Shown: positions 1 to 64,000 of the stretch, one piece after another
How the letters are laid out: every line of letters starts with the position of its first letter
Position numbering within the stretch: the first letter of the stretch is position 1
Assembly: GCA_025464625.1 (NCBI GenBank)
Contig: JAOAUZ010000001.1
Span: 836,848-900,847, forward strand
Direction of reading: 5' to 3'
Length of the DNA: 64,000 nucleotides
From: Rickettsiales bacterium
GTDB taxonomy: Bacteria; Pseudomonadota; Alphaproteobacteria; Rickettsiales; SXRF01
Translations under genes and position numbers: made by a program
Notes under the pieces: model-generated
What the model was told of the DNA's origin: nothing
What the model saw: only the letters and a program-made list of their open reading frames with translations
Database searches by the model: none

Positions 1-170
1 GGCAGGGCAAACCCCACTGGGAGCAAGACCAAATAGGAATGGTGCGTGGCTGTGCGCTTAACCATTCGGGTAGGTCGCACGAGCTGTTAAGCGATTAACA
101 GCCTAGATGAATGGTCATCATTTCTATCGCAAGATAGGAATACAGAACTCGGCTTATAGGCTATCTGACA
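1..170 (+). ncRNA. rnpB: RNase P RNA, 3' part (truncated by window edge)
   Basis: This is the 3' portion of a class A RNase P RNA, the catalytic RNA that trims the 5' leader from pre-tRNAs. Hallmarks visible in order are GGGCAAACCCCAC, GGAGCAAGACCAAATAGG, the GGGTAGG segment, CCTAGATGAATGG, and ACAGAACTCGGCTTA near the 3' end. The 5' half lies before the window. The exact 3' end is uncertain by about ten bases because the closing P1 helix partner is not visible. Confidence 0.93.
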
Positions 171-184
171 GAGTTATGAGTTTG

Positions 185-228
185 GAGTGTGGAGTATAGA
201 GTTTGGTATTCTGCTACACTCCACACTC
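185..228. terminator. Inverted repeat after rnpB
   Basis: An 11-bp perfect stem (GAGTGTGGAGT at 185-195, its complement at 218-228) with a 22-base spacer, inside a low-complexity stretch built from GAGTGT-like words. It lies just past rnpB and before the convergent pirin gene end, so it may end both transcripts. There is no clear U-tract, so intrinsic termination is not certain. Confidence 0.35.
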
Positions 229-250
229 AACACTCTACACTCTGAATTCT

Positions 251-943
251 TTACGCCAAATCAAACAGCAAAATCTCGCTGCCAGCAGTTGTTTTAATTT
301 CTTTTACTTCATCGCCAGAAAAAGAAGCTCCATCACCAGCTGCAAGTTTATTGCCATTTATTTCCGCCGAGCCTTTGGCGATTTGCAGCCAGCCGAAACG
401 GTTTGTTGTTATATTAATTGGTAGAGTTGTTTCTTTGTCCATAACCGCCAAATATAACTTGGCATCCTGATGAATAGAAATAGCACCACCCTGCCCCTGC
501 TCACTCGCCACTAGCTGCCATTCATTTTTATTTCCTGATGGAATCCATTCGCTATATGACGGTGTAACATTTTTAGTATGCGGCATAATCCATATTTGCA
601 GCAGATGGCAGGGTTTATCTTCTGAAGAATTAAACTCGCTGTGGGTTATACCAGTTCCTGCGCTCATACCCTGAACTTCACCAGTTTTTATGGTGCGTCC
701 GTTGCCCATGCTGTCTTTATGGGAAAGCTCACCGTCTAATATATAGGTGATAATTTCCATGTCACGGTGTGGGTGCGTGCCAAAACCCTGTGCTGGGGCA
801 ATAACATCCTCATTTATCACCCGCAGCGCGCGAAAATTCATGTGCGCTGGATCATGATAATCCGCAAAAGAAAAACTATGTTTGGCATTCAGCCAACCAT
901 GATTGACGTGACCACGCTCACCCGACTTACGAATCTCAATCAT
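251..943 (-). CDS. Pirin family protein (YhhW-like bicupin)
   Basis: A pirin-family cupin of 230 residues. The metal-binding residues of the family are visible: HPHRDMEI near residue 55 and HSEF near residue 100, matching the His-His-His-Glu set. Members bind iron and some show quercetin 2,3-dioxygenase activity; the cellular substrate is usually unknown. The start at 943 (MIEIRKSGERGH) is chosen because it begins the conserved pirin N-terminus and lies one base after the dps stop; a longer reading frame would run into dps. The two genes probably form a dps-pirin operon, which fits an oxidative-stress role. Confidence 0.88.
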   Translation of the reverse strand: MIEIRKSGERGHVNHGWLNAKHSFSFADYHDPAHMNFRALRVINEDVIAPAQGFGTHPHRDMEIITYILDGELSHKDSMGNGRTIKTGEVQGMSAGTGITHSEFNSSEDKPCHLLQIWIMPHTKNVTPSYSEWIPSGNKNEWQLVASEQGQGGAISIHQDAKLYLAVMDKETTLPINITTNRFGWLQIAKGSAEINGNKLAAGDGASFSGDEVKEIKTTAGSEILLFDLA

Positions 944-944
944 A

Positions 945-1427
945 TTATTTATTCTTGGAGTGCGATTCGACAAACCATAATTGTTTATCAAGTCCGCGTG
1001 TCATGCTGGTAAACATATCGGCACTAACTGCATCACCAAGTGCAGCAGTTTCATCAATTGCCTTACGCGCATTTTTGTTAAAAGAAGCAAGCGCGGAAGA
1101 CAGTGCATCCACATGTTTTTGGCTATCGACAGCGTCTAATGGATATTCTTTTAAGCGTGATTTTTTTGCAGCAACCCGAACCGTTCCCTGTGCGCTGCCA
1201 CCGAGCTGCATAATACGTTCAGCTATAGTATCAACCGCTAAACTAACTTCCGTAGCCAGCAAATCAAAAAGTTCGTGTAGTGCTATAAAATTATCGCCCT
1301 TCACATTCCAATGCGCTTGTTTTGTTTGATAGTGCAGATCAATTCCATCCGCGAGCAATTGCCCAAGCAGCAAATTTATTTTCTTACGGTTAGCACTTGG
1401 AAGATCATTTTTTGTGGTCTGTGTCAT
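945..1427 (-). CDS. dps: Dps-family DNA-binding ferritin
   Basis: Dps family mini-ferritin (160 residues), which stores iron at ferroxidase sites between subunits and protects DNA from peroxide. The signature HYQTKQAHWNVKG near residue 31 carries the ferroxidase His, followed by FIALHELFD and the DTIAERI region with Asp/Glu ligands. The start at 1427 (MTQTTKND) is preferred to the ATG at 1442 because an AAAGG sits about ten bases before it. It is the first gene of a pair with the pirin gene. A TATAAT-like -10 lies on this strand at 1468-1463 without a good -35, which would suit an activator-dependent promoter. Confidence 0.92.
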   Translation of the reverse strand: MTQTTKNDLPSANRKKINLLLGQLLADGIDLHYQTKQAHWNVKGDNFIALHELFDLLATEVSLAVDTIAERIMQLGGSAQGTVRVAAKKSRLKEYPLDAVDSQKHVDALSSALASFNKNARKAIDETAALGDAVSADMFTSMTRGLDKQLWFVESHSKNK

Positions 1428-1556
1428 AATGAAACCTTTCATATATTGGTTAAATAAGAAGCATTATATTTGTAAGTAGGTTGTTTATTTAGTAAAACAA
1501 GGTGTCAATAAAAAAATGCGTTTAGAAAAATAAAAAACTTTTGACAATCTTTTATC

Positions 1557-1586
1557 TTGCAAATTAGGTCAATTTTTTTCTATACT
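1557..1586 (+). promoter_or_regulatory. Predicted promoter for the YdcH-like gene
   Basis: TTGCAA (1557-1562), 18-base spacer, TATACT (1581-1586). A TTGACA at 1541-1546 is nearby but has no matching -10. Transcription from here would leave a leader of about 125 bases before the 1718 start codon. Confidence 0.4.
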
Positions 1587-1592
1587 ATCAGA

Positions 1593-1717
1593 CGTGCGAT
1601 GAAGAGTTCTTCCGCCACCTGCGACAAAAAAGCAACATAAAAAGTGAAGTTAGGTATCGCAGGTATGTTGACCGTAATTATTTAAAGTAATTATTCATAG
1701 AAAGGGTTGATACAATT
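1593..1717 (+). other. Structured 5' leader of the YdcH-like gene
   Basis: Long untranslated leader with an 8-bp inverted repeat (ACCTGCGA 1617-1624, TCGCAGGT 1657-1664), a small GAAGA/TCTTC hairpin around 1601-1612, and a TAATTA repeat around 1677-1695 just before an AAAGGG ribosome site. No known riboswitch family was recognised. It may be a regulatory leader or simply a processed untranslated region. Confidence 0.3.
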
Positions 1718-1906
1718 ATGTCTATTCAAGCTCATGTTGATTCACTATCCGAAAAACGCTCCCAAATTAAAGAACAGATCACCGCAGAAATGAATCACCC
1801 CTCCCCGAATTTTGAAACCATAACCAAATTAAAAAAGCAAAACCTAGCGTTGAAAGAAGAAATGCAACGTTACCTCTGCACGATGAATGAATCTGCTTCC
1901 GCTTAG
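1718..1906 (+). CDS. YdcH/DUF465 family small protein
   Basis: A 62-residue protein matching the YdcH (DUF465) family: an N-terminal helix SIQAHVDSLSEKRSQIKEQI and a second helix with the typical pattern KLKKQNLALKEEMQ. These short coiled-coil-like proteins are widespread in proteobacteria and their function is unknown. AAAGGG precedes the ATG. It is monocistronic: a strong palindrome follows at once. Family assignment rests on length and the two-helix charge pattern. Confidence 0.8.
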   Translation: MSIQAHVDSLSEKRSQIKEQITAEMNHPSPNFETITKLKKQNLALKEEMQRYLCTMNESASA

Positions 1907-1913
1907 TGCATAT

Positions 1914-1944
1914 AGTCATCCCCGCCTATGCGGGGATGACTTTT
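1914..1944. terminator. Palindromic terminator overlapping the mrp stop codon
   Basis: A perfect 12-bp stem (1914-1925 with 1930-1941) around a 4-base loop, followed by TTTT on the plus strand: a good intrinsic terminator for the YdcH-like gene. The GTCATCCCCGC arm is the same type as other palindromes in the window. The mrp stop codon (1926-1928) falls in the loop and the last four mrp codons (V-I-P-A) lie in one arm. Confidence 0.75.
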
Positions 1945-2984
1945 ACTATCTCTCTATAAACCCCAGCACATATCCCGTTATATTGCATTCCGCAGTCGCT
2001 TGCTTTGCGTAATTCTACATCTATTGGAACGCTACCAAGCAACGGTACGGACAATTCATCAGCCAATCGCTTGCCACCACCTTCACCAAAAATAGCAATT
2101 TGCTTACCATCTGCATCAGTGAAATAGCTCATATTTTCAATAACGCCTAAAATTTTTACACCTGTTTTAAGAAACATCTGCCCACATTTCTTAGCGTCAA
2201 TAGTTGCCACTTCCTGTGGTGTGGTAACGATTATTGCGCCTGTTAGTGGCACTTGCTGCACCATGCTGAGATGTATATCACCCGTCCCCGGTGGCATATC
2301 AACCAACAGCACGTCCAACGGTTTTTCAGCCGCTGCCCAGCGCGTCATCCTAAGAAGTTGGTGCAAGGTTTTGCTAATCATAGGCCCGCGGAGGATTGCT
2401 GCCTCATCGCCAGTGATATAGCCCATAGAGTTAGTTTTTATGCCATAACGCTCATGGGGAATCATTTTTCCATCAACAATTTCTGGCTGCCCAGAAAGGG
2501 AGAGCATACGCGGAATTGAAGGACCATAAATATCCGCATCCAATAAGCCTACACTTTTACCAAACGCCGCAAAAGCCAAAGCCAGATTAACCGCCGTTGT
2601 TGATTTTCCAACTCCGCCTTTGCCCGAAGCAATAGCTATAATATTTTTTACATTCTCCACAGGAGTTAAATTCCACTGCACTCTCTCGCGTGGCTGGGTG
2701 TATCCTGACTCAGGCTTCGGAGCTATAGGTTCAGCATTTTGCGCTGTCAAAACAGCGGTCACTGATTCCACACCGTCAAGCTCCATAACCGCTTTTTCGC
2801 AAACCTCACGCAAATAATTTTTTTTATCTTTATCCTGTGGATTTATAGTTATCAAAAACCCAATCTTTCCGCCCTTTATCGCCACACCAGAAATCATCCC
2901 AGTAGAAACAACGTCCTTGCCAGTTTCACGGTCAATAACTTGAGAAAGGGTGCTCAAAATAGATTGTGAGGAAATTTGTGTCAT
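1926..2984 (-). CDS. mrp: Mrp/ApbC iron-sulfur cluster carrier ATPase
   Basis: Mrp/ApbC P-loop ATPase (352 residues), a cytoplasmic iron-sulfur carrier. Residues 1-90 form a MIP18/DUF59 domain; the deviant Walker A GKGGVGKST lies near residue 121 and DADIYGPS and DMPPGTGD follow. The C-terminal CxxC of many Mrp proteins is absent: where E. coli has a Cys pair after ENMS, this one reads ENMSYFTDADGK. As I recall, rhizobial relatives also lack it. The C-terminus VIPA is encoded by the palindromic element at 1914-1941, so the native end may have been replaced. Transcribed divergently from hflK. Confidence 0.95.
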   Translation of the reverse strand: MTQISSQSILSTLSQVIDRETGKDVVSTGMISGVAIKGGKIGFLITINPQDKDKKNYLREVCEKAVMELDGVESVTAVLTAQNAEPIAPKPESGYTQPRERVQWNLTPVENVKNIIAIASGKGGVGKSTTAVNLALAFAAFGKSVGLLDADIYGPSIPRMLSLSGQPEIVDGKMIPHERYGIKTNSMGYITGDEAAILRGPMISKTLHQLLRMTRWAAAEKPLDVLLVDMPPGTGDIHLSMVQQVPLTGAIIVTTPQEVATIDAKKCGQMFLKTGVKILGVIENMSYFTDADGKQIAIFGEGGGKRLADELSVPLLGSVPIDVELRKASDCGMQYNGICAGVYREIVKVIPA

Positions 2985-3081
2985 AATTTTAATATATTCA
3001 CTCGATATAAACTTGAAATTCTCACTATAATGCCTCTATATAGCTTAGATATTAAAAATTACCAGAATAAGAGGAAATAAT

Positions 3082-4215
3082 ATGGCATGGGGCGATAAAG
3101 ACAATAATCAAGGACCATGGGGGCGACCGCCAGCAAGCGGTGGTAGCGGCGGAAACAGGGGTTCTGGCGGTGGTTCACCACAGAAGCCTGACCTTGAAGA
3201 AGTGCTGCGCCGCAGTCAGGAGAAACTCAAAGAAATGTTTCCCGATGACGGCAGTAGCAATGGAAAAGTATTTTCTCTAATAGCTGTGGTTATAGCCCTT
3301 CTCTGGCTATCGTCAGGTATTTATTTTGTTAAAGCTGATGAAGAAGGTGTTGTTTTACGCTTTGGTGAATATCACCGTAAGACTGCTTCTGGTCTTAATT
3401 ACCATTTGCCATATCCGTTTGAAAGCGTCCTCACCCCGCGTGTTACCGCCATCAACCGCGTGGAAATCGGCTTTCATTCCAGTGGTGTGACAAGAAGCGG
3501 CAAAACTGGTGAATCTTCTATCCCACAAGAAGGTTTGATGCTGACTGGCGATGAGAATATTATTGATGTCAATTTTGAAGTGCAATGGAAAATCAGCGAT
3601 GCGCCTAATTTCCTGTTTAATGTTCGCAATCCAGAGGAAACTGTAAAAGCCATATCCGAAAGCGCGATGCGGGAGATTATAGGAAAAAATCATATTGCGA
3701 CCGTTCTTGCTGAAGGAAAATTGCAAGTTGAAGTTGGAACAAAAAAATTGATTCAGGAAACTCTGGATTCTTATAATTCTGGCATTGAAGTTATAACAGT
3801 GAACCTGCTGAAAGCCGACCCGCCAGCGCAGGTAATTGATGCTTTCCGCGATGTGCAGACTGCTCGCGCCGATTTGGAGACTTCTCGCAATCAAGCAGAA
3901 GCTTACCGCAATGATATAATCCCGAAAGCACGCGGACAAGCACAACAGATGATCCTTGAGGCAGAAGGCTATAAACAAGAAGTCATCGCCCGCGCTGAAG
4001 GTGAAGCATCACGATTCCTTGCTATCTATAATGAATTCAAACAAGCACGCGATGTTACTAAAAAACGTATGTATTTAGAAACTATGGAAGAAATATTGCA
4101 GGGTATGAATAAAATAATAATTGAAGGCAAAAATTCACAAGGGGTTCAGCCGTACCTACCCCTTCCCGAACTAAAGCCAGCCAAGCGCGCTGATGATGCG
4201 AAGGAGAACAAATAA
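3082..4215 (+). CDS. hflK: FtsH protease modulator HflK
   Basis: HflK, a stomatin/prohibitin (SPFH) protein (377 residues) that with HflC forms the large membrane complex around FtsH and limits its proteolysis. A Gly-rich cytoplasmic N-terminus (GGSGGNRGSGGG) is followed by one membrane span (residues 62-80, VFSLIAVVIALLWLSSGIYF) and the periplasmic SPFH domain with the usual LKADPP and FRDVQTARAD motifs and a coiled region rich in EAEAYRN/AEGEA. AGAGGA precedes the ATG. It overlaps hflC by one base (TAATG), so the two are translationally coupled. Confidence 0.96.
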   Translation: MAWGDKDNNQGPWGRPPASGGSGGNRGSGGGSPQKPDLEEVLRRSQEKLKEMFPDDGSSNGKVFSLIAVVIALLWLSSGIYFVKADEEGVVLRFGEYHRKTASGLNYHLPYPFESVLTPRVTAINRVEIGFHSSGVTRSGKTGESSIPQEGLMLTGDENIIDVNFEVQWKISDAPNFLFNVRNPEETVKAISESAMREIIGKNHIATVLAEGKLQVEVGTKKLIQETLDSYNSGIEVITVNLLKADPPAQVIDAFRDVQTARADLETSRNQAEAYRNDIIPKARGQAQQMILEAEGYKQEVIARAEGEASRFLAIYNEFKQARDVTKKRMYLETMEEILQGMNKIIIEGKNSQGVQPYLPLPELKPAKRADDAKENK

Positions 4216-5129
4216 TGAAGCTTTTTAGCATTGGTATAGTAATAATTTTTGTCGGGTTGTTTGCGCTGTTAAATTCGGCTTTTATTGTTAATCAAACAGA
4301 GCAGGCTCTGGTTTTAGAGTTTGGAAAGCCCGTGCGTGTGGTGAAAGATGCTGGGCTGAACTTCAAAACACCTTTTGTGCAGAATGTGGAATATTTTGAT
4401 AAACGTCTGCTGGAGTTTGATGCCAATCCTAATGAGGTAATCGCTTCCGATCAGAAACGCTTGATTGTTGATGCTTTCGTGCGCTATCGCATTACCGACC
4501 CGCTACGTTTCAAGCAAACCGTGGGTAACGAAATGACCATGCGCAGTCGCCTGAACTCAATTTTGGAATCAAGCCTCAGGCAAGTGTTGGGTAGCGTTCC
4601 GCTGTCAGCAGTGCTGTCAGAAAAACGTTCGGCAATCATGGCGGATATTCGTAATCTGGTGAATCTTCAGGCTATGGGAGCTAAGGTTGAAGGTGGAGCA
4701 GACAATATAACCAAAGGTGGATTTGGTATTGAAGTTGTTGATGTTCGTATCAAACGCGCTGACCTGCCACCTGCCAATAGTGATGGTATTTATAAACGGA
4801 TGCAAACAGAACGCGAGCGTGAAGCAAAAGAATTCCGCGCCAAAGGTTCAGAGGATGCACAAAAGATTCGCTCACAGGCAGATAAAGAGCGAACAATTAT
4901 AATCGCTGAAGCTAAAAAGAAGGCTGAAATAACGCGTGGTGAAGGCGATGGAACAGCAACCAAAATATTTGCCGATTCTTTTGGAAGGGATCAGGAATTT
5001 TTCCAGTTCTACCGCTCAATGCAAGCTTACAAGAAAACATTGGATAGAAAAGACACAACGATCATGATGTCACCTGATAATGAGTTCTTGAAATTCATGG
5101 AAAAAGGTGAAGTTTCAACCACTCGCTAG
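4215..5129 (+). CDS. hflC: FtsH protease modulator HflC
   Basis: HflC partner of HflK (304 residues). An N-terminal membrane span (residues 4-23) leads into an SPFH domain opening with VNQTEQALVLEFGKPV. The family block VDVRIKRADLPP and the RMQTEREREAKEFRAKG coiled segment are present. It ends by overlapping the 3' end of the convergent PIG-L gene by four bases, so the two transcripts meet with no room for a separate terminator. Confidence 0.96.
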   Translation: MKLFSIGIVIIFVGLFALLNSAFIVNQTEQALVLEFGKPVRVVKDAGLNFKTPFVQNVEYFDKRLLEFDANPNEVIASDQKRLIVDAFVRYRITDPLRFKQTVGNEMTMRSRLNSILESSLRQVLGSVPLSAVLSEKRSAIMADIRNLVNLQAMGAKVEGGADNITKGGFGIEVVDVRIKRADLPPANSDGIYKRMQTEREREAKEFRAKGSEDAQKIRSQADKERTIIIAEAKKKAEITRGEGDGTATKIFADSFGRDQEFFQFYRSMQAYKKTLDRKDTTIMMSPDNEFLKFMEKGEVSTTR

Positions 5130-5791
5130 ATAATTTCTTTAAGTAACATAAATCCCTCTGCGGCTTCCACGCCTGATGTGCTGCCACGAAGCTGCATCTG
5201 CGCCTGCATCGCCTCTTTGCTACGCGGGAATGGAAATTTTCCCATTTCGCCAGCATATATTTGCATAATATCTATCTTCTTCTGGGCGAATTTTGTTACA
5301 TCAATAAATACATTCGGCTTAAAACCATAGTCATCTGGGCGCAGGGAAAATTCAGTTTCAGATAATGTTTCATATGCTAAAACCCGCTTAACATAGGGAT
5401 AACGAAAGGTTTTGGTGCAGGAAACAGTAGCATCAAAAACAGCTGCATGGTCGCTATGCACGTCGCCACGATAAGGAAGATATATGGAATGTGGTTCAAT
5501 TTTGGCAACCACCGAGCTTATAGCTTCAATCAGTTTGGTTTTTGCGATCACATCTAGCTGCGATGTCGGAAATTTTGCCTGATGTACGCCAGCAAAACCA
5601 TACTCACCAGCAACTCGTTTTATTTCTTCATTACGGGCAGAAATTCGTGCTTCGGAAAAACCACCTTCCACACTCATCTCTGTTACAATCAGCCAATGGA
5701 CTTCATGCCCTTCAGAAACATGGCGCAGTATAGCTCCACCACAGCCAAGCGTTTCATCATCAGGATGTGGCGCAACAACCAAAATTTTCAT
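5126..5791 (-). CDS. PIG-L family de-N-acetylase
   Basis: PIG-L/LmbE-type zinc deacetylase (221 residues). The N-terminal APHPDDETLGCGGAIL contains the catalytic/zinc AHPDDE motif, and HSDHAAVF around residue 108 supplies the third zinc ligand. Members remove N-acetyl groups from sugars such as GlcNAc-PI, MSH precursors or bacillithiol precursors. Here it is the last gene of the sugar cluster, overlapping the formyltransferase by ATGA, which suggests that an N-acetyl group is removed and replaced by formyl. The substrate is inferred from context only. Confidence 0.85.
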   Translation of the reverse strand: MKILVVAPHPDDETLGCGGAILRHVSEGHEVHWLIVTEMSVEGGFSEARISARNEEIKRVAGEYGFAGVHQAKFPTSQLDVIAKTKLIEAISSVVAKIEPHSIYLPYRGDVHSDHAAVFDATVSCTKTFRYPYVKRVLAYETLSETEFSLRPDDYGFKPNVFIDVTKFAQKKIDIMQIYAGEMGKFPFPRSKEAMQAQMQLRGSTSGVEAAEGFMLLKEII

Positions 5792-6669
5792 AAATACTCG
5801 CCTTTCTTAGGATTGAATACTGGAGCTGTAGCAAGAAGCTGTAGAGCATTTTCACCACATTTTATAACCGCTCCATCGCCTGTTACCTCCAGAATTTTGC
5901 CATATTCAATATTTTCTGGAGCATTATATATTATTTTTGTTTTCCAAACAGTTATTTCTTGTTCTTGATAAACAAAACTAGCTCCAACATATGGCTTGGT
6001 AAGAGCGCGCACCAAATTATGTATGGAATCAGCCGACATTCGCCAATCAATCACACCATCTTTTTTGCTTCTCTTACGCCAGCTATTTGCGAGTTGGTGA
6101 TTTTGTGGCTGCCTTGCAAACTTGCCAGAAGCAAGTTCGGGCAAAAATTCTTCAAGCTGCTGCATAGCTGTTGCTGTCATTTTTTTATAGAGGCTGGAAG
6201 AATCATCATCAGCTGTAATCTCTATTGTTTTTTGTAATAAAATATCGCCACTATCTGCCCCCTCATCCATAAAAAAGAAGGTAGATGCAGTTTGCTTCAA
6301 TCCCAGCACCAACGCCCATATCAGCGGGTGTCTGCCGCGATTGGCGGGAAGTGCCGCAGGATGATACCCAACCACACCAAGTGGTGCTAAATTTAGCAAC
6401 TCTTTGCCAATAAGTTTTGACCAGCCAAAACAGAAAATAACATCTGGTTTTTTATTTTTAATCCACTGGATAGTTTCCTGCGAATTTATATCAGCAGTAT
6501 AAATGCAATCAATATTATGATCCTTGCATAAAGGTGAAAGGTCAACATGGTCAGCATTAAAATCTGATGATTGAAGCGTGCAGACACCAGCTATTTCTGC
6601 CTTTAGCTCAATAAGCCGTTGCAACACAGAGTGAGAAAATTCAACTGCACCGATAAAAACAATCCGCAT
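5788..6669 (-). CDS. Sugar N-formyltransferase-like protein
   Basis: A 293-residue member of the formyltransferase fold (Fmt/ArnA-N/sugar N-formyltransferase). The catalytic His lies in GYHPAALPANRGRHPLIWAL and the Asp in DEGADSGDIL; the Asn that usually precedes the His by two residues appears to be Gly. The length and lack of a clear Fmt C-terminal OB domain, plus placement in a sugar cluster, argue against the housekeeping methionyl-tRNA enzyme. The start at 6669 (MRIVFIGAVEF) is chosen because AAGGAG lies 12 bases before it and the family N-terminus begins there. Likely reaction: N-formylation of an amino sugar nucleotide with N10-formyl-THF. Confidence 0.8.
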   Translation of the reverse strand: MRIVFIGAVEFSHSVLQRLIELKAEIAGVCTLQSSDFNADHVDLSPLCKDHNIDCIYTADINSQETIQWIKNKKPDVIFCFGWSKLIGKELLNLAPLGVVGYHPAALPANRGRHPLIWALVLGLKQTASTFFFMDEGADSGDILLQKTIEITADDDSSSLYKKMTATAMQQLEEFLPELASGKFARQPQNHQLANSWRKRSKKDGVIDWRMSADSIHNLVRALTKPYVGASFVYQEQEITVWKTKIIYNAPENIEYGKILEVTGDGAVIKCGENALQLLATAPVFNPKKGEYL

Positions 6670-6673
6670 ATAA

Positions 6674-7846
6674 CTATTGCTCCTTCGGCACAGAAATATC
6701 AAAAAATTTCTTTTTCAGAATATTCTCTAAATCCACAGAAATCAGCATTTCCACAATTTTTTTGCAGCTATCACCGCTTCCATAAGGATTTTGAACACTC
6801 GCAAGCCTTGCCCCAAATTCCTGCGAATATGCTTTTTGCAAAGCTGCTAAAATTGCGTCTTTTTTTGGTTCACAGTCAATTACACTTTCTGCCTTCACCC
6901 GCCCACTCTGGCGGTTGCCAATATTAATGGTAGGTTTCTTGAAACTTGGAGCTTCAATAATCCCGCTGGAAGAATTACCAACCACCGCATCAACCAAAGC
7001 AACGCAGGAAAGATAGCGTTGTTGCCCTAGAGAACTATAGGCACGAGCGTTTTTGTGCTTTCCTAGAAAATTATCTATCATCCCCATTATCTCACGACCA
7101 CCAGCATCCGCATTAGGCATGGTAAAAATAAGATGCGTGTCGCTAAGTTTTGAAAGCGCGGATAGCAACTCTTCCATCTGCCCACGACCAGAGTTGCTTT
7201 CTAGTGTTACAGGATGGAAAGTTATAAGTAGATTTTTTTTGCCTAACTTAAAGTCAAGCGATTTTTCTAGCTCATCTCTGCTAAGTAGTGCTGTTTTTCT
7301 AATAGCATCAACACCTAATGCGCCTACCAGATGCACTGTTTCTGGCTGTTCGCCAAGCTGTATAACTCTATTACGATATATATCAGTGGAAACAAAATGA
7401 ATCTGCGCCATTTTGGTAATTGAATGACGGATAGCTTCGTCAATTAGCCCTTCGGTAGATTCTCCGCCGTGAATATGAGCGATTGGAACACACATCACCA
7501 TTGCAGCGGTAGCGGTGGCAAGCATCTCGTATCTATCACCCAGAATCACAACTATATCAGGCTGAAGTTGGGCAAAAACCTTCGCCATTTCGCTAACGCA
7601 AATTCCCATAGAACGCGCAATATCAATTGGAGCATCACCAGAAAGCTGAATATCCACCTTAGCAGCAATAGGAAAACCATCGGCTTCAATTTGGCTTACA
7701 GTATAGCCATGCTCAGGTGACAGATGCGCACCTGTTACTATGAGTTGGAACTGAACATCTGGTTTGTTTTGTAACTCACGCATGAGATGATAAAGCAGTC
7801 CGTATTCCGCTCGCGTTCCCGTTACTACTGCTATTTTCCTAGACAT
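6674..7846 (-). CDS. legG: UDP-GlcNAc 2-epimerase, hydrolysing (NeuC/LegG type)
   Basis: Hydrolysing UDP-sugar 2-epimerase (390 residues) of the NeuC/LegG/NnaA family, which releases UDP and epimerises C2 to give a ManNAc-type sugar for nonulosonic acid synthesis. Visible family blocks are TGTRAEYGLL at the N-terminus, ILGDRYEML, HIHGGESTEGLIDEAIRHS and VGNSSSGIIEAP with the catalytic and UDP-binding residues. It overlaps legC by eight bases. With LegB and LegC next door the likely substrate is UDP-diNAc-bacillosamine, giving the legionaminic acid precursor; no synthase (LegI/NeuB) follows in this window. Confidence 0.88.
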   Translation of the reverse strand: MSRKIAVVTGTRAEYGLLYHLMRELQNKPDVQFQLIVTGAHLSPEHGYTVSQIEADGFPIAAKVDIQLSGDAPIDIARSMGICVSEMAKVFAQLQPDIVVILGDRYEMLATATAAMVMCVPIAHIHGGESTEGLIDEAIRHSITKMAQIHFVSTDIYRNRVIQLGEQPETVHLVGALGVDAIRKTALLSRDELEKSLDFKLGKKNLLITFHPVTLESNSGRGQMEELLSALSKLSDTHLIFTMPNADAGGREIMGMIDNFLGKHKNARAYSSLGQQRYLSCVALVDAVVGNSSSGIIEAPSFKKPTINIGNRQSGRVKAESVIDCEPKKDAILAALQKAYSQEFGARLASVQNPYGSGDSCKKIVEMLISVDLENILKKKFFDISVPKEQ

Positions 7847-9017
7847 ATTGAATCCCCAATTTGACGCTAGAAGGCAGACTGATAATCCGCTTATGCAGAT
7901 TTTCAGTAAGTGCTAAATCAGCGTGAGGATTATCCTTATACATCGGCAATAAATGCAGCGGTTTCCAAGTCGGACGACATAATATCCCTTCTTTATGCAA
8001 TTCACCTAGCACCACTTCCTGCCAATCATCGCCAACATTATTATTAACCAACGTCACCAGCCAGTAATTACTCTGCGTGTTTTCTGGTTCTTGTAAAATC
8101 TTAAGCCCTGAAATGCTGTTAAATGCTTCTATATAACGCGCAGCAAGAGCGCGTTTTGCTGCGATATAGCGTGGCAGTTGTTCAAGCTGGGCGCAACCAA
8201 GCGCAGCGTTGAGATTGGGTAAACGATAATTCCACGCCACAGCATCATGCTCAAAAGCATAAGGATGTAGTTTTTTAGCTGTTGTGGTCAGGTGTTTTAG
8301 TTTTTTATGTAGAGCTTCATCCTGCACCAGAATTGCACCGCCACCACCAGTTGTGATAATTTTATTGCCATTAAAACTGAGAACCACTGTGCCATTGCTG
8401 CCAACTGGTTTACCACCGATTTTTGAGCCGAGTGCTTCGGTTGAATCTTCAATTAAAATCAAATTATATTTATCAGCGATTTTCTGTAATTCCTTAAGTT
8501 GGCAAGGATGCCCAAACACATGCACAGGAACAAGCGAGCGGATTACGCGCCCCGTGTTTTTATTAACCGTAAATCCATTTTTGTGGATAGCTACTTCCTG
8601 CAAATAAGCCTCTAGTTTAATAGGGCAGATTCCAAGCGATTTTTCTTCTACTTCAACAAAATGAGGAACAGCAGAAGCATGCGCCACTGAGTTAGCGGTT
8701 GCCACAAAAGTTAGCGATGGAACTAGAACCTCATCATTCGGCTGAACACCGCAAGCAACCAGCGCCACATGGAGCGCACATGTTCCATTTACCACCGCCA
8801 CAGCGTATTTTGCGCCACAAGCCTGCGCCAGTTCACGCTCAAACCTATCCACAAATTCACCAACTGACGAAACCCAGCCATCACGGATGCAGGAGGTGAC
8901 ATATTTTTCTTCATTACCACAAAATAATGGCTCATGCAGAGCAACAGGGCGGGCAGCGTCACCTATCACTTGCGAAATTGCTAAAATTATTTGTCTAGAT
9001 TGTATAGCGGTGGACAT
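7839..9017 (-). CDS. legC: LegC-type sugar aminotransferase (DegT/DnrJ/EryC1)
   Basis: PLP-dependent sugar aminotransferase (392 residues) of the DegT/DnrJ/EryC1 family. The PLP lysine sits in SFNGNKIITTGGGG, with the cofactor-binding GTCALHVAL near the N-terminus and EDSTEALGS supplying the Asp. It resembles LegC, which aminates the 4-keto sugar made by LegB. The start at 9017 (MSTAIQSRQI) is chosen over a longer frame starting at 9119 that lies wholly inside legB; it still overlaps legB by 23 bases, so coupling is tight. Confidence 0.88.
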   Translation of the reverse strand: MSTAIQSRQIILAISQVIGDAARPVALHEPLFCGNEEKYVTSCIRDGWVSSVGEFVDRFERELAQACGAKYAVAVVNGTCALHVALVACGVQPNDEVLVPSLTFVATANSVAHASAVPHFVEVEEKSLGICPIKLEAYLQEVAIHKNGFTVNKNTGRVIRSLVPVHVFGHPCQLKELQKIADKYNLILIEDSTEALGSKIGGKPVGSNGTVVLSFNGNKIITTGGGGAILVQDEALHKKLKHLTTTAKKLHPYAFEHDAVAWNYRLPNLNAALGCAQLEQLPRYIAAKRALAARYIEAFNSISGLKILQEPENTQSNYWLVTLVNNNVGDDWQEVVLGELHKEGILCRPTWKPLHLLPMYKDNPHADLALTENLHKRIISLPSSVKLGIQYV

Positions 9018-10008
9018 CTTGATAATGAGCAAGGTTAGCAGGATTCTTAAACCACTCAATAGTTTGAGCAAGACCAGTTTTAAGCCCTGCTCTACCAGCA
9101 TATTTCGGCTGCCAGCCAAGCAATTTCAGGGCTTTTTTATTATCGCAACATAAACGCTCAACTTCGCTTGCTTCTGGGCGCAGGCGTGATTGCTCGGTTT
9201 TTACCACTAATTTTTTCCCAGTAATTTCTGCGATTAAATCAACAGTATCACCAACAGATATTTCAAAACCACTTCCGATATTTATGGTTTCACCGACAGA
9301 ATTTTTGCTATCAAGAACCGCTATCATTCCCGCCACCGTGTCACTTACAAAATTAAAATCACGGGTTGGTTTTAGCGCACCAAGCGATAAATCTGGCATA
9401 TCACTAAGTGCCTGCAAAATAATTGTGGGTATAACAGCGCGCAGTGACTGACGCGCTCCATAAGTATTGAATGGGCGGGCTATAGCAACTGGTGTTCCAA
9501 AAGAGCAGAAATATGAATATGCCATCTGATCCGCAGCTATTTTGCTTGCGGAATATGGTGATTGCCCAACCAGAGGATGTTCTTCTGAAATAGGCACTTG
9601 CTGCGCCGTTCCATAAACTTCCGAAGTTGAGGTGTGAACAACTTTTTTAATTCCGAGATCACGCGCTGCCTGAACAACATTAAGCGTTCCCATCACATTA
9701 ACATCAACATATGACGCAGGTGCAACATAAGAATAAGGTATGGCAATAAGTGCCGCTAGATGCATAACGCCGTCACAACCGCGCATAGCCTCACGCACGC
9801 AGAAAGGATCGCGCACATCGCCCATCACTAACTCTACTTTATCACGCACTATAGAAGGAATTGTATCCAACCAGCCATATTTGCCAAAACTGTTATAAAG
9901 TGCCATAGCCCGCACTTGGCGACCTTGTTTAACCAACTCTTCCACAAGATGCGAACCAATAAAACCTTCCGCACCTGTCACTAATATTTTTTCTAATTTT
10001 TCTGACAT
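8995..10008 (-). CDS. legB: LegB-type NAD-dependent 4,6-dehydratase
   Basis: Extended short-chain dehydrogenase (337 residues). The N-terminal GAEGFIGSHLVEEL is the NAD Rossmann loop; HTSTSEVYGTA and the catalytic YSASK follow. The best match in memory is LegB, the UDP-GlcNAc 4,6-dehydratase opening legionaminic/bacillosamine-type synthesis. It precedes and overlaps legC. The general SDR class is sure; the exact substrate is inferred from the neighbours, and a dTDP- or GDP-sugar dehydratase is a lesser alternative. Confidence 0.86.
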   Translation of the reverse strand: MSEKLEKILVTGAEGFIGSHLVEELVKQGRQVRAMALYNSFGKYGWLDTIPSIVRDKVELVMGDVRDPFCVREAMRGCDGVMHLAALIAIPYSYVAPASYVDVNVMGTLNVVQAARDLGIKKVVHTSTSEVYGTAQQVPISEEHPLVGQSPYSASKIAADQMAYSYFCSFGTPVAIARPFNTYGARQSLRAVIPTIILQALSDMPDLSLGALKPTRDFNFVSDTVAGMIAVLDSKNSVGETINIGSGFEISVGDTVDLIAEITGKKLVVKTEQSRLRPEASEVERLCCDNKKALKLLGWQPKYAGRAGLKTGLAQTIEWFKNPANLAHYQDVHRYTI

Positions 10009-10027
10009 AATAAAAGAGCTAATCTTT

Positions 10028-10600
10028 TTACTTATGAACTGTCAATGCTTTGATAAAAGTTTGTGGCGGAACGACGCTATTTTGCACGACAACAGAGCCA
10101 CTGGCGATATAGGCACATTCACCAACTTTTGCATCACCAAGAACCACAGCGCGCGGTGCAATATGCGCCCCTGCCTCAATTACTGCATCATGCTCAATAA
10201 TAGCCCCGCTATTGATAACCGCACCTTCGCCAATCTGTACACCACTATTTATAACAGCCAGTGGCATAACCTGAACACCTGCTGATAACACTGCTTTGCT
10301 GCTGACTATAGCTGACGGGTGAACCAGTGGAGTAAAATACGCCCCCCTCGTCTTATAATCCTTCATCATTTGCAGACGCTTTTGCAATGCTTCACAATTA
10401 AGCCCAACAAACGCCATGAATAATTCTGGTTGCGATGCTATCACCGATGACAAATCATCTTCGCTGATATGCTTTATATTTCTTTCACTTAGCCATTCCT
10501 GCTTATTAGGATCTACATAGGCATAGAGCAATTTATTTTGTGCCAGAACAATATCGAATAAAACTTTAGCATGTCCGCCACCACCAATAAATATTAACAT
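10028..10600 (-). CDS. NeuD/PglD-type sugar acetyltransferase
   Basis: Left-handed beta-helix acyltransferase (190 residues). An N-terminal pyrophosphate-binding-like GGGGHAKVLFDI is typical of the NeuD/PglD family, followed by hexapeptide repeats (VHPSAIVSSKAVLSAGVQV, IGEGAVINSGAIIEHDAVI, IAPRAVVLGDAKVG). It would N-acetylate the 4-amino sugar from LegC (a LegH/PglD role) or O-acetylate a nonulosonic acid. It is the first gene of the sugar cluster, 44 bases after uvrC, so it may share the uvrC transcript. Confidence 0.83.
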   Translation of the reverse strand: MLIFIGGGGHAKVLFDIVLAQNKLLYAYVDPNKQEWLSERNIKHISEDDLSSVIASQPELFMAFVGLNCEALQKRLQMMKDYKTRGAYFTPLVHPSAIVSSKAVLSAGVQVMPLAVINSGVQIGEGAVINSGAIIEHDAVIEAGAHIAPRAVVLGDAKVGECAYIASGSVVVQNSVVPPQTFIKALTVHK

Positions 10601-10644
10601 GGTTATTCCTTTTAATTATTAATATTAGCATCCATTATTAATAC

Positions 10645-12501
10645 CTAAATTTCAACATTACCATGAAAATGGTGATAAATTATTTTGGCTTTTTCTTTGC
10701 TGATGCCAGCTACTTGCCCTATTTCCTCTATACTGGCTGCCGCCACAGCCCGCGCCGAACAAAAATGCTGAAGCAGTGCTTTTTTGCGCGCTGCCCCGAT
10801 TCCTGCTATCGTATCCAGTTCGGAAACCTGCATTGACTTGCTGCGTTTATTGCGATGCGCGCCAATGGCAAAGCGGTGCGCTTCATCTCGTAACCTCTGC
10901 AAATAATGCAACACCGCATCATTTTCTGGTAATTGAAATGGTTCTCGTCCGCGCATGAAAAAATGTTCGCGCCCAGCGTTTCTATCTTCACCCTTAGCTA
11001 TGCCTACATACACAATATCATCAATACCAAGATCCTCAAAAACTTGGGTGGCGACGCCGAGCTGCCCTGCCCCGCCATCTATTAGAACTAGGTCGGGTTT
11101 ATTCTGCTGTTCATCTTGCAAACGCTTAAAGCGTCTAGTCAGCACTTCACGGAGCATGGCATAATCATCACCGCCAGTAGTTGCTAAATTTTTTATATCA
11201 AACTTACGATATTGGTTTTTGATGAAACCATCAGCGCCTGCCACAATCATCGCCCCCACTTGATTTGTTCCACTGATATGGCTGTTATCATAAACCTCAA
11301 TGCGCCTTGGGATTTCATCCAGCCCAAACAGCTCCTGCACAGCTTGCAGTGATGCTTTTTGCGATATGTTAGTTGATAGATGGCGCGAAAGTGCCTCACG
11401 CGCATTACGCAAAGCCTGCTCCATCAATTCACGTTTTTCACCACGCTGCGGACAGGATATAGTAACAGCGTAATCAGTGTTTAAGCGCAGCGCCTCTTCC
11501 AATAACTGCGCATCTTCCACCTGCTCACTGGTGAGTATCAATTTTGGTACTGGCTGTGCTTGATAAAATTGCGCGATAAAACTTGCGATAATTTCACCAC
11601 TGGTATGTTCCCCCGTATTGCTGGGAAAATAATTTTTGCTGCCGTAATTACACCCACAACGAAAACTAAAAATCTGGATTGCGCAATCATCACCATCTTT
11701 AGCGAGTGCAATTAAATCTGCATCTTCTATTGCAACACTACTTAGTTTGCTTTGCTGCTGCACCTGCGTCAGGCAGCGTATACGATCGCGGATAACACTG
11801 GCTTTTTCATAATCCTGCGCTTTGCTTGCTTCTTCCATTTCCTGCAATAACTCATCCTTAATCTGCCTGCTCTTACCAGAAAGAAAATCATAAGCCTGCC
11901 GATTCAACTGCGCGTAATCTTCTTTGTTGATATAATCAACGCAGGGAGCAGAACACCGTTTTATTTGATATTGCAAACATGGACGTGTACGATTTTTGAA
12001 AATATTATCGCTACAATTTCTGAGCAAAAATGCTTTTTGTAAAATAGTGATTGTTTCATCAACCGCACCCGCCGAAACAAATGGACCAAAATATTTTCCC
12101 TTTCCTGTTTTCGCCCCGCGATGCTTAGAAATCCTAGGGAAATCGTGGTCATCAGAAAAATATATATAAGGAAAAGATTTATCATCTTTGAGCAGAATAT
12201 TATAGCGTGGCGAATGTTTTTTTATTAAATTTGCTTCCAGCAATAATGCTTCCGCTTCTGAACGAGTAGAAATAATTTCCATTTTCGCGGTGAGAGAAAT
12301 CATTCTCTGCAACCGAGTGTTCAGTGCCGAACTATTTACATAATTCAGCACCCGATTTTTTAGACTCTTCGCTTTGCCTACATAAAGAATATTATTTTCT
12401 GTATCAATCATCATGTACACACCAGATGAATGTGACAACTCATCTGCGTAGCTCTTGATAATTTTTCGCCCTGATGCGAGAGACAGTTGTTGTATTTCCA
12501 T
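10645..12501 (-). CDS. uvrC: Excinuclease ABC subunit C
   Basis: UvrC (618 residues), the dual-incision nuclease of nucleotide excision repair. The N-terminal GIY-YIG domain reads SSGVYMM ... ILYVGKAKSL; a UVR domain (EASKAQDYEKASVIRDRIR) lies near residue 205; the RNase H-like C-terminal nuclease region includes EVYDNSHISG and LVLIDGGAGQL; the end carries helix-hairpin-helix motifs (TIAGIGAARKKALLQHF). Length is normal for the family. No oddity seen. Confidence 0.97.
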   Translation of the reverse strand: MEIQQLSLASGRKIIKSYADELSHSSGVYMMIDTENNILYVGKAKSLKNRVLNYVNSSALNTRLQRMISLTAKMEIISTRSEAEALLLEANLIKKHSPRYNILLKDDKSFPYIYFSDDHDFPRISKHRGAKTGKGKYFGPFVSAGAVDETITILQKAFLLRNCSDNIFKNRTRPCLQYQIKRCSAPCVDYINKEDYAQLNRQAYDFLSGKSRQIKDELLQEMEEASKAQDYEKASVIRDRIRCLTQVQQQSKLSSVAIEDADLIALAKDGDDCAIQIFSFRCGCNYGSKNYFPSNTGEHTSGEIIASFIAQFYQAQPVPKLILTSEQVEDAQLLEEALRLNTDYAVTISCPQRGEKRELMEQALRNAREALSRHLSTNISQKASLQAVQELFGLDEIPRRIEVYDNSHISGTNQVGAMIVAGADGFIKNQYRKFDIKNLATTGGDDYAMLREVLTRRFKRLQDEQQNKPDLVLIDGGAGQLGVATQVFEDLGIDDIVYVGIAKGEDRNAGREHFFMRGREPFQLPENDAVLHYLQRLRDEAHRFAIGAHRNKRSKSMQVSELDTIAGIGAARKKALLQHFCSARAVAAASIEEIGQVAGISKEKAKIIYHHFHGNVEI

Positions 12502-12908
12502 AGCTTATATCTAACTAATAATAGCCCATTTTCAACAGTTCAAAATAGCTCACAATTTCTGTGGATAACTCTGTTAGCAAGCATAATAATAAATCATCGA
12601 ATGAAGGTGAATCCTAGCCTTTTTCCGCATTGCCTAAAAAATAGGCAGCTTTTCAAGTGCCTGTTATATATATATTATATTTAATTCGTTAGCGTAATAT
12701 TTTGCCAATTCATACTTTCTTTACTGGTTCGGCTAATTAACTTTTATGCTGTGTACAAAAACTCTGAAAAAACCTACGCATTCATATCAGCTAGGAAAAA
12801 AATGCCTAGCAAAATTTGTCATCTTGAGCTTGTCGAAAGATCTCTGTTTTATAATGCAGAGATTATTCGACTACGCTTACGCTCCGCTCATAATGACAAT
12901 GTAAAAAA
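12502..12908. other. 407-bp non-coding region with hairpins and one DnaA box
   Basis: No gene is supported here. The region holds a perfect DnaA-box sequence (TGTGGATAA, 12560-12568), an AT-rich TATATATATATTATAT tract at about 12665, a GCTAGG/CCTAGC hairpin (12790-12810), and the palindromic repeat at 12816-12899. uvrC and rlmE both face left, so the region should contain the uvrC promoter and perhaps a ppx-rlmE terminator. A single DnaA box is not enough to call an origin. Confidence 0.5.
12816..12899. repeat. Dispersed palindromic repeat, family A (extragenic copy)
   Basis: Element of about 84 bp with ends TTGTCAT...ATGACAA and the core word GAGCTTGTCGAAAGATCTCTG. The same word set, in the opposite orientation, occurs in the element inside queA (52932-53001). 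Read as protein the core gives CHLELVERSL, close to CHPELVEGSL in QueA. The family resembles palindromic repeats found between and within genes of Rickettsiales and other alphaproteobacteria. Confidence 0.75.
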
Positions 12909-13607
12909 TTATTTCCGTCCCTTAAACCCAATCGCCACAACATACATTTCTGATGAATCGGAACGACTTGCTTTTGGCTTCACATGTTTCACTGTCGTAA
13001 AATCTTTTTGCATTTGTGCGAGCAATTCTTTTTCTGCACCACCTTGAAAAACTTTTGCAACAAAAACACCACCCGTTTTTAACACTTCACAAGCAAATGG
13101 ATATGCTGTTTCGATTAGCGCCATAATGCGTATATGATCCGTAGTATGATGACCTGTAGTGTTTGGTGCCATGTCTGAAAGAACAACATCAACACCATCA
13201 GGAATAAGTGCGCGGATAACATCTGGCGCGGAGTCATCCATAAAATCTAATTGGATAACAATGGCAGAAGGAACAGAAGGCATCGGCAAAATATCCACAC
13301 CAATCACCAAAGGTTTTTCTTCAGTTGATTTCACCCGTGCTGCTGCAACCTGTGTCCATCCACCTGGTGCAGCACCTAAATCAAGAACTGTTTTACCAGC
13401 TTTCAAGAAATGTAATTTATCATCAATCTCAATTAGCTTATAAGCAGCGCGCGAGCGATAACCTTCTTTTTTGGCAAGGGCTACATAAGGATCATTCAAT
13501 TGCCTCTGCAACCAACGAGTTGATGATGGCTTGCGACCACGAGCGGTTTTCACCCGCGTTTTTAGTTCACGGTTACCAGAAAAACCACCTGCTGAAGATT
13601 TACTCAT
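12909..13607 (-). CDS. rlmE: 23S rRNA 2'-O-methyltransferase RlmE (FtsJ)
   Basis: RlmE/FtsJ (232 residues), which methylates the 2'-O of U2552 (E. coli numbering) in the 23S A-loop using SAM. The SAM motif [23 protein letters not shown] and the catalytic K-D-K residues ([21 protein letters not shown]) are visible. The start at 13607 (MSKSSAGG) overlaps the ppx stop by ATGA, which is why it is preferred to the longer frame from 13688. The basic N-terminal extension ([21 protein letters not shown]) is typical. Confidence 0.95.
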
Positions 13608-14647
13608 GAACCCTGCTTCTCCAGAAGCGACAGGATAATCCCTTCGCGCACACCACGATCCGCTATGGTGATATTTTGTGTTGGCCAAAGCGTGCTGATA
13701 GCTTCAAAAATAGCGCAGCCTGAAAGAATAAAATCGGCCCTATCCGCACCAATGCATGGATGGTTGAAACGCTCATACTGCTTCATTTCCAGCAATTTTT
13801 TTGTAGTGGCTCGAATATCCTTTACTGATAGCGTTATACCGTCAATTTTCGAGCGATCATAGCGCGGCAGATCAAGATGAATTGCAGCAAGAGTGGTGAC
13901 TGTTCCTGATGTTGAAAGGAGCTGGACATTTGCACCATCAATTGTTTTTCCTATTTGATTAGCAACATCGAAATGACTTAGCCTATCCACCAATGTCTTA
14001 ACCATATCAGCAAATGCAATGTCGGCAAGATTTGAACCACCGAATTTATCAGATAAATTCATCACACCAAACCCAACTGAAAGCCAATCAGTAATTGTTT
14101 TTCCGTTTTCAACATCAACCCACATCAGCTCGGTGCTGCCACCGCCAATATCAAACACCACCGCTTTTTTTGCTTCACCAGTAAGGAGTGATGAACAACC
14201 AGTAAATGCAAGTTTAGCTTCATCCTCTGTCGATATAATATCTATCTCCATACCGATTTCAGCGCGGACATTATCAAGAAATTCTTGTCCATTTTTAGCG
14301 CGACGGCAGGCTTCAGTTGCCACAAAACGGGAATCTGTAAGATTGTAACGATTGAGTTTTTTCTGGCAGGCTCTCAGCGCAATTACAGTGCGCTCCATAG
14401 CCTCATCAGAAAGCAAGCCAGTTGAGCTTACACCTTCACCAAGACGCACCACACGCGAAAAACTATCAAACACCTTAATCCCTCCCATCTTTGGAATGGG
14501 AGAATCATCAGAAGAAGAATGTGGCGAGGCTACTAAAAGCCTGCAATTATTGGTACCCAAATCGAGTGCGGCAAAAATAGGTTCATGTTCCACCGCCCCC
14601 CGCCTGCCAGAAAAAGAATCTGGCGCATCCGTTGACATATCCAGCAT
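13604..14647 (-). CDS. ppx: Ppx/GppA family phosphatase
   Basis: Ppx/GppA exopolyphosphatase/guanosine pentaphosphatase (347 residues), ASKHA fold. [14 protein letters not shown] is the first phosphate loop, [13 protein letters not shown] the second, and [14 protein letters not shown] a further nucleotide/phosphate-binding block. It is a short, single-domain member lacking the long C-terminal HD domain of E. coli Ppx, the usual form in alphaproteobacteria. GGAAAG precedes the ATG at 14647; a second ATG at 14638 is possible. Coupled to rlmE by an ATGA overlap. Whether polyphosphate or pppGpp is the main substrate cannot be told. Confidence 0.88.
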
Positions 14648-14828
14648 AGCTGTTGCTTTCCGTTTTTTGCCCCCATTGGAGCATATATTATTGATGACAT
14701 CATGGTTCTACTTTAAGGTATAACTGGTCACGATACAAGCCTATCCTTTGATAAACCAACTAATTATATGTTCTTGAATTACATAAATTCAGTTGAGTAT
14801 CCCTCAAAATGCGCCTATTTAATAGCAC

Positions 14829-15566
14829 ATGACCAGCAATACACATTTCGGCTATAAAACTGTTGATGAAGGCGAAAAAGCAAAACTCGTGCGCGGAGTT
14901 TTCGATAGCGTTGCTGCGCGCTATGATGTGATGAATGATTTAATGAGCGCAGGGCTACACCGCCTGTGGAAAAATGAAATGGTCTCTATGCTTAATCCGC
15001 AGGCAGGGCAAAACATTTTGGATGTTGCAGGTGGGACAGGTGACATTGCTTTTCGTATTAAAGAAAAAGCTGATTGCCATGTTACTGTCTGTGATATTAA
15101 TCAACAAATGCTGAGTGAAGGCAAAGACCGTGCTACAGACCGTAATATTCGCAACGGCATTGATTGGGTGTGTGGTGACGCTGAAAATTTACCGCTACCA
15201 GACAACAGCATGGATGCTTACACCATCGCTTTTGGCATCCGCAACGTAACCCATATTGACAAGGCACTTTCTGAAGCACATCGCGTGCTTAAAATAGGTG
15301 GGCGGTTTTTATGTCTTGAGTTCAGCCATCTGCAACATGATTTTCTACAAAAAATTTATGATGCTTATTCTTTTTCTGCCATTCCTCGAATTGGAAAAAT
15401 GGTTACAGGTGATAGTGAGTCCTATCAATATCTGGTGGAAAGCATCCGCAAATTCCCAAAGCAGGAAGAATTTGCAGGAATGATTCGCGTAGCAGACTTT
15501 GCAAATGTGCAATATCGCAATTTATCACAAGGCATTGTCGCTATTCATTCAGGACGCAAGGTATGA
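14829..15566 (+). CDS. ubiE: Demethylmenaquinone/ubiquinone C-methyltransferase UbiE
   Basis: UbiE/Coq5 C-methyltransferase (245 residues) of ubiquinone synthesis. Family marks are [24 protein letters not shown] at the N-terminus, the SAM motif [13 protein letters not shown], and [32 protein letters not shown]. It overlaps ubiB by four bases, so both quinone genes are co-translated. The genes for a respiratory ubiquinone pool fit the Coq10-like gene at 33.4 kb. Confidence 0.96.
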
Positions 15567-17113
15567 TGCTCCGCAGCCTCCGCAATACACGCCGTCTATT
15601 TTCCATCGCCAGAACATTGGCGCGGCAGGACGCGCTGTTTATAATTGATGATTTAGAGATATCACCACTTCTTTCTGGCATTAGCCGAATATTTGTTACA
15701 CCCAAACCCAACAAACGCAAAGGCGAGAGGCTGGCATCAGCACTTGAACGCTTAGGCCCGACCTTCATAAAACTAGGGCAGGCACTTTCCACACGTTCGG
15801 ATTTAATCGGTGAAGATATTGCAGGCGATCTAGCAAAGCTCCGCGACAACCTCCCTCCCTTCCCCACCGCTATCGCACGCAAAATTATTGAGAACGAATT
15901 TAAGCAACCCCTGAAATCATTATTTGCTGAGTTTAATGATGTTCCAGTTGCAGCAGCCTCAATCGCGCAAGTCCATAAAGCAACCACCGAAGATGGAAAA
16001 ATAGTTGCGGTAAAAATTCTACGTCCTGATATAGAACAAGCCTTCGCCCGCGATTTGGATTTATTTTTCTGGATTGCTGAAATTGTAGAAAAACGTATCC
16101 ATGGCTGGCAACGCTTAAAGCCTGTGCAAGTGGTGCAGACATTCAAAGAATCAGTGTTTTTTGAACTGGATTTACGTTTTGAAGCAGCAGCCGCCAGCGA
16201 AATGGCGGATAATATAAAAAACCATGAAGCAGGTCTTTCTGTTCCTGCTGTTGATTGGAACCTCACCTCACACCGCGTTCTTACTATGGATTGGGTTGAG
16301 GGAATTCCTTTTAGTAACATTGAAGCAATTAAAAATAGCGGTTTTGATTCCAACGAAATTCTCACCAAAGCAGCAAAAAGCCTGTTTTCTCAAGTGTTCA
16401 AAGATGGATTTTTCCATGCCGACCTTCATCCTGGTAATTTATTCCTAGATAAAAACGGCAATCTGGTTGCCGTTGATTTTGGAATTATGGGAAGGCTAGA
16501 TTGGAAATCACGCGTATATATCGCTGAGATCCTGCGCGGGTTTATGAATCAGGATTACGGGTCAGTCGCTGATATGCACTTTGACGCTGGCTACGTTCCC
16601 TCCAGCAAATCGCGGGAAGCATTCACCCAAGCCTGCATGGCAGTTGCCCGCCCGATAATTGGTAAACCACTCAATGAAATTTCCATCGCTGCTTTACTTG
16701 GGCAAATGTTCGGTATCGCTGCTGAGTTTGAAATGGAAGTACAACCACAATTGTTACTGATGCAAAAAACCATGATGGTAGCAGAGGGTGTGGGAAGGAT
16801 GCTTAATCCCAGCCTTAACATGTGGGAGCTGGCAACACCGCTTATTGAGCAGTGGGCGGATGAAAGTTTTGGCATAAAAGCCAAGCTGAAAGAAGGCGCG
16901 GGCAACGCCAAAGAAATTATCCAGAAATTCCCGCACATGTTATTTAATATTGAAAATACTCTGAAGAATCTTGGCGATGCAAACGGTATCAAACTTCACC
17001 CGCAAACTATCTCGGCAATAAATCAGAAACGCGCTGAACGTCATAAATCATGGCTGATATTTGCATGGAGCGCGTTAATAATATTTAGCCTAATTTTGCT
17101 AATTAGGTTATAA
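15563..17113 (+). CDS. ubiB: Ubiquinone biosynthesis kinase-like protein UbiB
   Basis: UbiB/ADCK atypical kinase-like ATPase (516 residues) needed for ubiquinone synthesis. The KxGQ motif occurs in [18 protein letters not shown], the Ala-rich loop in [14 protein letters not shown], the metal/catalytic segment in [12 protein letters not shown] and DFG in [13 protein letters not shown]-terminal hydrophobic pair ([20 protein letters not shown]) anchors it in the membrane. Coupled to ubiE by an ATGA overlap. Confidence 0.95.
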
Positions 17114-17120
17114 TGGCGGA

Positions 17121-17591
17121 ATGAAAAACTTATTTATATGTCTATCAATATTACTTATGTCATTTCAGGCAATGGCTGAGGGTAGTTATCTTAATCCCAG
17201 CACCGAACTTAGCGGGCAGCAACGTGAGTATTATCTTAAAATATTCAGCTATGCTATGAATAATGTGAAGGATGACAAGCCATATCACTGGAAAACTGGT
17301 ACAGCCAAGGGTGATATTCGTGTCAGCAAAGAATATATCAGTAAATCAAAATCACTATGTCGTAATTTTACCGAAACTTTTGAAATTGATGGTCAAGCTG
17401 GAACGAGCGAAGGCGCAGCCTGCAAGCGTGATGGTAATAATGGATGGTGCCGAGTAAAAAATACCGATGCTCACACCTGCGCTCTGGAAGAACCAGAAGG
17501 GATCGTAGAACAAATTACGAACGATGCGGAAGGCACGCTGGACAAAGGCAATGAAATTATCCGCAACACCAAAGATTGGTGGAATAGGTAA
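17121..17591 (+). CDS. Small exported protein, surface-antigen-like
   Basis: A 156-residue exported protein. A signal peptide (MKNLFICLSILLMSFQAMA, cleavage near AMA-E) precedes a domain with two Cys-containing segments, KSLCRNFTETFEIDG and AACKRDGNNGWCRVK. The pattern CR-x-(aromatic)-T followed by a Gly turn and AC-x-R-DG-x-W resembles the C-terminal domain of the 17-kDa surface antigen/RT0821-type outer-membrane proteins of Rickettsiales. It lacks their N-terminal Gly-zipper. It starts eight bases after ubiB and ends convergent with gyrA. Family link moderate, function unknown. Confidence 0.6.
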   Translation: MKNLFICLSILLMSFQAMAEGSYLNPSTELSGQQREYYLKIFSYAMNNVKDDKPYHWKTGTAKGDIRVSKEYISKSKSLCRNFTETFEIDGQAGTSEGAACKRDGNNGWCRVKNTDAHTCALEEPEGIVEQITNDAEGTLDKGNEIIRNTKDWWNR

Positions 17592-17605
17592 TTAACTAAA
17601 ACGTC

Positions 17606-20332
17606 CTATTCAACAACTGTTTCAGCGACATCCTCACCAGAATCAGCTTCACCTTCTGGCACTGTCACGATAGACACAACCTTCTCGCCATCACCAGTTT
17701 TGAGGATGGTGACACCTTGGGTGTTGCGCCCTGCCACACGGATTCCGTCCAGCGGACAGCGTATTACTGTTGCGCGATCTGTCATAAGCATAATCTGCCC
17801 AGTTTGCCCAACAGGCTGGCTGGCAACCACTTTACCATTACGCTCAGAAGTCACAATATTAACCATACCAGAACCACCGCGCCCAATGGTGCGATATTCA
17901 TAAGCAGATGTGCGCTTTCCATAACCATTTTCAGTTACAGTTAGAATGAATTGTTCAGCAGCTTCCAACTCAGCAATGCGTTCATCAGAAAGAGTTACTT
18001 CTGCAACTGCTTCTTCATCATTATTTTGCACTATTTCAACGTCTGCTTCGCCCGCAGCACGCCTTTTTGCAGCAGCGATTTTCAGATATGCCTGACGTTC
18101 TTCTATGGTTGTTTTAATTCCACCGAGAATACTCATAGAAACAACTTCATCGCCAGTTGCCAGCCTCATCCCGCGCACACCGTCTGATGTACGGCTTTTG
18201 AATACACGCACGTCCGACACAGGGAATCTAATAGCTTTGCCAGATTTGGAAGCAAGGAACACATTGTCATTTTCATTGCAAACCTGCACACCAACCAGCC
18301 TGTCATCATCTTCCATGCGGATGGCAATTTTACCGTTGGAACGAATATCATGGAAATCAGAAAGGTCGTTTCTGCGTGCATTGCCTTTGGCTGTAACGAA
18401 GAAAATATTCATATCGTCCCATTTGGTTTCATCCTCAGGCAGTGGCATGAATGTGGTGATTGTTTCACCTTCCGCCAGCGGGAAAATATTCACTAGAGCT
18501 TTGCCACGAGTATTCGCTGCACCAACAGGCAGGCGATAAACTTTCAGCTTGTAAACCTTGCCATGACTGGAGAAAAACAACACAGGAGTGTGAGTATTCA
18601 CCACCAATAGCTCAGTAGTTATATCCTCATCGCGCACGTTCATTGCTGATTTACCCTTACCACCACGCCGCTGCGCGCGGTATGCAGAAAGAGCAGTACG
18701 TTTGATATAACCACCAGAAGTTACCGTAACCACCATGTCTTCTTTTTGAATTAAATCTTCAATATCTGCTTCAAATTCAGAGAATTCAATAGCTGTGCGC
18801 CGCGGTGTAGCGAATTGTTCTTTGGCAGTTAGAAGTTCTGCGCGAAGTATGCCATAGAGCTTTTCTTTATTGCCAAGAATAGAGAGGAATTCTGCGATTT
18901 CTGCGGCGAGTTCCTGCATTTCAGAATCAATTTTTTCACGTTCCATGCCAGTTAAGCGTTGCAGGCGTAATTCCAAAATAGCGCGCGCCTGTGCTTCGGT
19001 GAATTTAATCCGCCCACCATTGATTTTATTGCCTGAATCATCAACCAATTTGAGCAAAGGCAAAATATCACCCGCTTCCCAATCACGGCGCATTAGTTCC
19101 TCACGCGCAATATTTGGATCTGCCGAAGCCTTAATTACCGCAATTACTTCATCAATATTAGCAACGGCAATAGCCAAACCAATGAGCAGATGAGCGCGAT
19201 CCCGCGCTTTGTTTAGCAGGAAATTGGTGCGACGAGTGATAACTTCTTCACGGAATGCAACGAAGGAGGTGATAATTTGTTTCAAATTCATCACTGCTGG
19301 GCGACCGTTATCGAGTGCCAGCATATTCACGCCGAAGCTGGTTTGCAGCGGTGTATACGCAAATAATTGCGACAGCACCACATCAGGCACAGCGTCTTTT
19401 TTAATTTCAATTACCACCCGCACACCTGATTTATCTGATTCATCACGCAGGTCAGAAATCCCCTCGATTTTCTTTTCGTTCACCAGCTCGGCAATGCGCT
19501 TAATCATGTTGGCTTTATTCACCTGATACGGAACTTCGGTGACAATAATTGCATAACGACCTTGTTTTATTTCTTCAATCTCAGTTTTAGCGCGCATCAC
19601 CACCGAGCCACGCCCAGTGGAAAGCCCACTGCGTGCGCCACTGCGACCAAGAATTATCCCGCCAGTTGGAAAATCAGGCGCAGGACAAACTTCAAGCAAT
19701 TCGTCCATCGTAACTTCATGGTTATCAAGATAGAGCATGCAAGCATCCACCACTTCACCAAGATTATGTGGAGGAATGTTGGTTGCCATACCAACAGCGA
19801 TACCACCCGCACCATTCACCAGAATGTTAGGATAAGCGGCAGGAAGTACCATCGGCTCTTTTTCTGAACCATCATAGTTATCCTGAAAATCAACTGTGGC
19901 TTTATCAATATCTTCAAGCAAAGCATGAGCAGCTTTTGACAAGCGTGATTCCGTGTAACGCATAGCAGCTGGCGCGTCACCATCCATCGAGCCGAAGTTA
20001 CCTTGCCCATCCACCAACTCAAGGCGCATAGAGAATGGCTGCGCCATGCGCACCAACGCGTCATAAATCGCACTGTCACCATGCGGATGGAATTTACCCA
20101 TAACGTCACCGACGATACGCGCAGATTTTTTATATGGTTTATTATATTCACAACCCAGCTCCAACATTCCAAACAAAATTCGGCGATGCACAGGCTTCAA
20201 ACCATCGCGCACATCTGGAATAGCGCGGGAAACGATTACGCTCATGGCATAATCGAGATATGATTTTTTCATCTCCGCTTCAATGGAAACGCTAAATAGT
20301 TCAGGTGTTTTTTGAATGTTGTTGTCGGTCAC
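17606..20332 (-). CDS. gyrA: DNA gyrase subunit A
   Basis: GyrA (908 residues), the breakage-reunion subunit of gyrase. The catalytic Tyr is in [11 protein letters not shown]. The quinolone region reads [20 protein letters not shown], with the sensitive-type Ser and Asp. The GyrA-box QRRGGKGK (about residue 560) identifies gyrase rather than ParC, and several C-terminal beta-pinwheel blades follow. A charged insert near residues 760-790 ([23 protein letters not shown]) lies between blades, as seen in other alphaproteobacteria. The C-terminal tail is acidic ([12 protein letters not shown]). Confidence 0.98.
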
Positions 20333-20422
20333 GTTGCTACTTCCGCTAAATAATGATTATTACATCTATTTTTCTAGCAGATTATAAGGTGAAATCAAGG
20401 TAATAAGTGCAGAAATGCTAGT

Positions 20423-20662
20423 TTACAATGAAGAATGCGTTCCATCACAAAATTGCGCTTTTTTGCTGTGCTTGCAACCGCAGAGATACACGGTTTTTGT
20501 AGCCTCTGCCTTCCACACAACAGGTGATAAATCTGTACCCGAATGTGAACCGTCACAGAATGGCTGTTTTTTACTCAATCCGCAAGCGCACCAAGCGTAA
20601 TTTTTACCTTCAACTACTTCCACTGGATATGGTGATTTTTGTGCTATTGTTGGGGTTATCAT
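20423..20662 (-). CDS. Tandem CDGSH iron-sulfur protein
   Basis: A 79-residue protein with two CDGSH-type 2Fe-2S motifs in tandem: CACGLSKKQPFCDGSH and CGCKHSKKAQFCDGTH, each with the three-Cys-one-His set. Such miner1/MitoNEET-like proteins bind redox-active clusters; their bacterial role is unclear. The start at 20662 (MITPTIAQ) begins two bases after the pepF stop, so it is probably co-transcribed with pepF. Confidence 0.88.
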   Translation of the reverse strand: MITPTIAQKSPYPVEVVEGKNYAWCACGLSKKQPFCDGSHSGTDLSPVVWKAEATKTVYLCGCKHSKKAQFCDGTHSSL

Positions 20663-20663
20663 T

Positions 20664-22454
20664 TTAATCCTCCAATTCATCAATCATTTTGCTGATAACA
20701 TCTAAACCTTGCTTCCAGAAGGTTGGTTTAGTTGCGTCCAACCCAAAGGGAGCAAGCAGTTCCTTATGGCGTAGAGTGCCACCAGCCTGTAACATTTCCA
20801 AATATTTTTTATCAAAATTCTTAACCTTGCCAACTTCATAAATACCATAAAGCGAATTCACCAAACAATCGCCAAAAGCATAGGCATATACATAAAACGG
20901 AGTGTGAATAAAATGCGGAATATATGTCCAGAAATATTTATAATTTCCATGTAATTTAATAGCCGAACCCAGACTTTCACCCTGAACACTCATCCAAATA
21001 TTACAGATTTGCTCAGTAGTTAATTCGCCTTTTTTACGCTCATCATGCACCTGTCGCTCAAATTCACAAAAAGCAATCTGACGTACGACAGTATTGAGCA
21101 TATCCTCAACTTTGGAAGCAATAAGAATTTTACGACGTTTTTTATCCTTCTCACGCCGAACCATCTCGCGGAAAGTGAGTTGCTCACCAAATACTGAGGC
21201 GGTTTCCGCTAGTGTAAGCGGAGTATCACACATAAGCGCGCCTTGCTTTGCAGATAGCACCTGATGCACACCATGCCCAAGCTCATGCGCCAACGTCATT
21301 ACATCGCGAGATTTTCCCTGAAAATTTACGAGCAAATAAGGGTGCACCGAAGGAACTGTAGGATGAGCAAATGCGCCAGTTGCCTTGCCAACTAGCACCG
21401 GAGCATCAATCCATGGCTTATCGAAAAACTGTTTGCCGATTTTGGCTAATTCTGGTGAAAAATTACCATAAGCCGTAAGCACTAATTCTTTTGCTTCATT
21501 CCAACTATATTTACGGTCAGTGTCGCTAGGAAGAGGAGCATTCCTATCCCAATAATCAAGCTGTTTTTTGCCAAACCATTTTGCTTTGAGGGCATAGTAA
21601 CGATGCGATAAATCAGGATAGCTTTTGCGCGCTGATAAAAGTAGCGCATCCACCACCTCATCTTCAATATAATTGCTAACATTGCGCGAAGAAATAGGCT
21701 TCTTAAAGCCACGCCATGTATCTTCAATCTCCTTATCTTTTGCCAGTGTATTGGTAATTAAGGTAAAAATTTTTGCGTTCTTCTCAAAAACTTCGCCAAC
21801 CACTAACGCTGCTTTTTTGCGCTCACTTGCGTCTTTACTGGATAATTTATTAAAAATCTGCGGCTCTGTTAATTGCTCTTTATCATAAGGGAAACGCAGA
21901 TCGCTGATCGTTTCATCAAACAAACGCGTCCAAGCTGCGCGCCCAGCCACATTTTTTTCCAATAATAATTTCTCTAAATTATCTGCCAATTGATAAGGCT
22001 TGAAGGCGCGAACATCACGCAACCAAGAGGAATATTTAGCTAGTTCTTTTGATTTTAGCTTTGTTGCAATTTCTTTATCAGAAATATTATTTATCGAGAG
22101 TGTAAAAAACAATATCCGTGAAGATAAAACTGTAAGCTTTTCCTGCACATTCTGGAAGAACTGTGCGTTTTCTGGCAGACTCATATTCCCAGCAAAAAGG
22201 AGTGACGCGTAAGAACCCAATTTGCCACACAACTCCTGAATTACTTCATATTCTGCAATAGCTTTACCAAGCTGCACACCATCCAACTTTACAACTTTAC
22301 CTTCATAATTTTTAGAAAACGCCGCGCATAGCTTTTCCAGCTTTGCAAAGTCTTTTTCTATCTCTGGGGAGTTGAGTGAAGTATAGAAATCACCTAAATC
22401 CCACTGCGGAAGATTATCTACAGGTTTTGACTTTGCCGATTTATTAGAAGTCAT
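20664..22454 (-). CDS. pepF: Oligoendopeptidase F (M3B metallopeptidase)
   Basis: M3B oligoendopeptidase F (596 residues), a cytoplasmic zinc peptidase degrading peptides of roughly 7-17 residues. The zinc motif HELGH occurs in MTLAHELGHGVHQVLS, with the third ligand Glu in TLAETASVFGEQL about 27 residues later. The C-terminal PFYVYAYAFGDCLV is typical. It starts six bases after the stop of the upstream anchored protein, suggesting one transcript of 23.9-20.4 kb. Confidence 0.94.
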   Translation of the reverse strand: MTSNKSAKSKPVDNLPQWDLGDFYTSLNSPEIEKDFAKLEKLCAAFSKNYEGKVVKLDGVQLGKAIAEYEVIQELCGKLGSYASLLFAGNMSLPENAQFFQNVQEKLTVLSSRILFFTLSINNISDKEIATKLKSKELAKYSSWLRDVRAFKPYQLADNLEKLLLEKNVAGRAAWTRLFDETISDLRFPYDKEQLTEPQIFNKLSSKDASERKKAALVVGEVFEKNAKIFTLITNTLAKDKEIEDTWRGFKKPISSRNVSNYIEDEVVDALLLSARKSYPDLSHRYYALKAKWFGKKQLDYWDRNAPLPSDTDRKYSWNEAKELVLTAYGNFSPELAKIGKQFFDKPWIDAPVLVGKATGAFAHPTVPSVHPYLLVNFQGKSRDVMTLAHELGHGVHQVLSAKQGALMCDTPLTLAETASVFGEQLTFREMVRREKDKKRRKILIASKVEDMLNTVVRQIAFCEFERQVHDERKKGELTTEQICNIWMSVQGESLGSAIKLHGNYKYFWTYIPHFIHTPFYVYAYAFGDCLVNSLYGIYEVGKVKNFDKKYLEMLQAGGTLRHKELLAPFGLDATKPTFWKQGLDVISKMIDELED

Positions 22455-22460
22455 AAAAAA

Positions 22461-23912
22461 CTACGGCTTCGGTACTTCAACAGGCAATTCAACAGAACCA
22501 GAATCCCCACTCGGAATACTCACGTCAGGGAAACTCATATTCTGTTCAGAAGACTTTCTTTTCGGAGCGCGCTCAACCTCTGGAAATCTTCCATCACCTG
22601 ACGGCATACTAGGAATAATTGACCCTGACAGCACAGAAGCAACCAATCCTTCAAAAGTTGTATTTCCAACATAGAACACGCCACCCTTATCACGCTTAAG
22701 CAAGATAGACACTTGCTCCTTACCAGATATTGGCTCACCAAGCATTTTTTCCATTGCTGTTTCTACCATTTTTCTATTTTGCATAGCCACTATCTCGCTA
22801 TCCAAAAATTGTGCCAGATTATCAATATCTACATTGACCTCGCCAGAAGGCAAAGGATCACCCTTAATATTCGAAAATTTTCCAGTGGCTTGCATTTTAA
22901 AATCTGGATTAGACAATATCACATTATTTATAACCACTTCTCTATTTCTAGAAGAGCCTAACTCCTCAACCTTAGCAGGCTGATTCACTGACACATCTAC
23001 AGAGCCAGAGTCAATCTGCGGAGCAACCTGCTTATCGCCCTCTATTGCGTCAGCTGTAATGTCAGTGTTAACGCTTACTGAATATGGCTTGGTAGAGTTT
23101 TCTCCACTATAAAATGCTATGTCAGAAGCAGACAATATATATTTACCAACTATGCGCCCTTCAACATCACCCAGCTCTTCATCAAGACTGCTTTTCAATT
23201 CGCCAACGGTAATTATATTTTGATCTTTTTGAGAAATTTTTAAACCAGAAACACCGTAAGAAAAAGAACTGGTTTTCTGTTCTGGTGTATCTATAACCTT
23301 CAGGAAAGGATTTTCAGTAAAGCTGACCGATACTTCTTCATCGCCAATTTTAACTTCACCAGCTCCAGCAGCATCTTTATCACCTCGACCCAATACGGCA
23401 ATCTGTTGAGGAAAAATAACCTCATGCTGGAAAGACTGAGCGTTACCGTCTTTTATTTGCAAATAATAATATTTCAAAGGCTCTGAGAAGGAAAAGGATT
23501 TTATTACCTGACCATTTTGCGATACAGTTATCGGTTTAGAAATTTGTACAAGCAACTTATGTAAATTAACAGGATCAGAAGAAATAACTACATCATCTAC
23601 AGAAGCAGAAATTTTTGAAATATCACCAGCGATTTTATCTGACATGTCAACGCTGACATTATGAACCACAGCCTTCTTATTGCTCCCCCAGCCTTCAATA
23701 TTTATACCACTATAATTGAGCTTTACGACCTTACCATGTTTATCTCCAACACTCGCAAGCTGTGCAGAGATCTGTTTTAAACCGTTCTCAACTTCACTCT
23801 TGCCCATGAGAGAGCCAGCACCCATCCACATCAGCAGAAGAACAGCAACCGCCATTACAAAGAAAAATATTGAAATAGGGGAACATTTTTTTCCTGAACA
23901 CATAATAGCCAT
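22461..23912 (-). CDS. Membrane-anchored periplasmic protein of unknown function
   Basis: A 483-residue protein I do not firmly recognise. One N-terminal membrane span (ISIFFFVMAVAVLLLMWMGAG, residues 13-33) is followed by a long predicted beta-rich periplasmic region with repeated VxVxx strands, ending in a Pro/Ser-rich low-complexity tail (PKRKSSEQNMSFPDVSIPSGD). The anchor plus Tyr-Ser-Gly-Ile-Asn-Ile-Glu-Gly-Trp start (LNYSGINIEGW) recalls the alphaproteobacterial DUF2125 family, but this is a guess. AAGGAG lies 11 bases before the ATG. It heads the pepF/CDGSH transcript, 84 bases after fdx. Confidence 0.75.
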   Translation of the reverse strand: MAIMCSGKKCSPISIFFFVMAVAVLLLMWMGAGSLMGKSEVENGLKQISAQLASVGDKHGKVVKLNYSGINIEGWGSNKKAVVHNVSVDMSDKIAGDISKISASVDDVVISSDPVNLHKLLVQISKPITVSQNGQVIKSFSFSEPLKYYYLQIKDGNAQSFQHEVIFPQQIAVLGRGDKDAAGAGEVKIGDEEVSVSFTENPFLKVIDTPEQKTSSFSYGVSGLKISQKDQNIITVGELKSSLDEELGDVEGRIVGKYILSASDIAFYSGENSTKPYSVSVNTDITADAIEGDKQVAPQIDSGSVDVSVNQPAKVEELGSSRNREVVINNVILSNPDFKMQATGKFSNIKGDPLPSGEVNVDIDNLAQFLDSEIVAMQNRKMVETAMEKMLGEPISGKEQVSILLKRDKGGVFYVGNTTFEGLVASVLSGSIIPSMPSGDGRFPEVERAPKRKSSEQNMSFPDVSIPSGDSGSVELPVEVPKP

Positions 23913-23995
23913 AAATCAACACGCTCCTTACTGAATGGTGTAATTTTAAATAGTTAAGAACCTAATACATTAATGTTTTTTGTAAAAAAAACAAA

Positions 23996-24334
23996 TTATT
24001 TCTTACCAACACTCATATTTCTGGTGGCGGCGGGCAATGTCACTTTTATGCCATCCAATGCATCCGACATAATAATCTGGCAGCCAAGCCTAGAGGTATG
24101 AGTAAGGCCGAAAGCAAGGTCGAGCATGTCTTCCTCTTCCTCTTTTGCTGAAGGTAATTTACCATACCATGCTGGGTCAATAATTACATGGCAAGTTGAA
24201 CAGGCGAGAGAACCTTCGCAAGCACCTTCGAGAGGAACTGAATTTTTATGTGCGGCTTCCAATATTGAAATTCCATTCGGTACTTCCACCGTTTTCTGGC
24301 TGGCATCAGCATATACAAAAGTTATTTTTGGCAT
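23996..24334 (-). CDS. fdx: ISC-type 2Fe-2S ferredoxin
   Basis: Adrenodoxin-like 2Fe-2S ferredoxin (112 residues). Cluster ligands are visible as [13 protein letters not shown] (C-x5-C-x2-C) and the distal Cys in SRLGCQI. It supplies electrons for cluster assembly on IscU. Last gene of the ISC operon, 12 bases after hscA. Confidence 0.95.
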
Positions 24335-24346
24335 TGTTTTTTCCTT

Positions 24347-26203
24347 TTAATTACTAACCACATCTTCAACTTTCACCCCTTTTAGCGCAGAATTAATTGC
24401 TCTGTCCATTCTTCTTTCGGCAAAAGGTTGGGCGATACGTCCCAGCTCTTGCAACTCAACATCAATATAGTCACGATCATCGCCAGCAATAGCATTACGC
24501 AGCACCGCAACCTGCCGTTCAATTTTCCGCCATTCACCTTCCAGCAGTAAATCACCATCCTGTTTAAGTGCGGAATCAAGCTCTACAATTGAGCGATTAG
24601 CATCAACACGGGCTTCTACCAATAAACGCTCGGTTATATCGCGTTTGGCATTTTCCATGCTATCGAGCAGCATTTTTTCCATCTGCTCTGGCTCAATTCC
24701 ATAAGATGGTTTTACATTGATAATTTGTTTTTTGCCTGTGGTTTTTTCCTCGGCGGATACAGTAAGCAAACCATCAGCATCAACCACGAATGTTACATTT
24801 ACGCGGGCAATCCCAGCAGGAAGTGGCGGAATACCAGTTAGTTCAAAATTAGCCAGCGAACGGTTATGTGCTGCCATTTCACGCTCACCCTGCACAACAT
24901 GGATTTTCATTCCATCCTGACCATCTTGATAAGTGGTGAATTCCTGCGCTACGGAAACAGGAATTGGGGTATTGCGGTAAATCAATTTTTCCGTAAGCCC
25001 GCCCATAGTTTCTAAGCCCAATGAAAGCGGAATCACATCAAGCAATAGGTTGTTTGAACCTTCTGTTAGACCCTGCGCCTGCAAAGCTGCGCCGATTGCT
25101 ACCACCTCATCAGGATTGACATCGGTAAGCGGTTCTTTGCCGAAAAATTCTTTTACCTCTTTTAGTACCAAAGGCACACGGGTTGAGCCACCCACCATCA
25201 CGATACCTTTTATGTCACCAATGGTCAGGTTGGCATCCTCTAACGCTTGTTCACATACATTGATAGTTTTTTCAACGTAGGGATAAATAATCCCCTCAAA
25301 ATCATCACGCGATAGAGTGATAGTTTTTCCACCATAGCTAATATCAACTTTATTTTCAGAAGTAAGTTTATGTTTGGCTTCGCGCGCTACTGCCACTAAT
25401 GAGCCAACTTCTTCGCTGGCGAGGGATAATTTATTATTGCCAACTTCACCAAGCAGCCACGCAGCAATTGCTTGATCAAAATCATCTCCGCCGAGTTCAG
25501 TATCGCCACCAGTTGCTAAAACCTGAAACACACCCTGCTCTAATTTAAGCAACGAAATATCAAATGTGCCACCACCTAAATCATAAATTGCGTATATACC
25601 TTCCACGCCTTTATCCAGACCATAAGCCAGTGCAGCAGCAGTTGGCTCATTTACCAAACGTAAAACCTCCAACCCAGCGAGCTTGGCTGCGTCTTTAGTG
25701 GCGGTGCGCGCTGCATCATCAAAATAAGCGGGAACGGTGATTACCGCTTTACTGACTTCTTTGCCAATGGCTTTTTCAGCGTTGGCTTTCAGATGTTTTA
25801 AAATATCCGCAGATATTTCAACTGGCGTTAGCTCACGCCCACCAGCTTTGATACGCACCATTCCCAAATTGTTTTCCACAATGTCATAAGGTGAATTATC
25901 TAGAATTTTTTTGATGTCAGCAGTACCACGCCCCATCAGACGTTTTATAGATGAAACAACATTCTTCTCACCACGATCTCCACGCGCCTTTGCGCTATAA
26001 CCAACTTCTACGCTACCATCTGGCGCATAATACACCACCGATGGAACAAGTGCATGACCATGTATATTGTGGATAATCTCTGCGTTACCATCACTTGCCA
26101 CCGCCACCACGCTGTGGGTTGTGCCAAGATCAATACCAATCGCTACCACATTAGAATGTGGCATAGGTGTCTGGTTGGGTTCGTATATTTGCAAGAGATT
26201 CAT
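24347..26203 (-). CDS. hscA: Iron-sulfur chaperone HscA
   Basis: HscA, the Hsp70 of the ISC system (618 residues), which binds the LPPVK loop of IscU and promotes cluster transfer. [14 protein letters not shown] is the phosphate-1 loop; [14 protein letters not shown] and [12 protein letters not shown] are the other ATPase blocks. It is shorter than DnaK, as HscA is. It overlaps hscB by four bases (ATGA). Confidence 0.96.
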
Positions 26204-26676
26204 AATTTTTTGGTCTTTTTCTCACCCAGCATCTTCTCTAAATAACCCAGCCTTAAAGTTTCCTGCGCCATTTTCTGCCAGTCTTTATTAGCATAATATT
26301 TTGAAATATCTAGCAGGCTATTTTTGTGCAATTCGCTAATTTGCTCAATTCCTTTGCCCTCTGCAAGCTGTTCGCGCAGCTCCATAATTTCTATTAGCAA
26401 TTCGTGGCTTGGTTTTACAGTGTCGGCATCTGTCCCTACGATTATTCCCTGCAATTGCAACAGATATTGCGCTATTTTTAAGGGATTTTTTAAAGTTTCA
26501 TAAGCCTGATTTATATCCATTGACTTCTGCAAGGCCTGATTGCGCTCTTCTGCTGGCTTACCAACAAACCTGTCAGGATGATATTGCCTCTGAGCCTTGA
26601 AATATTCCGCCTCAAGAGCAGTAAGGTCTAAGTCAAATGCTGGAGATATGTTAAGCAGAGAAAAATAAGAAGTCAT
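26200..26676 (-). CDS. hscB: Co-chaperone HscB (J-domain)
   Basis: HscB (158 residues). The N-terminal J-domain has the HPD motif in [12 protein letters not shown], and the C-terminal three-helix domain ([17 protein letters not shown]) binds IscU. The start at 26676 ([12 protein letters not shown]) overlaps the iscA stop by one base (TAATG); an upstream ATG would place extra residues inside iscA. Confidence 0.93.
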
Positions 26677-27011
26677 TAGACGTGGAAGCTCTCGCCACAA
26701 CCGCAGCGACCTTTTTCATTAGGATTGCGGAACACAAAGCCACTTTTTAGTTTTTCCTCAACAAAATCCATCTCTGTGCCAAGCAGGAACATAACAGCTT
26801 TGGGATCTATAATTACTTTTACGCCGTCCCTCTCCACCACATCATCAAACTTGCCAATTTCATCAGCATATTCGACAGTATAGGAAAGACCAGAGCAGCC
26901 ACGCGAACGCACCCCAACCTTAACACCAGCCGATGGCTTACCGCGCTTGGAGAGTAGCTCATTAATCCGAGCAACTGCTGAGTCAGAAATAGTTATAAGC
27001 GGAGCTGCCAT
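26676..27011 (-). CDS. iscA: A-type iron-sulfur carrier IscA
   Basis: A-type carrier (111 residues). The three conserved Cys are present: one in RSRGCSGLSY and two in KGRCGCGESFHV. It delivers Fe or 2Fe-2S clusters to targets. The start at 27011 (MAAPLITISD) is taken; a TTG three codons earlier is possible. Position in the ISC operon favours IscA over ErpA or SufA. Confidence 0.92.
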   Translation of the reverse strand: MAAPLITISDSAVARINELLSKRGKPSAGVKVGVRSRGCSGLSYTVEYADEIGKFDDVVERDGVKVIIDPKAVMFLLGTEMDFVEEKLKSGFVFRNPNEKGRCGCGESFHV

Positions 27012-27022
27012 ATTAAACAAAC

Positions 27023-27424
27023 CTATGCCACATCCTGAGTTTTTACATGCTTGTTTTTGTAATCCTCAATGGCAGCTTTAATAGCATCTTCAGCCAGTAC
27101 GGAACAATGGATTTTTACTGGTGGCAATGACAGATGTTCAGCGATTTGCGTATTTTTTATGGTCATTGCTTCGTCAATAGTTTTACCCTTCACCCATTCA
27201 GTAACCAGCGAACTGGAAGCAATGGCAGAACCACAACCAAATGTTTTGAATTTAGCATCAGAAATTGTCCCCGTTGCTGCATCAACCTTTATCTGCAATT
27301 TCATAACGTCACCACAAGCGGGCGCACCGACCAGCCCTGTGCCAACATCATCATCCGCTTTTTCCATTGATCCCACATTGCGAGGGTTTTCATAATGGTC
27401 GATTAATTTTTCACTATATGCCAT
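27023..27424 (-). CDS. iscU: Iron-sulfur scaffold IscU
   Basis: IscU scaffold (133 residues). The three cluster-binding Cys lie in GAPACGDVM, KTFGCGSAIASSS and PPVKIHCSVLAEDA; the LPPVK motif recognised by HscA is intact. N-terminal YSEKLIDHYENPRNVG is typical. Placed between iscS and iscA. Confidence 0.97.
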   Translation of the reverse strand: MAYSEKLIDHYENPRNVGSMEKADDDVGTGLVGAPACGDVMKLQIKVDAATGTISDAKFKTFGCGSAIASSSLVTEWVKGKTIDEAMTIKNTQIAEHLSLPPVKIHCSVLAEDAIKAAIEDYKNKHVKTQDVA

Positions 27425-27450
27425 ATCTGTCTCCTAGTAGTTTTCAGCAG

Positions 27451-28662
27451 CTAATGCGCTGCCCACTCAATTTTTGAAATATCAATTCCTTCTTGTACCA
27501 TTTCCCAAAGCGGACTCATTTCCCTGAGTTTACCCACGCTGTTTTGGATTAAATTAATTGCATAATCCACTTCCTCATCAGTTGTAAAACGTCCAAAACC
27601 AAAGCGGATAGAGGTATGCGCCAATTCTTCATTTACGCCAAGTGCGCGCAACACATAAGATGGTTCAAGTGATGCCGAAGTACAGGCCGAACCGCTGGAA
27701 ACGGCGAGGTCTTTAATCGCCATAATCATTGATTCGCCTTCAACATAAGCAAAACTTAGATTCAAATTTCCAAGCCAGCGTTGCTCGCGGTCACCATTTA
27801 AGAAAATATCTTTCATCCCGTCCAAAGTTGCGCTGGCGAATTTGTTGAATATACGGCGTACATGTTCAGCATCTTTTCCCATTTCAACTTTAGCAATTGC
27901 TGCTGCCTCACCCAAGCCAACAACTTGCGGAGTCGGCAGAGTTCCACTGCGGAAGCCCCTCTCCTGCCCACCACCTGAAAATAATGGCTCAAGGCGAACG
28001 CGTGGGCGACGGCGGACATAAAGCGCACCAATTCCTTTTGGTCCATAAATTTTATGACCAGAAATGCTCATCAAATCAATATTCATCGCCTCAACATCCA
28101 GCGGTATTTTGCCGAATCCCTGCGCTGCGTCCGTGTGGAAAAACACACCACGCTCACGGCAGATTTTACCAATTTCTGCAAGTGGCTGAATCACACCTAT
28201 TTCATTATTCACCGCCATTACTGAAACCAGCAAAGTATTATCTTTTATCGCTGCCTTTAGGGCTTCTAAATCTACCAAACCATTAGGCTGTACGGGAAGA
28301 TAGGTAACTTCAAAACCTTCCTGTTCCAGATGACGGCAAGAATCCAAAACGCATTTATGCTCGGTTACTGGCGTAATGATATGATTTTTTTTATCTTTAT
28401 AAAAACGCGCTACACCCTTGATAGCAATGTTATTTGATTCCGTTGCACCAGAAGTGAAAACAATTTCTTTCTCAGTTGCGCCAATGAGGTCTGCCACCTG
28501 CTCACGCGCTAGCTCACAAGCTGCCTCAGCTTCCCACCCATAAGCATGGCTACGCGAATGTGGATTGCCAAATTTTTCAGTAAAATATGGCAGCATTTTA
28601 TCCAGCACGCGCGAATCCATCGGCGTAGTCGCCTGATAATCAAGATAAATCGGTAATTTCAT
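27451..28662 (-). CDS. iscS: Cysteine desulfurase IscS
   Basis: IscS (403 residues), the PLP enzyme donating persulfide sulfur for clusters and thio-tRNA. The N-terminal [11 protein letters not shown], the PLP-binding [14 protein letters not shown] with the Schiff-base Lys, and the flexible catalytic Cys loop [21 protein letters not shown] are all present. The start at 28662 ([10 protein letters not shown]) matches the family; the longer frame would extend into the promoter. First gene of the operon; no iscR precedes it, though an IscR-like site does. Confidence 0.97.
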
Positions 28663-28722
28663 TACAATGCCTATGTTCAATTTTGCGCGGAAATTAACTC
28701 CAAAACCGCTAATAATCAAGCT

Positions 28723-28751
28723 AATATAGTATATCCGACTAATTTAATCAA
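28723..28751 (-). promoter_or_regulatory. Promoter of the ISC operon
   Basis: On the minus strand TTGATT (28751-28746), exactly 17 bases, then TATATT (28728-28723). It lies 61 bases before iscS and is the best sigma-70-type promoter seen in the window. It is overlapped by the IscR-like box. Confidence 0.7.
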
Positions 28752-28755
28752 CTAT
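28731..28755. promoter_or_regulatory. IscR type-1-like operator over the ISC promoter
   Basis: A 25-bp site fitting the E. coli type-1 IscR consensus ATASYYGACTRWWWYAGTCRRSTAT at 23 of 25 positions by my count (mismatches at positions 4 and 17). The core half-sites are CCGACT and AATCAA around an AT centre. It covers the -35 and most of the spacer, so a 2Fe-2S-loaded Rrf2 repressor bound here would block transcription. Confidence 0.65.
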
Positions 28756-28905
28756 TTTCATTAATCGAATTTTAATATTACAAATAATTGTATATAACTT
28801 TAACAAATATTTTACAGCATATGCTTACAATGTAACCATAAAATACTCAGCCTGTTGAAAAACAACTTGCTGCTTTCATTGTTTGCTATAAACGTTACAA
28901 AATAG

Positions 28906-29982
<1,077 letters not shown>

Positions 29983-30906
29983 TTATCTTTCGATAGATTG
30001 GTTGCCCTGTTTTTGTGGTACGGAGGGAAGTTCAACAGTAACATTTCCTCTGGCTTTCTCAAGGATTACAGCCTCTTTCAAAGCCTTATCAATTTGGGAA
30101 CTGGTTTGCTCGCCATCACCAATCGCAGATAATGGCTTACCGCTTGCCTCTAACAAAAGCCTGATGTGTTTTTCTATTATTTCTGGGTGAGGATAAGGAG
30201 CTAGTTTCTCTTTTTGATTGAGTTTTTCAAATAATATTTTGGCTTTTTCTAGTTGCTGTTCTTTTTCCTGTTGGGCAGCCACAGCCTGCTCTAACTCTTT
30301 TCCCATTTCATCGGGTTTTTTCTTACCTTTGGGATCAAGAGCGGATAAATCTTTTCCAATTTCACCTAACTCTTTGCGAATTGCATCACCCATTCGCTCT
30401 GCCTTTTTGTAACCCCCAACGTCTCCTGCCTTCAAACGTTTAAATAAATTCTGGACTATTTTTATCTGCTGGTCAGTGGTAATTTTTTTTAATTCTTCGT
30501 CCATTTCTTCAGCAGTTTTTTTACCTTTGGGGTCAAGCGCTGATAGGTTTTTGCCAACATCTTTCAGATCCTTGCGGATATAATCTGCCATGTATGCTGG
30601 GCTAACTGCTATATCTCCAGATTTTAAGCGCTCGAAATCTTTTCTAACATCCTTCACCTGCAAATCAACAGTCGCTGATTGCAAGATTTTATCCATCTCG
30701 CCATGAGTTTTTCTTAAGTCAGGATTTGTCTCAGAGTCAAGAACCGATAGATCTTTACCGATGTCTTTTAACGTATCGCGAATTCGATCGGACATTTCCT
30801 TCGCGGTGATAAATCCGAATTTATCACCAGATTGCAACCGCCTGAATAACGCGCGGGCATATTCTGTTTCTTCGGCTATTTCCTTCGCGCTTATTGCATC
30901 AGCCAT
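29983..30906 (-). CDS. Orphan protein with four copies of a ~65-residue helical repeat
   Basis: A 307-residue charged, helical, apparently cytosolic protein with no recognised family. Four degenerate units can be aligned, at about residues 12-80, 81-145, 146-218 and 219-285. Each carries a pattern LF-x-RL-x-x-GD ... M-x-D-x-IR-x-x-L-x-x-IGK-x-LSALD. Units 2 and 3 share LSALDPKGKK. A related single unit occurs in the gene at 31272-31904, so the two are paralogous. No signal peptide or membrane span. It ends one base after mreB, convergent. Confidence 0.7.
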   Translation of the reverse strand: MADAISAKEIAEETEYARALFRRLQSGDKFGFITAKEMSDRIRDTLKDIGKDLSVLDSETNPDLRKTHGEMDKILQSATVDLQVKDVRKDFERLKSGDIAVSPAYMADYIRKDLKDVGKNLSALDPKGKKTAEEMDEELKKITTDQQIKIVQNLFKRLKAGDVGGYKKAERMGDAIRKELGEIGKDLSALDPKGKKKPDEMGKELEQAVAAQQEKEQQLEKAKILFEKLNQKEKLAPYPHPEIIEKHIRLLLEASGKPLSAIGDGEQTSSQIDKALKEAVILEKARGNVTVELPSVPQKQGNQSIER

Positions 30907-30934
30907 GGAATTATTATTGGTTTTTTTATGCTGC

Positions 30935-31207
30935 TTATTTTACCTTGCCTGAGGCTTTGCCACCAGCTTGCGGCACAGAAGGATGCTCTATTCCAGCGGT
31001 TTCTGGGGCAGGAGTTACGCCTTGAGAATTTAATCGTTTTCCAACTGACTCAACAGCATGCGCAACTCCATCAGATCGTGATGGCGTTATATCGGTCTCT
31101 TTTATCCGACCTTCTTTATATGGCTTTGCACCAATGCCATGATATTCTTCTTGCGCTAAAATAATTTCTTTCGGTTTTTTTGGCAAATTGTTGTGCTTAT
31201 CAGCCAT
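30935..31207 (-). CDS. Short orphan protein
   Basis: A 90-residue hydrophilic, Pro/Lys-rich protein of unknown function, likely disordered (NNLPKKPKEIILAQEEYHG near the start, PQAGGKASGKVK at the end). The start at 31207 (MADKHNNLPKK) is chosen because AAGGA lies nine bases upstream; the two earlier ATGs have no such site. It sits between the two repeat-domain genes, on the same strand with gaps of 28 and 64 bases, so the three may be co-transcribed. Confidence 0.6.
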   Translation of the reverse strand: MADKHNNLPKKPKEIILAQEEYHGIGAKPYKEGRIKETDITPSRSDGVAHAVESVGKRLNSQGVTPAPETAGIEHPSVPQAGGKASGKVK

Positions 31208-31271
31208 AAAATATTCCTTATTCATGAAGTTGTGTAACAATTACTGCTTACCGTATAGAAATCAGAAGTAG

Positions 31272-31904
31272 CTATCTGCCTCTGTCACTATTTTGAACAT
31301 CTTTAACCGCCTTACATTCCCTGCTAGGCGAAAGCATATCAACTTCACACGCCTTCTCCATGGTAAATTTCCCCAGACCAAAAGGAACGGCATCTTCAAT
31401 AGATCTTACCCCAAACTTATTCGCTTCATTGACAACCCCCTTAACAAGACCACCAACCCCCTCAGCGCTCTTAATTTCCTTTTTTATCGCCAACAACTCT
31501 TCTGGGCTAAGACCACGAGCAATCTTCTTTGCGTGTAGCAGTGGAGGAGAAGCAGTTTCAACCGCTTCAACATAGGGAATTCTAAACTGCCCGTCGACCA
31601 GCGGATTAACTCTCATATCCGAACGCTCTATAGCATCTTTTATTCTTTTTTCTGCATCCTCTCTAGTCTTTTTGCCTCCAACAAGAGACGATACATCTTT
31701 ACCCGCTTCATAGACTTTTTCGTGAATATCTCCAGACATATATTGAGGATTAGCATAGGGAGATATGCTGCCCTTTTCCAACTTCTTAAAAAGGATTTTT
31801 GCTTCTTTTAATATATGTTGCTTATCACCAGCAGAAAGGTCGCCTTTGTGAGCATCTTCAGGCTTTGCAGCAGATTTCTGAGCTTTTTTATTATCATCAA
31901 CCAT
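31272..31904 (-). CDS. Orphan protein with one copy of the same helical repeat
   Basis: A 210-residue protein of unknown function. Residues about 30-92 (starting HILKEAKILFKKLEKGSISP, later AGKDVSSLVGG) match the repeat of the 307-residue neighbour, most closely its fourth unit, which shares the AKILFxKL start and a PYxxP motif. The second half is unrelated (LSPEELLAIKKEIKSAEG, a Gly-rich FGLGKF segment and two late Cys). No signal peptide. A family restricted to this lineage seems likely. Confidence 0.68.
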   Translation of the reverse strand: MVDDNKKAQKSAAKPEDAHKGDLSAGDKQHILKEAKILFKKLEKGSISPYANPQYMSGDIHEKVYEAGKDVSSLVGGKKTREDAEKRIKDAIERSDMRVNPLVDGQFRIPYVEAVETASPPLLHAKKIARGLSPEELLAIKKEIKSAEGVGGLVKGVVNEANKFGVRSIEDAVPFGLGKFTMEKACEVDMLSPSRECKAVKDVQNSDRGR

Positions 31905-32010
31905 ACAGGTTTCTACCGAATTATATTTCTAAATGCGGTAAGTATAGCACCAATTTTCCTAAGAAAAATGACAATTCTATGACAATTGCAACTTTTGGCG
32001 TTATTTTAGG

Positions 32011-32403
32011 CTAGTCTTCAGCTTCAATGTTTTCGTCACCAAAAGACATGCCTTCTTCGCTCTCAACGCTGGCTTGCTGGATATTTACATGGGCAGCCGC
32101 GTCCTTGAAGGCTTCTTCAACATCGGCGGGGATTTCCTCACCTTTGGTGAGTAATTTTTGATCCGCTATGTCAGAAATAGGGCGTTTGAAGAAACTTTGG
32201 ATTAAATCTTCGCTAATAACTTGTAAATCAATGGTTTTGTCTGCAATTTCACGCAAAGAAACCACCGAGTCTTTATCATTATCACGGTCAATAGTCAGTG
32301 GATTGCCAGAGGTAATCTGTTTCGCCCGCTGCGATGCCAAAAGCACCAAATCAAAGCGGTTGGGAACTTGGAGGATACAATCTTCAACTGTTACGCGCGC
32401 CAT
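32011..32403 (-). CDS. rpoZ: RNA polymerase omega subunit
   Basis: Omega subunit (130 residues), which helps fold beta-prime into RNA polymerase. [30 protein letters not shown] is the conserved N-terminal domain, and [14 protein letters not shown] follows. The acidic C-terminal extension ([14 protein letters not shown]) is longer than in E. coli but usual in alphaproteobacteria. It is followed downstream by no partner such as spoT in this window. Confidence 0.95.
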
Positions 32404-32507
32404 TTTCTACTCCTTAAGTATTACTCTATTTCATTGAAAGGTTGAGTTTTCTATAGTAAAAAACGAGAACTTGCAAGAAAGTTTTACAGAAAAGATAATA
32501 TAAATTT

Positions 32508-33431
32508 ATGGCTGAAATACACAATATGCTGGAAAAAAATGATAAAAAACTCCCTCGTCCAGATTGGATTCGGGTTAAAGCCCCTGTTTCGCGTGAATTT
32601 CAAGCCACCCGTGACGTAATCCATAACCTAAAACTCAACACTGTTTGCGAAGAGGCAGCCTGCCCCAATATCGGCGAATGTTGGAGTCAGAAACACGCAA
32701 CGGTTATGATTATGGGTGACACCTGCACTCGCGCCTGCGCTTTTTGCAACATCAAAACTGGTGTTCCCAATGCCCTCAATCCGCATGAACCTGAAAATCT
32801 GGCACAGGCAATCGCTGAGTTAAAACTTAAACATGTGGTGATAACTTCTGTTGATCGTGACGACTTGGAAGATGGCGGAGCAGAGCATTTCGCCCAGTGC
32901 ATTTCTGCGATTCGCAAACGCTCTAAAGACACAACTATTGAAGTCCTCACCCCTGATTTTTTACGCAAAGAACATGGCATTGGGATTGTCGCAAAAGCTC
33001 ATCCTGATGTATTTAACCATAATATTGAAACCGTGCCACGCCTGTATAAAACCATCCGCCCTGGTGCAAGATATTTCAACTCGCTGCATTTGCTGAAAAC
33101 CGTAAAAGAAATTGATCCGTCAATTTTTACCAAATCAGGAATCATGGTCGGACTAGGCGAAACGAAAGATGAAGTGCTGCAAGTTATGGATGATTTGCGT
33201 TCGGCGGATGTGGATTTTATGACCATCGGGCAATATCTGCAACCAACACCAGCGCACGCGCCAATTGACCGTTACGTCACACCAGATGAATTTGAATATT
33301 ACGCCCGCCAAGCACGCGCCAAAGGCTTCCTGATGGTCTCCGCCTCACCCCTCACCCGTAGCTCCTATCACGCTGGCGATGATTTTGCTCAGATGAAAGT
33401 AGCGCGGGACATGATGTTGGCAGCGAAATAA
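32508..33431 (+). CDS. lipA: Lipoyl synthase
   Basis: LipA (307 residues), the radical-SAM enzyme inserting two sulfurs into octanoyl-protein. The auxiliary cluster Cys lie in [13 protein letters not shown], the radical-SAM CxxxCxxC in CTRACAFC, and the C-terminal RSSYHAG contains the Ser ligand of the auxiliary cluster. It depends on the ISC system encoded nearby. The Coq10-like gene follows four bases later, a common alphaproteobacterial pairing. Confidence 0.97.
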
Positions 33432-33435
33432 ATAA

Positions 33436-33864
33436 ATGCCACACCACACTGAGCAACAGCTTTCACCTTATACACCACAGCAGTTATTTGACTTGGTGGT
33501 GGATATTGAAAAATACCCTGTTTTTTTGCCGTGGTGTCGGGCAGCGCGTATACTAAAACGCAAAGAAAATGAATTTTTAGGTGAACTTGTTATTTCCTTC
33601 GCCCATATCACCGAGAGTTACACCTCGCGCGTTACTCTCTCTGAACCGTACAGCATTGATGTGGTGATGGTGAAAGGGCCTTTTGAACATCTAACTAACA
33701 ATTGGAAATTTACACCGATAGAAAACGGAACGCGCATAGATTTCGCGCTGGATTTCAAATTCCGCTCGCGCATTTTGGAGAAATTAATCGGCTCTCTTTT
33801 TAGCAAAGCTACCAATAAAATGGTAACTGCCTTCAAAAAACGGGCGGAAGAGTTATATGGATAA
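33436..33864 (+). CDS. Coenzyme Q-binding / RatA-like START-domain protein
   Basis: A 142-residue START-like (Coq10/RatA, polyketide cyclase) protein. The family start YTPQQLFDLVVDIEKYPVFLPWC and the late FKSR-type segment LDFKFRSRILEKLIGSLF are clear. In mitochondria Coq10 binds ubiquinone; in E. coli RatA was described as a ribosome-association toxin. The lipA and ubi context supports the quinone role. Confidence 0.88.
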   Translation: MPHHTEQQLSPYTPQQLFDLVVDIEKYPVFLPWCRAARILKRKENEFLGELVISFAHITESYTSRVTLSEPYSIDVVMVKGPFEHLTNNWKFTPIENGTRIDFALDFKFRSRILEKLIGSLFSKATNKMVTAFKKRAEELYG

Positions 33865-33919
33865 CTCTGCGGGAAAGATTGACAACACCCCAAAGCTCTG
33901 GCATTCCTGCCACCTCTGA

Positions 33920-34000
33920 GTCATTGCGAGGGGCTTTAGCTCCGTGGCAATCCAGTAGTTACAATAAAGAACTGGATTGCTTCACTACGTTCGCAATGAC
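33920..34000. repeat. Dispersed palindromic repeat, family B
   Basis: Imperfect palindrome: GTCATTGCGAGGGGC ... GGCAATCCAG in one arm and CTGGATTGCTTC ... TCGCAATGAC in the other. The word GTCATTGCGAGGAGC with GGCAATCCAG is a well-known dispersed repeat type in Rickettsiales and related genomes. It lies between the Coq10-like gene and tRNA-Ser and could act as a terminator hairpin. Confidence 0.75.
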
Positions 34001-34023
34001 TAAAGTGGTTATTGTAATAATGC

Positions 34024-34113
34024 GGATCGGTGGCCGAGTGGTCGATGGCGCCCGCTTGGAAAGCGTGTATACGGGTAACCGTATCGTGGGTTCGAATCCC
34101 ACCCGATCCGCCA
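34024..34113 (+). tRNA. tRNA-Ser (GGA)
   Basis: A 90-base tRNA with encoded CCA. Acceptor GGATCGG pairs with CCGATCC; the D-arm is TGGCCGAGTGGTC; the anticodon loop TTGGAAA gives GGA (reads UCC/UCU); a long variable arm (TATACGGGTAACCGTATC) marks a class II serine tRNA; the T-arm reads GTGGGTTCGAATCCCAC. One pair in the anticodon stem (CCCGC against GCGTG) appears mismatched, C opposite U. Confidence 0.95.
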
Positions 34114-34225
34114 CCCTACGCTCTTCGAGCTTCGGGTGGCGAGCCACTGTAGAAATTATTAGACTGGTATCCGAAGCTCGATTAGAGCTAGGAGTGTCGC
34201 CAGAAGCGCGTTAGCGCGTAGGGGG
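34114..34225. repeat. Nested inverted repeats between tRNA-Ser and the GIY-YIG gene
   Basis: Directly after the tRNA 3' end: an outer pair CCCTACG (34114-34120) / CGTAGGG (34217-34223), an inner pair of about 16 bp (34120-34135 with 34171-34188, two extra bases in the second arm), and a CGCG-TTAG-CGCG hairpin near 34207-34218. The structure frames the leader of the GIY-YIG gene and looks like part of a small mobile or repetitive unit. Confidence 0.55.
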
Positions 34226-34238
34226 ACTGGAGCAACGC

Positions 34239-34478
34239 ATGTGGTATGTTTACTTTCTTGAGCTGAGTAATGGTCACATTTATGTGGGGTCAACCCCTGA
34301 CTTAAAACGCCGTTTTACATCCCATCAAAAAGGTCAGGTTCTTTCTACGAAAGCACATGTGCCAGTGAAACTAAAATCATATGTGGCAGTTGAAACAGAA
34401 GCCATAGCACGAGAACTGGAACAATATTTCAAATCTGGATCTGGTAAAGCTGTTGCTTTGAAAAGATTCTGGAAGTAG
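34239..34478 (+). CDS. GIY-YIG endonuclease domain protein (YhbQ-like)
   Basis: A 79-residue single-domain GIY-YIG protein. WYVYFLELSNGHIYVGSTPDL carries the YVY and YVG halves of the motif; the catalytic Arg is in LKRRFTSHQKG, and the Glu lies in ELEQYFKSGSGKA. Such UPF0213-type proteins are presumed nucleases of unclear role. It is preceded by GGAGC and by the nested inverted repeats that follow tRNA-Ser. Confidence 0.85.
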   Translation: MWYVYFLELSNGHIYVGSTPDLKRRFTSHQKGQVLSTKAHVPVKLKSYVAVETEAIARELEQYFKSGSGKAVALKRFWK

Positions 34479-34630
34479 AGTACGACAAGTACTAATCTCG
34501 CTCTCGAGTACGGGATTTTTAGTCAAAACAATTCAGCTGCTTGGCGATATACATTTAGCTGAGAGTTGTATAATGCAATGCTAGGCGTAGTATTTATGAC
34601 AACGAAAACAACTAAAAAACGGACTATAGA
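34479..34630. other. Spacer before the restriction gene with GTAC repeats
   Basis: AGTAC-GACAA-GTACT and a further GAGTAC form overlapping inverted repeats at 34478-34511, followed by GGGATTTTT, so this may be a weak terminator for the GIY-YIG gene or an operator for the restriction-modification pair. A 20-bp segment at 34578-34597 is partly repeated after the methyltransferase gene. No controller (C) gene is present. Confidence 0.4.
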
Positions 34631-35437
34631 ATGGCAAAAGAAATAGTAGGGATAGACCCTAGATATCAAGATATTAAATTCAAAGTTCCAGAGGAATCAA
34701 CCGATTACATGGGGTGTTCTGACTATGTTGTTTCCTCAATTGAAGCGATAATCAAAAGCGCAATATCAGAAGACAAGAATAAAATTGTAATAAACACCAA
34801 TTTGAAACTTGGCATTCCAATGGAGAATGTAAACAAAATTGCTGGTCCATTTGTAGAGGCTTGGGCTTATGAAACATTCGCAGATACACTCGAAGATAAA
34901 AATAACCGTTACAAGCTAGTAAATGTAGAAGCAGGTGAACGACTGAATTTAGCAGATGTCATTTTACAATTTGAAATTGAGCGGAAGGGACAGCATCAAA
35001 CTTCTATCACTGGGGCTGTAGATGTTAAAGCTACAAGTAATGATATTGAAGGTAGTGGAAAATCTCCAAACATCACTTCCTTTGCAAGAATTAGAACTGC
35101 CTATGTAAAGGATCCTGATCTGATATTTATTATACTGTCCATCAAGCACAAAGTTTACAGCAAGAGAGACGAGTCCACGAAAATGATGATGGGCATTATG
35201 GAGGTTGTTGACTTTAATGCCTACGATTTAAAATATTTGTCTGATTCGGACATCAGCTACAATCCTGCTCTAGGTACTGGGCAGTTGCAAGTACGCGACA
35301 TACATTATGTTACAAGAAAAAATCGAACCGTTTGGGAATTTTGTCAGTTGCTAGATAAGAAGTGCATTTTATCCAAAAAAGGGTTTAATGGATGGCTAGA
35401 ATACGCAAAACAAAATAACTGGATTAAAGATGAATAA
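34631..35437 (+). CDS. Putative type II restriction endonuclease
   Basis: A 268-residue protein of no recognised family, called a restriction enzyme from its tight linkage to a DNA adenine methyltransferase (8-base overlap) and a PD-(D/E)xK-like pattern: a run of predicted strands holding LADVILQFEIE followed by AVDVKATS, where Asp and Lys (DVK) could be the catalytic pair. It shows no methyltransferase or helicase motif. Recognition sequence unknown. Codon use looks more AT-rich than the neighbours, as expected for an acquired module. Confidence 0.65.
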   Translation: MAKEIVGIDPRYQDIKFKVPEESTDYMGCSDYVVSSIEAIIKSAISEDKNKIVINTNLKLGIPMENVNKIAGPFVEAWAYETFADTLEDKNNRYKLVNVEAGERLNLADVILQFEIERKGQHQTSITGAVDVKATSNDIEGSGKSPNITSFARIRTAYVKDPDLIFIILSIKHKVYSKRDESTKMMMGIMEVVDFNAYDLKYLSDSDISYNPALGTGQLQVRDIHYVTRKNRTVWEFCQLLDKKCILSKKGFNGWLEYAKQNNWIKDE

Positions 35438-36407
35438 AACCCAAATTATAAACGCAAACGCTTTAGACGCTCTGAAGAATATTGCAAGCGGCACTGTTGA
35501 TTTAATAATTGCTGATCCACCATACAACCTTGGCAAAGATTATGGCAATGATAGTGATCGTCAACAGTTTGATGAGTATTTGAATTTCTCAAAACAATGG
35601 ATTTCTGAAGCTCATAGGGTTTTAAAAAAAAATGGTACCATCTATATATTTATGGGGGTGCGGTTCATTTCATATGTTTATAACATCTTGGAAAGAGACT
35701 TTGATTTTAAATACAACAGTTGGATATGTTGGCACTATACACAAGGAATGGGCAAAAAGAAGGGTTTTTCACCGCGTCACGATGACATATTAATGTTCAC
35801 AAGAAGTGATAATTTTGCATATAACCTAGACGATATAAAGGTTCCTCAAAAATATTACCGTGAGCGTAATAATATGAGAGGAGCAAATCCAGGTGACGTT
35901 TGGCTTTTTTCTCATATCCATTATTGCAATGAGAATAGGCATGACCATCCCACGCAAAAACCTGAGGGAATTATAGAGCGAATGGTACTCGCCTCTTCAA
36001 ATGAGGGAGATACGGTTTTAGACCCTTTTGCAGGAAGCGGTACAACCCTCAGAGTTTGTCAGCAGCTGAATCGTAATGTTACGGGAATAGAATTAAATCC
36101 TGAGTATGTTTCGATGATAGAGTCACGACTATCTAAGCCTTTCACTGGGTTTGATAGTATTGACCCAAGAATGAGTAGAGTGCCTCTCGATTTAAGAAAG
36201 AGAGATATTAGAACAGAATACCTCAAGAACCATATTCAATGGTTTTTAAAGAACCATGATAATTCTGTTGATCTATTCAAAGAGACTGTTGAAAAAACTT
36301 ATGGCAAAGAAGCACTGCTTGATGCTTTTGGTGAAATATCTGGCAGCAAAAAAAAGGCATCTTCATACAGCACCCTGTCGTTTTTTGATCAACTTGAAAT
36401 GGCATAA
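35430..36407 (+). CDS. Beta-class DNA adenine-N6 methyltransferase
   Basis: N6-adenine methyltransferase (325 residues). Motif IV DPPYNLGKDY is near residue 30 and motif I DPFAGSGTTLRV near 212, the beta-class order. HPTQKPEGIIERM is motif X-like and links the two. The closest type in memory is the RsrI/HinfI-like beta group; the target site cannot be assigned. The long C-terminal extension (residues 245-325) might be a specificity or dimer part. It protects host DNA from the enzyme encoded just upstream. Confidence 0.9.
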   Translation: MNKTQIINANALDALKNIASGTVDLIIADPPYNLGKDYGNDSDRQQFDEYLNFSKQWISEAHRVLKKNGTIYIFMGVRFISYVYNILERDFDFKYNSWICWHYTQGMGKKKGFSPRHDDILMFTRSDNFAYNLDDIKVPQKYYRERNNMRGANPGDVWLFSHIHYCNENRHDHPTQKPEGIIERMVLASSNEGDTVLDPFAGSGTTLRVCQQLNRNVTGIELNPEYVSMIESRLSKPFTGFDSIDPRMSRVPLDLRKRDIRTEYLKNHIQWFLKNHDNSVDLFKETVEKTYGKEALLDAFGEISGSKKKASSYSTLSFFDQLEMA

Positions 36408-36507
36408 TTTAGCTGTCAAGCATACCATGCCTGGCGTAATATTCATCAGCAAGGTACGGATTTTGAGAGTCGCAGTTTGCCTTGTGTCTTTTTATAACGA
36501 GGAGCGA

Positions 36508-36528
36508 GCGGTGCAACCATCGCACCGC
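36508..36528. terminator. GC-rich hairpin after the methyltransferase gene
   Basis: A perfect 7-bp stem (GCGGTGC 36508-36514, GCACCGC 36522-36528) with a 7-base loop. No U-tract follows, so it may be a Rho-independent terminator remnant or a regulatory hairpin ahead of the repeat-protein gene. Confidence 0.35.
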
Positions 36529-36587
36529 CATTTAACAAAAGTTTTCTCCAGCAAATAAACTGTGCTATATTGATGCAGGGGTGGCAT

Positions 36588-37058
36588 ATGAATTACAGAA
36601 AACAGATTACTATATTTTTTATAATTTTAATGGCGGTTTTGATAGCCGATGTTAGTTCCACATCGGCAGCGGGGAAACACCGCCGAAAACTAGCTTATGA
36701 TGTGTGTGACTGTAAGGGGTATGATGGGATTGGCGGGCCGTGTTACGCTGGAATTGGTGGCGCTGCCTATGATGGCATTGGCGGGCCCGCTTATGCTGGT
36801 GTGGGTGGTGCATGCTATGACGGGGTTGGAGGATCAAAATACGATGGCATTGGCGGAGCTGCATACTCTGGGATTGGCGGTCCTGAATATGACGGTGTGG
36901 GTGGTCCGAGATATGACGGCGTAGGCGGAGCATATTATTCTGGTGTCGGAGGTCCTGCCTACGCTGGAGTGGGCGGACCATGCTATGCGGGAATTGGAGG
37001 CCCTTGCTATTACAGAGTGGCAGGGGAAGGATCATGCTCTAGGATTTGCGAAGAATAA
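36588..37058 (+). CDS. Secreted Gly/Tyr-rich octapeptide-repeat protein
   Basis: A 156-residue exported protein. The start at 36588 (MNYRKQITIFF) is chosen because AGGGG lies just before it, rather than the in-frame ATG at 36570. A signal peptide (hydrophobic residues 7-22, probable cleavage near TSAA-G) leads to a short basic Cys segment (KHRRKLAYDVCDCKG) and 12 consecutive 8-residue units Y-[DAS]-G-[IV]-G-G-[PAS]-x, then a Cys-containing tail. Cys recurs at unit position 8. The regular Gly-Gly turns suggest an extended surface or matrix protein, perhaps cross-linked by Cys or Tyr. Function unknown. Confidence 0.85.
   Translation: MNYRKQITIFFIILMAVLIADVSSTSAAGKHRRKLAYDVCDCKGYDGIGGPCYAGIGGAAYDGIGGPAYAGVGGACYDGVGGSKYDGIGGAAYSGIGGPEYDGVGGPRYDGVGGAYYSGVGGPAYAGVGGPCYAGIGGPCYYRVAGEGSCSRICEE
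36720..37007 (+). repeat. Twelve 24-bp tandem repeats in coding sequence
   Basis: Twelve units of 24 bp encode the octapeptide Y-x-G-[IV]-G-G-x-x. Units vary at many synonymous sites (GGCGGG, GGTGGC, GGAGGC and so on), so this is an old, selected array and not a recent slippage product. Confidence 0.93.
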
Positions 37059-37072
37059 CCTATAAAAAACTT

Positions 37073-37984
37073 CTAAAAAGCCATTGCTCCGTATTTTTCT
37101 TTTTCTGAAAGCAGGCTGCGCAAATATTTTCCGTAGTCATTGGTGCTGCTTAAATTATCCGCAAGTGTTGCAAGCTGTGAGTCGTCAATAAATCCCTGCC
37201 GCCATGCTATCTCCTCGAGGCAGGCGATTTTTTGCCCTTGTCGTGCCTCTATCGTTTGTACAAAATGCCCAGCATCAAGCAGCGAAGAAAAAGTCCCCGT
37301 ATCCAGCCACGCGATGCCACGCCCGAGCAACTCCACCTGCAATGCGCCTTGCCCAAGATACCATTTATTGACATCGGTTATTTCCAACTCCCCGCGTGCA
37401 GAAGGCTTAATGTTTTTTGCCACTTCCACCACGCGGTTGTCATAAAAATAAAGCCCTGTCACCGCCCATGATGACTGAGGATTTTTTGGTTTTTCTTCCA
37501 ATGAAATTGCTTTGCCAGTGGAATCAAAACCAACAACACCATAACGTTCTGGATCACGAACATGATAACCAAAAACCGTTGCACCAGAGTTTTTTCTGCT
37601 ATTCATGGAATCGGCTGTGCATCTCAATTTTTCAGCCATATTGTGACCATAGAAAATATTATCGCCAAGAACGAGACAGACATTATCATCACCAATAAAA
37701 TCTTCACCCAATAAAAAAGCTTGCGCCAAACCATCTGGGCTAGGCTGGGCTTTATATGAAATATTTATCCCTAGTTGTTTACCGTCGCCAAGCAAGGCTG
37801 CAAATAACGGCAAATCATGTGGTGTGGATATAAGTAGAATATCGCGAATCCCTGCCAACAGCAGCAAAGACAAGGGATAATAAACCATCGGTTTATCATA
37901 CACTGGCAAGAGCTGTTTGCTTATCGCGCTCGTCAGTGGCGCAAGCCTTGTTCCCGAACCTCCCGCTAATATTATTCCCTTCAT
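37073..37984 (-). CDS. rfbA: Glucose-1-phosphate thymidylyltransferase
   Basis: RfbA/RmlA (303 residues), making dTDP-glucose. The N-terminal [31 protein letters not shown] is diagnostic, [13 protein letters not shown] follows, and the metal-binding Asp pair is in place (GDN and WLDTGT). It follows rfbB by three bases. The rmlC and rmlD genes needed for dTDP-rhamnose are not in this window. Confidence 0.96.
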
Positions 37985-37987
37985 GTT

Positions 37988-39022
37988 TTATCCTATTTTG
38001 TAGTTTTTTGTGACGGAGGTACGCCAATGTTGATTTTCTAAATACCAGCGCACAGTATCACGCAACCCATCTTCAAACTTATAGCGACGAGAAAATCCAA
38101 GCTCACGCTGCGACTTTGAATCATCTATCGCGTAACGACGATCATGCCCTGCACGGTCTGGTACAAAACTCATCTGTTTTCTATATGATTCACCGTCAGA
38201 ACGAGGCTGCATTTCATCAAGAATTTTACAAATAGTTTCTGCCACCTGAATGTTATTGCGCTCGGCATCCCCGCCAAAAGCGTATGTTTCACCTGCCCTG
38301 CCCTTTTCTAATGCCAAAGCCACACCTGTGCAATGATCCTCAACATGAATCCAATCACGAATGTTTTTACCATCGCCATAAATTGGTATTTTCTTACCAG
38401 CCAGCGCTGTCGTGATGATGCGCGGAATAAATTTTTCTGGGAACTGACGCGCGCCATAATTATTGGTGCAGTTAGTAACTATAACTGGCAGCCCATAAGT
38501 ATGAAACCAAGCACGACAGAGATGATCACCAGCAGCTTTTGATGCAGAATAAGGAGAATTCGGGCGCATCGGGGATTCTTCGGTAAATTTACCAGTTTCA
38601 TCAAGTGAGCCATAGACTTCATCCGTTGAAACATGGACAAAACGAAAATTCTCATGCGCAGAACCCACCAAGCCATTATACCAAGCGCGTGAAGTCTCCA
38701 GAAGAGTATAACAACCAAGAACATTGGTTTCGATGAAAGCTGCTGGGCGGGCGATGGAATTATCAACATGTGACTCGGCAGCAAAATCAACCACCGCCGT
38801 TATATTATGTTCTTTTATAAGCCTTAACACCAAAGCTCCATCTCGAATATCACCTTTTACAAAAATCAATTTATCAGAATTTATCCCATCAAGATTTTCA
38901 CGATGTCCAGCATAGGTGAGTGCATCAAGCACGACCACACGTTTTCCACGCGCAATTTGTTGGGCAACGAAACAACTGCCTATGAACCCAGCACCGCCAG
39001 TAACTAGAATATTATCTATCAT
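37988..39022 (-). CDS. rfbB: dTDP-glucose 4,6-dehydratase
   Basis: RfbB/RmlB (344 residues). NAD loop GGAGFIGSCFVAQQI, DFAAESHVDNSI, the catalytic HVSTDEVYGSL (Thr-Asp-Glu) and YSASKAAGDHL motifs are all present. It converts dTDP-glucose to the 4-keto-6-deoxy sugar for surface glycan synthesis, acting right after RfbA. Confidence 0.97.
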   Translation of the reverse strand: MIDNILVTGGAGFIGSCFVAQQIARGKRVVVLDALTYAGHRENLDGINSDKLIFVKGDIRDGALVLRLIKEHNITAVVDFAAESHVDNSIARPAAFIETNVLGCYTLLETSRAWYNGLVGSAHENFRFVHVSTDEVYGSLDETGKFTEESPMRPNSPYSASKAAGDHLCRAWFHTYGLPVIVTNCTNNYGARQFPEKFIPRIITTALAGKKIPIYGDGKNIRDWIHVEDHCTGVALALEKGRAGETYAFGGDAERNNIQVAETICKILDEMQPRSDGESYRKQMSFVPDRAGHDRRYAIDDSKSQRELGFSRRYKFEDGLRDTVRWYLENQHWRTSVTKNYKIG

Positions 39023-39052
39023 TTTTTGACCAAAATTATTGATATAAGGGCG

Positions 39053-39811
39053 TTATTCTACGCAAAAAACCCCATTTGTCACCCAATTAGCGAACCAGTC
39101 CTGCAAATTATTGATGATAATCGCTGCGTGGGATTCATGTTCATCTATGGTTGCATCAAGCGCATCAGAGACGTTTTTACCGCTTGATATATTCTGTAAT
39201 AGGCTGAATTCCTGCTCGCTTAGATTATGCCTCTGCACCTCGTTATTATGGCGCAAAACCAACAACCAGCTAGAGGTTGGCAAAGGAACTGGTGGCAAAT
39301 TATCTCCAGCACGGGCAAGAGTCAGAAAATCATTAATTTGATAGTCAAAACACAGTAATTTATGGGCAGTACGAAGTTTAAGGCGCATTTCACCAAAATC
39401 CTCTACTGATATTCCGTTCAAGCTTTCAGGGGAAAGTGGCTTACTATCAGGCAACATAAATACTTCAGCAATCGTGGCTTCAAGAGTGGCAAGTGCAACG
39501 GCAAAAGAATTACCGCTATTTTTGCCAATAAATTCTGCGAATTTATGCGGATAAAAATCAAGATTATAGCTAGTGGGTGGATTTTTCTCTATATAAGCAC
39601 GAGCCATAGAGTCAAACTCAGAATCACCCAATAGCTTCAACAATATTGGATAATCACTGCGGATTGCTTTAATAAGCCTTATTCGGTAGCCATCAGAATA
39701 AATGGCAAATTGCTGGGAAACATCAAGACGTGAATGTGGTTTTATAGTAGGTTTTACCTGCGAATCATCATTTTCTAAAATTGCCTTATGAAAATCAGAA
39801 TATATTTTCAT
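39053..39811 (-). CDS. bufC: Bufferin partner protein BufC (DUF2063)
   Basis: DUF2063 (HvfC/BufC) protein (252 residues), the partner of the MNIO enzyme in bufferin synthesis. The N-terminal FHKAILENDD ... LDVSQQFAIYSDGYRIRLIKAIRSDYPILLKLLGDSEFDSMARAYI is the typical DUF2063 helical domain; the C-terminal half is a second domain with a winged-helix-like end. It overlaps bufB by ATGA, and its ribosome-binding GAGGG is supplied by the palindromic repeat at 39815-39846. Confidence 0.88.
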   Translation of the reverse strand: MKIYSDFHKAILENDDSQVKPTIKPHSRLDVSQQFAIYSDGYRIRLIKAIRSDYPILLKLLGDSEFDSMARAYIEKNPPTSYNLDFYPHKFAEFIGKNSGNSFAVALATLEATIAEVFMLPDSKPLSPESLNGISVEDFGEMRLKLRTAHKLLCFDYQINDFLTLARAGDNLPPVPLPTSSWLLVLRHNNEVQRHNLSEQEFSLLQNISSGKNVSDALDATIDEHESHAAIIINNLQDWFANWVTNGVFCVE

Positions 39812-40659
39812 AATCCCTCACCCAACCCTCTCCCAGAGGGAGAGGGCAAATAAAGACGCGCTTTATCAAGTTCCGCAAGCAACACGTCAAATTCAGGAAT
39901 ATTATCATCCCACTCTATCATTGTGCTGATTTTTCCTTTGGTTTTTATCGTGTAACTATATAAATCCCAGACATCATCCTTCACATGTGCGTCGTGCGTA
40001 TCAACTATATGCGTGCCAAAATTATGATGCCCAGCCAGATGAATCTGCGCGATTTTATCCGTTGGAATCGCATCTATATATTTCTTAGCGTCATAGCCAT
40101 GATTAAAAGAATTAACATAAATATTATTCACATCTAGCAATAGCCCACAGCCAGTATTCTCTGTCAGATTTGCCAGAAACTTCCATTCAGGGATGGTAGA
40201 TTCATTAAATTCCAGATAGGTAGAAGGATTTTCCAAGATGAACGAGCGGTCAAGATAATCCTGCACCTGTTTTATACGCTCTGATATATGATTTAATGTC
40301 TGCAGAGTGTAAGGCACTGGCAACAAATCATGCGTGTTTTTACTACCGATACCTGTCCAACAAAGATGGTCTGAAAACCAAGCTGGTTGCAGGAAATCAG
40401 CTAGTTCTTTAAGTTTTTGTAGATATGTTTTATTAAGGGGATCAGTCGAACCGATATTCAGCGATACGCCATGCATAATAATCGGATAATCTTGACGCAA
40501 ATCAGCAAGAAAATCCCAATATCCATTATGAGCTTCTATAAAATTTTCGGAGATTATTTCAAACCAATCAACGGATTTTGGGCGAGTTTCTAAAATAATA
40601 TCATAGTGCTGGGCGCGAAGACCAAGCCCAAAACCAAGATTGGGATATTTTGTTATCAT
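39808..40659 (-). CDS. bufB: Bufferin-modifying MNIO enzyme BufB (DUF692)
   Basis: MNIO (formerly DUF692) multinuclear iron oxidase (283 residues), TIM-barrel fold. N-terminal LGFGLGLRAQHYDII, EIISENFIEAHNGYWDFL, MHGVSLNIGSTDPLN, the ligands in SDHLCW, LLLDVNNIYVNSFNHG and HLAGHHNFGTHIVDTHDAHV are family blocks with conserved His/Asp/Glu. The family oxidises Cys of bufferin precursors to thiooxazole groups. Its last residues (PSPSGRGLGEGL) are encoded by a palindromic repeat and are unlikely to be ancestral. Confidence 0.92.
   Translation of the reverse strand: MITKYPNLGFGLGLRAQHYDIILETRPKSVDWFEIISENFIEAHNGYWDFLADLRQDYPIIMHGVSLNIGSTDPLNKTYLQKLKELADFLQPAWFSDHLCWTGIGSKNTHDLLPVPYTLQTLNHISERIKQVQDYLDRSFILENPSTYLEFNESTIPEWKFLANLTENTGCGLLLDVNNIYVNSFNHGYDAKKYIDAIPTDKIAQIHLAGHHNFGTHIVDTHDAHVKDDVWDLYSYTIKTKGKISTMIEWDDNIPEFDVLLAELDKARLYLPSPSGRGLGEGL
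39815..39846. repeat. Dispersed palindromic repeat, family C (bufB-bufC junction)
   Basis: CCCTCACCCAACCCTCTCCC followed by AGA and GGGAGAGGG. On the minus strand it encodes the last residues of bufB and gives GGTGAGGG just before the bufC ATG. It is the same element as 40666-40702. Confidence 0.85.
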
Positions 40660-40665
40660 TTATAA

Positions 40666-40702
40666 CCCCTCACCCCTCCCTCTCCCCAGAAGGGAGAGGG
40701 GG
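40666..40702. repeat. Dispersed palindromic repeat, family C (bufA-bufB gap)
   Basis: CCCCTCACCCCTCCCTCTCC plus its inverted GGGAGAGGGG arm. On the minus strand it gives GGTGAGGGG just before the bufB ATG (40659), so it acts as the ribosome-binding site. The hairpin also lies between bufA (the abundant precursor) and bufB, where it could lower downstream expression. Confidence 0.85.
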
Positions 40703-40717
40703 AAGTAAGAATAGAAA

Positions 40718-40993
40718 CTACTTCGCAGCAGGAGGAGTGAGTTTTCCGCCTTCTTTTTCACAAGCAGCTTTATCAGCAAATTTCCATTCGTTAGGATCAT
40801 TGTCTGTTTTAGCAGCGCCAGCACAAGAATGTGAACCATTTGCTGTTTTGCAATCATTCTTGCCAGCTTTAGCAATGCCATAGCATTTATCTTTAGCACC
40901 AGCCATCATTTTGTCATCAGCAGCGTTAGCTGACATAGCAACACCAGCAGTGAATACGCCAGCAAGAGCGGTAGCGAGTAAAGTCTTATTCAT
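40718..40993 (-). CDS. bufA: Bufferin precursor BufA1 (DUF2282)
   Basis: DUF2282 bufferin precursor (91 residues), a metal-binding RiPP. A signal peptide ([20 protein letters not shown] ... ANA) is followed by a core with four Cys: [21 protein letters not shown] and AACEKEGG. These are modified by BufB/BufC and the exported peptide is thought to sequester copper. AGGAGA precedes the ATG, and a SigF-type promoter lies 64-89 bases upstream. First gene of bufA-bufB-bufC. Confidence 0.92.
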
Positions 40994-41056
40994 AATAAAA
41001 TCTCCTAAAAAAATTATACATTAAGTAGCAAGGGAACAACCTCTGCTGCTCATCCA

Positions 41057-41082
41057 TTCGTATAACATTTGAAAAAGGTTAC
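41057..41082 (-). promoter_or_regulatory. SigF-type ECF promoter of the bufferin operon
   Basis: Minus-strand GTAACC (41082-41077), exactly 16 bases, CGAA (41060-41057). This is the GTAACC-N16-CGAA form recalled for Caulobacter SigF. It begins right after the nrsF stop and lies 64 bases before the bufA ATG. Confidence 0.82.
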
Positions 41083-41083
41083 G

Positions 41084-41716
41084 TCACCACTTTAAAATTT
41101 TTCTTCCCAGCCATAAACCGAATAAACTAAGAACAATAACAGGAAGATAATGCCATTTTATAAGATGTATTACCGAATCATTATTTTCCGAAATCCTTAA
41201 TATTATTGCGCCTATGCTCGATGCAGAAAGAATCGCAACCATCCCCGCTAAATAGTAATGTGTGGTCGCCTGTTTGCGAAGCAGTTTAAATATTATAAAA
41301 GAAGGTAATATGGCAAACATAGTGATACATAATAAACATTCTATCCCATGCACTACATTACCGATTGGCGGCTTGTCACCGATATATTCCAATAATAAAA
41401 CTCCAGAAAATAACAATAGCGGAGCTAAAAACAAAATTGTGTAGCGTTTTTGGCATATATCAGGGAATGAAAGAAAAGAAGCTGATAATGAGGTGCTGAT
41501 TACTAACAAAACAAGCATCACAATTTCAGTGATGAATAGAGGAGAGGATAATTTAACAATAATATCCGCCCTTACCCCCGAAATAAGAAGAATAATTACG
41601 GTATATAAAAATACAAAACCAACCCATTTAACGAATGTTTTATAAGGGCAGGCGTTTGCTTTCACTGGTTGCAAACCGTGGCTTAAATTTTCAATTAATT
41701 GTTCTGTACTGGACAT
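41084..41716 (-). CDS. nrsF: Anti-sigma factor NrsF (DUF1109)
   Basis: A 210-residue inner-membrane protein with about six hydrophobic spans, matching NrsF/DUF1109, the anti-sigma factor of SigF-type ECF factors. The short N-terminal cytoplasmic part (TEQLIENLSHGLQPVKA) resembles the family start. Several Cys (ACPYK, DICQK, ECLLC) could take part in sensing; in Caulobacter conserved NrsF cysteines are needed for the metal response. It follows sigF after one base. Confidence 0.88.
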   Translation of the reverse strand: MSSTEQLIENLSHGLQPVKANACPYKTFVKWVGFVFLYTVIILLISGVRADIIVKLSSPLFITEIVMLVLLVISTSLSASFLSFPDICQKRYTILFLAPLLLFSGVLLLEYIGDKPPIGNVVHGIECLLCITMFAILPSFIIFKLLRKQATTHYYLAGMVAILSASSIGAIILRISENNDSVIHLIKWHYLPVIVLSLFGLWLGRKILKW

Positions 41717-41717
41717 A

Positions 41718-42266
41718 TTATTTATTCAATTTCTTTCTGAGTATCTTATAGGCACGGTGCGCTGCAACTTTCACTGCTGACTCGCTCATACCTATTTTTT
41801 GCGCCACTTCCTTTGCCGTATAGCCCTCACCATGAATCATTTTCAGGATTTTCGGCTGGTTTCCAGACAAATTTTCTACCTCCTCACTTATAGATTCGTA
41901 AGAAAAGCAGATTTCGGTTACATCACCCGCAGAAATATTTTCAATTTCTTCTATTTCACCAGCAGCGCGTAGCGGATCCGCATAATGTTTACGCAAATAA
42001 TCCTGCAAACGGTAATTGGCTATAGCATATAGCCACGGCTCATATAGTCGGTTTCCATCATAGGTATGACGAGCCTTATGGAGAGAAATTAGAATTTCTT
42101 GCAAAACATCCTCAACATCACCAGCCCGATACACACGTTTTGCTAGATAAGGTCTTAATAATATTGCTGAATTTTTAAGTAAAATGCTGTACGATTTCCC
42201 ATCGCCAGCTAGTGCCAAGCGCATTAGTTCTGCGTAATTATTAGTTTCGGTTTTTATTTTGGTCAC
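41718..42266 (-). CDS. sigF: ECF sigma factor of the SigF/NrsF type
   Basis: ECF sigma factor (182 residues). Sigma-2 includes ILLRPYLAKRV, DVEDVLQEILISLHKARHTYD and PWLYAIANYRLQDYLRK; sigma-4 has EGYTAKEVAQKIGMSESAVKVAAHRAYKILRKKL. The start is a GTG at 42266 with AAAGG before it; the longer frame to 42590 overlaps the divergent doxX and adds unrelated residues. Its ribosome site shares bases with the -35 of the doxX promoter on the other strand. Confidence 0.9.
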   Translation of the reverse strand: MTKIKTETNNYAELMRLALAGDGKSYSILLKNSAILLRPYLAKRVYRAGDVEDVLQEILISLHKARHTYDGNRLYEPWLYAIANYRLQDYLRKHYADPLRAAGEIEEIENISAGDVTEICFSYESISEEVENLSGNQPKILKMIHGEGYTAKEVAQKIGMSESAVKVAAHRAYKILRKKLNK

Positions 42267-42268
42267 CT

Positions 42269-42294
42269 GTAACCTTTTTTTATAAAAGAACGAA
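42269..42294 (+). promoter_or_regulatory. SigF-type ECF promoter of the doxX-msrBA operon
   Basis: GTAACC (42269-42274), exactly 16 bases, CGAA (42291-42294), 37 bases before the doxX ATG. Same motif and spacing as the promoter before bufA. Confidence 0.83.
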
Positions 42295-42330
42295 TGAGTC
42301 AATGAAGGAAACAAATTATACAGAACAAAT

Positions 42331-42774
42331 ATGAAACTATTAATTAACATATATAACAAATTCATTGCAACACTCAATAAATTAAACCCGTTGATGATAT
42401 TAGTGCTTCGACTATGGATAGCCCATATATTCTGGGCTTCTGGTATGGTAAAAATTGAGGATTTCAGCAATACAGTTGCTCTGTTTCGTGATGAATATAA
42501 AACACCATTCTTACCACCAGAAATAGCTGCAGTTTTAGGAACATTTTTTGAGTTATCCTGCCCGATATTACTCACTCTTGGGCTAGCCACTCGCCTTGCC
42601 GCCCTACCCTTGCTTGCTATGACGGCTGTTATTCAGTTTACTTATGATCAAAATGAGCAACATATATATTGGGCTATGTTACTTGGCACTATTTTAGTAA
42701 GTGGCGCAGGTAAAATTTCACTGGATTATTTAATAAGTAAAAAATTTAACCAACATAGAAAGGAAAATTTATGA
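42331..42774 (+). CDS. DoxX family membrane protein (BufD-like)
   Basis: DoxX-type four-helix membrane protein (147 residues). LMILVLRLWIAHIFWASGMVKIEDF, LPPEIAAVLGTFFELSCPILLTLGLATRLAALPLL and a conserved Arg/His pattern are typical. In Caulobacter a DoxX gene (bufD) closes the bufferin operon; here it heads a divergent operon controlled by the same kind of promoter. Its role in redox or metal stress is not settled. Confidence 0.88.
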   Translation: MKLLINIYNKFIATLNKLNPLMILVLRLWIAHIFWASGMVKIEDFSNTVALFRDEYKTPFLPPEIAAVLGTFFELSCPILLTLGLATRLAALPLLAMTAVIQFTYDQNEQHIYWAMLLGTILVSGAGKISLDYLISKKFNQHRKENL

Positions 42775-42926
42775 CAGAAGAACCAGAAAAAAAAGGCGGA
42801 AGTTGCAAAACAAAATGTTGTGGCACAGGAAGTTGCTCCATGAAATTAAACCCCCTATGCTTTATGATAAAGATTACCATAATGGTAGCTATTATTGCGT
42901 TTGCCGTGCAGTATTTCATGAAATAA
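42771..42926 (+). CDS. Cys-rich membrane miniprotein
   Basis: A 51-residue protein easily missed. The ATG overlaps the doxX stop as ATGA. The N-terminus is MTEEPEKKGG, followed by a Cys cluster SCKTKCCGTGSCS (five Cys in 13 residues), one further Cys in LNPLCFM, and a single membrane span (FMIKITIMVAIIAFAVQYF) ending in MK. The layout suggests a membrane-tethered metal-binding peptide. The codon-start overlap, tight packing with msrB (7 bases) and sensible composition support it being real. No known family recognised. Confidence 0.78.
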   Translation: MTEEPEKKGGSCKTKCCGTGSCSMKLNPLCFMIKITIMVAIIAFAVQYFMK

Positions 42927-42933
42927 CCATGCC

Positions 42934-43314
42934 ATGCCCAGCGACAAATTGAAAAACAAGCTATCACCACAGGCTTGCAACGTCCTTTATGAAGAAGGAA
43001 CTGAGCATCCGTTCAGCAGCCAGCTTAATGATGAAAACCGCACAGGAATTTATGTTTGCGCTGGTTGCGGTGCCGAACTATTTTATTCTACGCAGAAATA
43101 TAACAGTGGCACAGGCTGGCCAAGTTTTTTTGATGTAATTGCTGGGCATGTAGAAACTAAAACCGATAAAAAATTATTTTCGCCACGCGTTGAATATCAC
43201 TGCGCTAATTGTGGTGGGCATCAAGGACATGTTTTTGAAGATGGCCCTGAGCCAACGGGGCTTCGCTATTGCAATAATGGTGTCGCTCTTAAGTTTATTC
43301 CAAAAGAAACCTGA
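42934..43314 (+). CDS. msrB: Peptide methionine-R-sulfoxide reductase MsrB
   Basis: MsrB (126 residues), reducing Met-R-sulfoxide. The structural zinc Cys pairs are CAGC and CANC; TGWPSFFD and HCANCGGHQGHVFEDGP are family blocks, and the catalytic Cys is in GLRYCNNG, followed by VALKF. No signal peptide, so cytoplasmic. The start at 42934 is fixed by frame: an ATG five bases earlier runs into a stop. Confidence 0.95.
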   Translation: MPSDKLKNKLSPQACNVLYEEGTEHPFSSQLNDENRTGIYVCAGCGAELFYSTQKYNSGTGWPSFFDVIAGHVETKTDKKLFSPRVEYHCANCGGHQGHVFEDGPEPTGLRYCNNGVALKFIPKET

Positions 43315-43315
43315 T

Positions 43316-43903
43316 ATGAAAAAATATTTTTTAGTCTCAACATTAATTTTGTTATTCAACATGGGAGCAGCTATGGCAGAAACAGACACTAAAACGGCAA
43401 TTTTTGCAGGTGGGTGTTTCTGGTGTATGGAGCCACAGTTTGCTGGTATTGCTGGTGTTAACAAAGTTGTTTCTGGTTATACTGGTGGTCATATTAAAAA
43501 CCCCACTTATGAGCAAGTATCCACTGGAAAAACAGGGCATTTGGAGGCAATTCAAGTTGTTTATTCCCCTAAGCAGGTAAGTTATAATCAACTCTTAGAT
43601 ATCTTCTGGGATAATATAGATCCAATGGATGCAGAAGGTCAGTTTTGCGACAAAGGCTCACAATATCTGGCAGGAATTTTTACTTATGATGATGAGCAGA
43701 AAAAACTAGCAGAAGAATCAAAAGAAAAAATCAGAAAGAAATTTGGTAAACCTATCGCCACTATCATAAAACCAGCATCAGAATTTTATCCAGCGGAAGA
43801 CTATCATCAGGAGTTTTATATAAAAAGCAAAGACCATTATAAACGTTACAAGAGTGGCTGCGGGCGTGATGAGAGGTTAGAACAACTAAAAAACAATCCT
43901 TAA
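43316..43903 (+). CDS. msrA: Exported peptide methionine-S-sulfoxide reductase MsrA
   Basis: MsrA (195 residues). The catalytic GGCFWCMEPQF and the family blocks GYTGGHIKNPTYEQV and HLEAIQVVYSP are clear. The start at 43316 (MKKYFLVSTLI), one base after msrB, gives a signal peptide ending near AAMAE, so this copy acts in the periplasm while MsrB stays in the cytoplasm. The longer frame from 43190 lies inside msrB. Co-regulated with the bufferin locus by SigF, as msrAB is in Caulobacter. Confidence 0.94.
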   Translation: MKKYFLVSTLILLFNMGAAMAETDTKTAIFAGGCFWCMEPQFAGIAGVNKVVSGYTGGHIKNPTYEQVSTGKTGHLEAIQVVYSPKQVSYNQLLDIFWDNIDPMDAEGQFCDKGSQYLAGIFTYDDEQKKLAEESKEKIRKKFGKPIATIIKPASEFYPAEDYHQEFYIKSKDHYKRYKSGCGRDERLEQLKNNP

Positions 43904-43968
43904 TTAATTGTTTGTTAATGTACTTGCAGTAAAATTAGCGAGGTATTTAGTTCTAAAATACGGTAAAT

Positions 43969-44919
43969 ATGCAATCGATACCCCCCCCTTCAACTCTAGG
44001 TTGCAATCGCGTTAATAGTCGCAATGGAGGAGGTTTTACCCTGGTCGAATTGTCGATAGTTCTAGTAATTATAGGACTAATCGTTGGCGGAGTTCTAGTA
44101 GGCAGAGATTTGATAAAAGCTGCAGAAGTTCGTTCTCAAATCAGCCAAATTCAAGAATATCAGGTTGCAGTAAATACCTTCAAAGTAAAATATGGTTACT
44201 TGCCAGGGGATATGCCGAGCACAAGTGCAACAGCCTTTGGGTTTTATAGATCTACAAATCCCAATGACACTGGTTGCACAGATGTGAGCTGGTCAACTGG
44301 TTGCGGTAATGGAAATAATGTAATAGGCGATAATGCCACAGCATTCCAAGCTGGGGAGTCGCATTTATTTTGGCTAGACCTCAGTTTAGCACAACTAATA
44401 AAGAACTCTATAACTACTTATAATTTAGGTCAGACATCTTCTGATATTTATAATTATCTACCACCAGCTAAATTAAACAATCAATATGTATATGCTTGGA
44501 GTGGAGGAGTGCAGGAAAATAATAGCGTCAATTATCTTACTATATCTGGTGTAACAAGATACTGCTCTGATAATCTATTTGGTTATAATACCTGTATAAC
44601 GACTTCTATAATGCGAGTGGCAGATGCATATAATATAGATCAAAAAATAGATGATGGTCTGCCACAGTCAGGAAAAGTACTCGCCATATATATTGGATAT
44701 AGCGGAACAACTAAAGGCTGTCTTAGCGGCTCAAATACTCAAGCATTGTGGGTTGGCGCATCAACCACTGGTTGTTGGGGATTACCTACAACATCTGCGA
44801 CAGCGGGCAGTTCTACAACATGTTATGATAACAATAGTACGGCTGGCACCGCGCAAAAATATTCTACAAGTCAAAATGGTGGGGATAATTTAAATTGCGC
44901 TTTGAGTTTTGCATTTTAG
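43969..44919 (+). CDS. Type IV pseudopilin-like protein
   Basis: A 316-residue prepilin-like protein. The leader ends NGGG and the mature N-terminus [19 protein letters not shown] is the class III prepilin signal with Glu5. The helix continues to about residue 70; the C-terminal part is Gly/Ser/Asn/Cys-rich and beta-like, with IDQKIDDGLPQSGK near residue 225. It is much longer than a major pilin and resembles minor pseudopilins or adhesins common in uncultured alphaproteobacteria. The leader contains eight C in a row (43981-43988), a possible phase-variation tract. A paralog lies at 49787. Confidence 0.85.
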   Translation: MQSIPPPSTLGCNRVNSRNGGGFTLVELSIVLVIIGLIVGGVLVGRDLIKAAEVRSQISQIQEYQVAVNTFKVKYGYLPGDMPSTSATAFGFYRSTNPNDTGCTDVSWSTGCGNGNNVIGDNATAFQAGESHLFWLDLSLAQLIKNSITTYNLGQTSSDIYNYLPPAKLNNQYVYAWSGGVQENNSVNYLTISGVTRYCSDNLFGYNTCITTSIMRVADAYNIDQKIDDGLPQSGKVLAIYIGYSGTTKGCLSGSNTQALWVGASTTGCWGLPTTSATAGSSTTCYDNNSTAGTAQKYSTSQNGGDNLNCALSFAF

Positions 44920-44929
44920 AAGTAAAATT

Positions 44930-46111
44930 CTATCGCGTAATTTTAGTAAACCATAAGCGTAACCAGCCAAAGATTATGGCAAGCAACGTTCCCGCAATTA
45001 CCCCCAGTTTCACCTGATTTTGCATTAGTACATCGTCAAAGGCGAGAATCCCAATAAACAAGCTCATGGTAAAACCAATACCCGCGACGATTGAAACACC
45101 GTGAATCTGCCGCCAGCTGGCACCTTCTGGTAAGTTTGCAATGCCTGATTTTACCAGCAGCCAAGTTGTGCCAAATATCCCAACCTGCTTTCCAATGAAT
45201 AACCCAAGGGCGACACCAAGTGATAATGGTTCTAATATTGAGTTAAAACTCATCCCACCCAAATTTATTCCTGCTGCTGTAAAGGCGAATATCGGCAGGA
45301 TAAAGAAATTAACCCACGGGTGCAGAATATGCATACATCTGTTAATCGGAGAATTTGATTCATTTTTTGGATTCCGCAAAGGTATCGCCATCCCCACCAA
45401 TACACCGCCTATAGTGGTATGAATTCCGCTATAATGCAGACAAAACCACAAAACAATACCAACCATGATATATGGTGATATAGCCATCACCCGCATCTTG
45501 TTGAGTATAAATAAAACTCCTATTACCACCAACGACAGTAGCAAAGGTACAAATGCCAATTTCCCGCTATAAAATAACGCAATAACCAGAATCGCACCCA
45601 AATCATCAAATATCGCGATAGCTAGAAGAAAAATTTTAAGCGCGGGCGGAATATGTTTTCCTGCCAATGTCAAAATACAAATGGCAAAGGCAATATCTGT
45701 GGCGGAAGGAATCGCCCAACCATTCCAATTTTGTGGCATACCGTGATTAATCAGTAGAAAAATGGCTGCGGGTGCTATCATACCACCAATTGCTGCAAGT
45801 AAGGGCAATAAAATCTGTTTTTTATCGGATAAAAAACCATCAAGCATTTCGCGTTTTAATTCCATCCCCACCAATAGGAAAAAAAACACCATCAAAACGT
45901 CTTTTACCAAATGATTAAGCGGTGCCGTAACGGTCTTTTCACCGAAATTAAAACTAATTGGTGTACCCACAAAAGATTCATACCACTGCGCAGTGATTCC
46001 GTTGGCGACTATCAGCGCGAGCAACGCTGTAACAATCATCAGGATGCCACCACTTGCTTCTGTCTTGAAAAACTTTTCAAGCCTTCGTATCAGTGAATTT
46101 TTATTACGCAT
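44930..46111 (-). CDS. nhaA: Na+/H+ antiporter NhaA
   Basis: NhaA (393 residues), electrogenic 2H+/Na+ antiporter of the inner membrane. The two essential Asp occur in AIFDDLGAI, the helix IV unwound region holds SATDIAFAI with its Asp, and the C-terminal VAGIGFTMSLFIGILAF is typical. Eleven to twelve membrane spans are visible. It stands alone, convergent with the pseudopilin gene. Confidence 0.96.
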   Translation of the reverse strand: MRNKNSLIRRLEKFFKTEASGGILMIVTALLALIVANGITAQWYESFVGTPISFNFGEKTVTAPLNHLVKDVLMVFFFLLVGMELKREMLDGFLSDKKQILLPLLAAIGGMIAPAAIFLLINHGMPQNWNGWAIPSATDIAFAICILTLAGKHIPPALKIFLLAIAIFDDLGAILVIALFYSGKLAFVPLLLSLVVIGVLFILNKMRVMAISPYIMVGIVLWFCLHYSGIHTTIGGVLVGMAIPLRNPKNESNSPINRCMHILHPWVNFFILPIFAFTAAGINLGGMSFNSILEPLSLGVALGLFIGKQVGIFGTTWLLVKSGIANLPEGASWRQIHGVSIVAGIGFTMSLFIGILAFDDVLMQNQVKLGVIAGTLLAIIFGWLRLWFTKITR

Positions 46112-46121
46112 GATATTTATC

Positions 46122-46847
46122 TCAAAAAATGCGAGATTCTCTAGGAATAGCTGTTTCTACCCTGATAACCACACGCTGATTGCGGATACGATTTTTATCT
46201 ATTGGTTTGCCAAAACCATCAACATTAGGAACAATCGGAGCATTCCCAGCATAGCTGGTTATACGCAACCGCTTAGAATCAATCCCACCAGCGATCAGAA
46301 GGCTGGCGATGCGCGCTGTCTGCATTGAAGATAGCTCCCATTTATTGGCGAATATACTATTCTCCAGCGGTTTGTCATCGGTGTAACCTTCAATCTCAAG
46401 TTTTGAATTTTCGGGGATGTTATTTTTTATAGAACGCACCAAGGATTTGATAAATGGGATTTGTTCTTCGCGTATGTCCGCAGAACTATCCTCAAAAATA
46501 AACGGCACTGATATATCCAGCCACATACCATGTTTGTTTTTTTCAACCGCTATATCTTCATCGGCACTGTTACTGATAATAATACCAGAAACTGAGCGAT
46601 AGGCTTCATCATATGTAGTGTTCACCGATAGTAACCCGCTATGGTCAGATATATAATATGGATGCTCTGGCTCGCCACGCGGAGCATCTGGGTTGGTATT
46701 GTTTTTATTCATGGCGACTGGAATAGCTATCACAACCACTATGAACAACAATGTAATCATGTCAGCATAACTTATCAGCCACGCATCAATATGGTCAGCC
46801 TGCCCTCTAACATGTTTTTGCAGAAATGTGCGTGGTCTTCTTCTCAT
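46122..46847 (-). CDS. motB: Flagellar stator protein MotB
   Basis: MotB/PomB-type stator subunit (241 residues). A basic N-terminus (MRRRPRTFLQKHVRGQ) precedes one membrane span with the ion-binding Asp in SYADMITLLFIVVVIAI. The C-terminal OmpA-like peptidoglycan-binding domain reads LEIEGYTDDKPL, NWELSS-like KWELSSMQTARIASLL and RIRNQRVVIRV. The start at 46847 coincides with the edge of the inserted element, whose terminal repeat supplies the AGG before the ATG. The ORF can be extended to 47009, but that part is element-derived. Confidence 0.93.
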   Translation of the reverse strand: MRRRPRTFLQKHVRGQADHIDAWLISYADMITLLFIVVVIAIPVAMNKNNTNPDAPRGEPEHPYYISDHSGLLSVNTTYDEAYRSVSGIIISNSADEDIAVEKNKHGMWLDISVPFIFEDSSADIREEQIPFIKSLVRSIKNNIPENSKLEIEGYTDDKPLENSIFANKWELSSMQTARIASLLIAGGIDSKRLRITSYAGNAPIVPNVDGFGKPIDKNRIRNQRVVIRVETAIPRESRIF

Positions 46848-47119
46848 AGAACCTATCCCAGTAATATTTTTGTGTTGCGTTGCTGCCAAAAAGGGCGGAA
46901 TAATAGGAAAACCTCGCACGCCTGTAGCGGTTCTACAGGCAAGAGGTTTGACAAAGTAGTACGCGTTTTTTGGCACAACCCGAAGGGACAGGATAATTTT
47001 TGCGAACAACTGCGTCGCAAGGCTTGACCGTAGCCACGGCTACGCTCTGCGCCTTGCTTCTTGTATTTCATCAAAAATTCTCTCTGTCGCATCATAATAA
47101 TATTACTGGGATAGGTTCT
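46848..47119. mobile_element. MITE-like element between motA and motB
   Basis: A 272-bp element with perfect 21-bp terminal inverted repeats (46848-46868 and 47099-47119; the left end begins AGAACCTATCCC). Internal hairpins include CCTGTAGCGG-type and CGTAGCCACGGCTACG. It carries no transposase; the 80-residue frame on the minus strand looks spurious. No clear target-site duplication is seen. It fills the gap between the motA stop (47122-47124) and the motB start exactly, splitting a normally tight operon. Confidence 0.82.
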
Positions 47120-47121
47120 GA

Positions 47122-47970
47122 CTATACGTTACTTTCAGCCATTGCTGTTTGATAGCGTGACGACAGATGAACTTTATCATCAAAATTGATATGTCGCGAA
47201 GGTTGCAGAAAGCTGTTCAGCTTATCCTGCATATAGAATGGGCGTTGCTTTTCGGAAAGAAGGGCAAAACCTTCACTCATCATGCAATTATGGAAGAAAA
47301 TATCTTCTTCTTTTTTTAGTAATTTATCAGCAGCAGGCAGACACACCAAACGCGCCAATAAAAGCCCATAGAGCGTGGCTAACATAGCTACCGAAAGCCC
47401 GCCACTTATGCTCGCCATATCAGTACCAACACTGTTTAGAATAACCATCATCCCAATCAATGTTCCAACCATGCCGAAAGCTGGTGCGGTTGCCGCCATG
47501 TTGCGCAGAACTGTAACAGGCGCGCAACGCCTTTCAAACTCAGCATCAACAACATTATGCATCATCTCCCGCACCTTATCAGCAGGATAAGCGGTGAGAA
47601 CTAAATCCATGCCATAGCGCAGGAGAGGATCAGTTATTTTATCAGCGGTCGCCTTCTCCAAACCTATGAAATCATCCGCCTGCAAAATATATGACCACTG
47701 AATGAGTTGCGAAATATCACGGCGCAATGCATCTTTTGTTATTTCTGGTTTTTCCAACGTGTTCCTGATGGTTCTAAATGCTTGCAACACATCTTCTTTG
47801 TGCGAACTCATAAAGGCATTCACCACAGTTCCGCCAATTACTATAATCAAGCCTTCAACACTGAGAAAATAATGATAATTCACCACGCCAAATGCGGTCA
47901 GACCAGCGACAACCGTTCCTACTGCAAGAATCACCGCTGCCAATGTATATTTTGATTTAATTTTAGGCAT
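47122..47970 (-). CDS. motA: Flagellar stator protein MotA
   Basis: MotA/PomA-type stator subunit (282 residues) with four membrane spans. The start reads LAAVILAVGTVVAGLTAFG and EGLIIVIGGTVVNAFMSS; the TM3-TM4 block MAATAPAFGMVGTLIGMMVIL holds the conserved Pro, and LLLARLVCLPAADKLLKK follows. The charged cytoplasmic loop (residues 55-140) contacts FliG. The length suits the PomA/LafT group. With motB it shows that the organism builds a flagellar motor. Confidence 0.94.
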   Translation of the reverse strand: MPKIKSKYTLAAVILAVGTVVAGLTAFGVVNYHYFLSVEGLIIVIGGTVVNAFMSSHKEDVLQAFRTIRNTLEKPEITKDALRRDISQLIQWSYILQADDFIGLEKATADKITDPLLRYGMDLVLTAYPADKVREMMHNVVDAEFERRCAPVTVLRNMAATAPAFGMVGTLIGMMVILNSVGTDMASISGGLSVAMLATLYGLLLARLVCLPAADKLLKKEEDIFFHNCMMSEGFALLSEKQRPFYMQDKLNSFLQPSRHINFDDKVHLSSRYQTAMAESNV

Positions 47971-48084
47971 CTGCTCTCCCCAACAAAAATATAAAATATA
48001 ATTTTGCCAAGGTTACTACTTTTACCCGCGAAGTCTAATAATTATATGATGAAAATAATTTACAAAAATAAATGGTGATTCTTA

Positions 48085-48200
48085 AGCTGGAATGACAAAC
48101 GACCTGCTGGTCATTTGCCCTTCGGGTCTCTCCCCCGCAATAAATGCGGGGTCGATTTCCAAATCGTCTTGCTGACGATTTGTCGAACTACGTTCTCATC
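48085..48200. repeat. Multi-hairpin palindromic repeat block
   Basis: Non-coding block with consecutive hairpins: CAAATCGTC/GACGATTTG (about 48162-48184), CCCCGCA/TGCGGGG (about 48134-48150) and CAAACGACC/GGTCATTTG (about 48096-48116). It resembles dispersed palindromic repeats seen elsewhere in the window but no second copy of the whole block is present here. Confidence 0.55.
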
Positions 48201-48207
48201 CCACACT

Positions 48208-48261
48208 ATCATTATTTATTTAGAACTTAGCATTTCATGCTATTTCTAAATAAATGGTGAT
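48208..48261 (-). terminator. Long hairpin at the tRNA-Lys 3' end
   Basis: Read on the minus strand, directly from the tRNA CCA: ATTTATTTAGAA with its complement TTCTAAATAAAT, enclosing TAGCAT-GAA-ATGCTA. A 12-bp plus 6-bp stem is formed, with no U-tract. It probably serves termination or 3' processing. Its outer part overlaps the CCA end. Confidence 0.6.
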
Positions 48262-48330
48262 CTGGGCGGGAATCGAACCCGCGACAACCTGATTAAAAGT
48301 CAGGTGCTCTACCGACTGAGCTACCAGATC
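48255..48330 (-). tRNA. tRNA-Lys (TTT)
   Basis: A 76-base tRNA on the minus strand with encoded CCA. Acceptor GATCTGG pairs with CCAGATC; the D-arm is TAGCTCAGTCGGTAGAGC; the anticodon loop CTTTTAA gives UUU; the T-arm reads CGCGGGTTCGATTCCCGC. It is followed by a long hairpin. LysRS-I at 54.2 kb would charge it. Confidence 0.96.
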
Positions 48331-48446
48331 ATGCAAAAAAGCATTAAGAAGTTGGGAACAATAAGGTTTTATGGGGTATTGTCAACTATTTAGGATAAGG
48401 AAAAATCATTTTTTATAATTTTTCTTATATTTCGCCAGTCTTACCC

Positions 48447-48716
48447 TTATTTTTTAAGCAGTTCCTGCGCAGCAATCGCCGCCACATCTTCAACTTTGCT
48501 ACCCTTTTCCTTGGCAATCCGCTCATATTCAGCTTTGCGCTTGGCATTCACATCAGCAACCAGCGCGTCAACCTCTGGCGATGGCTTTGCTGCCTTGATA
48601 TATCCTGTTACCTGTTCAACAACCGCGCCACTGCTACGCGCTGATTGCAAATCCAGCGCAAATGCTGGACTAGCAACCAATATTGCGGCTAAACTTAATG
48701 TAATTAGTGATTTCAT
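48447..48716 (-). CDS. ydbL: YdbL family periplasmic protein (DUF1318)
   Basis: YdbL/DUF1318 protein (89 residues). Signal peptide MKSLITLSLAAILVASPAFA, then a helical domain with the family core GAVVEQVTGYIK and VNAKRKAEYERIAKEKG. Third gene of the ydbH-ynbE-ydbL set; in E. coli YdbL acts as a chaperone-like modulator of the YdbH-YnbE envelope complex. Confidence 0.88.
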   Translation of the reverse strand: MKSLITLSLAAILVASPAFALDLQSARSSGAVVEQVTGYIKAAKPSPEVDALVADVNAKRKAEYERIAKEKGSKVEDVAAIAAQELLKK

Positions 48717-48727
48717 AATATTATCTC

Positions 48728-48901
48728 CTAGAAAATGTCTTTATTCTTAGCAATCGCCTGCTTCACGTCTTTCTGGATTTCCAGTTTTATATTGACGTTC
48801 AGGTTGATTTCAATCGGCTTGTCTGGCGCTTCCACCTTCACCGTTGGCTGACAGGCAGCAAGCAATGGGATAATAAAAACTACATAAGAATTCTTTGACA
48901 T
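48728..48901 (-). CDS. ynbE: YnbE-like outer-membrane lipoprotein
   Basis: A 57-residue lipoprotein. MSKNSYVVFIIPLLAACQPT is a lipoprotein signal with lipobox LLAAC and Cys17. The mature part has the YnbE strand-forming core PIEINLNVNIKLEIQKDV. YnbE is the outer-membrane partner that docks onto YdbH in E. coli. It lies 11 bases before ydbL and 7 after ydbH, in the expected order. Confidence 0.87.
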   Translation of the reverse strand: MSKNSYVVFIIPLLAACQPTVKVEAPDKPIEINLNVNIKLEIQKDVKQAIAKNKDIF

Positions 48902-48908
48902 ATTACAC

Positions 48909-49679
48909 CTATTTTAATATATTTAAGCTCTGTGTTATCATCTCTATCACATCTCCTGTCAGATGCACATTCAATTTTACGCTACGTCCATTATATACAT
49001 CAGGATTATTACCCTCAAGTGACAGCAACATTGCTAATTGTTTAGAATCGGCACTTTCGATTCCCATTGAGAATGAAGAATAATGAAAATCTTTGAGAAC
49101 ATCACGCAATAATGCCACCTGCTGCGCATCACTGGGAATTACGTCTGGAGAAATTTTAAGAGTGCCAGCTTTCTCTGCCCTTAAATCACCTTTTTTAACC
49201 GTAAATGTACCATCACGATTAATAACAACAGGTAGCGCGCCAGAAACAACCCCTGTGGCACTAGCTCGGTTGCTGGTGGCTGCAGAAAGCAGCGAGTTTA
49301 ATGATACCTGTTGAACTTTTAGTGTGAAAGAAATCGGTGCGTCGGAGTATAAAGGAACTGATATATTTGGCGTTGATAGCACACCATCATTCCATAGTAT
49401 TTTTGATTCACCTATGTCTACACTGGCTTTTTCTTTATTAAACAATAATTCTGCAGGTTTGTATTTAATGGAAAGAATGGGCAGTTTGAAATCACCATAA
49501 GTAATATCCCGAAAAATAATTTCCTGAAAACCAACTGACTCGATGTTAAATTCAAGTTGTGCCATTCCACGCGCCACAAGCTCATTTTTAAGCCGTGATT
49601 CCAGAAAATTTTTCCATGACAAAGAGTAAGTCAGTAGAAATAAAGATATAATTCCAACAAATATCCATTTACGATACAT
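48909..49679 (-). CDS. Short YdbH-like AsmA-family envelope protein
   Basis: A 256-residue protein with an N-terminal membrane anchor (WIFVGIISLFLLTYSLSW) followed by beta-rich AsmA-like sequence. It precedes ynbE and ydbL, so it is the YdbH counterpart, but E. coli YdbH has close to 880 residues. The C-terminal part (LAMLLSLEGNNPDVYNGRSVKLNVHLTGDVIEMI) resembles the YdbH C-terminal dicarboxylate-transport-like domain that meets YnbE. It looks complete, with a good start and no frameshift, so it is a reduced form and not a fragment. Confidence 0.72.
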   Translation of the reverse strand: MYRKWIFVGIISLFLLTYSLSWKNFLESRLKNELVARGMAQLEFNIESVGFQEIIFRDITYGDFKLPILSIKYKPAELLFNKEKASVDIGESKILWNDGVLSTPNISVPLYSDAPISFTLKVQQVSLNSLLSAATSNRASATGVVSGALPVVINRDGTFTVKKGDLRAEKAGTLKISPDVIPSDAQQVALLRDVLKDFHYSSFSMGIESADSKQLAMLLSLEGNNPDVYNGRSVKLNVHLTGDVIEMITQSLNILK

Positions 49680-49693
49680 TTTTTCTACCTGTT

Positions 49694-49724
49694 AATAATA
49701 TGTAATACCATGATACATATTATT
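49694..49724. promoter_or_regulatory. Perfect palindrome in a divergent promoter region
   Basis: AATAATATGTA (49694-49704) and its exact complement TACATATTATT (49714-49724), 9-base centre, between the divergent ydbH-like and pseudopilin genes. It could be an operator for a dimeric regulator or a hairpin. Confidence 0.4.
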
Positions 49725-49786
49725 TGAATGAATGGTTAAAGCACTATAACTTGGCTGCTTCAAAGTTCGATTATATAACTAACATA

Positions 49787-50632
49787 ATGATAATATATAA
49801 ACATAAAAAATCTGCTTTTACATTAATTGAATTATCGATTGTTTTAGTAATAATAGGATTAATTGTTGGCGGAATAATGGTGGGGCAAAGTTTAATAGAA
49901 TCTGGAAGAATTCGCGCGCAGATGACCCAGATTTCTGATATTGAAACCCAGATGAATACTTTTAAATTAAAATATGATTGCCTGCCTGGGGATTGCTCAA
50001 GTGCCACTTCTATTTTTGGCACTACTTTTGGTACAAATACTGTTCGTGACGGTGATAATGATGGTATTATACGCGGCACATATGCTTATGGTGTTCCATA
50101 CGGAGCAGGTGAATGTATCCAACCAGATGCTACTGGTGAGGTTTCACAGCTTTTGCTGCAATTAAGAGCCGCAAATCTTGGAAATTACACTGCCAACGGT
50201 GTATTAAATGGCGGCAATGCTACCGTTGGTAATGAATACACTGCTACGGCATATGATAAGAAAACTGGTCTTCTGGTAAGTTGCTTAGCTAGTACGGCAC
50301 ACCCAACCTACATGCCAGCGTTCTTCCGTACAGGAAATATCATTGTAATAGGTTTTGGTTCAGCAACTATAGGTCGAATTGGTTATGGTCTTGGAACTTA
50401 CGGTAAGTATTTTTGGGGAACATATGGATATTATTCTGCCGTTCTTTTTATACAACCAATTGGCATTCCTGCTGACGTAGTCCGCCAGATTGATGATAAA
50501 ATAGATGATGGAAAACCCAGCAGTGGCAAATTTGGTATTATAGACGGTGATGTATCCTGCACTACTAACGCTACTGTCTATCCCAACCCAAGCACTTATT
50601 GCCGTGCAACGGCAGGAAAAAGGATTAACTAA
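49787..50632 (+). CDS. Type IV pseudopilin-like protein, second paralog
   Basis: A 281-residue prepilin-like protein. Leader [10 protein letters not shown], then [19 protein letters not shown] with Glu5. The residue before the cleavage point is Ala where most have Gly, which some prepilin peptidases accept. It shares with the protein at 43969 the block [16 protein letters not shown] and the late motif [15 protein letters not shown]. The C-terminal region holds several Cys. The start at 49787 is chosen for a normal short leader; an ATG at 49724 would give a 31-residue one. Convergent with tgt, overlapping by four bases. Confidence 0.83.
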
Positions 50633-51750
50633 TCGCTAGTTTTATTTTTTTGATATTTTTCTAAAAATTCTTCAGCAAATTCGTTTAATCGTTGGGCAGA
50701 AATGGCATCACGCAAGCCCTGCATCAATTGTTGGTAAAATGTCAGGTTATGCCATGTAAGCAAAGTTGCGCCTAACATTTCCTCTGCCTTAAATAAATGG
50801 TGCAGATATGCTCTGCTATAGCTTTTACATGCTGGGCATGGGCAATTTTCCTGTAGAGGTCGTGAGTCTTCGGCGAATTTGGCATTGCGAAGGTTTTTCT
50901 CGCCTTCATCAGTGTATCCTCTTGCAAAACGCCCTGCGCGCGTTGGTATCACACAATCAAACATATCCACACCGCGTCTCACCGCACCAATAATATCGTC
51001 TGGTTTTCCTACACCCATTAAATATCTCGGTTTATCAGTCGGCAGATGTGGCATGGTGTAATCCAGCACCTCAAACATCAACTCCTGCCCCTCACCTACT
51101 GCCAGCCCGCCAATCGCATAACCATCAAAACCAATTTGTTTTAATGCTTCCGCCGATTGTTCGCGTAAGCTTGGAAATACACTGCCCTGCACGATTCCAA
51201 ACAAACCATAACCATCACGTTTTATAAAAGCATCTTTGGAACGCGCAGCCCAGCGCATAGAAAGTTGCATGGATTTTTCTGCCTCTTCTTCACTCACGGG
51301 AAACGGTGTACATTCATCAAACGCCATAGTTATATCGCTGCCCAGAAGATGCTGAATCTCCATAGAGCGTTCAGGTGAAAGCTCATAAGTGCTGCCATCA
51401 ATATGCGACTGGAAAGTTACGCAATGCTCAGTTATTTTGCGAAGTTTGGAAAGTGACATTACCTGAAAACCGCCAGAATCAGTGAGAATCGGCTTGTTCC
51501 AATTCATGAATTTATGGAGTCCGCCCATCTTCGCCACCAACTCGGCAGTTGGGCGTAACATCAGGTGATAGGTGTTAGAAAGTAAAATATCCGCACCAGT
51601 CTGCGCCACTGCTTCTGGTGTCATACCCTTAACCGTTGCCGCCGTGCCAACAGGCATAAAAGCTGGCGTTTTGATTTCACCATGTGCTGTAGAAACCACG
51701 CCTGTGCGCGCCAAACCATCAGTGTGCTTTATGCTGAAAGAAATGCTCAT
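50629..51750 (-). CDS. tgt: tRNA-guanine transglycosylase
   Basis: Tgt (373 residues), which inserts preQ1 at position 34 of GUN-anticodon tRNAs. The substrate-binding [10 protein letters not shown] appears as [11 protein letters not shown], the nucleophile Asp in [14 protein letters not shown], and the zinc site in [14 protein letters not shown] with a later His. It works with QueA, encoded next on the same strand. Confidence 0.97.
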
Positions 51751-51825
51751 AAAAAGAAACTATACTTGTTTATTTGTCTAAATTATGCTTGTTAGCTATT
51801 ATTGTTAATAATGGATTAATTTTAT

Positions 51826-52164
51826 ATGTCCAACGATGAAATACAGTATAGCAGTAATGTAACGTTGCTTTCTTGCGCTTGCAAGCATCCAAGTTGGGAA
51901 GAGGTTGGTGATCTCTACCAAGCAAAAATTAGTGCATCTTCCCTGAAAACCTTATCAAATGTAAAGTCAGCTTTAGTAAGTGTGATGAAGCCTAATACGG
52001 TTAGCAATATTAATATTGAACCAATGGCAATAGAGGGTTCGGATGGCAAAACCGAAAGCTGGAATGTTATTTCCATAAATGTAAAAGATGTAGATGAGGA
52101 AAAGCTAAAGAAGGTGGCTATGAATGCGCTGGGATACTCAAAAAGCGGTCATAGATTTCCCTGA
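51826..52164 (+). CDS. Hypothetical protein
   Basis: A 112-residue hydrophilic protein not recognised. It has two close Cys (LLSCACKH), a helical middle (SASSLKTLSNVKSALVSVM) and beta-strand-like ends (SWNVISINVKDVDEEKLKK). No signal peptide. It lies between the tgt and queA genes but on the opposite strand, and its last 27 bases overlap the 3' end of queA, which lowers confidence a little. The frame is open with sensible codon use. Confidence 0.55.
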   Translation: MSNDEIQYSSNVTLLSCACKHPSWEEVGDLYQAKISASSLKTLSNVKSALVSVMKPNTVSNINIEPMAIEGSDGKTESWNVISINVKDVDEEKLKKVAMNALGYSKSGHRFP

Positions 52165-53244
52165 CAAAAAACAGGCATCACCATAAGAATAAAAGCGGTA
52201 TTTTTGCTCTATGGCATGGGCATAGGCTGCTTTCATTTTATCAATCCCACTAAAAGCACAAACTAGCATAAACAAAGTTGATTTGGGCAGGTGGAAATTG
52301 GTAAGCATGGCATCCACTATCTTAAAGCGATAACTAGGTGTTATAAAAATATTAGTTTCTCCTGCAAATTCCCGAACAATTCCTTGTTCATCAGCAGCCG
52401 ATTCTAGCGTGCGAACACTGGTTGTGCCAATTGCTATAACCCGCCCGCCAGCCTGTTTTACATTGTTTATAATTTTTGCGGTTTCCTTAGAAATTTCTGC
52501 ATATTCACTATGCATAATGTGATTTTTTGTATCCTCAACCTTGACTGGCAAAAATGTTCCGCCACCAACATGCAGCGTCACATGAACACGCTTCACACCA
52601 ATAGCATCAATTTTTTCTAATAATTCTTTGGTGAAATGCAAGCCAGCCGTGGGTGCTGCCACCGAACCAGAATTTTCTGCGTAAACTGTTTGGTAGTTAT
52701 TATTGTCAGACACATCAGCATGACGGGTTTTTTCAATATATGGCGGCAGTGGCATTGAACCATATTGTTCTAATTTCTTATAAAATTCAGAATCATTATA
52801 CGGGAATTTTAGCAGAACCTGCCCATCATCATATTTTTGTATAACTTCCGCACTGAAATCATCCGCAAATTTTACCACATCACCAATGCGTAATTTCTTT
52901 GCTGGCTTGGCAAAACATTGCCAACTATTATTGTCATCTCGAACACAGTGAGAGATCTCATCATTATTCTGCAAAGATCCCTCGACAAGCTCGGGATGAC
53001 AGCGTTTATGCAGCAACACTTCAACCTTCACCAAACCACGAGTACCAAATAAGCGTGCGGGAATAACTTTGGTGTCATTAAACACCAGCACATCCCCTGC
53101 CCGCAGATAATCCGTTAAATTGGCTATGGTTTTATCCTGCAGTTCATCACCAACCACCAACATCCGCGCAGCATCACGCGGAAAAATAGGTTCTGTGGCA
53201 ATGCATTCAGGTGGTAAAGTAAAATCAAATAATGAGGTTTTCAT
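52138..53244 (-). CDS. queA: S-adenosylmethionine:tRNA ribosyltransferase-isomerase
   Basis: QueA (368 residues), which turns preQ1 in tRNA into epoxyqueuosine using SAM. N-terminal FDFTLPPECIATEPIFPRDAARML, DVLVFNDTKVIPARLFG, GSVAAPTAGLHFT, HVTLHVGGGTFLPVK and the C-terminal NFHLPKSTLFMLVCAFSG are family blocks. About 25 residues after VEVLLHK (CHPELVEGSLQNNDEIS and onward) are encoded by an inserted palindromic repeat (52932-53001). The frame is intact, so the enzyme may tolerate the insert as a surface loop. Confidence 0.95.
   Translation of the reverse strand: MKTSLFDFTLPPECIATEPIFPRDAARMLVVGDELQDKTIANLTDYLRAGDVLVFNDTKVIPARLFGTRGLVKVEVLLHKRCHPELVEGSLQNNDEISHCVRDDNNSWQCFAKPAKKLRIGDVVKFADDFSAEVIQKYDDGQVLLKFPYNDSEFYKKLEQYGSMPLPPYIEKTRHADVSDNNNYQTVYAENSGSVAAPTAGLHFTKELLEKIDAIGVKRVHVTLHVGGGTFLPVKVEDTKNHIMHSEYAEISKETAKIINNVKQAGGRVIAIGTTSVRTLESAADEQGIVREFAGETNIFITPSYRFKIVDAMLTNFHLPKSTLFMLVCAFSGIDKMKAAYAHAIEQKYRFYSYGDACFLSGKSMTAF
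52932..53001. repeat. Dispersed palindromic repeat, family A (inside queA)
   Basis: A 70-bp element with ends TGTCATCTCGA and TCGGGATGACA, matching the family at 12816-12899 (GAGCTTGTCGA and GATC words). It sits in frame within queA, length a near multiple of three, with no stop codon. Confidence 0.85.
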
Positions 53245-53250
53245 CTACAC

Positions 53251-54099
53251 TCAAAGATGAGAAGCAAAAAGGCTAATGTTAGCTCGATCAAAATTATTAA
53301 TAAAGGACATGCTAGTGTGCTTGCTACCGTCAGACTCAATTATTTCAATAGTTCCAATCTTGTTTCTTTTTACATGGCTGTAAGGTGGGATACTGGTTTT
53401 TATTTCCCCAACATCTTTTTCAATAACCGCACCTGTACCAATCTTTACGCCATCAGCAATAGTATTATTATCACCGATTCTTGCCGATCCGCCAATAAGT
53501 ACATCATTGCCTATTTTAAGATTATTTCCACAGACAACGGCTCCAACCCCAACCGTTACCTTGTTACCAACTTTAACGTTCCCCAAAATTTTAACACCTG
53601 TTGAGATAGTACAATCATCACCAACTTCTGGGTGGCGATGCACTAGTTTTTTAGGATCGCTCTCCTCTGGGTTGCCATAAGCACCTAACGTCACACCGTG
53701 GTAAAGCAATGTTCTTTTGCCAACTTTTGCGGTTTCACCAATTACGACACCAGTACCATGATCAATGAACAGGTTATCGCCAATTTTTGTTGCTGGGTGA
53801 ATATCTATACCAGTACGGCTTTTCGCCGCCCCTGCCAGTTTTGCCGCATCAACTTCTTTACCTTCACCAAAAAGTTCATTTGCACGTTCATGGGCAGCAA
53901 CAGCCATAACTCCAGAGTAAGTAGCCAAAAGTTGTTTAACGATTTCTGGGGTTTTACCTTTTAAGGCCGCGTCTTTCTGTGTAGCAACTCCTACAAAATC
54001 TGGGTGTTTGTCTAGATAATCTACAGTCAACCTATCTATTTCGTCCTGCCACTTTGCATAACTAACTGGAACACTGTCTTTCGATTTTCCACGGTTCAT
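53251..54099 (-). CDS. cysE: Serine O-acetyltransferase
   Basis: CysE (282 residues), first step of cysteine synthesis. The helical N-terminal domain ends at RTGIDIHPATKIGDNLFIDHG, the CysE signature with catalytic His, followed by GVVIGETAKVGKRTLLYHGVTLGA and a hexapeptide left-handed beta-helix. The helix has more coils than E. coli CysE and the C-terminal tail (ETIEIIESDGSKHTSMSF-like) is unusual, so control by CysK binding may differ. It lies six bases before queA. Confidence 0.87.
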   Translation of the reverse strand: MNRGKSKDSVPVSYAKWQDEIDRLTVDYLDKHPDFVGVATQKDAALKGKTPEIVKQLLATYSGVMAVAAHERANELFGEGKEVDAAKLAGAAKSRTGIDIHPATKIGDNLFIDHGTGVVIGETAKVGKRTLLYHGVTLGAYGNPEESDPKKLVHRHPEVGDDCTISTGVKILGNVKVGNKVTVGVGAVVCGNNLKIGNDVLIGGSARIGDNNTIADGVKIGTGAVIEKDVGEIKTSIPPYSHVKRNKIGTIEIIESDGSKHTSMSFINNFDRANISLFASHL

Positions 54100-54199
54100 A
54101 TTAATATTTATTATCCTATAGGGCGAATATGTTATCGCACTATGATATACTACTATTGGAAATAGTCAAATAAACAAAAATACATTAAATTCATGTAAA

Positions 54200-55783
54200 T
54201 TAGGCAGCAAGGTCTTCCTGCGCCAGCACACGCCTTATAAGTTTTATGGTTTCCACTCGTCCATATAGTTTCACGAATGACCCCATTCGCGGTCCTTGCG
54301 GTTGCCCCAGCAAAGTCTCATAAAGTGCTGAAAACCAAGCCTTAAGTTCTGGGAATGGATTGTTTTTACCAATATCATAAATCTTGGTTTGAATTTCTTC
54401 AGCGGTGGCTTTATCGTCTATTGACTCCAAATAGTCAGCCATCTGACTCAGGGCATCTGATTCTAATTCTGTTGGCAAGCGGAACTTACGGGTTGGTTTT
54501 ACAAAATCCTGATAATAATTAACTGCGCCATTTACCAGCTTATCCAAAAACGGATGGGTCTGCGGAGAAAATTGTGGCATGGTGTGAGTAATAAAGCCCC
54601 ATAATACTTTTCCATCCTGCGCTCCAGCCACGCTCGCTAGGTTCAACAAAAGATTAAAGCTAGGAACACCCTCTGGTGCGGGAGGTTTTCCATTGTGTAT
54701 GTGATAAACTGGATTATTTAGTCGTGCAGCTAAATCTTCTTTAGCAAATTTATCCAGATAGGTTTGATACTCATCAACAGCTTTAGGAATTACATCAAAA
54801 TATAGGCGTTTTGCCTTGCGTGGTGATTGGAACATATAAAGGCTTAATGATTCCTGCGGTGCATAGCGTAGCCACTCGTCAATGGTCAAACCATTACCTT
54901 TAGACTTGGATATTTTCTGCCCCTTCTCATCCAAAAACAGTTCATACATATATTGTTGCGGTGGTTTGCCACCAGCAATAGTGCAAATAGCACTATATAA
55001 CTCGGCGGAAGCCAAATGATCTTTACCATACATTTCGTAATCAACGCCAAGGGCAGCCCAACGCATGCCCATATCTGGTTTCCATTGCAGTTTGCAATGC
55101 CCGCCAGTCACTGGTACTTCTTCTAGTGTTCCATCTTCTTCTTCGTAAATAATAGTGCCTTTACTAACTTTTGTTTCTACCACTTTAGCGAGAAGCACTT
55201 TGCCAGAGCGTGGCGAAACTGGTAGAAACGGGCTGTAAGTCTGTTGCCGTTCATCGCCAAGCGTGGGAATCATAACATCCATCACCTGCTGGTAACGCTC
55301 AAGCAATGCAAGTAGCGCATTATCAAATTCACCAGATTTATAAGTTTCTGTTGAACTCTTAAATTCGTACTCAAAACCGAAATGATCCAGAAACGCTCGC
55401 AAGCGAGCGTTCATATGTGCGCCAAAGCTATCATGCGTTCCAAACGGGTCAGGAACTGATGTTAGTGGCTTTCCTAAATTAGCCTTAATCATCTCGGTAT
55501 TTGGCAGATTATCTGGTACTTTGCGCAGACCATCCATATCATCAGAAAAACAAATAAGTTTGGTGGGAATATCACTTATCGCTTCAAAAGCCTTGCGCAC
55601 CATAGTTGTGCGCGCAACTTCGCCAAATGTGCCGATATGTGGCAAGCCTGACGGTCCATAGCCAGTTTCAAACAAAACATAGCCTTTGGCTGGTGGCGCG
55701 TTTTTATACCGCTCGACTAGAGTCATCGCTTCCTGAAATGGCCAAGCGTTAGAGGCTGCTGCTAATATTCTTATATCATTCAT
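54200..55783 (-). CDS. lysK: Class I lysyl-tRNA synthetase
   Basis: LysRS-I (527 residues), the archaeal-type class I enzyme used by alphaproteobacteria and some others in place of LysS. The HIGH-type motif is PSGLPHIGTFGE and the KMSKS-type motif KISKSKGN, both at class I positions. The C-terminal helical cage domain is present. No LysS was found in this window. Confidence 0.96.
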   Translation of the reverse strand: MNDIRILAAASNAWPFQEAMTLVERYKNAPPAKGYVLFETGYGPSGLPHIGTFGEVARTTMVRKAFEAISDIPTKLICFSDDMDGLRKVPDNLPNTEMIKANLGKPLTSVPDPFGTHDSFGAHMNARLRAFLDHFGFEYEFKSSTETYKSGEFDNALLALLERYQQVMDVMIPTLGDERQQTYSPFLPVSPRSGKVLLAKVVETKVSKGTIIYEEEDGTLEEVPVTGGHCKLQWKPDMGMRWAALGVDYEMYGKDHLASAELYSAICTIAGGKPPQQYMYELFLDEKGQKISKSKGNGLTIDEWLRYAPQESLSLYMFQSPRKAKRLYFDVIPKAVDEYQTYLDKFAKEDLAARLNNPVYHIHNGKPPAPEGVPSFNLLLNLASVAGAQDGKVLWGFITHTMPQFSPQTHPFLDKLVNGAVNYYQDFVKPTRKFRLPTELESDALSQMADYLESIDDKATAEEIQTKIYDIGKNNPFPELKAWFSALYETLLGQPQGPRMGSFVKLYGRVETIKLIRRVLAQEDLAA

Positions 55784-55915
55784 AAATATTCCATGCTTTC
55801 TTAGATTAAGTTAGGCAATCATTAACCTAAAATTTGATTATTTCCAATAGAGAAACAAATTAAGTTATAACATCAATTTGCCTTTGTAAAAAAATGGGTG
55901 TTTATATGCATTATT

Positions 55916-57631
55916 ATGAATCACTCAATACCTCTTTTCGAAATTGTTGTTCTGCTGCTTTCAGCAGTGCTTATCGTCTCGGTTTTTCGTACATTACGTT
56001 TAAGCCCAGCACTTGGTCATTTAGCGGCTGGAACTATAATCGGCCCCTTTGGTTTTGCCCTTATCAGCGATGTAAAAACCACCTCTGGTATTGCTGAATT
56101 TGGTATAATATTTTTGTTATTCCTTATAGGATTAGAGTTATCGTTTGAACGATTACGCAGCATCCGCAAGCATGTGTTTGGCTTCGGCAGCGCGCAAGTT
56201 ATTATAACTGGCGGTCTATTCACCATATTCCTTATGGGATTAGGCGGGCAGGCTCAGTCTGCCATTATAGTTGGTTGTGGACTTGCCCTGTCTTCAACAG
56301 CAATAGTATTGCAGGTTGTCGCGGAACAGGGTGAAAAATCATCACAAGTCGGGCGATTGGCACTAGCAATTCTTATACTCCAAGATCTCGCGGTTATTCC
56401 TCTTCTGGTTCTTGTATCTGTTCTAAACAACCACGATAAAACTCTTGCTTCCGCCCTCACTGATGCTGCCATAAATGCGGTACTGTGTTTTGCGGTAATA
56501 TTTATAGCTGGTCGTTATTTGCTCCGTCCCACCCTCCACTTCATTGCCTCACTGGAAAATACAGAATTATTTTCAGCTACCACACTGTTGGTTCTTCTTG
56601 GAGTAGCTTGGCTGTCATCCTTCGCTGGGCTTTCACCAGCACTTGGTGCTTTTCTTGCTGGATTACTAATCGCAGAAACAGAATTCAAACCACAAGTGGA
56701 AGCTGATATTTTGCCCTTCAAAAATCTATTGCTTGGGTTATTCTTTATGACGGTTGGTATGTCACTTAATATAGACATGCTAACATCACATTTTGCTGGA
56801 ATAATAGGACTCACCATTACCCTGATGTTTTGTAAGACCCTTATTATCATGGCTCTATGCCGTGTTTTTGGTTTCTATTTAAGTACAGCGACACATGTTG
56901 GCTTGCTATTATCACAGGGTGGAGAATTCGCCTTTATCTTATTTTCACTCGCAGGAAGCAACGGCATTATCGGAAATGAATTATCGCAGATATTGTTGGT
57001 GGTTGTAACCATGAGCATGGCACTAACTCCACTAGTTGCCCAGCTAGGAAAGAAAATAGCTACCACACTGGAAAAACATTCTATTTCCCGACCAGACATT
57101 ATGTTGGAAGAAACCACCGACTTACGCCAACATGTTGTTATAAGCGGCTTTGGACGTGTTGGTCACACTGTCGCCAAACTGTTGGAAAGTGAAAATATTC
57201 CATATGTTACCATCGATATGGATTCATTTATGGTGGCGCGCGAACGAAAAAATGGAATACCTATTTATTATGGTGATACAACGAGGATGCATGTACTCAA
57301 ATCACTCGCAGTTGAGAGGGCGCGAGCCATGATAATAACCCACAACGATACACGGGTTGCAATTCAAACAATAAATGCCGTTCGCGAGCTAAATCCAGAT
57401 CTTCCGATTATTGCCCGCGCCCGCAACATTGAACAAGTGCAGAAGCTAGAAAAGGCTGGTGCAAACTTAGCCGTTGCCGAAATGTTTGAGGTCAGCCTAC
57501 AACTTGGTGGATCACTACTAAAAGAAATTGGTATTTCCGACCATGAGATAAGCAGAATTATTGACATTTTTAGAGCAGAAGACTACGCCCTTACACGCAC
57601 TGCAGAAAGTGAATTTCCTGTGAAGATTTAA
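55916..57631 (+). CDS. Kef-type K+/H+ antiporter with TrkA-N domain
   Basis: CPA2 monovalent cation/proton antiporter (571 residues). About 12 membrane spans carry LSPALGHLAAGTIIGPFG, IGLELSFERL and the central FFMTVGMSLN; a cytosolic RCK/TrkA-N domain starts at HVVISGFGRVGHTVAKLLE with the GxGxxG nucleotide motif. It resembles KefB/KefC/YbaL. Start is uncertain: ATG at 55916 is taken, but a GTG at 55898 is open and neither has a strong ribosome site. Confidence 0.92.
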   Translation: MNHSIPLFEIVVLLLSAVLIVSVFRTLRLSPALGHLAAGTIIGPFGFALISDVKTTSGIAEFGIIFLLFLIGLELSFERLRSIRKHVFGFGSAQVIITGGLFTIFLMGLGGQAQSAIIVGCGLALSSTAIVLQVVAEQGEKSSQVGRLALAILILQDLAVIPLLVLVSVLNNHDKTLASALTDAAINAVLCFAVIFIAGRYLLRPTLHFIASLENTELFSATTLLVLLGVAWLSSFAGLSPALGAFLAGLLIAETEFKPQVEADILPFKNLLLGLFFMTVGMSLNIDMLTSHFAGIIGLTITLMFCKTLIIMALCRVFGFYLSTATHVGLLLSQGGEFAFILFSLAGSNGIIGNELSQILLVVVTMSMALTPLVAQLGKKIATTLEKHSISRPDIMLEETTDLRQHVVISGFGRVGHTVAKLLESENIPYVTIDMDSFMVARERKNGIPIYYGDTTRMHVLKSLAVERARAMIITHNDTRVAIQTINAVRELNPDLPIIARARNIEQVQKLEKAGANLAVAEMFEVSLQLGGSLLKEIGISDHEISRIIDIFRAEDYALTRTAESEFPVKI

Positions 57632-58693
57632 TCATCTGCTGAGGTTTGCATCACCAATGCTTTTAGAGCGCTTTGCTTCTCTTGCTCGGAATTTTGCTAC
57701 CCTATCTTCACCACCGACATTACTATGCTTTGATTCTATAGGTTCTTCTTTTTGTCGCTTTAAATCCGCGGCTAATTCTACTAGCGATTTGGTAAATGGT
57801 TGAGAATCAATATTTGCGATATATCCATCTTCATTCTGATGTAACTTATCTGGTATAAACCTTTCACCAGCAATTTTTGCAAAATCCACCCTACGCTTTC
57901 TTTCTATCTCTTCTATAGTATTCGTCTTTGGAAAACCCAAGTATTCACCAAGCCCTGACCGCGCAACGCCATAAATAAGATTACTGGTAGTCAGGGCATT
58001 AACGTTAGAAAATTTCTTGGCTATTCTATTTTTTAATCCAGTGTCATCTGTCAGTACCACCAACAGCTTATTATTGCTCTGCTTTGATTTAGTGTCCAAC
58101 AATGAAATGATTGCATCATCACCATCATAATTTCCTAACTGTTTTTCTGCATCTTTTATCTCATACTTAGCTTCTCTCTTTCCCAGTTTTTCTGCATATC
58201 TAACGTGAGTGTCTTTTATACTTTTACGCCTTATTCCCTCTATTCTTGCAGTATAATTTTTTGCTATTCTCCGCATTGAATCACAAAATTCATCGACTTC
58301 TTTAGGACCAGTGCCAGATATTATCTCTATATTTGGATGTTCTTTATGCGGTGAAGTTTCTGGCAGAATGGCATCTTTCAAAAATGGCTTCAATGTACTA
58401 TAACTGTATTTTTTTTTACTTTCATGGAAATTCGTAATATCTGCCCCTGATGCCATTATGTTGGCCGTCTCGTAAGAGATCATCTCTGGAGTTATTATAC
58501 GGTATCCATTCCTTGCTAAAAATGGCAATATATCAAGAAATTTCCTAGGAACCACTCCGTCTTCCTGTTGCTTCTCTTTGGGAATATCGGTTATTAATTG
58601 TAAGAACACACAAGCATCAACAATAATATCCCCACGGTAAGGAACCTCTGTTTTCTTGGTATTTTCACTATTGACGGGTGGTAGCATCAGCAA
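57632..58693 (-). CDS. Large PIN-like domain protein
   Basis: A 353-residue protein with a PIN-type nuclease layout. IIVDACVFLQLI (residues 23-34) gives the first Asp, SYETANIM a Glu, NYDGDDAIISLLD Asp residues in the middle, and LLVVLTDDTGLKNRI the final Asp pair. PIN toxins usually have about 130 residues; here the acidic residues are spread over about 200 and a Lys/Arg-rich tail follows. No antitoxin-like gene adjoins it, so a toxin role is not supported. Ends convergent with the antiporter gene. Confidence 0.62.
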   Translation of the reverse strand: MLMLPPVNSENTKKTEVPYRGDIIVDACVFLQLITDIPKEKQQEDGVVPRKFLDILPFLARNGYRIITPEMISYETANIMASGADITNFHESKKKYSYSTLKPFLKDAILPETSPHKEHPNIEIISGTGPKEVDEFCDSMRRIAKNYTARIEGIRRKSIKDTHVRYAEKLGKREAKYEIKDAEKQLGNYDGDDAIISLLDTKSKQSNNKLLVVLTDDTGLKNRIAKKFSNVNALTTSNLIYGVARSGLGEYLGFPKTNTIEEIERKRRVDFAKIAGERFIPDKLHQNEDGYIANIDSQPFTKSLVELAADLKRQKEEPIESKHSNVGGEDRVAKFRAREAKRSKSIGDANLSR

Positions 58694-58886
58694 TCTTTCC
58701 TAATTATTATTTATTAGTTATTCCTAACGGTACCATATTAAGTTAATAAAATATAACTATTTTATAGCTGTTTACACCAGTAACAAAATATTCATAATAT
58801 TCAAATTGCTACTCCAGCCATCAATGCTAGGATGTTAACCATTGGCTGCTATTATTAGCAACAATCAAAATTATAAGGAAAATTTT

Positions 58887-59189
58887 ATGTCTAATGATAA
58901 AAAAAGCAGCGATCCTCTCCAAAACTTTGGGACTTTTTTTGGTGCGGCTGCTTTAATAGGAACGCTTACCGCTGGTGTAAACCATCCTCCAGAACAACCT
59001 AAGGGTAATGACGCAGTTGAAAAAGAAGTGCCTACTAGTAGCCGTACCTCAAGGAATATACAGAATACAGCAGCAGCATTAGCTGGTGGTGGCATCACTG
59101 TATCCGCTCTCGCAAGATTACGCAAACGCAATGAAAAACAAAAAGAAAATCAAAATAATGGTGGGCGCGGCGAAGGTCGTTCGGTTTAG
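58887..59189 (+). CDS. Small hypothetical protein with one membrane span
   Basis: A 100-residue protein of unknown family. A weak hydrophobic stretch FGTFFGAAALIGTLTAGV (residues 14-31) and a second NTAAALAGGGITVSALA (60-76) flank a polar middle; the C-terminus is basic and Asn/Gly-rich (RKRNEKQKENQNNGGRGEG). The start at 58887 (MSNDKKSS) follows AAGGA by nine bases; the track to 58842 has no ribosome site. It may belong to the lineage-specific set with the orphans at 30-32 kb. Confidence 0.55.
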   Translation: MSNDKKSSDPLQNFGTFFGAAALIGTLTAGVNHPPEQPKGNDAVEKEVPTSSRTSRNIQNTAAALAGGGITVSALARLRKRNEKQKENQNNGGRGEGRSV

Positions 59190-59219
59190 TTATTAAGAAC
59201 CCATGTTTTTCATCCCAAA

Positions 59220-59247
59220 TTAACTGTTTACTTTGCCTTTCTATACT
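59220..59247 (+). promoter_or_regulatory. Predicted promoter upstream of prs
   Basis: TTAACT (59220-59225), 16-base spacer, TATACT (59242-59247). It would give a leader of about 130 bases including the hairpin at 59288-59341. Confidence 0.4.
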
Positions 59248-59287
59248 GTTATTACGGCTGCGTAAATCATAGAATATCGGCGATCTG

Positions 59288-59357
59288 CCCCTATAGGTTT
59301 CATTTGGTGCATGCTCTTGAAGTATGTGGCAAATGAAGGGGTTTGTTTGTCTTTTTT
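59288..59357 (+). terminator. Hairpin with U-rich tail in the prs leader (attenuator-like)
   Basis: CCCC (59288-59291) pairs with GGGG (59338-59341) and TTCATTTG (59299-59306) with CAAATGAA (59330-59337), with a further weak GCAT/ATGT pairing inside. The U-rich run TTTGTTTGTCTTTTTT follows at once. It lies 29 bases before the prs ATG, so it could stop transcription ahead of prs or end a short RNA of about 105 bases. Confidence 0.5.
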
Positions 59358-59385
59358 GATATATTTGTATTTTGGATGAAAAATT

Positions 59386-60321
59386 ATGAAATTACTCGCT
59401 TGCAACAGCAATATACCACTCGCCCAGTCAATGGCTGATTATCTTGGCGTAAAGCTGACTAATACCAGCGTAAAACGCTTCGCTGATCAGGAGGTGTTTG
59501 TTGAAATAAACGAGAATGTACGCGGTGAAGATGTTTTTGTTGTACAATCCACCTGCTACCCAGCTAACGATCATATTATGGAATTATTGGTGTGTCTGGA
59601 CGCTCTTAAACGCGCTTCGGCACGTCGCGTTACTGCGGTTATCCCATATTTCGGCTATGCCAGACAAGACCGCAAGGTTGGTCCGCGCACACCTATTTCT
59701 GCAAAATTAGTGGCGAACGTGATTGCTGCATCTGGCGCGAACCGCGTGTTGACTATCGATTTACACGCAGCGCAGATACAAGGTTTTTTCGATATTCCAT
59801 TGGATCATCTATACGCAGCTCCTGTAATTGTAAAAGATATAAAGGCACAATTTCCTGATATCAGCAAAGTTATGATTGTGTCACCAGACGTGGGTGGTGT
59901 GGTGCGTGCGCGTGGGCTTGCCAACCGCATTGGTGCTGATTTGGCGATAGTTGATAAACGTCGCGAGCGAGCTGGTCACTCTGAAGTTATGAATATTATT
60001 GGTGATGTTAGCGGTCGTGACTGCATATTGTTTGACGATATTGTCGATTCCGCTGGCACGCTGTGCAATGCTGCTGCTGCCCTTAAAGATGCTGGCGCAA
60101 ACTCTGTTGCTGCTTATGTAACGCACGGCGTTCTGTCTGGAAAAGCCATTGAGCGTGTTGAAAAATCCGTGCTAACATCATTGGTTGTAACCGATACTAT
60201 AGCTGCCACTGATGCAGTAAAAGCTACAAAAAACATCCGCATGTTATCTGTTGCACCGCTACTTGCTGAGGCAATCAAGCGTATCAGCGAAGAGACAAGC
60301 GTATCGAGCCTATTTGATTAA
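59386..60321 (+). CDS. prs: Ribose-phosphate pyrophosphokinase
   Basis: PRPP synthetase (311 residues). [19 protein letters not shown] at the N-terminus, the ATP region [20 protein letters not shown], catalytic [16 protein letters not shown], and the PRPP-binding loop [15 protein letters not shown] are standard. GGATGA precedes the ATG. Its upstream leader contains an attenuator-like hairpin. Confidence 0.97.
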
Positions 60322-60366
60322 AATTATAAACCAAAAGAATTTGAACAAAGTTTAAGGAGACTAAAA

Positions 60367-61062
60367 ATGACTAATACTAAAAAAGAAATCGCAGTTCTAC
60401 CAGCAACAATGCGTACTCAGCGTGGCAAAGGGATTTCCCGTAGTCTTCGCCGTGAAGGAAAAATCCCAGGGGTGCTGTATAGCAAAGGTCAAGAAGCAAC
60501 CAGCATCAGCCTGCCGTTAAAAGAAGTGGCTATTGAATATGCGAAGGGTCGTTTCCGCAGCCGTCTGGTGGAATTAAAATTCGCCGATAAAGTTGTAAAA
60601 GCTTTACCGAAAGATCTGCAATTTAATCCAGTTACCGATCAAATCGAGCATGTTGATTTTATCAAGGTAGAAGCGGGTTCAACTTTGCGCGTGCAAGTAC
60701 CAGTAAAAATCACTGGTCAGGAACGTTCAATCGGTTTGAAACGTGGTGGTGTATACAATATCGTACGTCACGAAATTGAATTTTTCTGCGCTCCAGACGC
60801 AATTCCATCGCATATAGAAGTCAGCATCCAATCTGTTGATATTGGTCATAGTGTACATATAAATGACATTGAATTGCCAAAGGGTGTAACTCCAGCTATC
60901 AAACGCAACTTCACAATCGTTACCATCGCTGGACGTGGAAAAGCTGAAGAAGAAGCTCCAGTAGCAGCTGCAGCAGCAACCACTGCAACGCCAGCAGCCG
61001 GTGCAACGGCGGCGGCAGCAGCTCCAGCAGCGGCTAAAAAGGAAGCTCCTAAGAAGAAGTAG
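60367..61062 (+). CDS. rplY: Ribosomal protein bL25 (CTC form)
   Basis: L25/TL5/CTC (231 residues): an N-terminal 5S rRNA-binding domain (RTQRGKGISRSLRREGKIPGVLYSKG) plus the C-terminal CTC beta domain (VDFIKVEAGSTLRVQVPVKITG). The tail is a low-complexity Ala/Thr-rich linker ending in Lys (KKEAPKKK), common in alphaproteobacteria. AAGGAG precedes the ATG. Linked to pth, the usual pairing. Confidence 0.96.
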   Translation: MTNTKKEIAVLPATMRTQRGKGISRSLRREGKIPGVLYSKGQEATSISLPLKEVAIEYAKGRFRSRLVELKFADKVVKALPKDLQFNPVTDQIEHVDFIKVEAGSTLRVQVPVKITGQERSIGLKRGGVYNIVRHEIEFFCAPDAIPSHIEVSIQSVDIGHSVHINDIELPKGVTPAIKRNFTIVTIAGRGKAEEEAPVAAAAATTATPAAGATAAAAAPAAAKKEAPKKK

Positions 61063-61132
61063 ATGATAAGATAACGTGATGATTGGATGATTAAAAATAC
61101 TTAGTCATCTTATCATCTTGTTATCTAGTCAT
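61063..61132. terminator. 70-bp imperfect palindrome after rplY
   Basis: Two 32-base arms (61063-61094, 61101-61132) pairing at 24 of 32 positions around a 6-base loop, beginning on the base after the rplY stop and followed closely by TTTTTT (61135-61141). The arms are built from GATGAT/GATAAG words, a low-complexity style like the repeat after rnpB. A terminator role is likely, with partial read-through into pth. Confidence 0.55.
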
Positions 61133-61155
61133 CTATTTTTTGCTACGCAAAAAAT

Positions 61156-61728
61156 ATGGCACATCTCATCATCGGTCTTGGTAATCCTGGCACTGGATAT
61201 TCTGGCAATCGCCATAATATCGGTTTCATGGTGGTTGATCGTATAATATCAGAACATGGTTTTTCTAAACCATCGCTAAAATTCGGCGGTGCTGTTGCAG
61301 AAGGTGCTATCGAAGATAATAAGGTTTATGCCTTCAAACCATTAGGCTACATGAATATATCTGGTGGTCCTGCAAGCGAAATATCTAGGTTCTATAAAAT
61401 TCCACTGAAAAACGTTATCACAATACATGACGATCTGGATCTTCCCCTTGGTAAATTACGAGTTAAACGTGGTGGTGGCAGTGGCGGTCACAACGGTCTT
61501 AAAAGCCTTGATGCCCACATTGGAGCTGATTATTTGCGAATACGGTTGGGTATAGGACACCCCGGTGATAAAGATATGGTTTCTGATTATGTACTTTCAA
61601 ACTTCAGCAAAGAAGAGCAGCCATTATTAGAAAATATGATTACTGAAATATCACATCATATAGCTTTGCTGCTTGCTGGTGATGAAGCTGGTTTTATGAA
61701 TAAGGTAGCACTTAGCCTAAACGGTTAA
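61156..61728 (+). CDS. pth: Peptidyl-tRNA hydrolase
   Basis: Pth (190 residues), recycling peptidyl-tRNA. LIIGLGNPGTGYSGNRHNIGFMVVD carries the Asn and catalytic His; IHDDLDLPLGKLRVKRGGGSGGHNGLKS is the second signature with the catalytic Asp. No clear ribosome-binding site is seen before the ATG, which sits in an A-rich run. Confidence 0.97.
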   Translation: MAHLIIGLGNPGTGYSGNRHNIGFMVVDRIISEHGFSKPSLKFGGAVAEGAIEDNKVYAFKPLGYMNISGGPASEISRFYKIPLKNVITIHDDLDLPLGKLRVKRGGGSGGHNGLKSLDAHIGADYLRIRLGIGHPGDKDMVSDYVLSNFSKEEQPLLENMITEISHHIALLLAGDEAGFMNKVALSLNG

Positions 61729-61752
61729 ACTGAACTAACGAAAGAAAAAATT

Positions 61753-62853
61753 ATGGGTTTTAAATGTGGTATTGTTGGTCTGCCTAATGTTGGAAAATCG
61801 ACATTATTCAATGCTCTTCTCTCCACCATTCAGGCAGAAGCTGCGAATTATCCGTTCTGTACCATAGAGCCGAATGTCGGGCGCGTTAATGTGCCAGATG
61901 AACGTCTAGAAAAACTAGCAAAGATTGCTGGTTCAGCCCAGATTATTCCAACACAATTGGAATTCGTTGATATTGCTGGCTTGGTGCGTGGCGCAAGCAA
62001 AGGTGAAGGGCTGGGCAATCAGTTCCTCGCCCATATCCGTGAGGTTGACGCTATAATCTATATGCTGCGCTGTTTTGAAGATGGCAATATTACCCATGTT
62101 GAAGGTGCGATCGACCCGATGCGTGATGCTGAGATTGTAGAAACCGAGTTGGTACTGGCAGATTTGGAAAGTTTAGAAAAACGTCTCCCTGCTATTCAGA
62201 AAAAAGCAAAGTTTGATAAAGAAGCTGCTGAACAAGTGGTTCTGATTGAAAAAGTGCTAAAAGTCGTTTCTGAAGGTCACCCTGCCCGTAACACGGAACT
62301 AAAAGATGATGATGAAAAACGGCAGATGAAACTGTTGCAACTCCTAACATCTAAACCTGTTTTATATGTCTGTAATGTAGACGAGGAAAGTGCCGCTGGT
62401 GGCAATGCTCTATCCAATAAAGTTATGGGAATGGCAGCAAAGAAAAAGGTTCCCTGCGTTGTAATCTCTGCACGAATTGAAGCAGAAATATCTATGCTTC
62501 CTAGTGAAGAAGATAAAAAAGAATTTTTATCCTCACTAAATTTGAGCGAAACAGGTCTTTCACGGATTATCAAGGCTGGTTACGAGTTGCTTGATTTATC
62601 CACCTATTTTACTATAGGACCAAAAGAAGCACGGGCATGGACAATCACGCGTGGCACGAATGCTCCTGCTGCTGCTGGTGTAATCCACAGCGACTTTGAG
62701 AAAGGTTTTATCCGCGCCGAAACAATCGCTTATGAAGACTATATTGCCTGCAATGGTGAGGCTGGTGCAAAAGAGGCTGGAAAATTTCGTTTGGAAGGCA
62801 AAGAATATCGTGTAAAAGACGGAGATGTGTTACATTTCAGATTCAATAATTAA
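61753..62853 (+). CDS. ychF: Obg-family GTPase/ATPase YchF
   Basis: YchF/OLA1 (366 residues), an ATP-preferring Obg-family P-loop protein that binds ribosomes. G1 is GLPNVGKSTLFNAL, G3 DIAGLVRGASKGEGLGNQFLAHIREVD, and the G4 position is the non-canonical NVDE typical of YchF. The C-terminal TGS domain (ARAWTITRGTNAPAAAGVIHSDFEKGFIRAET) is complete. Confidence 0.97.
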   Translation: MGFKCGIVGLPNVGKSTLFNALLSTIQAEAANYPFCTIEPNVGRVNVPDERLEKLAKIAGSAQIIPTQLEFVDIAGLVRGASKGEGLGNQFLAHIREVDAIIYMLRCFEDGNITHVEGAIDPMRDAEIVETELVLADLESLEKRLPAIQKKAKFDKEAAEQVVLIEKVLKVVSEGHPARNTELKDDDEKRQMKLLQLLTSKPVLYVCNVDEESAAGGNALSNKVMGMAAKKKVPCVVISARIEAEISMLPSEEDKKEFLSSLNLSETGLSRIIKAGYELLDLSTYFTIGPKEARAWTITRGTNAPAAAGVIHSDFEKGFIRAETIAYEDYIACNGEAGAKEAGKFRLEGKEYRVKDGDVLHFRFNN

Positions 62854-62886
62854 TTGGAATATGAAACAGCTTAGGAGATATTATTT

Positions 62887-63810
62887 ATGTTCCCCTTCTC
62901 TAGAAAAAAACGTAAAATAAAGAACCCTACTCCGCCATGGATGACGTGGTTATTGGTAGCTTTCGTAATCTACGCATTATTATCTAAAAACAGCGTAAAG
63001 ATTGGGGAATCAACCCAACCATCGCAAATTTCTGGCGAGGCACAAGCTAAATTACCGACCGAAGAACCTTCGTTAGGTTCGATTATCGACCCAAAAAAAA
63101 TAATAGATGTGGACTTTCTCAAAGGAAAATTACTTCCCAAACGGACTATGGGGTTGCGCGTTAAGGATATTTCCTTAGGTGATGGCAACTACTCTGTTTG
63201 CGGTCAAAAAGTAACGGTTATTTATAGTTCCGCTACAGAAGAAAAAAAGGAAATTGAAACGGATAAGAAAATCACTTTCCAAATAGGCAGTGGCGAAGTA
63301 ATGCCAGCACTTGAACGAGGTATTGTCGGAATGAAAAAGAATGGTACGCGAACCATCTTTTCTCCAGGTGATTTAGCTTATGGGGTAGCAAAATTCTCCC
63401 GCGATGATGTGCCAGCACTTGCAAACATAAATTTTGAAGTAAAAATGCTGGATATGTCGCCAGAACTTCCTGAAATAGGTGCTTATAGGGTTATCGGTGA
63501 TGGATTTGGAAGGGGCAAAATTTACACTTGTGGTTCAAAGACAAAACTCCACATAGCAATATGGGACATAGAGGGTAAAAAACTATATGACTCTAAAGAT
63601 AATAATGGTGAACCTATTAGCTTTGTCATAGGTAAATCAGATGTTTTTTTAGGGCTTGAACAGGGCGTGCTGCAAATGTCCGAAGGGATGCACCGCAACC
63701 TGATTATTCCACCTAGCTTTCAGAAAACTCTACAAGGCACAGCTCCAACTATTGATTTTCCTCTGCCAAAAAATCAAACTATACTTGTAGATATTGAAGC
63801 AATACCTTAG
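62887..63810 (+). CDS. Membrane-anchored tandem FKBP-type peptidyl-prolyl isomerase
   Basis: A 307-residue protein with an N-terminal anchor (WMTWLLVAFVIYALLS, residues 18-33) and two FKBP domains. The first (residues about 95-200) has VIYSSATEEKKEI, FQIGSGEVMPALERGIVGMKKNGTR and FSPGDLAYG; the second (215-307) has YDSKDNNGEPISFVIGKSDVFLGLEQGV and a degenerate C-terminus. It probably assists folding in the periplasm. AGGAGAT precedes the ATG. Domain two lacks several usual aromatic active-site residues, so it may bind rather than catalyse. Confidence 0.88.
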   Translation: MFPFSRKKRKIKNPTPPWMTWLLVAFVIYALLSKNSVKIGESTQPSQISGEAQAKLPTEEPSLGSIIDPKKIIDVDFLKGKLLPKRTMGLRVKDISLGDGNYSVCGQKVTVIYSSATEEKKEIETDKKITFQIGSGEVMPALERGIVGMKKNGTRTIFSPGDLAYGVAKFSRDDVPALANINFEVKMLDMSPELPEIGAYRVIGDGFGRGKIYTCGSKTKLHIAIWDIEGKKLYDSKDNNGEPISFVIGKSDVFLGLEQGVLQMSEGMHRNLIIPPSFQKTLQGTAPTIDFPLPKNQTILVDIEAIP

Positions 63811-63850
63811 AAAATACCGCTCAAAATAAATAATGTTACAATGAAAATAA

Positions 63851-64000
<150 letters not shown>

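Follow-up and report, generated by a model that had tools for sequence, protein, structure and literature searches.

The window analysed here, a stretch of 64,000 nucleotides, comes from a member of a Rickettsiales family of MAGs, a genome of 7 contigs that is rated 100% complete. On the reverse strand, sigF (41718–42266 (−); Sigma70_r2/r4) encodes an ECF sigma factor with a putative GTG start and is followed by nrsF (41084–41716 (−); NrsF, 1.8e-35), which encodes the anti-sigma factor. Profile matches assign bufA (40718–40993 (−)) to the bufferin-type RiPP precursors, with DUF2282, a signal peptide and a Cys-bearing core. bufB (39808–40659 (−); PF05114, 5e-107) encodes an MNIO enzyme (DUF692), and bufC (39053–39811 (−); PF09836, 2.5e-19) encodes a DUF2063 partner protein. 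On the forward strand, doxX (42331–42774 (+); Pfam DoxX, 2.6e-19), which has orthologues in relatives, is the first gene of an operon that extends through msrB (42934–43314 (+); SelR, 6.7e-46, and TIGR00357), encoding a leaderless protein of 126 residues, to msrA (43316–43903 (+); PMSR, 2.3e-60), whose product bears an N-terminal signal peptide (MKKYFLVSTLILLFNMGAAMA). Between doxX and msrB lies a 51-codon frame (42771–42926 (+)), named miniC in this analysis, for a Cys-headed peptide with a single membrane span.

A SigF-type promoter, GTAACC-N16-CGAAT, precedes doxX (42269–42295 (+)) and would drive doxX-miniC-msrB-msrA, while a second one (41056–41082 (−)) would drive bufA-bufB-bufC. With a spacing of 15–18, the motif has four exact matches genome-wide (two for the control), two of which flank sigF-nrsF. 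In relatives, a SigF-type motif is located 52–89 bases before doxX, and most of the examined family members have one. No terminator-like site was found from doxX to msrA. Since GTAACC-N16-CGAAT is located upstream of doxX both here and in relatives, the assignment of the doxX unit to a SigF operon, made earlier in the first-pass annotation, is well supported; the same motif upstream of bufA and the conserved arrangement of sigF-nrsF-bufABC and doxX-msrB-msrA in the family agree with it. A further GTAACC-CGAAT motif, with a spacing one longer, is located inside sigF (41894–41921 (−)) and occupies the same place in several relatives; it may be either an internal nrsF promoter or mere coding constraint. 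In Caulobacter, SigF responds to chromium and to cadmium (PMC3511200), and bufferins chelate copper (PMC12452194).

Other features of the window were observed near this locus and further away. An inverted repeat, CCCTCTCCCC-AGAAGGGAGAGGG, lies in the bufA-bufB gap (40669–40709), next to the start side of bufB, and the C-terminus of BufB ends in a similar Gly/Ser-rich, palindrome-like tail (LPSPSGRGLGEGL); together they look as though a palindromic element had been inserted at the ends of genes. In queA (52138–53244 (−)), an in-frame, insert-like stretch, HPELVEGSLQNNDEISHCVRDDNN, presumably recalls the Rickettsia palindromic elements. The frame at 36570–37058 (+) encodes a secreted-looking protein with many repeats of the YDGIGGPxYAGVGG type and scattered Cys residues.

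The miniC frame runs from the ATG at 42771 to the TAA at 42924–42926 and translates to MTEEPEKKGGSCKTKCCGTGSCSMKLNPLCFMIKITIMVAIIAFAVQYFMK (51 residues). Its start overlaps the doxX stop codon (TGA, 42772–42774) as ATGA at 42771–42774, and 7 bases, CCATGCC, lie between its TAA and the msrB ATG at 42934, both as previously described. A Shine-Dalgarno sequence of −5.6 kcal/mol precedes the ATG. The first-pass annotation had counted five Cys residues within 13 residues; the motif, SCKTKCCGTGSCS, contains four (Cys12, Cys16, Cys17, and Cys22), all in a head formed by residues 1–27, and the fifth, Cys30, is outside the motif at the start of the span. The proposed single membrane span at the C-terminal end is confirmed at residues 28–50, with a 19-residue mean hydropathy of 2.41 and, in a single-sequence AlphaFold model, a helix over the same residues with pLDDT of about 80–91, the head being modeled with uncertainty. 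The charge distribution weakly favors an N-in topology, and the Cys residues would then face the cytosol, an orientation more fitting for a thiol or metal binder than for a sensor in the periplasm. The earlier interpretation is supported in part: the position, the span and the location in a SigF-type metal/thiol-stress operon beside a bufferin (RiPP metallophore) cluster hold, whereas conservation does not.

The searches returned no homologue of miniC elsewhere in its own genome, among 55 relatives, 344 genomes of the order and 385 genomes of the class, or in viral and GTDB contig collections, plasmids and phages, and the peptide has no match in Pfam, NCBIfam, PHROGs or the PDB. The DNA behind 80 doxX loci contains no miniC-like frame, and a DNA search of the family revealed neither a source of the segment nor a relative that carries it. 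Weak order-level matches (E 0.003–0.3) were rejected, as they have no doxX or msrB nearby and are mostly stop-containing or in other frames; ten other matches from a DNA-pattern search were likewise rejected, none lying in a frame that has a Cys head and, directly after it, a membrane span. A literature search for small, Cys-rich proteins of the membrane with a link to msr or doxX returned nothing relevant. The first-pass annotation had expected support from a homologous frame beside doxX or msrB in relatives and had regarded its absence as refutation; no such frame is present in the family, the order or the class.

The relatives use this position differently. doxX followed by msrB is kept in five family members (G007, G004, G012, G014, and G008), and no miniC-like frame is present in these five. 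In every one of them, the MsrB frame opens right at the doxX stop codon or shortly past it, and its leader (MHRREFIKIALVGASLLALCKASKAFA or MERRKFLQLALATACTLGF, for instance) is twin-Arg-like or has a similar basic-hydrophobic character. In the window, miniC occupies the position of the Shine-Dalgarno sequence and ATG where these leaders start, and the start Met of MsrB corresponds to an internal Met of the relatives (IMKSDDEWKK against AMPSDKLKNK). The twin-Arg motif is absent from the miniC frame, and no trace of a Tat-like leader was found in any frame. Since the window MsrB is placed in the MsrB tree within a clade of mostly leadered, partly SigF-linked enzymes, with its sister not resolved, the leader loss is most simply explained as a derived change in the window lineage. 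An additional MsrB, leaderless and about 134 residues long, is encoded near nrsF at L073 and L077/L104 (G006 and G011), and leaderless copies thus arise elsewhere in the family. At the order-level locus L087 (G322), which encodes the nearest MsrB (74%), a leader beginning with MDKRDF and continuing with FLRLGVTTVGA (about 1400–1530) lies directly behind a doxX end and seems to be disrupted by a single base at a T run. In such MsrBs, the leader frames may be prone to errors or vary.

A single MsrB and a single MsrA were found in the genome, and the latter keeps its signal peptide. A sole leaderless MsrB is odd in this setting because MsrA is exported and a Tat or Sec-like leader is present on the SigF-linked MsrBs of relatives. 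miniC might alternatively be an N-terminal signal-anchor that belongs to MsrB and was severed from it by a frameshift of one base, arising from an assembly error, a real mutation or a ribosomal +1 shift at AAA-TAA. The miniC frame, closed by its TAA, is offset from that of MsrB by +1, so that one base alone separates them, and the joined product would have 180 residues, with a Cys-rich cytosolic head, one span and a periplasmic MsrB, close to the length of the open frames of leadered MsrBs (about 165–180 residues). MsrB leaders of the span type occur within the order (L106), and the seemingly broken leader of the nearest MsrB provides a parallel. We take this explanation seriously because of the one-base gap, the matching joined length and the sole leaderless MsrB beside an exported MsrA. 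On the other hand, no other gene in the window looks frameshifted, the genome is rated complete in only a few contigs, and msrB begins with an ATG of its own in the expected position. None of the classical stimulators of a +1 shift can be seen, and an MsrB with a Cys-rich head was not found in the 344 genomes of the order. A severed MsrB anchor is considered unlikely.

Because miniC has neither a homologue nor a codon signal, we also take seriously that it is a chance opening in the DNA left after the loss of the MsrB leader, which could be translated with no function other than, perhaps, the delivery of ribosomes to msrB. Openings of 50 codons have a probability of about 0.07 at this base composition, and msrB may be the origin of the Shine-Dalgarno sequence and ATG. 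Codon usage is neutral (the synonymous score is −0.04, compared with 0.06 in genes and −0.06 in shadow frames), the first-position GC content is atypical (0.31 vs 0.54 for genes), and codon statistics thus give the coding of miniC no support. However, miniC fills the gap between doxX and msrB almost exactly, the former Tat leader has left no trace there, and the features of the peptide are rarely combined. Among 7648 random 51-codon open stretches of the same composition, 102 (1.3%) have four or more Cys within 13 residues and 34 (0.4%) have a span as hydrophobic as that of miniC, while none has both. The two features also do not occur together in any of the 260 other frames of 40–75 residues within the window, where about 0.2 would be expected at the window's own rates. 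This combination is unusual, yet within reach of chance on composition alone, and we regard a chance origin as somewhat unlikely.

The first-pass annotation had also proposed a RiPP-like substrate, in which case miniC would be a second precursor modified by the neighboring MNIO enzyme (BufB/BufC). The Cys-rich head and the SigF-type regulon shared with the MNIO cluster are in line with this proposal, but every hallmark tested is missing. miniC has no N-terminal Sec signal, its sole hydrophobic stretch being the C-terminal one at residues 28–50, and it matches neither DUF2282 nor a bufferin profile in Pfam or NCBIfam. Signal peptides of precursors are reported to go with the type of partner protein (PMC12452194). 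The place directly before the MNIO gene is held by bufA, the actual RiPP precursor of this locus, whereas miniC belongs to the divergent unit. An alignment of miniC with BufA was no better than those with shuffled sequences (1065/2000), and a kinship between them was rejected. A role as a RiPP precursor is thus highly improbable.

We tentatively prefer, with slightly less than even confidence, that miniC is a lineage-specific, N-in, Cys-headed membrane micropeptide made together with DoxX and MsrAB. This reading is placed first because of the close fit to the gap, the good Shine-Dalgarno sequence, and the rare Cys head with a strong span. In the proposed mechanism, metal or thiol stress would cause NrsF to release SigF, giving one transcript for DoxX, miniC, MsrB and MsrA. 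The miniC gene would have taken over the translation start of msrB, the Shine-Dalgarno sequence and ATG behind doxX serving the MsrB leader in relatives and miniC here. These elements may be leftovers of the leader start, and they are no proof of selection on miniC. Since msrB starts 7 bases past the miniC stop codon without its own Shine-Dalgarno sequence, translation of MsrB is probably coupled to that of miniC by termination-reinitiation. doxX also has no Shine-Dalgarno sequence, so that its absence from msrB is weak evidence of coupling. The RNA folding at the miniC-msrB junction is unremarkable (z −0.35). The peptide would be an inner-membrane protein whose head projects into the cytosol; there, four to five Cys residues in reduced form might coordinate a soft metal (Cu(I) or Zn(II), for example) or exchange thiols beside DoxX and the now cytosolic MsrB. 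From anatomy and neighborhood only, we infer a SigF-controlled site for thiols or metals on the cytosolic face of the membrane. The complete scenario, in which a free-standing Cys-rich membrane micropeptide displaced the export leader, reused the old MsrB start, became translationally coupled and acts beside DoxX as a membrane thiol/metal partner of the relocated cytosolic MsrB, is doubtful as a whole and seems quite unlikely to hold in every part.

Should miniC be translated, the copper/thiol-stress regulon would include a Cys-rich membrane micropeptide of recent origin, and a small gene of its own would have taken the place of an export leader. Should miniC instead be a split MsrB anchor, it would be a warning against naming micropeptides from frames beside leaderless enzymes. 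Under either reading, the N-termini of msrB genes behind doxX deserve checking.

One close comparison is with the leadered MsrBs (SelR PF01641, TIGR00357) of related Rickettsiales, which share a core of about 60–74% identity and the same slot behind doxX. Unlike these enzymes, the window MsrB has no Tat or Sec-like leader, and a frame distinct from its own occupies the slot. FeoB-associated Cys-rich membrane proteins are very small and have one span and a Cys cluster, with the span first and the Cys tail last. miniC resembles them in its tiny size, single span and Cys cluster, but its Cys head precedes the span, and it has no Pfam match. For the locus as a whole, the Caulobacter SigF/NrsF bufferin-1 operon CC3252–CC3257 shares the sigF, nrsF, DUF2282, DUF692, DUF2063 and DoxX genes (PMC3511200, PMC12452194). 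In contrast to that operon, doxX in the window is divergent and grouped with msrB and msrA, and the 51-codon Cys-bearing frame is located between doxX and msrB.
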